22,124 bases of DNA, from positions 1 through 22,124 of IMG/VR virus record IMGVR_UViG_3300031658_000152; one strand, 5' to 3'. Positions 1-22,124 of the stretch are shown piece by piece (the first letter of the stretch is position 1; each line of letters begins with the position of its first letter). Position numbers and translations under genes: made by a program. This stretch comes from a virus. The notes beneath the pieces were generated by a model. It worked only from the letters and a program-made list of their open reading frames with translations. It made no database searches and was not told the origin of the DNA.

Positions 1-1904
1 GCTGTTGCTCCCGTTACATCTCCTGTGTGTGTTGCGTTGGTTACCAAACCACTATACAAAGTATTAACAGCGTTATTGTCAGAGTTATCTGTGCCTACTG
101 GGTCGAAGTCAGTTGGTATTACTTGGTCGCCTGTATTTACTCCTGATAAATTACCTATATCTGTTATATCTTGTGCTACTAAACCATCACCTAAACTAAC
201 TACATTACTAACTTTTGCGGTGTTTAAAGTTACCTCCGCTTGTATAGCTGTATCGTCATATACTGTATCACTATCAGTAAAAACTGCTCCTAAAGGTACT
301 GCGGTTTCAACAAGTGGGTGCGCTAAATCCGTTACCTTTGCAGTATTTAAAGCGACCGCTGTATTATTAGCTACCTCTGTATCGAAGTCAGTAATTGTTG
401 AAGCTAATTGATTATGAGCTAATGGTGTACGTGCATCACTTAATCTTGAATCTGCTGTATCAATTAATGTAGCATCTGTTATAATAACATTTAACTCTGC
501 CAATGTATCAATATCAGTAGCCTCTAATTCATTTCCTGTTGCTGATAGTTTAGCGTTGTTAGTTACTATATTTGATGCTTGGGTTGGTGTAATACCTACC
601 TTAGCATTATTTGTTGCTGTATCACTTTCTATTGTATCTAAATTAACCGCTTGTGTAACTGATATAAACCCTACTTTTGTAGCATCTGTATAACTTATTT
701 TAGCAGTGTTTAAATCTACTTCTCCCTGTATTACGGTATCATTGTAAACTGTATCTGTATCGGTAAATAAAGCACCAATAGGTACAGCAGTTTCCACTAA
801 AGGATGAACTAAGTCTGTAACTTTATCATTGTTCGTTGTAATATCACTTGCTTGTTGTGCTGTGATTCCTGTCTTGGCTGTATTAGCTGCAACATCTGTA
901 TTTGCTGAAACCAATGCTTCTGTATAACCAACCTTAGCAGTATTCAATGCAACTGCTGCTGAATCGGTATAACTTATTTTGTCTGTATTTAGACCTATAG
1001 CATCCCATTTGTCAGAGCTTAATAAACCCGCATTTGTTGTATTTGCTTCGGGTAAAATAGCATCAGTTCCATCACTTGAAGCAACTGTTAATGTTGTAGG
1101 TGTTCTAGTAAATGATAAATCAGTTGTTACATTGTGATTAATGTCACTTACTTTTGAAGTGTTTAAATTTATTGCCGTTCTATTTTCAGCGAGAGCACCT
1201 TCAACTTCTATAGCTGTTATTAATAAACCAGTATCAACTATTGGAAGTTCACTAGCTGTAGTTGCTCCACTTACACCCGCTTCACCCTGTATTCCTTGAA
1301 TACCTTGAACACCGTCATCACCTTGTATTCCTTGTATTCCTTGTATTCCTTGTGGACCTTGTACGGTTGAATCAGCACCCTCTATACCTTGTATTCCTTG
1401 AGGTCCTTGTATTTGCCCTATGTCATCCCAATTAGCACCATCCCATACATAAAATGAATATGGTGTATCAACCTCATAAACATCACCTGTTGTATTACCT
1501 CCTGCTGGTAAATCTGCAAATGTAGGTACTGAGCCTAAAATAACCAATCCTAATCCTTGAGGTCCTACAGCGCCCTCTATACCTTGTATTCCTGTAACTC
1601 CAATATCACCTTGTATTCCTTGAATACCAGCAGGACCTACTACACCTTGAGTACCTGTAGCACCTATAACACCTTGAGAACCTGTTAAACCCGTTAATCC
1701 TGTTTCTCCTTGAATACCTTGAGAGCCAGTAACTCCTTGTATTCCTTGAATACCATCCGCTCCAATAGTTCCATCAGTACCTGCTGTGCCTGCAACTCCT
1801 TGAATACCCTGTAATCCTTGTGGTCCTGTAGCCCCTTGCACTCCTACTTCATTAATAAGTATAGTTACTTCGGTTACTGAGGGTGTTACTGTTATATTAG
1901 CCAT
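1..1904 (-). CDS. Collagen-like tail fibre protein, partial (C-terminus beyond the left edge)
   Basis: The minus-strand frame is open from ATG at 1904 to base 1, giving at least 634 codons. Residues 1-20 are followed by about 33 Gly-X-Y triplets (residues 21-119) rich in GIQG and GPQG. An insert at about 120-165 contains the WDGANWDDIG segment typical of fibre linkers, and a second interrupted Gly-X-Y block spans about 167-213. The rest is Thr/Asn/Ala-rich with recurring NTAK units and two related copies of a block starting TDLxHPLVETAVPxGAxFTD, near 213-345 and 690-840. This is the pattern of a trimeric, elongated receptor-binding or side fibre. The start overlaps the Ig-like gene by 8 nt, suggesting coupled translation. 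It is the last leftward structural gene visible. The receptor-binding tip is not in the window, so specificity cannot be judged. Confidence 0.85.
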   Translation of the reverse strand, partial: MANITVTPSVTEVTILINEVGVQGATGPQGLQGIQGVAGTAGTDGTIGADGIQGIQGVTGSQGIQGETGLTGLTGSQGVIGATGTQGVVGPAGIQGIQGDIGVTGIQGIEGAVGPQGLGLVILGSVPTFADLPAGGNTTGDVYEVDTPYSFYVWDGANWDDIGQIQGPQGIQGIEGADSTVQGPQGIQGIQGIQGDDGVQGIQGIQGEAGVSGATTASELPIVDTGLLITAIEVEGALAENRTAINLNTSKVSDINHNVTTDLSFTRTPTTLTVASSDGTDAILPEANTTNAGLLSSDKWDAIGLNTDKISYTDSAAVALNTAKVGYTEALVSANTDVAANTAKTGITAQQASDITTNNDKVTDLVHPLVETAVPIGALFTDTDTVYNDTVIQGEVDLNTAKISYTDATKVGFISVTQAVNLDTIESDTATNNAKVGITPTQASNIVTNNAKLSATGNELEATDIDTLAELNVIITDATLIDTADSRLSDARTPLAHNQLASTITDFDTEVANNTAVALNTAKVTDLAHPLVETAVPLGAVFTDSDTVYDDTAIQAEVTLNTAKVSNVVSLGDGLVAQDITDIGNLSGVNTGDQVIPTDFDPVGTDNSDNNAVNTLYSGLVTNATHTGDVTGAT

Positions 1905-2247
1905 TTGTTATATCTTGTATTATTTTAATAGTTCCGTCTATATAAGTTATAACTCTGCCATTTGGAAAAGTAAACTCAATATCATAGTAGTATGTAGATA
2001 TACCCCAATCTAATATAAAAGGGTCAATTTGAAATACACCATTTAAAGCATCTGTAACTGTTAAACCTGCACCTATAATAAATGTATCTACTATTTGTCC
2101 TTTTTTATTATTCAGTTTAAATTCAGACTTTATAACAACATCAGTTAAATCAATAGCTGTAAGCCCTACTGTATTTAAAACTGTGAATTGTAAACCGTTA
2201 AAAGTGTCCCCTTTATAATGGTTCGGTATTTTATAAAACTCAGGCAT
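1897..2247 (-). CDS. Small Ig-like/BppU-like virion protein
   Basis: This 116-aa protein is predicted beta-rich: short alternating hydrophobic strands, a KGDTFNG segment near the N-terminus, and a C-terminal half (GVFQIDP, YYYDIEFTFPNG, YIDGTIKI) resembling the N-terminal Ig-like domain of baseplate upper proteins, where a programmed gradient or linear combination of tail parts is followed by fibres. That comparison is from memory and is only fold-level. No signal peptide or membrane segment is seen. The stop overlaps the collagen fibre start by 8 nt and the start overlaps the end of the 33-aa ORF by 8 nt, so the three are probably one translational unit. A role as adaptor or base for the following fibre is inferred from position. 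Confidence 0.6.
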   Translation of the reverse strand: MPEFYKIPNHYKGDTFNGLQFTVLNTVGLTAIDLTDVVIKSEFKLNNKKGQIVDTFIIGAGLTVTDALNGVFQIDPFILDWGISTYYYDIEFTFPNGRVITYIDGTIKIIQDITNG

Positions 2248-2341
2248 TTTTCTTTATTTTTTTTAAGAATAATTTTAACTTTTGTATATGTTCTTTTTTA
2301 GGTTTGTAGTACCTCCTTTTAATATAATTGCCATCCGCCAT
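2240..2341 (-). CDS. Very small basic protein (33 aa), overlapping both neighbours
   Basis: This reading frame starts at ATG 2341 (an in-frame ATG also lies at 2350) and encodes MADGNYIKRR followed by a Lys-rich amphipathic stretch (KKEHIQKLKLFLKKIKK) ending in NA. It is strongly basic and probably one helix. It overlaps the end of the 170-aa connector gene by 23 nt and the start of the Ig-like gene by 8 nt, filling what would otherwise be a 71-nt gap. The tight nesting supports translation, but short AT-rich ORFs arise by chance. The function is unknown; binding to nucleic acid or to an acidic virion partner is only a guess from charge. Confidence 0.5.
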   Translation of the reverse strand: MADGNYIKRRYYKPKKEHIQKLKLFLKKIKKNA

Positions 2342-2831
2342 AGTTCGCATTTTTAATAGGGTTTACATCGTTATTTGTATTGCTTGTATATTCAGGATAG
2401 TCTAAATAATTATAAGACATAAAATCAATAAATCTATTTGTATAACTATCTGCGATATTCCTTTCCTTTTCAACTAAGAAATCTATTTCGTTTTTATCTA
2501 CACTTTGACTATTCTCTGCGTTATGTTTAAACACCCCACCGTTAGAAACCGTATAAGCCATAAAAGGAAGTATTTCAACTAACGCCCAATGTATAAGCAT
2601 CGGCTTTACATACGTATTTAATAAATTTTTATATAATACATTACCAATTAAATCTATATCATCAGGTAAAAGCGACTGTATTTTTTCTAATAAATCAGTA
2701 CCTAAGTATTGCTTTAAATGTATGTCTTGAGCAATACCTATATATTGAATAAATTTATCATTATCTACATTACCATTTAAAATGCTATACTTTTTTATGT
2801 CCTTAGTTGTTACTAATAGTGCTTTGCTCAT
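2319..2831 (-). CDS. Probable head-tail connector/adaptor protein (gp6-like)
   Basis: This 170-aa protein lies directly downstream of the portal, and its ATG shares one base with the portal stop (TAATG). The N-terminal half (about residues 8-60) reads like the helical packing of head-tail connector proteins: TTKDIKKYSILNGNVD, then a helix containing IQYIGIAQDIHLKQYLG and a second helix LLEKIQSLL. A central segment (about 75-100) is hydrophobic and aromatic, and the C-terminus is Asn/Tyr-rich. Position right after the portal and the length fit a connector that closes the portal ring before tail joining. Similar proteins in flavophages are, as far as I recall, annotated only as domains of unknown function, so the role is inferred from family resemblance and order. 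Confidence 0.55.
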   Translation of the reverse strand: MSKALLVTTKDIKKYSILNGNVDNDKFIQYIGIAQDIHLKQYLGTDLLEKIQSLLPDDIDLIGNVLYKNLLNTYVKPMLIHWALVEILPFMAYTVSNGGVFKHNAENSQSVDKNEIDFLVEKERNIADSYTNRFIDFMSYNYLDYPEYTSNTNNDVNPIKNANYGGWQLY

Positions 2832-4594
2832 TATCCTTTATAATTTGGGTGGTGACCATTGTTAGGCATATCTTTTGGGGCTTTTTTAGCATCTTCTAAG
2901 CCTTTTGGTTTCGGTTTATATCCTTTTATACTATTAACTTCTTCTGAACTGCTAAGGGCTTTATCTACAAATGGCGTTCCGTCTGTTTTTTTCTTTAATC
3001 TATATAGGTTTTCATTCCAAAAATGACCACAATTAACTCCGCCTTTAAATTTAAACAAACTATAAGATTGTTTTTTATGTCCAAATTCTTTATTTATACC
3101 TCTAAAACTAGCTTGGTCTATATCCTCTTTGCGATATACAACACCTCTACCAGTTCTATTCATCATTTGGTTACAAAAATCTCTACTTTTACCGCTTGAA
3201 TACTTCTCATTATACTCATATCTAACCTTATAAATGTCTTTATCTAGTGTGCTTGAAGCATTTGGATTGCTTTTTATAACATTTGCAAACTTTTGCATTA
3301 AATTTTGCTTAGTTTTTATGTGTTTTTTAGCCCAATCTTCTATGTTTTCGTTATCATCTGATGAAATACGCTTATCTACAAGCTCCCATTCGTCTGTTAT
3401 TTCCTCACCATCTAAGTTATTTAACATTTTATCACCATCGTCATCGCTAAAATTAGGTGATTCAGCACTCATATTAACGTCATTTTGTGGGTCAACACCA
3501 CTGCTAAACTCTAAAGGCTCTAATGTTTTGAAATATAAGTCTAAACTAATATCATTTATTGCTAAAATATCAGCTATAACCTCTGTTACTTGGTCTTGAT
3601 AGGTGTTAATTACAACATTATCAAACAATAAATTAGCTGTTTTTATCTCGTCTGCGTTATTTCCTAAGCCTCCACCCGTTTCACGTACACCAATAAGCAT
3701 CGGACTTGTAACTCTATGCCCTACAATTAGCTTATCTCTACATTCTTTTGCTAAATATTCGTAATGTGAAGGCGCATCGTTCAATGCTATATCTTCAATA
3801 GTTGTTTCACTCTCTTTATTAGCGTTAAAAGATATAATATTTTTTAAACCGTGCGCTCCAGTTGTTTTATTATCAATATCCTTTTTAATTTGTTTTCTTT
3901 TTTCTTCGTCTGGAATACCATTATTGAAGTTTATAACACGCGTTCCGCTAAAACCATTGATAGTATCATTAATTAAATAATCTGCTATCTCTTGCTCTAA
4001 AAATGCGTATGGTAAAGACCCTACATAGTCAACTGGTGTATAATAATCAAACCCTGCAATATAAGGTCGTAATACATAAATCTCATTACCTGTATCTTTT
4101 CCAAAACCAAAAGAATCAATACTTTCTATTACATCGCTTTGTTTTTGTTCGCTCCATTTAGGGTGATAAAACCAATTTTCAATAACACCTTCTTCGTTCA
4201 TTTTACCAGCTCTTAAAGTATTCATAGGAAAATGAGTAACCTCTTTTACTACTCCTTTAATCTTACTAACTTGAAAAGCCGCCATACCTAACATTTTATA
4301 ATCAAATATAAACTTACGAAGGTCTTTTTTCTTAAATAAAGATAACATTTGAGCGTATGCGTTTGGTCGTCTACTTGCATCTTTAGCACTTAAACCACGC
4401 CCATATATCATTTTAGAAATACCGTTTATAATAGCGTTGTTAGTTGTACTCCCCGTGTACCTATCAATTAAGTATTGAAAGTAGTCGTTATCTTTACCGT
4501 ATAAAATCCATTCTTTATTTCTAACCTCTAATATCTCAGGAGTTGTATATTTTCCTAAACTTATAACGCTATAATCTTGTGTTAATTTTTTCAT
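2831..4594 (-). CDS. Portal protein with C-terminal MuF-like minor-head domain
   Basis: This 587-aa protein has a portal-like region at about residues 1-370: an N-terminal WILYGKDNDYFQYLIDRY segment, then GSTTNNAIINGISKMIYGRG, and later the conserved-looking SPMLIGVRETGGGLG and a helix with ANLLFDNVVINTYQ. The portal forms the dodecameric DNA gate at one capsid vertex. An acidic linker (about 375-430) leads to a region at about 455-540 with SRDFCNQMM (Cys474) and GGVNCGHFW (Cys522, His524), resembling the Cys/His pattern of phage Mu gpF-type head-morphogenesis domains, usually a separate gene. The C-terminal tail is Lys/Pro-rich and ends in HHPNYKG. The start overlaps the upstream 108-aa gene by ATGA. 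Portal identity is well supported; the MuF-like reading is a motif-level inference. Confidence 0.85.
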   Translation of the reverse strand: MKKLTQDYSVISLGKYTTPEILEVRNKEWILYGKDNDYFQYLIDRYTGSTTNNAIINGISKMIYGRGLSAKDASRRPNAYAQMLSLFKKKDLRKFIFDYKMLGMAAFQVSKIKGVVKEVTHFPMNTLRAGKMNEEGVIENWFYHPKWSEQKQSDVIESIDSFGFGKDTGNEIYVLRPYIAGFDYYTPVDYVGSLPYAFLEQEIADYLINDTINGFSGTRVINFNNGIPDEEKRKQIKKDIDNKTTGAHGLKNIISFNANKESETTIEDIALNDAPSHYEYLAKECRDKLIVGHRVTSPMLIGVRETGGGLGNNADEIKTANLLFDNVVINTYQDQVTEVIADILAINDISLDLYFKTLEPLEFSSGVDPQNDVNMSAESPNFSDDDGDKMLNNLDGEEITDEWELVDKRISSDDNENIEDWAKKHIKTKQNLMQKFANVIKSNPNASSTLDKDIYKVRYEYNEKYSSGKSRDFCNQMMNRTGRGVVYRKEDIDQASFRGINKEFGHKKQSYSLFKFKGGVNCGHFWNENLYRLKKKTDGTPFVDKALSSSEEVNSIKGYKPKPKGLEDAKKAPKDMPNNGHHPNYKG

Positions 4595-4917
4595 ATTGTA
4601 ATGTAATCGTTATTACTTTCACGTTCTGTATATTCGTTATTATTAATTGAGTATTCGCTTTCTGTTTGAGATGTGCAAAATACTTTGTCTTTAAATATTA
4701 TATCAGTACCGTTATAAGCTGTTAAATTATAAAACCTATCTTCTTTTAAATCAAATATTAAATCAGCTGTTAAATAATAACGCTCCAATGGAAAAATACC
4801 TGTAATTGTAACCTCTGTATTGTCTTGTTCATCACGCAACATTATACTAGTACAAGTATTATCTCTAGCAATAAACTTTATATTTTGAGCTGTTGCTATA
4901 GGTTTTAATATTATCAT
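4591..4917 (-). CDS. Unknown small protein upstream of the portal
   Basis: I do not recognise this 108-aa protein. It begins MIILKPIATAQNIKFIARDN and is predicted to be mostly beta strands (IMLRDEQ, EVTITGIFPLERYYLTADLIFDL), with a polar, acidic C-terminus rich in Ser, Glu and Asn. Its stop overlaps the portal start by 4 nt (ATGA), so it is translated ahead of, and probably coupled to, the portal. A promoter-like motif (4931-4964) and a terminator (4970-4991) lie just upstream, making it the first gene of a new transcription unit. A small virion or head-assembly protein with a beta-sandwich fold is plausible; no catalytic motif is seen. Confidence 0.7.
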   Translation of the reverse strand: MIILKPIATAQNIKFIARDNTCTSIMLRDEQDNTEVTITGIFPLERYYLTADLIFDLKEDRFYNLTAYNGTDIIFKDKVFCTSQTESEYSINNNEYTERESNNDYITI

Positions 4918-4930
4918 TCGTTTGCTTTTA

Positions 4931-4964
4931 TAATAAACAACATTTTTTTAATTTTGTTATAAAT
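4931..4964 (-). promoter_or_regulatory. Candidate late promoter, bipartite motif (copy C)
   Basis: On the minus strand this copy has ATTTATAACAAAA followed by TGTTGTTTAT, with 18 nt from the C of box 1 to the G of box 2. The motif begins exactly 47 nt before the ATG of the 108-aa gene. It lies just after a terminator, so it would restart transcription of the 108-aa gene, portal, connector and fibre block. Confidence 0.55.
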
Positions 4965-4969
4965 AAAAA

Positions 4970-4991
4970 CCTCGCTAAATAAATAACGAGG
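4970..4991 (-). terminator. Rho-independent terminator after the tube-like gene
   Basis: Read on the minus strand, CCTCG and CGAGG form a 5-bp GC-rich stem around an A/T loop of 12 nt, followed at once by TTTTTATTT. It lies 30 nt after the stop of the 175-aa gene (5022) and just before promoter copy C. The stem is short but well placed. On the plus strand there is no gene to end. Confidence 0.65.
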
Positions 4992-5021
4992 CTAAACTAA
5001 AAAATTAAATTATGAAAAATA

Positions 5022-5549
5022 CTAAACCCCTTCTGTTACTACAAAACCATCTGTAGCATCCATTAATGTGGCATCAATAAATGAAGCCATATCACTCTCT
5101 TGGGTTGTTGCAGTTACATTGTAACCACTTAAATCACCCATTGCAGCACCACTAGCTGTATTAACAGCACATTCAGCACCGTTTTTCATACCAGCCAATC
5201 TAAAGTTACCGTTGTAATCTTCTAAAATTACATGAGGTCTTCCAGATGCTAGTAATTTCATTTCTTTTTGAGATACTAAACTTTGTTTTTTAAATACAAA
5301 TGTTCCTGTACCAGTCCAAAAAGAAGTACCATTCTCTCTGCTATTTTCATTCGCTTCATCAAATGTATTAGCACCTTTTAACTCGTATTTATAACAAGTT
5401 ATAGGAGCTGTTAAAGCTGTTATTTCCTCTGCTACAATAGTAAAGTTAGCAAAAGCACCAGCATCATAATTGAAAAAGTAAACAGCTCTTAAACCCCCTA
5501 CGGAGTCTTTACAAGGTTCTAAACGTCCAAGCGTTAAATCACAAGCCAT
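5022..5549 (-). CDS. Virion structural protein, possibly tail tube
   Basis: This 175-aa protein begins MACDLTLGRLEPCKDSVGGL and contains FKKQSLVSQKEMKLLASGRPHVILEDYNGNF in its middle (two adjoining segments) and AAMGDLSGYNVT near the C-terminus. I recall this pattern from flavophage structural proteins; the size, beta-rich character and the late GDLSGYNVT strand fit a tail tube subunit. Its place between capsid and portal, rather than beside the tape measure, is unusual for a tube gene, so a head decoration protein is the main alternative. It is separated from the capsid gene by a hairpin and ends in a terminator, consistent with abundant expression together with the capsid. Cys3, Cys13, Cys52 and Cys127 are present, but no metal site is evident. 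Confidence 0.6.
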   Translation of the reverse strand: MACDLTLGRLEPCKDSVGGLRAVYFFNYDAGAFANFTIVAEEITALTAPITCYKYELKGANTFDEANENSRENGTSFWTGTGTFVFKKQSLVSQKEMKLLASGRPHVILEDYNGNFRLAGMKNGAECAVNTASGAAMGDLSGYNVTATTQESDMASFIDATLMDATDGFVVTEGV

Positions 5550-5568
5550 ATATTTTATGTGTTTTATA

Positions 5569-5588
5569 AGGGTAGCCGAAACTACCCT
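5569..5588 (-). terminator. Hairpin between capsid and tube-like genes
   Basis: AGGGTAG and CTACCCT form a perfect 7-bp stem with a 6-nt loop, 17 nt after the capsid stop. On the minus strand it is followed by TTATAAAAC, a poor U-tract, so it may be a partial terminator or an mRNA-stabilising hairpin rather than a full stop. Confidence 0.4.
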
Positions 5589-5604
5589 ATATTATTATTA
5601 ATTA

Positions 5605-6534
5605 TTATGCAGTAGTTGAAAGATACCAGATAACCTCTTCACCGTTCACATATTGAACTCCTGCACTATAAACCATTTTATATCTAATCATTCCAGATAA
5701 ATCTGATTCATCCATATCTTTAATTCTAATGTCGTTATGGTCAGCCATTAATCCAGTAGCGAAATAAAGGTTTTTCTTTTGATATACTACGAAAGTGTTA
5801 TCAGGTAAACCGTTAATTACTTCTAGTTTAGTAGTTCCATATTGTAGTACCATATCAGCACCACCTAAACCGTTAGAGATACCAGCAGAAATAAGAGCTT
5901 GTTGGTAAGCTAAAGCGATGTTATAAGATACACCGAATACTAAGTCTGTTTTTCTTGCTAAAGCAACAGGTACAGCTTCTAATACTTTTTCAATCTCACT
6001 AATTACATTCGCCTTAGTAATTGCGGCAGTTAAAGGCGTAATCCCATTATTTGCTTTTATTACTGTCCAATCTGCTGTGAATAAAGGAATAAACCCACCA
6101 AAACGACCAGCTGTTGCACTTACACCTTGCCAAATATCTAAATCTGTTGCTTCTGCTGTATCTCCTAAAATCTCAGCTAAAAGAGCAGTTTCTACATCAG
6201 CAGGTGCTTTATCATTATGAGCAGAAAAGCCCATTGACGCAGCACTCCATATTTGTCTTAAATCTTCTTTACAAATCTCTTGTTCGTTCTTTAATTTCTT
6301 AGGTGTAATTAGTTTCTCTGCTAATGTTACCGCACCTGTTGGTGTAAACCCACAAGCATAATCAGCTCTACCATCTGAATAACTAATTTTTCTAAGTGAT
6401 ACCTGAAAGTCTACATCAGGCAAAACGGTTACTAAATTTTTTGCAATAGTATCAGCTTCTTTAAATGCTTTACCTACTATTTCACCAGCTTCTTTACCAG
6501 CGTAATTTGAACTTACTGTTACAGTCGTTGCCAT
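5605..6534 (-). CDS. Major capsid protein (HK97-like fold)
   Basis: This 309-aa protein fits a phage major capsid protein in length and position. It starts ATTVTVSSNYAGKEAGEIVGKAF, spanning a long first helix, then a segment KISYSDGRADYACGFTPTG, a helix with EQEICKEDLRQIWSAASMG, and a C-terminal half rich in Ala/Gly with VLEAVPVALARKTDLVFGVS, YGTTKLEVINGLPDNTFVV and IRYKMVYSAGVQY. These match the peripheral and axial domain pattern of HK97-type capsids I know from bacterial phages. It is preceded by an acidic scaffold-like gene (3-nt gap) and a protease gene, the usual head-assembly trio. No long N-terminal delta domain is present, in line with a separate scaffold. Expression is likely high, driven from the motif upstream of the scaffold gene. 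Confidence 0.85.
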   Translation of the reverse strand: MATTVTVSSNYAGKEAGEIVGKAFKEADTIAKNLVTVLPDVDFQVSLRKISYSDGRADYACGFTPTGAVTLAEKLITPKKLKNEQEICKEDLRQIWSAASMGFSAHNDKAPADVETALLAEILGDTAEATDLDIWQGVSATAGRFGGFIPLFTADWTVIKANNGITPLTAAITKANVISEIEKVLEAVPVALARKTDLVFGVSYNIALAYQQALISAGISNGLGGADMVLQYGTTKLEVINGLPDNTFVVYQKKNLYFATGLMADHNDIRIKDMDESDLSGMIRYKMVYSAGVQYVNGEEVIWYLSTTA

Positions 6535-6537
6535 ATT

Positions 6538-7071
6538 TTATTTTTTTCTATTATTTAAAAATTCTACTAATGATTCTTTTCCTAAATGGATATTTTTATT
6601 TACTTCTTTTTCTACCGAGTGTTTTACTGGTTTCACTTCTTCCAATTCTACAACTTCAACTTCTTCTACTTTTGCAAGTTTAAGCTCTGAAATTTCAGTC
6701 TTTAGTTTTTCAATTTCTTCAAAGAATTGCTCTTTAGATATTGATTCAATAATTTTTTTAGGAGTTGTTTTTTCAGCTTCTAAATCAGGAGCGGCAACTT
6801 CTTCTGTCGCTGGTGCTTCTTCTTCTGCGTTAGCCTCTTTAACTTCTCCAATAATTCCGTCTTGAGCAACTACTAAAAGTCTACCATCTTCTAAAACGTA
6901 TTCGCCAATTGGTAAAGGGATACGTTCTTCTTCTGTGATGATAAATATTTCAGCATTAGCCTCAAAAACATCAGCCTCTACTATAGTACCGTTGTCAAGT
7001 TTCATTTGTTCTAACTTAACCTCCATACTTAGCAAAACCTTAACATCATTTAAGATTTTTTTGTAATCCAT
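6538..7071 (-). CDS. Acidic, coiled-coil protein, probable capsid scaffold
   Basis: This 177-aa protein is very rich in Glu and Lys. Residues 1-75 form a mixed region (LEQMKLDNGTIVEADVFEANAE and IPLPIGEYVLEDGRLLVV look like a small beta barrel). Residues 80-105 are Ala/Glu-rich and probably disordered, and about 107-150 (IIESISKEQFFEEIEKLKTE and following) should form a coiled coil. The end is basic (VEFLNNRKK). It stands 3 nt before the capsid gene and after the protease gene, the typical place of a scaffold that is cleaved and lost during maturation. The basic C-terminus could bind capsid subunits, as in other scaffolds. Evidence is composition and order; no family was recognised with certainty. 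Confidence 0.6.
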   Translation of the reverse strand: MDYKKILNDVKVLLSMEVKLEQMKLDNGTIVEADVFEANAEIFIITEEERIPLPIGEYVLEDGRLLVVAQDGIIGEVKEANAEEEAPATEEVAAPDLEAEKTTPKKIIESISKEQFFEEIEKLKTEISELKLAKVEEVEVVELEEVKPVKHSVEKEVNKNIHLGKESLVEFLNNRKK

Positions 7072-7103
7072 ATTTTTACAGTTATTAATTAATAAATTCT
7101 ATA

Positions 7104-7137
7104 CAATAAACATAAAGTATAGTTTTTTGTTATAAAT
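7104..7137 (-). promoter_or_regulatory. Candidate late promoter, bipartite motif (copy A), with inverted repeat
   Basis: Minus-strand box 1 is ATTTATAACAAAA and box 2 is TTATGTTTAT, with the same 18-nt C-to-G spacing as the other copies. It lies 66 nt before the ATG of the scaffold gene. A perfect 6-bp inverted repeat, CTATAC at 7099-7104 and GTATAG at 7117-7122, encloses box 2, which the other copies lack; it could be an operator or a transcript hairpin. Confidence 0.55.
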
Positions 7138-7144
7138 TCAATTA

Positions 7145-7759
7145 TTATAATTCACCTTTTTCAATAGCTTTTATAATCTCTTTTATTAAAAATTCAGATT
7201 CATCTTCTGTTAGTTCGTCAACTGTCTTTTCAATAGTTTCAGTCATTTCTACTTTGTCGGCAAAATAGCCCTCAATACTAAAACCTTTAACCTTTCCAGT
7301 CTTTACATAATCATTCCAAATATTATCGTTATCTACTTTCATAGAAACCATCCACGTGCCTACAGGAACATTAAAACCATACTTTGCAGACTTGTCTTGT
7401 TTAACGTCATCTACTATCCAACTTTCAACAACCGTCATATCTTTTAGTTTACTTTCGTGTTCTAAGGTTGCGTTACTTTGGTTGTTTTGTTTAAGGTATA
7501 ATTGAGATGCTTTAACTACGGTTTCTTTTGAAAAGAAGATATAAAACTCTTTATCTTTTATACGTCTATAAATGTTCTTATCTGGTATTAAAGCCGCTCC
7601 CATTAAAATACGTTTTTCAGTATCTATTGTAGCGAGTTGTATCTCATTACTTTTTAATGCTATAAAGTCAGATTCAATAGCTGGATTTTCAACAACACTA
7701 ATAGCTTCAACTCCGTTTATTTCTTCGTTTTCGTCTATTATTAACTCAATTATTTGCAT
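7145..7759 (-). CDS. XkdF-like prohead protease
   Basis: This 204-aa protein matches the XkdF-type putative serine protease family. The N-terminal half starts with IIELIIDENEEINGVEAISV and ENPAIESDFIAL, followed by ILMGAALIPDKNIYRR and EFYIFFSKETV. A candidate catalytic His is His101 (in LEHESKL), with Glu112 in VVESWIVDD and the likely nucleophile Ser161 in GKVKGFSIEGYF. In phage assembly this enzyme trims scaffold and capsid proteins inside the prohead. It lies upstream of the scaffold and capsid, the usual order within a head module. The C-terminus (about 170-204) is acidic, helical and may bind the scaffold or be removed by self-cleavage. Family assignment is firm; catalytic residues are assigned from pattern only. 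Confidence 0.8.
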   Translation of the reverse strand: MQIIELIIDENEEINGVEAISVVENPAIESDFIALKSNEIQLATIDTEKRILMGAALIPDKNIYRRIKDKEFYIFFSKETVVKASQLYLKQNNQSNATLEHESKLKDMTVVESWIVDDVKQDKSAKYGFNVPVGTWMVSMKVDNDNIWNDYVKTGKVKGFSIEGYFADKVEMTETIEKTVDELTEDESEFLIKEIIKAIEKGEL

Positions 7760-7772
7760 AAGTTTATTTTAT

Positions 7773-7806
7773 TATTAAACAATATTTATAGATTTTTGTT
7801 ATAAAT
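7773..7806 (-). promoter_or_regulatory. Candidate late promoter, bipartite motif (copy B)
   Basis: Minus-strand box 1 is ATTTATAACAAAA and box 2 is TATTGTTTAA, again with 18 nt between the key C and G. The motif starts exactly 47 nt before the ATG of the protease gene and its first base is inside the tape measure stop codon. It would separate head-gene transcription from the preceding tail genes. Confidence 0.55.
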
Positions 7807-9527
7807 TAACCGAATGTAGCGTTGTCTACAATATTTCTATCCAAACTTTGCTGTGTTGTAACATCGTTACTAACTACATATGCTTTTACAGGTTCTTGCG
7901 TTTGCCCACCTATTGCACTCGCTAATTGATTTGTTCCACTTGTACCTACTACGTTAAATTGTGGAGCTTGTGCTTGTTGTGGTGTTTGTACAGAACCACC
8001 AGCACCTCCACCATTTGGAGTTTTTACAGATAATATAGCTTTTACATTTGCTAAACCACTTGCAACCGCTACACCAGCTGCTAAAGCTGCACGTATTGGT
8101 GCGTCTGGAGTTGGTATTAATAATTGAGATTCATATGCTTTCTGTGCTGCTAAGTAAGTTGAAATAGTTGTAGATGCAATTGCTGCTGCTTTACCTGCTG
8201 CTGTTTCTTTACCTACTAAACCACTAATAGCACCCAATGCTTGACCATAAGAATTTAAAGCGTCATTCTTTGCTTTAGTTTCTAATTCAGATATTTTTAT
8301 TTTCTTTTGGGAGGCGCTCCATTCTTTTGCTACTCTTAAATCTTCTGCATCTGTTACTATTTTTTCTTCTTCATCTAAGAATGTTTGTAAATCTTCATTG
8401 TCTTTTATTCGTTGTTCTGCTAATTTTTCACGCTCTTTTATTTTAGCATCTTCTATTTTTTTAGCTCCTGCTATTTCTTCATTTTGAAATGTAGTTAATG
8501 AAGTCTGTAATCTTTTTTGTAGATTTAATTTAGCAGTATCTAATTGTATTCCTTTCGCTTTTAATTCAGCTACTTTATTTAAGTCTTCTTTTGTACTTCC
8601 TGATAGTTTATTCTCAGCTATTTGTGCGTTTAATCTTAATCTATTAGCCGCTATTTCTTTATTCGCTATCCTTTCAGATATATCAGACGCATCTTTTAAA
8701 AACTTAATCCTTTCAGTTGCATTAAATTTATCTCTTTGCTCAGATTTGAAACGTAATTCAGCTATATCTCTATCTGCTTTTGCTCTTTCAACTATTAAAC
8801 CACGCTCTATTTTATCAGCTGTAGCTCTTTTATCTGCTATTTTAGCCGCTTCTTTAGCGTCGGCAGCAGCTTCTTTTGCTAATTCTTTTAACGCTGCCGA
8901 AGCATTCCTAATAGATTCTGTTAAATTATCAGTACCTAAAGCAACTTTTGCAACTGCATTACCAGCCGTTTCAGCAGCACCAGCAAAATCAAGTTTAAAC
9001 ATTTGCCCCATTGCTTTACCTAAAGCAGGAACTAACTCTAATAAGCCCTCAAACCTATTTATTACATTTTCTTTTAATAATTTAACAAAATCATTAATTG
9101 CTTTTTTAGGATTTTCAAATACCCATATAATTTTTTCACCTAATGACGCTAATAAATCAACTAAATTACCAGTTACAGAACCGATAACACCCATTAATTT
9201 AGCATACTTATTTTGTCCTTTTTCAGAATTTGTAAACGCAGCTTTAACAGCTACAATAGCAATTAATAAAGCACCAATACCAGTACCTATAATAGCAACT
9301 TTTAATAAATTAAAACCACCACTAACAGCTTTAACAGAAGAAAGCATACCTTTAAATTTAGATACCGCTCCACCAGTCATTTTATCTAAAGTGCCACCAA
9401 CCTCATTTGATGCTTTGCCTACTTCTTTAGTTTCTGTTTTTACACCTTTTAAAGATTTATCTAACTTATCAACACTTTGTACAGCACCGTCTGTTTTTAC
9501 TTGTATCTCAATTACTTCTTTTTTCAT
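7806..9527 (-). CDS. Tape measure protein
   Basis: This 573-aa protein has the standard layout of a tape measure protein. Residues 1-60 begin KKEVIEIQVKTDGAVQSVDKL, a common opening of this family in which the second half is helical. A strongly hydrophobic segment lies at about 74-98 (VAIIGTGIGALLIAIVAV), and a long Lys/Glu/Ala-rich coiled-coil region at about 205-430. An Ala/Gly-rich C-terminal part (about 435-510) includes AIASTTISTYLAAQKAYESQ and ALAAGVAVASGLANVKAIL. It sets tail length and helps DNA enter the cell. At about 0.15 nm per residue, a rule of thumb, it implies a tail of roughly 85 nm, a rather short siphovirus tail. Its start overlaps a 49-aa ORF by 20 nt. Confidence 0.85.
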   Translation of the reverse strand: MKKEVIEIQVKTDGAVQSVDKLDKSLKGVKTETKEVGKASNEVGGTLDKMTGGAVSKFKGMLSSVKAVSGGFNLLKVAIIGTGIGALLIAIVAVKAAFTNSEKGQNKYAKLMGVIGSVTGNLVDLLASLGEKIIWVFENPKKAINDFVKLLKENVINRFEGLLELVPALGKAMGQMFKLDFAGAAETAGNAVAKVALGTDNLTESIRNASAALKELAKEAAADAKEAAKIADKRATADKIERGLIVERAKADRDIAELRFKSEQRDKFNATERIKFLKDASDISERIANKEIAANRLRLNAQIAENKLSGSTKEDLNKVAELKAKGIQLDTAKLNLQKRLQTSLTTFQNEEIAGAKKIEDAKIKEREKLAEQRIKDNEDLQTFLDEEEKIVTDAEDLRVAKEWSASQKKIKISELETKAKNDALNSYGQALGAISGLVGKETAAGKAAAIASTTISTYLAAQKAYESQLLIPTPDAPIRAALAAGVAVASGLANVKAILSVKTPNGGGAGGSVQTPQQAQAPQFNVVGTSGTNQLASAIGGQTQEPVKAYVVSNDVTTQQSLDRNIVDNATFG

Positions 9528-9657
9528 AGTACGCTCGTTTAACTTGTTTAAAACCCTCTTTTAAATTCTCAGCTAGTTTATACTTACCTTTAGCTATTTC
9601 TATAACCTCAGAACTACTATAAAAGTTGTCGATATTTAATAATTTAAGTACTAACAT
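9508..9657 (-). CDS. Small helical protein (49 aa) upstream of the tape measure
   Basis: The frame runs from ATG 9657 to TGA 9508 and encodes MLVLKLLNIDNFYSSSEVIE followed by a Lys-rich helical C-terminus with AENLKEGFKQVKRAYY. It starts 3 nt after the stop of the minor structural gene and overlaps the tape measure start by 20 nt, so it fills an otherwise empty 133-nt gap. The place just ahead of the tape measure is where tail-assembly chaperones usually lie, but this ORF is far shorter than those. The function is unknown; it may aid tape measure folding or couple its translation. Confidence 0.5.
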   Translation of the reverse strand: MLVLKLLNIDNFYSSSEVIEIAKGKYKLAENLKEGFKQVKRAYYEKRSN

Positions 9658-9660
9658 ATT

Positions 9661-10092
9661 TTAATTTTCAGATACTGATATATCACCAATTTGGAACTTA
9701 GGTACTGTACCATTATTAACTACAAACGGTGCTGATAATTGTCCGTGATGTAACAAGTCACCACCTGTAATAGATGTTCTAATACCTACGTGTGTAATTG
9801 TTTGTATTGTTCCTGTATTAACTGGATAGGTTATAATACCAGCATTGCTAACTACGTTATTTGTAACAGTCCAACCAACAGCCGAACGTACTACACCAAT
9901 ACGCGCATACCCAGTATAAGTAGCTTCTGTTCCACTATCTGCATCCGTTGGTGCTGTTGTGTATAATGCTAAGTATAAACTACCAGCTGTTGCACTATTT
10001 TGCAAACCACTCGCATCACCTATATTTGCTAAATCAATATTTTGATATAGTAGTTTTAAAATTCCTGATTCTAATGTATTACTTTTTGCCAT
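9661..10092 (-). CDS. Minor virion/tail fibre-like protein
   Basis: This 143-aa protein has a helical N-terminus (TLESGILKLLYQNIDLANIG) followed by a beta-rich part with SLYLALYTTAPTDAD, TEATYTGYARIGVVRS, GWTV and ITHVGIRTSITGGDLLHHGQL. The LYLALYTT...TYTGYAR pattern recurs in small phage structural proteins often labelled tail fibre or minor structural, which have a jelly-roll-like body. It lies between the DUF1566-like gene and the tape measure gene within the tail module, so a tail-tip or decoration role is likely. No membrane segment or enzyme motif is seen. The exact site in the virion cannot be told from the sequence. Confidence 0.6.
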   Translation of the reverse strand: MAKSNTLESGILKLLYQNIDLANIGDASGLQNSATAGSLYLALYTTAPTDADSGTEATYTGYARIGVVRSAVGWTVTNNVVSNAGIITYPVNTGTIQTITHVGIRTSITGGDLLHHGQLSAPFVVNNGTVPKFQIGDISVSEN

Positions 10093-10118
10093 TTTATTTT
10101 ATTTTATTATTTTATTTT

Positions 10119-10793
10119 TTATAATATCTTTATAACTATCCCACCATAAGCAGAATCTCCAACATTATAGTTTCCTTGAACGTTAAAAGCTGTCCTAATA
10201 GCCCTACTATTGTAAGAATTTGATTTTGGTTGAGATGTAAATGTCCCTGCTATATAATTTCCAGCATCTGCATTTACAGTATTAGTAGCTTGTCTTGATG
10301 TCCATAAATTTTCATTTATAAACAAATCACCGCCAATTCCTGTTAATCCACTGTTAATGATAGCAATATCTCCAGATAGGGGATATTCTAATGCCGTTGG
10401 TAGATACCAATCAGTAAACCCTCCAGATGATAAATTATTAGCCAATAAAGCTGAACTAGTAGTGTGTCCAGATTGTGAAATTATTCTATTGGTTTGTAAA
10501 GCTCCACTATAATCTTGAAATCCTATATCAAAAGTTATATTACTCCAGACATTAGAAGTTAATTTATTCGGTGCTACAATAAGATATTTATAAAGTACAG
10601 CTGGTATGTGATCATAATTTCTAAACTCCTTTAATGAAGTTGTTGGTGCAGTATAATAAGTCGCATCATAACTTGTAGCTATCGCATTTTGGATTGCCAC
10701 ATTTAATGATGTTATATTAAGTAACACATCAGCTGCTTCCATATTATTTTTCACATCTCTGAGAGTTGCTCCTATTATTGGTACTGCCGCCAT
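10119..10793 (-). CDS. Tail protein with DUF1566/Lcl-like C-terminal domain
   Basis: This 224-aa protein opens with MAAVPIIGATLRDVKNNMEA and a TTSLKEFRNYDHIPA segment like the N-terminal attachment part of flavophage tail proteins. From about residue 68 it has the signature of the DUF1566 (Lcl C-terminal) domain: GGFTDWYLPTALEYPLSG, then LWTSRQAT, an Ala/Tyr-containing strand, and RAIRTAFNVQG. This domain, found in bacterial adhesins and some phages, is related in outline to C-type-lectin-like folds and may bind surface sugars or proteins. It lies 5 nt after the S74 hub/fibre gene, so it may be a tip or receptor-binding component loaded onto that fibre. The domain call is based on the DWxLPT motif; its ligand is unknown. 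Confidence 0.65.
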   Translation of the reverse strand: MAAVPIIGATLRDVKNNMEAADVLLNITSLNVAIQNAIATSYDATYYTAPTTSLKEFRNYDHIPAVLYKYLIVAPNKLTSNVWSNITFDIGFQDYSGALQTNRIISQSGHTTSSALLANNLSSGGFTDWYLPTALEYPLSGDIAIINSGLTGIGGDLFINENLWTSRQATNTVNADAGNYIAGTFTSQPKSNSYNSRAIRTAFNVQGNYNVGDSAYGGIVIKIL

Positions 10794-10798
10794 ATTTA

Positions 10799-13700
10799 TT
10801 ATTTATTATTTATTAATTCTTGAACTAACTTTTTCAAGTCGTTTAAATCTTCCTTTATTTGTTTATTTTCTTTCTTCAATAAATGAATTTCAGCTGAATG
10901 TAAGTCAATATAACTTACCTGCTTTATTCCATTTGCTTCAGATACAAATTCTGGATTTGTTTTTTCTAACTCTTGAGCTATAACTCCATATCTAATTATC
11001 CCCTTAACTTTCTTAAATTCGAATTGTTGATAATTGGATTTAATTTCCTTATATCTAATATCTTCAATTTTCGTTTTAAGTTTTTTATCAGATCCTAAAA
11101 TGAAATCATTTGCTGTTATTGTATAAACAGTTCCTGCATTCCATGAAGATACCAAAGTAGTTAATTGGATATTGTTTACCAGTGAAGATATTCCATTTCC
11201 CCCAATTACATTAAGTGTCGGATTTATGGTACTAGTTCCAGATTGAGTCATCCCATTTCCAGCTGTTACATTTGTAACTGTACCGCTGCTTCCACCCCCT
11301 ACTATATCACTTAAAAAAGCTAATGTGCCCGAGCTATTTTGTAATGTATATGTGTTTTCTTGTGTGGCTGCTGGAAATTGTAATATACTTTTAGAGCTAG
11401 TACCATTATACGCACCTATTTGAGCTGTAGTCGCTTGCATATATAAAAAATGACTAGTAGGGGCTGTGTTATCTATAACGTTAATAGTACCTGCATATAT
11501 ATTAGAACTACCTATACCATCACTTACTGTTATTACATTTGTAGTAGTGTTACCTATATCTGTAACGCTCTGTAAGTCGGTAGCTCCACCGCCTAAACTA
11601 GATAATAACACAGTACCACCACCGCCTAATAATGCAAATGCATCGTCTGATGTTGTATTTATAAATGAGTTTGCGTTTATATCATTTGTAGTTATATCAC
11701 CAGCATCTGTGACCTCTTGCAGTGTTGGTGTTATTGCAGTATCTAATGTAGCTAATAATTCAGACGTACCTACTAATTCAGCAAACATACTGAGTGTGCT
11801 AACTTGATTTATACGTGCTAACATTGTAGATGTACCGCTTAAATTAGCTAATAATGTACCTATCGTTTTAGCTGTTAAAGCACCTCCTATGTAGTTTAAT
11901 AAATTTAATTTTACATCGCCACTAGTTAAATTAATATCTAGTGAATTTATAATATAGTTTTTACCTCTAATTTCAATTAAATCATTTAACTTTAATTTGT
12001 TTAATATTTTTAAAGGTAGGTTTGCTTTATAAACATATTCACGTCTTTTGCTATCGTATAAATCTGTTATGTAATCACGCCAAAACGTATTAAATAAACT
12101 AGCTGACTGTGTTGTTAAATTCCAGCTGCTCATTTCAGAACCAAAATTTAAAGACATTTCACTAGCGCCATCTATAACAGAACTTTCAGCACCTACGTTT
12201 AAGTAGTTTGATATTTTAGTAGACGTACCATTTTCATCTAAAAAACCTATGTATTGTCCAGTGTCAACACTACCTCTATTAAAGAATAATATGGGGGGTA
12301 ATACTACGGGTTTTAAATCTTTATCAAATGCACTACCTACTTGTATATTAGTTTCAGCTCCAGTTGTAGTGTCTGTTAATTTTTCCATTAACATATTCTC
12401 AAACGGAACTTTAATATCTAACGTACCACCATCAACATTAAATTCAGCTTCTAAATCTCCATAACCAACTTTATTAGTGTCAAAGAAATTATAACCAACA
12501 ATAGCCTCAGCCTCTTCATATTTAAAATTAATATTTTTATATAACTTAGGTTTGTTTATATCGTAACTTTCAACATCTACATATTCTGTTAAATTTTTAT
12601 TTCCACCATCTAAATACCAACTATCTAAAGTGTCAATGTTAAAACTTGTATATGATAAAGGTTCAATAACTAAATTAAACATTTTAACCAACCCTTTAAA
12701 AAAGTCTGCTAATTTAATATTAGGTAAATTGTTTCCTATTTGTAAATCATCTGTAATAGTTTGAGATGAACCTAAAGTTGTATAAGTGTTAATAGTAGCG
12801 CCATTAACTACTTCTTTTTGTTGCCAAGTAGATGTGTAAATAAATTCGCTATCGCTTTCAACTTCTATTCTTAAATTCCAAATTTGCTCACCGCTAACAG
12901 TACCATCAATACCAAAGAAAAAACCCTCAATTTGAAGTCCGTTATTTCTAAAAGATTCATATATTAAATCTTCATCGTTATAAACTTTAAAAGTATAACT
13001 TACATTTTCATAACCAGATGCAGCTGTAATAACACCAAGTTGTCCCCACGAGATTCTTTGATTACTTGATACTGTTCCAAAAGTTGTAAAAGTACCTATG
13101 TCGGTTGTAAAATTAACATTATCACTATCGCCACCATTCCAATCTACCGTTAAACTATTAGCACCTATATTACCTGCAACCGTTCCGTTAAGCCACATAA
13201 ATAACTCATCAATAGAATTTGTTGTATTCTTAAAAAAGTTATTAGTAAAAGTAACCTCATATTCAGCCTCAATAGCCTCAATAATTCTATTAATTTTAAT
13301 AGCTGGTTTTAACTCCCTGTAATTAATACCTTGCGATGGTATTGAAGCGTTGTATTTTATTTCATTTGCTACTGTTGGTGAGTTATAATCCCAATTACGT
13401 TCGCTACTAATTAAAGGATATATTATATTACCATCTTTAATACCATTTTGTAAACCGTCTATAACATTATTAAAATCATAATCGTGGTTGTATGCCGACA
13501 GATTTAATTCACTTAGTAAATCATCAGCAAATAAATCTGTTAAATTAATTAACTCACCGTAAAAAGTAATCTTATAATTTTCAGCAATACCATTCTTTAA
13601 TTTAACACTTTCTAATTGTATCTTACCTAGTTTATATCTAACACCGTTTAGTTTTAATTCAGCTTCTTGCCTAATACTAGCATTAAAACCCCCTGTTATA

Positions 13701-13888
13701 TCTGAATTATACCAGTGCTTAAATATCTTATTATTTTTTTTAGATGTTGGTACTGTAAATGATTTAGTAAAGTCTGAGAATACCTTACTAATGTCTTTAA
13801 TATTTTGTACGCTAGAATTTAAAGATACAGTTTCATCTTTAAATAAATCTAACCTTTCATTTTGTATGTAAACTTCTAAACTGTACAT
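10799..13888 (-). CDS. Tail hub/fibre protein with C-terminal S74 self-cleaving chaperone
   Basis: This 1029-aa protein is the largest complete gene. Residues 1 to about 670 begin MYSLEVYIQNERLDLFKDET and look like a folded baseplate or tail-hub region with many beta strands. About 670-720 is a helical linker, and about 723-930 is a fibre stalk with two related LQxVTDxGxxTTN units and Gly/Ser/Thr-rich strands. The last 99 residues are an S74 intramolecular chaperone domain: GSDKKLKTKIEDI with the Ser933/Lys938 pair, spaced five residues apart as in endosialidase, followed by YGVIAQELEKTNPEFV and a C-terminal coiled coil. Such domains trimerise the fibre and then cut themselves off before the Ser. 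The combination of hub and chaperoned fibre in one chain suggests it spans the tail tip. S74 identity is strong; the hub role is inferred. Confidence 0.8.
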   Translation of the reverse strand: MYSLEVYIQNERLDLFKDETVSLNSSVQNIKDISKVFSDFTKSFTVPTSKKNNKIFKHWYNSDITGGFNASIRQEAELKLNGVRYKLGKIQLESVKLKNGIAENYKITFYGELINLTDLFADDLLSELNLSAYNHDYDFNNVIDGLQNGIKDGNIIYPLISSERNWDYNSPTVANEIKYNASIPSQGINYRELKPAIKINRIIEAIEAEYEVTFTNNFFKNTTNSIDELFMWLNGTVAGNIGANSLTVDWNGGDSDNVNFTTDIGTFTTFGTVSSNQRISWGQLGVITAASGYENVSYTFKVYNDEDLIYESFRNNGLQIEGFFFGIDGTVSGEQIWNLRIEVESDSEFIYTSTWQQKEVVNGATINTYTTLGSSQTITDDLQIGNNLPNIKLADFFKGLVKMFNLVIEPLSYTSFNIDTLDSWYLDGGNKNLTEYVDVESYDINKPKLYKNINFKYEEAEAIVGYNFFDTNKVGYGDLEAEFNVDGGTLDIKVPFENMLMEKLTDTTTGAETNIQVGSAFDKDLKPVVLPPILFFNRGSVDTGQYIGFLDENGTSTKISNYLNVGAESSVIDGASEMSLNFGSEMSSWNLTTQSASLFNTFWRDYITDLYDSKRREYVYKANLPLKILNKLKLNDLIEIRGKNYIINSLDINLTSGDVKLNLLNYIGGALTAKTIGTLLANLSGTSTMLARINQVSTLSMFAELVGTSELLATLDTAITPTLQEVTDAGDITTNDINANSFINTTSDDAFALLGGGGTVLLSSLGGGATDLQSVTDIGNTTTNVITVSDGIGSSNIYAGTINVIDNTAPTSHFLYMQATTAQIGAYNGTSSKSILQFPAATQENTYTLQNSSGTLAFLSDIVGGGSSGTVTNVTAGNGMTQSGTSTINPTLNVIGGNGISSLVNNIQLTTLVSSWNAGTVYTITANDFILGSDKKLKTKIEDIRYKEIKSNYQQFEFKKVKGIIRYGVIAQELEKTNPEFVSEANGIKQVSYIDLHSAEIHLLKKENKQIKEDLNDLKKLVQELINNK

Positions 13889-13889
13889 A

Positions 13890-14906
13890 TTATCTTACAT
13901 TGTTTATTGAGTTAAAAGCAAAGTCTGCATCAATTGTATAATTAATTAATTTATCATTTAATCTAGTTTGATATTTTAAAGTTGACGTTTTTAAATTGAT
14001 AGGTAGTACATTTGAGTTGTAAGTAATCCAAACCTTTTCACTTAATAACAATTGCTCTAATACCTCGTTAAATGTTTCATCTACAAACCCGCTATTTAAC
14101 GTTATACTTTTACTTCCTGTTTTATTTAAGTTTGTTGTTTGATGTTTAGATATGTTGTAACTTCCAGATGTTACATTATTACGTTTAAAACTTTCACCAG
14201 TAACCGATAAATTAATATCGGAACGCTTAAAGAAATACAAGTCTTGAAACACTCCGAACTTATTTACAAATGTAACTTTGTAAGGCGTGTACTTACACTC
14301 ATTTATATTTTCAACTGCTATAGTTGTGGTTGTTAATCCGTCATAAACATCTACAGATGTGACGTCTGATTCATTTGCGTAAACTACTTGACCTGTATTA
14401 GATGACGTTGGTATTATAGTTGTTGTAGATACTAGAGCTGCGTCTTTATAAAACTTAACGTCAACCACTAAGCCTTGGTCTACGGGCACTGTTACAACCC
14501 CTCCATCAATTACATACATAATTGTATTTGATTGTAGTAAATCAGTGCTATCATTTTGAGGATTCGCTCCGTCTTCGTGGTTTCCATACCCATCAAAACC
14601 TTCTAATTGCACAAAAGAACTTGCAGACTGTTCAACATCTAATATACTTTCTGTAATTTGATAGTCAACCCATACATTAAAACAGCTATAAGTACCATTA
14701 AATTCATTTAAAATATAGTCTTTTACTAACTCGCTAATCTCAAATGTAACTTCTTCATCTATTGCTACAGTATCAATTGTATATGTTACAAATGGTCTAT
14801 TTGTTGTTTGCGTTCCTGTATAAACATATAGTTCTAGTTTAGCATTTGTTAAATTAGTGGATGCTACATTTATATAGTATGGACTTCTAGCATTTATTTT
14901 TGACAT
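13890..14906 (-). CDS. Distal tail/baseplate structural protein
   Basis: This 338-aa protein begins MSKINARSPYYINVASTNLT and is predicted to be almost wholly beta structure, with strands such as KLELYVYTG, EVTFEISELVKDYIL, YSCFNVWVDYQI and VTFVNKFGVFQDLYFFKRSD. The last segment is the sort of motif seen in distal tail and baseplate proteins of flavophages, where it is usually a protein of unknown function. It lies between the gp10-like gene and the S74 hub gene with gaps of 1 nt on each side, implying strict co-expression with the hub. No transmembrane helix or enzyme motif is seen. An adaptor joining the tail tube to the hub is the most likely role, but this rests on context. Confidence 0.6.
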   Translation of the reverse strand: MSKINARSPYYINVASTNLTNAKLELYVYTGTQTTNRPFVTYTIDTVAIDEEVTFEISELVKDYILNEFNGTYSCFNVWVDYQITESILDVEQSASSFVQLEGFDGYGNHEDGANPQNDSTDLLQSNTIMYVIDGGVVTVPVDQGLVVDVKFYKDAALVSTTTIIPTSSNTGQVVYANESDVTSVDVYDGLTTTTIAVENINECKYTPYKVTFVNKFGVFQDLYFFKRSDINLSVTGESFKRNNVTSGSYNISKHQTTNLNKTGSKSITLNSGFVDETFNEVLEQLLLSEKVWITYNSNVLPINLKTSTLKYQTRLNDKLINYTIDADFAFNSINNVR

Positions 14907-14907
14907 A

Positions 14908-15420
14908 TTACTCTGTTATTATATTATTTAAATCCAATCCAAAAGCATCAACTACTTCACTAGGTAAATCTTTAAAAGCCGCTTCAAAAGGTTTAGTAAA
15001 AAAGTGAGTTGGCTTAATACCTTTTCTTTTTTTAGCTATCGCTATTGCAACTCCTATACTTTTATAATTACCCTTAGCAAATTGACCTCCTAAACTTCTA
15101 AAACGTATGCCTCTAAACTTAGCCCAACGTGCAAAAGTTCCTGTAGCTAATTCAAACCCTAATAAATTACTACTCGCTTTATATGAGTATGGTGTATTAT
15201 ATTTTCGTTCAGTACCACTAACTCCTTTGTCTTGAAAGTCTGCATAATCTTCCATATAAAAGGACAAACTAAAACTATTGGCAGATACATTCAATTGATA
15301 GTCTAAGCTGTTATATAAATCCTTTGTAACGTTCTTTTTTTGTCGTGTAAGGTTTGCTCTTGACCTACTTATAACACGCTTACTAAACGTTTCTAAACTT
15401 TGTTTTACATTACTTAACAT
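14908..15420 (-). CDS. HK97 gp10-like tail completion/head closure protein
   Basis: This 170-aa basic protein resembles the HK97 gp10-type family. It has an N-terminal helix (VKQSLETFSKRVISRSRANL), a strand pair with FSLSFYMEDYADFQDKGVSG, the central KYNTPYSYKAS, and a C-terminal part with AIAIAKKRKGIKPTHFFTKPFEAAF. The YADFxDKGVxG and KGIKPTxFFxxP motifs are typical of these proteins in Bacteroidota phages. Such proteins sit at the head-tail interface and finish the neck or tail. The gene overlaps the upstream tail-terminator-like gene by 7 nt and is followed 1 nt later by a distal tail gene. Family resemblance is good; which interface it serves is not decided by the sequence. Confidence 0.65.
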   Translation of the reverse strand: MLSNVKQSLETFSKRVISRSRANLTRQKKNVTKDLYNSLDYQLNVSANSFSLSFYMEDYADFQDKGVSGTERKYNTPYSYKASSNLLGFELATGTFARWAKFRGIRFRSLGGQFAKGNYKSIGVAIAIAKKRKGIKPTHFFTKPFEAAFKDLPSEVVDAFGLDLNNIITE

Positions 15421-15869
15421 ATCGTTCCGTCATTAGCAATATCAACATCAAATGTTACAGTCCACCCAGCTAATAACATTTCTAACTTACCTGTAAATGG
15501 TTGCATTGACGGCGTACCGTTTAACTGAAATAATTCATCTCTTAAATCACCCCTATCTAAACGCTGCATTAATCTATTAATAACTGATAGCTGTGTGTTT
15601 AAAACATCTTGCTCATTGTCATTACCTAAAAATTTATCAGTAGTATCTTCTTTAGATATATCTACAATATCAGCACACGATAACTCAATACTAAAAGTCC
15701 ATACGTTAGAATTAAACACAGCATTTGTTATTACAAAGTTAGCTAATGGAAATATAGACTGTTTATTTAAGTCTACTTTTGAGCTGTTACCAAATATAAT
15801 AGTCTTACAAAAAGCATCTTCAAGTAAACTATCTTTTATTTTAGTTGTTAAATTGTAAAAACCACGCAT
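15414..15869 (-). CDS. Probable tail terminator or neck protein
   Basis: This 151-aa protein begins MRGFYNLTTKIKDSLLEDAF and shows the alternating helix-strand order of tail terminators: an N-terminal helix, a strand SIFPLANFVITNAVF, a strand TFSIELSCADIVD, a long helix (about 92-112) with LNTQLSVINRLMQRL, and a C-terminal strand AGWTVTFDVDIAND. Tail terminators form a hexameric ring that caps the tail tube and binds the neck. The gene lies 3 nt after the chaperone frameshift gene and overlaps the gp10-like gene by 7 nt, the pair that usually accompanies a terminator. Assignment rests on predicted fold and order, not on a catalytic motif. Confidence 0.5.
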   Translation of the reverse strand: MRGFYNLTTKIKDSLLEDAFCKTIIFGNSSKVDLNKQSIFPLANFVITNAVFNSNVWTFSIELSCADIVDISKEDTTDKFLGNDNEQDVLNTQLSVINRLMQRLDRGDLRDELFQLNGTPSMQPFTGKLEMLLAGWTVTFDVDIANDGTIC

Positions 15870-15872
15870 ATA

Positions 15873-16636
15873 TTATTTTTTAAATCCTTTTTTAATTTGT
15901 CTATTCTCATAGTTTGCTTTATCAATTGTATAAGATAAATACATTAAACATCCGTGTAAAGGGTACTCGCTAACTGGTGTTTCTGAATTGATTGGCTTGT
16001 CTTTAGTCCCCTCGATAATTCTGCTAACGTTGCTTTCAGCGAGTGTACATAACTCTTGATAGCTTCCCCATTTTGCTCCGAAATGCTTCCGTTCTTCGTT
16101 TGTTTCTCCATCTCCTTCTCCAAATAATTCGGGATACAATTCAGCAATTCGTTTGTTAAATTGTAAAAAAAAACCATTGAACCTAATACAACCGATAAAG
16201 GCATTTGCTTCATTAACTCGCTATACTCTTGCGTACCTTTGTAATCTTCTATAATATACTTATGTCCTTGCTTTTGTTTGATAGGTCGGTACAAAACAGA
16301 CATAGCCATATTCATTTTCTGCCAATCGTTTACATACGTTGTAACGTCTTTATTTTCTCCGTATGTAATAGCATCTAGGTTTGGTATAAAACCGAATGTG
16401 ACACCGTTTAAATCAAATGTAAGTTGGTGTTGTTGTTCTACTTCAAACAAACTATTTATATGTATTACAAGCCTATCAATTTCACTTGCTTTAATATTGT
16501 TAATTGCTTTAATATCTAAGTCTAAAAAACAACTTAATAAGTCATCGTTTGTAGGTTCTTCTATTAGTAAGAAGTTTTGATATTGTTCAAGTGTAATATC
16601 GTTTAGAGATTCTGGTATGTTAATTTCTACATTCAT
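15873..16636 (-). CDS. Predicted -1 frameshift product of the chaperone gene (GT-like, about 254 aa)
   Basis: A -1 slip on the T run at 16165-16173 would join residues 1-157 of the upstream frame to 97 residues of a second frame ending at 15873. The new tail starts LQFNKRIAELYPELFGEGDG and carries a recognisable domain with FGAKWGSYQEL, YPLHGCLMYLSYTIDKANYE and IKKGFKK; I recall a KWGWY...CLxYLxxxKxxxE pattern in Bacteroidota phage proteins. The second frame is open upstream only to a TAG at 16221-16223 and has no ATG before its domain; the only near-standard start is TTG at 16139. This layout matches the G/GT tail-assembly chaperone scheme, in which the longer form recruits tube subunits to the tape measure. 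That role is inferred; the gene is far from the tape measure here. Confidence 0.6.
15944..16636 (-). CDS. Tail assembly chaperone-like protein, unshifted form (230 aa)
   Basis: Starting at ATG 16636, this frame opens with NVEINIPESLNDITLEQYQN, then a helical region, VTFGFIPNLDAITYGENKD, a helix WQKMNMAMSVLYRPI and SVVLGSMVFFYNLTNELLN near the slip site. Residues 159-205 (LEKEMEKQTKNG, then SYVHSLKATLAELSR) look like genuine helices, so this frame appears to be coding beyond the slip site too. It stands between large terminase and the tail-terminator-like gene, and a copy of the late-promoter motif lies just upstream. Similar opening and IPxLDxxTxxE segments occur in flavophage proteins whose role is often unassigned. 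The G-like tail chaperone call comes mainly from the frameshift architecture. An unrelated structural protein remains possible. Confidence 0.65.
   Translation of the reverse strand: MNVEINIPESLNDITLEQYQNFLLIEEPTNDDLLSCFLDLDIKAINNIKASEIDRLVIHINSLFEVEQQHQLTFDLNGVTFGFIPNLDAITYGENKDVTTYVNDWQKMNMAMSVLYRPIKQKQGHKYIIEDYKGTQEYSELMKQMPLSVVLGSMVFFYNLTNELLNCIPNYLEKEMEKQTKNGSISEQNGEAIKSYVHSLKATLAELSRGLKTSQSIQKHQLASTLYTDV
16165..16173 (-). promoter_or_regulatory. Slippery run of nine T, candidate -1 frameshift site
   Basis: On the minus strand the codons read GTT TTT TTT TAC (residues 155-158). A back-slip of one base continues with TTA CAA TTT, entering exactly the frame that encodes the second domain. 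The run fits X XXY YYZ pairing with all bases T. A run of nine also allows RNA polymerase slippage as an alternative. No clear downstream pseudoknot was identified by eye. Confidence 0.6.
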
Positions 16637-16640
16637 TATT

Positions 16641-16674
16641 TAATAAACAAGTTTAGTTTAGTTTTGTATAAAGT
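16641..16674 (-). promoter_or_regulatory. Candidate late promoter, bipartite motif (copy F)
   Basis: Minus-strand box 1 is TTATACAAAA and box 2 is ACTTGTTTAT, with the same 18-nt C-to-G spacing as the other copies. It fills the 40-nt gap between large terminase and the chaperone gene, ending 4 nt before its ATG. Box 1 differs from copies A-C at a few bases, and if this is a promoter the transcript would have almost no leader. Confidence 0.4.
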
Positions 16675-16676
16675 TA

Positions 16677-17879
16677 TTAATACACATAATAGTTTCCTTT
16701 GTTTGGATTGTCTAAATGGAATATAACATTGTAACGGATGCCATCAATAGCGTGGTTAAAGTCATCAACATACAAGTTGGACTTCTTATCTGTATAAACA
16801 TAGTTGTTCATTTCCTTAGCTATGTTATTACTATTAGGTTCTACAATAATCTCATAGTCTTGCATCCTTGAAATACCGCTTTCTATTGTACCTTTTTTAA
16901 CAGCTTGAATATTCACACCTAAAGATTGTAAGTCGGATATTAAACGAGGCTCTGCACTATCAGCAATTATAAGTTTGTTCTGTACCCTATCGAGTATAAT
17001 AGTAGCTAGTTCGTGTGATTTTATACCCTTACGGTATAGATGTTCTTTAACGTATATTTTCTTTTTAGTTTTATCTATTGCTACTTCTGTTAATGTATCA
17101 GGGTCAACACTGAAACCGAAGTCCATACCACAACTTGTTTGAAGTCCATCAGGATTAAACGCACCGTAAGTCCATTTATCAAATACAACACCCTCAGCTT
17201 TATCTAACCAAGCTCCAAGTATAACACTATTGTATTTCTTTATATTATTCTTTTTGATACGTGCTACTTCATTTAGAAAACTTTCATCTAAGTTATCAAC
17301 ATTATTTAAGTATGTTGTATGTATATAAGTTACATTATCTTTTACGCCATTAAAACCAGCGGTAACTCCAGACTGCTCAAAGAATCGTTTGTATATCCAA
17401 TGTTCTTTTGTAGCTGGATTTAATATAAGTATAACTCTATTTTGTACACCTTTAGTTCTTAATGATAGGTTTATTTTGTCGAATATAGTTTCATCTGTTA
17501 GCTCCTCAGCTTCATCTAAAATCCACGTTGTAACACCTTGCAATGATTTAAGGTTTGCTGTTTGGTCACCACTTGAAGTTTTTAATCCTTTAAATATTAT
17601 TTCACTATCTGATAAAGTATTTTTTATTTCATTCCTACTTACTTCAAAGTAATCGTTTAATTCTAATAAATCTATTTTCTCTTGAAACTCAGGAACGATT
17701 GACAAATGGGCAGATGTCATTGTTTGCCTTGTGAATAGTATTTTATGATTAGGCTCAAATGATAAGAGGCTAGTAAATCTACCAACCTCAAATGATTTAC
17801 CAGAACCACGACCACCAGTAAGAATAAAGAAACGTGTGTTATTACCTAACGCATCCCATATTTTATTCTGTTTCTCCAT
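16677..17879 (-). CDS. terL: Terminase large subunit
   Basis: This 400-aa protein is the DNA-packaging motor and nuclease. The ATPase part has Walker A GGRGSGKS (residues 22-29), Walker B WILDEAEE (119-126, Asp122/Glu123) and a coupling motif LILNPATKEHW (about 151-161). The nuclease part has an RNase H-like set: Asp253 in CGMDFGFS, Asp307 in IIADSAEP and Asp379 in FNHAIDGIRY. This order and spacing match the PBSX/terminase-3 type. It binds the portal and cuts the concatemer. It overlaps the small subunit by 17 nt, implying coupled translation. At 400 aa it is near the usual length for the family and all key residues are present. Confidence 0.95.
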   Translation of the reverse strand: MEKQNKIWDALGNNTRFFILTGGRGSGKSFEVGRFTSLLSFEPNHKILFTRQTMTSAHLSIVPEFQEKIDLLELNDYFEVSRNEIKNTLSDSEIIFKGLKTSSGDQTANLKSLQGVTTWILDEAEELTDETIFDKINLSLRTKGVQNRVILILNPATKEHWIYKRFFEQSGVTAGFNGVKDNVTYIHTTYLNNVDNLDESFLNEVARIKKNNIKKYNSVILGAWLDKAEGVVFDKWTYGAFNPDGLQTSCGMDFGFSVDPDTLTEVAIDKTKKKIYVKEHLYRKGIKSHELATIILDRVQNKLIIADSAEPRLISDLQSLGVNIQAVKKGTIESGISRMQDYEIIVEPNSNNIAKEMNNYVYTDKKSNLYVDDFNHAIDGIRYNVIFHLDNPNKGNYYVY

Positions 17880-18156
17880 TATTATACAATTCTTTTATAT
17901 CAAAATCGTTAATAGTATGCGTGTTCTTTTGTTCAATAGTTTGCGTTGGTTTACCTAAATAGTATTCCATTAATATTTTAGCGGCTGTTGTATCTTCATC
18001 TTTAACTGACTTATTTAAAAGCATTTTAATAACGCTCGTTAAGTCTTTAAATGTTAAGGCATCGTTTAGTACATCTTTAAATTCATTCTTACGCCTATCT
18101 ATTCCTTTAGCTTTTGTGCTGTGACCTTTGTTACCGTTGTTTTTCCTTTCGTCCAT
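17863..18156 (-). CDS. Terminase small subunit-like protein
   Basis: This 97-aa protein lies directly ahead of the large terminase and overlaps it by 17 nt. The N-terminus MDERKNNGNKGHSTKAKGID is basic, polar and Gly/Lys-rich, like the flexible leader of small DNA-binding terminase subunits in Bacteroidota phages. Residues about 28-68 form helices (VLNDALTFKDLTSVIKMLL, then DTTAAKILMEYYLGKP), where AAKILxYYLGKP is a familiar end motif of this group. The C-terminus is acidic. It would recognise the packaging site and activate the large subunit. Assignment rests on position and motif; no classic helix-turn-helix is obvious. Confidence 0.7.
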   Translation of the reverse strand: MDERKNNGNKGHSTKAKGIDRRKNEFKDVLNDALTFKDLTSVIKMLLNKSVKDEDTTAAKILMEYYLGKPTQTIEQKNTHTINDFDIKELYNNGETE

Positions 18157-18187
18157 ACTCTAATAGAATCTAACTATTTGATTTATT

Positions 18188-18221
18188 ATTATAACAACAT
18201 TTACGCTGTTTTGTTAAACGT
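18188..18221 (-). promoter_or_regulatory. Candidate late promoter, bipartite motif (copy E)
   Basis: Minus-strand box 1 is TTTAACAAAA and box 2 is TGTTGTTATA, with 18 nt from the C to the G. It lies 65 nt before the ATG of the small terminase and overlaps the last codons of the 48-aa ORF. It would start transcription of the packaging genes. Confidence 0.5.
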
Positions 18222-18347
18222 TGTAATAAAATTCATACTCGTTTTATTTATATTTAGTTTAGCTTTAACATTCAAATCATCAATACTATTTTCAATACAA
18301 AACTTTTCAATGTATAAATTAAACTCTTTGGTTATCTTTGTATTCAT
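18201..18347 (-). CDS. Small unknown protein (48 aa)
   Basis: The frame runs from ATG 18347 to TAA 18201 and encodes MNTKITKEFNLYIEKFCIEN followed by SIDDLNVKAKLNINKTSMNF and a short polar end. It overlaps the end of the cysteine-bearing gene by 29 nt and fills most of a 162-nt gap before the small terminase. It reads as one helical peptide with a single Cys. Nothing similar was recognised. The overlap is longer than most in this window, and the region also holds a promoter-like motif, so it may be untranslated. Confidence 0.35.
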   Translation of the reverse strand: MNTKITKEFNLYIEKFCIENSIDDLNVKAKLNINKTSMNFITTFNKTA

Positions 18348-18720
18348 TGTATATAACTTTTAACTCATTAACCATTGAACGAACACAAGAGCCACACGTT
18401 GTAAACTTAGAACGTCTGTTGAATATTCTATTAGATATTTTTAGAAGTCCGTTTTGCTTTTCAGTTGTTACTGTGTTATATTTATGTTTAAAAAATTCAT
18501 CTAAATAATTGTATTCGTTTTCTTCTAAACATTCTGGTTTGTTATATGGAAATAGTTTATTCAATATCTTTTTACGTTCATCACATCCGCAGTCATCACC
18601 AAAGATAGCCTTAACGGCTTTTTTAATACCTGTAGCTTCTGTTATCTTTTCAATAGTATCACCTAAGCCTTGTGATTTTTTATAAGCCTTAGTTCGTTTG
18701 TCTAATTTTTTCGTAGTCAT
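18319..18720 (-). CDS. Cysteine-bearing small protein, possible zinc-binding regulator
   Basis: This 133-aa basic protein begins MTTKKLDKRTKAYKKSQGLG, then DTIEKITEATGIKKAVKAIF and GDDCGCDERKKILNKLFPYN. It has Cys44, Cys46, Cys64, and a CGSC pair (Cys109, Cys112) near the C-terminus. The DCGCDERK and TCGSCVRxMVxxL motifs are ones I recall from conserved proteins of unknown function in flavophages. The Cys pairs at each end could form one zinc site. It overlaps the sigma factor gene by 32 nt and precedes the terminase genes, so it is co-expressed with the sigma factor. A role in transcription control or packaging is possible but unsupported by any catalytic motif. Confidence 0.65.
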   Translation of the reverse strand: MTTKKLDKRTKAYKKSQGLGDTIEKITEATGIKKAVKAIFGDDCGCDERKKILNKLFPYNKPECLEENEYNYLDEFFKHKYNTVTTEKQNGLLKISNRIFNRRSKFTTCGSCVRSMVNELKVIYNEYKDNQRV

Positions 18721-19198
18721 CTTTTAATTTGTTTTTAATTTTACTCTTACAATTTTTTACTGTATGGAATATGGAAACCCAACTAATACCAGTATCATTT
18801 GCTATTTTTCTAAACGATGTCTTTTTGTTTTTGTAAATGTCAAAGATTTGTTTATCGTACCAGTGCCACGTTTCGCTTTCTTTATCTACTTTTAAACAGA
18901 ACTCGTGAAAGTTTTGCTCAGTCTGTAGTGTATCTTCATTATCTTCAATCTCAAAGTCATCAATATTAAATTTAATCATTTTCTTTTGTTCTCTGAAATA
19001 AGTGTAAAGAATAGATTTAAGCGTTAGATAAATATAATATCTATTTACACCTTGCTTATTAATAACTTTGTCATAGGTAGCATATTTAAGAAGTTTAATA
19101 TACATCTCTTGCACAATGTCCTCACTATAATAACCGCCTCCTAGCTTTTGTACTACTTCAATCCATTCTTTATGATGTTTAGCTACTGTTTTTAACAT
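18689..19198 (-). CDS. Phage sigma-70-like transcription factor
   Basis: This 169-aa protein has the two-domain form of small sigma factors. A region 2-like part (about residues 1-75) includes SEDIVQEMYIKLLKYA and a helix with RYYIYLTLKSILYTYFREQKK, which would bind core polymerase and the -10 element. An acidic linker (80-95) follows. A region 4-like helix-turn-helix at about 127-158 reads TSFRKIANDTGISWVSIFHT followed by a Lys-rich helix, which would read the -35 element. It overlaps the 69-aa gene by 7 nt and is followed by overlapping genes leading to terminase. It could redirect host polymerase to late promoters such as the five bipartite motifs here. Fold identity is good; promoter specificity is inferred. 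Confidence 0.75.
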   Translation of the reverse strand: MLKTVAKHHKEWIEVVQKLGGGYYSEDIVQEMYIKLLKYATYDKVINKQGVNRYYIYLTLKSILYTYFREQKKMIKFNIDDFEIEDNEDTLQTEQNFHEFCLKVDKESETWHWYDKQIFDIYKNKKTSFRKIANDTGISWVSIFHTVKNCKSKIKNKLKDDYEKIRQTN

Positions 19199-19401
19199 AG
19201 TATGAATTTAGTTTCTAAGAACTTTAACAGTTCGTTTGTTTGTTTGAAAGTATAAACTCCAAAATTAAACATTACATTTATACAAGCGTCAACATTATCT
19301 TCTTCATCAGGCATATAAAAACCACTGATAGTATTTTCATCTATGTATAAATCACGCCATTCAGTATCTTCTTCTGTTTCAATTAAAAATTGTACTTTCA
19401 T
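19192..19401 (-). CDS. Unknown small acidic protein, first gene of the leftward operon
   Basis: This 69-aa protein starts MKVQFLIETEEDTEWRDLYI and continues ENTISGFYMPDEEDNVDACI and NVMFNFGVYTFKQTNELLKF. It is acidic and looks like a small alpha/beta fold: a first strand, a strand IDENTISGFYMP, a strand ACINVMFNFGVYTF and a final helix. I do not recognise its family. It overlaps the sigma factor gene by 7 nt and is the first gene after the divergent control region, so it is expressed early with the sigma factor. A role in controlling the sigma factor or host polymerase is a guess from position. Confidence 0.65.
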   Translation of the reverse strand: MKVQFLIETEEDTEWRDLYIDENTISGFYMPDEEDNVDACINVMFNFGVYTFKQTNELLKFLETKFILC

Positions 19402-19405
19402 AAAA

Positions 19406-19437
19406 CAAATATAACTAAAAAATCAATACAAATTAAA
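19406..19437 (-). promoter_or_regulatory. Candidate host-type promoter for the sigma operon
   Basis: On the minus strand, TATATTTG (19406-19413) matches the Bacteroidota -7 element TANNTTTG exactly. A TTTA 20 nt upstream (19434-19437) is one base off the -33 element TTTG. The -7 box ends only 4 nt before the ATG at 19401, which would give a nearly leaderless transcript. Confidence 0.45.
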
Positions 19438-19452
19438 AAAAGTTTAAAAAAG

Positions 19453-19484
19453 TTTGCACAGTAAATAAAAGCGTTATACATTTG
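19453..19484 (+). promoter_or_regulatory. Host-type promoter for rightward early genes
   Basis: TTTG (19453-19456), a 20-nt spacer and TACATTTG (19477-19484) match the Bacteroidota housekeeping promoter TTTG-N19-21-TANNTTTG at every defined base. It lies 17 nt before the ATG at 19502. Confidence 0.75.
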
Positions 19485-19501
19485 TTGAAAATATAAATAT
19501 T

Positions 19502-19663
19502 ATGGATGATAAAAAATTATGTTACAGAGTGAAAGTTAATAATAAGTTTCACGAATACTCAGGGTTCTTTGATAGTATAGAACTCGCTTTCTTATGGTAT
19601 ATGACTCACGGCAAATGGCTTGAATCACAATGCAATAGAAAATTAATACTATCAATTGTTTGA
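19502..19663 (+). CDS. Small unknown early protein (53 aa)
   Basis: The frame runs from ATG 19502 to TGA 19663 and encodes MDDKKLCYRVKVNNKFHEYS followed by GFFDSIELAFLWYMTHGKWL and a short C-terminus with SQCNRKLILSIV. It is aromatic-rich and looks like a short strand pair and a helix. A perfect host-type promoter lies just upstream, so this should be among the first genes expressed. Its stop codon lies within the -33 element of the next promoter. I do not recognise it; early position suggests a possible role in host takeover, without direct support. Confidence 0.6.
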   Translation: MDDKKLCYRVKVNNKFHEYSGFFDSIELAFLWYMTHGKWLESQCNRKLILSIV

Positions 19664-19690
19664 TTTATAACAAATTAAATCGTACATTTA
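19659..19690 (+). promoter_or_regulatory. Second rightward host-type promoter
   Basis: TTTG (19659-19662), a 20-nt spacer and TACATTTA (19683-19690) match the Bacteroidota promoter at all but the last base. The spacer contains ATTTATAACAAA (19663-19674), identical to box 1 of late-motif copies A-C and also 47 nt from the ATG at 19710. Confidence 0.6.
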
Positions 19691-19709
19691 CAAAACTAAA
19701 CAAATAATT

Positions 19710-20009
19710 ATGAAACCATCACACAAATTAGAAGTACTTAATAGAATAAGTGAATTACGTTTCGATAGCGGTTACTTTGAGCATTGTTTAGAAGACAGTA
19801 ATACAACTACAGCGAGTTACCAATTTGTATTTGAGAGCTTACATTTCGAAATAGTATTAGAGATTATAGAAACCGCAATATGGGACGCTCCTGACTTTTA
19901 CGAGCCTGACGGAATTGAGATTGGTAACTTTGAAGTTACAGATATGGATGGCAACGACTTCGCAGGATATTTTGAAGAGGATGAAATTATTAATCGTATA
20001 AACTATTAA
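19710..20009 (+). CDS. Unknown acidic early protein (99 aa)
   Basis: This 99-aa protein begins MKPSHKLEVLNRISELRFDS and continues with a helix-rich region (ASYQFVFESLHFEIVLEIIE) and an acidic C-terminus containing DFYEPDGIEIGNFEVTDMDG and FAGYFEEDEIINRI. The negative charge and small size are typical of phage early proteins that mimic DNA or bind host enzymes, but no family was recognised. Its own promoter lies just upstream (19659-19690). The next ORF starts 4 nt after its stop codon, so the two form an operon. Confidence 0.65.
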   Translation: MKPSHKLEVLNRISELRFDSGYFEHCLEDSNTTTASYQFVFESLHFEIVLEIIETAIWDAPDFYEPDGIEIGNFEVTDMDGNDFAGYFEEDEIINRINY

Positions 20010-20013
20010 TATT

Positions 20014-20157
20014 ATGAAAAAAGCAAACTACACATCAGCAACTGGCTTACAGTTCAGTTATGATAAAAACGACAATATTAAAAAACTAATAAGCAATAAA
20101 ATGACGGTTGTATTTAACAAGCCATACCCAATGAATTTAACAAACAAAATTATATAA
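20014..20157 (+). CDS. Small unknown protein (47 aa) upstream of the ERF gene
   Basis: The frame runs from ATG 20014 to TAA 20157 and encodes MKKANYTSATGLQFSYDKND followed by NIKKLISNKMTVVFNKPYPM and NLTNKII. It is basic and probably forms a beta hairpin plus a short helix. Spacing is tight: 4 nt after the preceding stop and 2 nt before the ERF start, and its start context TATTATG is like its neighbours. Its function is unknown, perhaps linked to recombination by position. Confidence 0.6.
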   Translation: MKKANYTSATGLQFSYDKNDNIKKLISNKMTVVFNKPYPMNLTNKII

Positions 20158-20159
20158 TT

Positions 20160-20804
20160 ATGAAACTAATAGCAAAAGCAATAATCTCAGTAATGAAAGA
20201 GGTTAAAGGAATGGAAAAGAATAGCCGAGTAGGTAAAGGCACTAAAGCAGCTTACGATGGTACAAAAGACCAAGATGTTAAAGAGGTATTTAATGTTGCA
20301 TTAGCTAATAATGGTTTGTGTATGTTGCAAATAGGTATTGAAGAAGAAACACAAATAGACCGTTGGCAAGAAGAAGACGCTTGGAGTAAATCAGTACCTA
20401 AAGCAATGAAACAAAAACAAAGCGTTTTTACAAAGGTTAAAACAAAATACTTGTTATTACACGAAAGCGGAGAAAGTGTTGAACTTGCAGGCTATGGACA
20501 CGGAATAGATGCACAAGATAAAGGAGCTGGTAAAGCTACAACATACGCAATGAAGAACGCTTTACTATATTCTTTTTGCACTCCAGTAGGTAAAATAGAT
20601 GATACTGAAACAACGCACTCACAAGATATTAAAACACCTACACCAACACCTATACCAACACCTAAACGTTTAACAGCTGCACAAGTTAAAGTAATCCCAC
20701 AAGCCGAAGACGTGAACAAACTACGTACTGTATTAAAATTATACACCTTACAACCTAACGAGAAGTTATTAATCGACAAACGTATTGCTGAATTAACAAA
20801 ATGA
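20160..20804 (+). CDS. erf: ERF-family single-strand annealing protein
   Basis: This 214-aa protein matches the ERF recombinase family. The core spans about residues 1-148, with VFNVALANNGLCMLQIGIEE, a strand pair (VKTKYLLLHESGESVELAG), and the signature GYGHGIDAQDKGAGKATTYA (111-130) followed by MKNALLYSFCTPVG. ERF proteins form rings that anneal complementary single strands and help recombination or circularise phage genomes. A Thr/Pro repeat linker (about 159-168, TPTPTPIPTP) joins the core to a helical C-terminus (171-214) that may bind a partner such as SSB. The gene sits in the rightward early operon. The start at 20160 is supported by tight spacing, although further Met codons follow at residues 12 and 18. 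Confidence 0.85.
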   Translation: MKLIAKAIISVMKEVKGMEKNSRVGKGTKAAYDGTKDQDVKEVFNVALANNGLCMLQIGIEEETQIDRWQEEDAWSKSVPKAMKQKQSVFTKVKTKYLLLHESGESVELAGYGHGIDAQDKGAGKATTYAMKNALLYSFCTPVGKIDDTETTHSQDIKTPTPTPIPTPKRLTAAQVKVIPQAEDVNKLRTVLKLYTLQPNEKLLIDKRIAELTK

Positions 20805-20842
20805 AATAATATAAAATTATTAATTAAAACTTTTAACTTAGT

Positions 20843-21055
20843 ATGAAAACTATAAATTTAACTTTAAAAATAAACGAACACGAGCTAACTACTTTTGAAA
20901 GTTGGCTCAGAGAACAATTAGAAGTTATATCCTTTAAGGTTATACCTGATACTAACGAACTATACGAAAGCGATACTACATTTAAAAAGTTAGTTAAAGC
21001 CTGTAAAGATGCTAATGATGCTAAAGCTGACTACATAAATAAATTTAATAAATAG
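20843..21055 (+). CDS. Small unknown protein (70 aa)
   Basis: This 70-aa protein begins MKTINLTLKINEHELTTFES and continues WLREQLEVISFKVIPDTNEL, then a basic helical C-terminus with TFKKLVKACKDANDAKADYI. The N-terminus looks like a strand followed by an amphipathic helix; the strand-helix-strand start resembles small regulatory folds but is too short to place. It lies 38 nt after the ERF gene, likely in the same transcript, and is followed by a structured 148-nt gap. No function is assigned. Confidence 0.6.
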   Translation: MKTINLTLKINEHELTTFESWLREQLEVISFKVIPDTNELYESDTTFKKLVKACKDANDAKADYINKFNK

Positions 21056-21089
21056 TATTATAATTAGGTAATATAGTATTACTTTAAAT

Positions 21090-21190
21090 GGATTTAAATT
21101 TGTATATTGCGTTTAAATCCGCCAAGATTAAGAGTTTAATTTAAAGCCCTTTTCTTTGTTTACTTGGCGGTACATTGAAAGGGGTTTTTT
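21090..21190 (+). repeat. Interlocked inverted repeats upstream of the HNH gene
   Basis: Three inverted repeats lie within 101 nt. GGATTTAAA (21090-21098) pairs with TTTAAATCC (21112-21120). CCGCCAAG (21119-21126) pairs with CTTGGCGG (21163-21170). CCCTTTTC (21147-21154) pairs, with one bulge, with GAAAGGG (21177-21183), followed by TTTTTT at 21185-21190. The last two pairings interleave, so they are either a pseudoknot or mutually exclusive. The third resembles an intrinsic terminator ahead of the HNH gene. Confidence 0.65.
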
Positions 21191-21203
21191 AATACACTAT
21201 ATT

Positions 21204-21794
21204 ATGAGTAAAGAAACAGAATTATTTAAAGACATTCCAAACTTTAAAGACTTATATCAAATAAGTAATTTAGGAAATGTTAAATCATTAAGTAGATTAA
21301 GAAAACATTATGCTGGTGGTTTTGCAAGAACTAAAGAAAAGATATTAAGTAATTGCATTGATAATAACGGATATTATTTAGTTAATTTAACTAGTAATAA
21401 TAAAAGTAAAACACACCAAATACACAAATTAATGGCTATTACATTTTTAAATCATATTCCTTGCGGACATAAATTAGTTGTAGACCATATTAATAACAAA
21501 CCTTTAGATAATAGGATTGAAAATTTACAGTTAATTAGCCATAGAGAAAATTTAACAAAGGATGGTTTTAGAAGAAATTTAACAAGTGATTATGCTGGGG
21601 TTTGTTGGGTTAAAAGAGATAGTAAATGGAGAGCGTCACTTAGAATAAACGAATCATTTATAAATATAGGAAGCTATAAAGATGAAAAGGTTGCGAGTGA
21701 AATATATGATATTGCAGTAGCAAATAAACATATTTACAAATCAAATAATAGTGAGTTTAGAAAAATTATAAACGAAATACATAACCAATGCTAG
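21204..21794 (+). CDS. HNH homing endonuclease (NUMOD4, HNH, AP2-like)
   Basis: This 196-aa protein has three parts. Residues 7-30 form a NUMOD4-type DNA-binding motif (FKDIPNFKDLYQISNLGNVK). Residues about 70-118 form the HNH nuclease: His71 and His74, then LVVDHINNKPLDNRIENLQL with Asp94-His95 and Asn107. Residues about 130-175 resemble an AP2-like DNA-binding domain (YAGVCWVKRDSKWRASLRI, then NIGSYKDEKVASEIYDIAVA). Such proteins are free-standing or intron homing endonucleases that cut DNA lacking the element and so spread it. ATG 21204 is preferred over the upstream TTG at 21156, which lies inside hairpin sequence. Its end overlaps the next gene by 7 nt. No intron splice site was identified, so it is called free-standing. 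Confidence 0.9.
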   Translation: MSKETELFKDIPNFKDLYQISNLGNVKSLSRLRKHYAGGFARTKEKILSNCIDNNGYYLVNLTSNNKSKTHQIHKLMAITFLNHIPCGHKLVVDHINNKPLDNRIENLQLISHRENLTKDGFRRNLTSDYAGVCWVKRDSKWRASLRINESFINIGSYKDEKVASEIYDIAVANKHIYKSNNSEFRKIINEIHNQC

Positions 21795-22124
21795 TAGTAC
21801 CCGCAATATTAGATACGTTCGCTTCATTAAAAGATAAGACCATTCGATTAGTGTTCTATTGTAATGAATTAACACCACAACAGCTTTTAAAGGTTGCTGA
21901 GAATATACAGCAATTTGGATTTTTGGCTTTTAAAAATGATAAATATAAGAATAGCGAACTTGTAAATTTAGAAAGTTTTAAAACTGGATTTGATGTAAAA
22001 AGAAGTAAATCACAGTTGCTCAGGTCGATATTATTTCGTAACTTTGAGAAAAATAAAGAGGGCTATAAAGAGTTTCACGACTACTATGATTTTAAAATGA
22101 ATAAAATGATAACATTTTTTAAAG
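21788..22124 (+). CDS. Unknown phage protein, partial at the right edge
   Basis: This frame opens at ATG 21788 and remains open to base 22124, giving 112 codons before the edge. It begins MLVVPAILDTFASLKDKTIR, continues with LTPQQLLKVAENIQQFGFLA and FKNDKYKNSELVNLESFKTG, and then has a basic helical region containing KSQLLRSILFRNFEK. I recall similar openings (PAILD...KDKTxxLxFxxxELTPxQ) in conserved proteins near recombination genes in Bacteroidota phages, without a known role. Its ATG overlaps the HNH stop by 7 nt, so it is co-translated with the endonuclease or was joined to it by insertion. Possible DNA-metabolism role by context only. Confidence 0.65.
   Translation, partial: MLVVPAILDTFASLKDKTIRLVFYCNELTPQQLLKVAENIQQFGFLAFKNDKYKNSELVNLESFKTGFDVKRSKSQLLRSILFRNFEKNKEGYKEFHDYYDFKMNKMITFFK

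Follow-up and report, generated by a model that had tools for sequence, protein, structure and literature searches.

A conserved run of nine or ten T's in a terminase-linked phage gene: a -1 frame switch and a candidate site of transcriptional slippage

In lambda-type G/GT systems, virions contain neither of the two forms, of which the short one binds the tape measure and the long one recruits the tube protein. Lambda G/GT and P2 E/E' lie in the structural region of a tailed phage and yield, from a single start, a short product and one extended in the -1 frame, a layout shared by the gene described here. Both known pairs shift at a single heptamer (in the P2 record the -1 site of E/E' is annotated at position 19685, and gene E ends 20 bases further on), whereas the present family carries a run of 9-10 T's. 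The overlap of the two frames is about 7 codons in P2 and 25-90 codons in this family, and the tape-measure gene, next in line in lambda and P2, lies far downstream here. There is no demonstrable homology between these pairs and the present family. In the phage G/GT pairs that have been studied well, the shift is made by the ribosome (PMC5009743).

Slippage at runs of nine A's or nine T's has also been described (PMC1088944, PMC5009743). Thermus dnaX, Shigella mxiE and IS elements resemble the present case in having at least nine A's or T's within an open reading frame and a product from the other frame (PMC1088944, PMC5009743). They differ from it in that we describe a phage gene beside the terminase, with a T run on the coding strand and a long dual-coded stretch, conserved over hundreds of diverse phages, and in that slippage is here proposed from the sequence. 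In the literature searched, no paper links this gene to transcriptional slippage; slippage and tail chaperones are named together in a few reviews and surveys, which take the chaperone shift to be ribosomal.

Among annotated phages, tblastn matched only the cultured Nonlabens phages P12024L and P12024S, at 25% identity. Their gp40 and gp41 (phrog_32199/phrog_38404-type) occupy the same position after the terminase and have the T9 run, from which the -1 frame continues into gp41 with its -1 domain. They differ in their annotation as two hypothetical proteins and in a zero-frame tail of only about 24 codons. We propose for the whole family that the -1 fusion would be made by slippage of RNA polymerase and that the two products would work like lambda G/GT, and we put the probability of this explanation as a whole a little below 0.6.

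The gene, its two frames and its relatives

The window, by which we mean the whole stretch of DNA analysed, is a 22,124-base IMG/VR virus record in which the terminase, portal, protease and tape-measure genes are all on the minus strand (Table 1). The zero-frame ORF matches phrog_32199 (E=1.3e-13), and its residues 155-158 are encoded by GTT TTT TTT TAC. The -1 frame begins FFLQFNKRIAELYPELF, and its product reads FFLQFNKRIAELYPELFGEG...FGAKWGSYQEL...CLMYLSYTIDK...KKGFKK, which gives a predicted fusion of 155 + 99 = 254 aa. An earlier note on this DNA had given the same coordinates, codons and fusion length, all of which were correct on recheck. The AlphaFold model of the zero-frame product has a mean pLDDT of 84, with values mostly above 90 in the N-domain and of about 60-77 in the helices after the run; the model of the -1 domain reaches 63, too low for a fold search.

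Table 1. Features of the window that bear on the frame switch (positions of the window)
Feature	Position	Strand	Remarks
Terminase large subunit, directly upstream of the zero-frame ORF	16677..17879	-	PF04466, 1.7e-31
Zero-frame ORF, 230 aa	15944..16636	-	ATG at 16636; N-terminal domain (residues 1 to ~155) and predicted helical tail past the run
Nine-T slip run	16165..16173	-	Codons GTT TTT TTT T(AC)
-1 frame from run to stop, 99 codons	15873..16172	-	C-terminal KWGSY-type domain, phrog_38404-like in other members
Dual-coded stretch, ~73 codons, zero and -1 frames	15944..16164	-	Synonymous-shuffle and substitution tests
Next downstream gene, 151 aa, phrog_30964	15414..15869	-	PHROG match; function not assigned
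Tape-measure protein candidate	7806..9527	-	phrog_3336 tail length tape measure, 1.2e-10

Relatives were collected from IMG/VR and from scans of genome contigs. The gene was found at 440 loci, of which 314 are distinct around the run and 312 have the run covered; at L186 and L372 the run is not seen, apparently since the locus ends near it. These 312 distinct relatives span IMG/VR, the two cultured Nonlabens phages and Bacteroidota bins. The terminase gene is upstream of the frame-switch gene in 287 of them, and the phrog_30964 gene is downstream in 241. Because the two genome-contig matches belong to one Psychroflexus bin and one other Bacteroidetes bin, the hosts of the family are probably Bacteroidota. 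A scan of 395 genomes from the phylum of one bin revealed no copy of the gene outside that bin.

Frame use and selection on both sides of the run

The -1 domain is retained in all intact copies but one among the 312 distinct relatives, and in none of the relatives was the KW domain found in the zero frame or the two domains fused in frame. In the 239 loci of the common register, stops in the -1 frame are present before the run and are absent from codons 0 to +19 after it. The comparative evidence shows the -1 transition to be programmed and under selection, and the transition at the T run that the earlier note had proposed is conserved across the relatives, with 9-10 T's and the -1 domain kept.

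The one exception is L083, where a stop (TTA TAA) stands in the -1 frame straight after the T9 while the domain beyond is intact. The base may be in error, the copy may be dead, or the -1 frame may be entered by a different route.

Beyond the run, the two frames are open over the same bases. When the synonymous codons of the window were redrawn with the -1 protein fixed, the zero frame stayed open this far in 0.5% of the shuffles, and with the zero-frame protein fixed the -1 frame was open in 0 of 2000, so that the overlap in the window is not due to chance. The same test on 31 representatives gave probabilities below 0.03 in each direction in most of them, although these representatives are related and thus not independent. 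Substitutions were compared in 43 disjoint sequence pairs. Their shares at the three zero-frame codon positions are 0.24/0.16/0.60 before the run, 0.21/0.46/0.33 in the overlap and 0.19/0.56/0.25 past the zero-frame stop. Within the overlap, 497 changes are nonsynonymous in the -1 frame against 645±12 expected, and 650 are nonsynonymous in the zero frame against 716±10 expected, each expectation being conditioned on the synonymous and nonsynonymous classes of the other frame; zero-frame stops number 8 against 46 expected. From this pattern and from the counts below expectation, the -1 frame is judged to be dominant in the overlap, and the zero frame to be held open and more weakly constrained. 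The conservation of the zero frame is in part only apparent, since its NGDGI motif is the other reading of KWGWY.

The long dual coding suggested by the earlier note is thus supported by both the shuffle and the substitution tests. Its length, which had been taken as unusual, turns out to be the norm of the family, in which the overlap counted from the run has a median of 59 codons and a range of 25-90. Short zero-frame tails, 25-27 codons from the start of the run, occur in the two P12024 phages and in the IMG/VR loci L344 and L351. A long zero-frame tail is, on the example of P12024L and P12024S, usual in the family and not indispensable.

The separate gp41 annotated in the Nonlabens phages (L002 4444-4695 and L003 4444-4695) starts at an internal ATG. 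Read literally, such an annotation makes the second domain an independently started gene that overlaps the first, as given for P12024L gp41, and for the window a start is available in the TTG at 16139. That TTG is the earliest start codon of the -1 frame in the window, with no ATG or GTG before it, as the earlier note had stated for the region ahead of the domain, and it lies within the conserved stretch. Across the family, the conserved -1 residues (FFLxF, R, Y, ELF) start right at the run, before the TTG of the window and the internal ATG of the Nonlabens phages. Upstream of the KW motif the -1 frame has no ATG in 278 of 296 loci and no ATG, GTG or TTG in 179 of 296, and under an independent start nothing would maintain the T run. 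We therefore regard separate initiation as very improbable. The homologues with two independently started genes that would have spoken against a frame switch did not materialise, and by the evidence of the family gp41 of P12024L and P12024S would be the end of the gp40 frameshift product.

Homopolymers are generally error-prone, and the T run might be seen as a sequencing or assembly error, or as a phase-variable repeat in a broken gene. However, it is found alike in hundreds of assemblies and in the genomes of two cultured phages, no locus has both domains in one frame, and both frames are under selection, which leaves next to no weight for either idea.

Length and register of the T run, and the level of the slip

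The run consists of nine T's in 283 and of ten T's in 29 of the 312 distinct loci, always uninterrupted and never shorter. Loss of the run among homologues, or resequencing that gave eight or ten T's, had been named beforehand as grounds for rejecting the frame switch; the run is conserved throughout (9-10 T's in 312 of 312), and some relatives do carry ten T's, yet with the -1 relation preserved. Most runs begin at codon position 2 (GTT/CTT/ATT TTT TTT TNN), 33 begin at position 1 (TTT TTT TTT GTT and similar) and six at position 3 (GGT TTT TTT TTC and similar). On a FastTree phylogeny of 297 N-domains, with the slip columns left out, parsimony requires the register to have changed at least 14 times and the length 10 times, always between nine and ten. 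A context search of IMG/VR that allowed 6 to 11 bases at the run recovered 73 family members, all 73 with T9; the few hits of other lengths, including one T8, were unrelated sequence on inspection.

Such runs are rare in the surroundings of the gene. Other long ORFs at the same loci, 261,052 codons in total, contain 52 T7, four T8 and one T9. On the coding strand of these ORFs, long T runs are far rarer than long A runs, which count 57 A8, 8 A9 and 5 A10. In the upstream part of the frame-switch ORFs, TTT makes up 74% of the Phe codons and T-ending codons 36% of those for Val, Leu (CTN) and Ile; a perfect run in every lineage is therefore not a product of codon bias. At a length of nine nucleotides, A/T runs are clearly selected against in a large share of bacterial genomes (PMC1088944).

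In the mechanism that we favour, one gene would give two proteins with a common start. Most mRNAs would be read in the zero frame, yielding the N-terminal domain with its helical tail (230 aa in the window). On the run of 9-10 T's, RNA polymerase would slip by adding one U or dropping two, and this shifted minority of the mRNA pool would be read in the -1 frame after the nine T's, yielding the N-terminal domain fused to the KWGxY domain (254 aa). The N-domain alone would be made from transcripts that lack one U, as the +1 frame closes within six codons past the run in 280 of the 312 loci.

Slipping by the ribosome or by the polymerase yields the identical protein, and the level of the slip has to be read from the run and its surroundings. 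RNA structure is a common, though not obligatory, stimulator of programmed -1 ribosomal frameshifting. Pseudoknot-free folding of 60-base windows in 31 representatives found no RNA structure flanking the run, with a mean z of about 0. In-frame T_TTT_TTT requires nine T's in register 0, eight in register 1 and seven in register 2, and registers 1 and 2 never shorten to eight or seven T's in the 312 loci. A polymerase does not see codons, and slippage by it would call for just such a length, held constant while the register changed at least 14 times. Since the length is constant in all three registers and RNA structure is lacking, we consider transcriptional slippage the probable level of the switch.

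In the competing account, the ribosome would make a programmed -1 shift on U_UUU_UUU, helped by weak stimulators or by none, and the extra T's would reflect an amino-acid constraint or a second overlapping slippery heptamer. This account is in keeping with the in-frame T_TTT_TTT found in every locus, which any run of nine or more T's includes, and a low efficiency would be enough for it. In register 1, the codon that opens with the ninth T mostly encodes Tyr or Trp (rarely Cys or Ser), and this aromatic-codon constraint may explain part of the run length in that register. Precedent also lies on this side, the shifts of lambda G/GT and P2 E/E' being ribosomal (P2 annotation; PMC5009743). Against it stand the persistence of 9-10 T's through all the register changes, though seven or eight would suffice in two of the three registers, the absence of structure around the site under pseudoknot-free folding, and the finding that in E. 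coli U_UUU_UUU shifts far less readily than A_AAA_AAG (PMC5009743). On balance the ribosomal account seems a serious but rather doubtful alternative to polymerase slippage.

Neighbourhood, possible role and meaning

A G/GT-like role, in which a tail-assembly chaperone would be made in an abundant short and a scarce long form, is proposed solely on the gene layout, with a short protein and its -1 extension both encoded among the structural genes; on this analogy we think such a role somewhat probable. The earlier note had pointed to the same scheme. What stands of it is a short ORF that a -1 frame change would lengthen, as the conservation of both frames and of the run attests. The place directly upstream of the tape-measure gene does not hold, the tape-measure candidate being about 6.6 kb downstream of the T run with six genes between, at a distance comparable to that in relatives. 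Resemblance to known chaperones is likewise faint: Pfam Phage_TAC_7 matched 2 of 18 members, below the cut-off (L103, E=0.0041, residues 10-70). The fold search with the zero-frame AlphaFold model gave no PDB match at E <0.9, significant matches in the viral library were to uncharacterised phage proteins only, and a sequence search of solved structures returned nothing or chance-level matches. The gene is thus not classed among the lambda-type G/GT chaperones, although a role of that kind is plausible by analogy.

P2 gpE was also considered as a homologue, and an hhalign probability of 1% (P=0.045) over a match of 28 columns only was insufficient.

Three other features of the window were observed. 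At 6538-7759, two adjacent ORFs, one encoding a 204-aa protease-like protein and the other 177 aa, match separate parts of the 349-aa phrog_24921, so that a protease-scaffold protein appears to be split across two genes. The 1029-aa tail protein at 10799-13888 has a C-terminus that resembles an S74-type self-cleaving chaperone domain (a reading of the sequence, with weak tail-fibre PHROG matches). Long GxQGIQG collagen-like repeats at 3-1904 open a probable tail fibre, which runs off the window.

Taken together, we tentatively suggest that widespread uncultured phages make a tail-chaperone-like pair by slippage of RNA polymerase, with an obligatory run of 9-10 T's and 25-90 dual-open codons, though as a combined statement this falls short of an even chance. 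If true, these phages would hold the first G/GT-type switch to be set at transcription and not at the ribosome, as far as the literature searched shows, and under polymerase slippage the ratio of the two products would be set at transcription. The fixed length of the run while it crosses three registers offers an unusually clear evolutionary test of polymerase versus ribosome, and the long dual-coded stretch lets the evolution of overlapping frames be followed in many natural replicates. For the cultured relatives the annotation is corrected, two 'hypothetical' genes becoming one gene with two products, and an unannotated, strongly conserved frame-switch gene is added to hundreds of uncultured phages.
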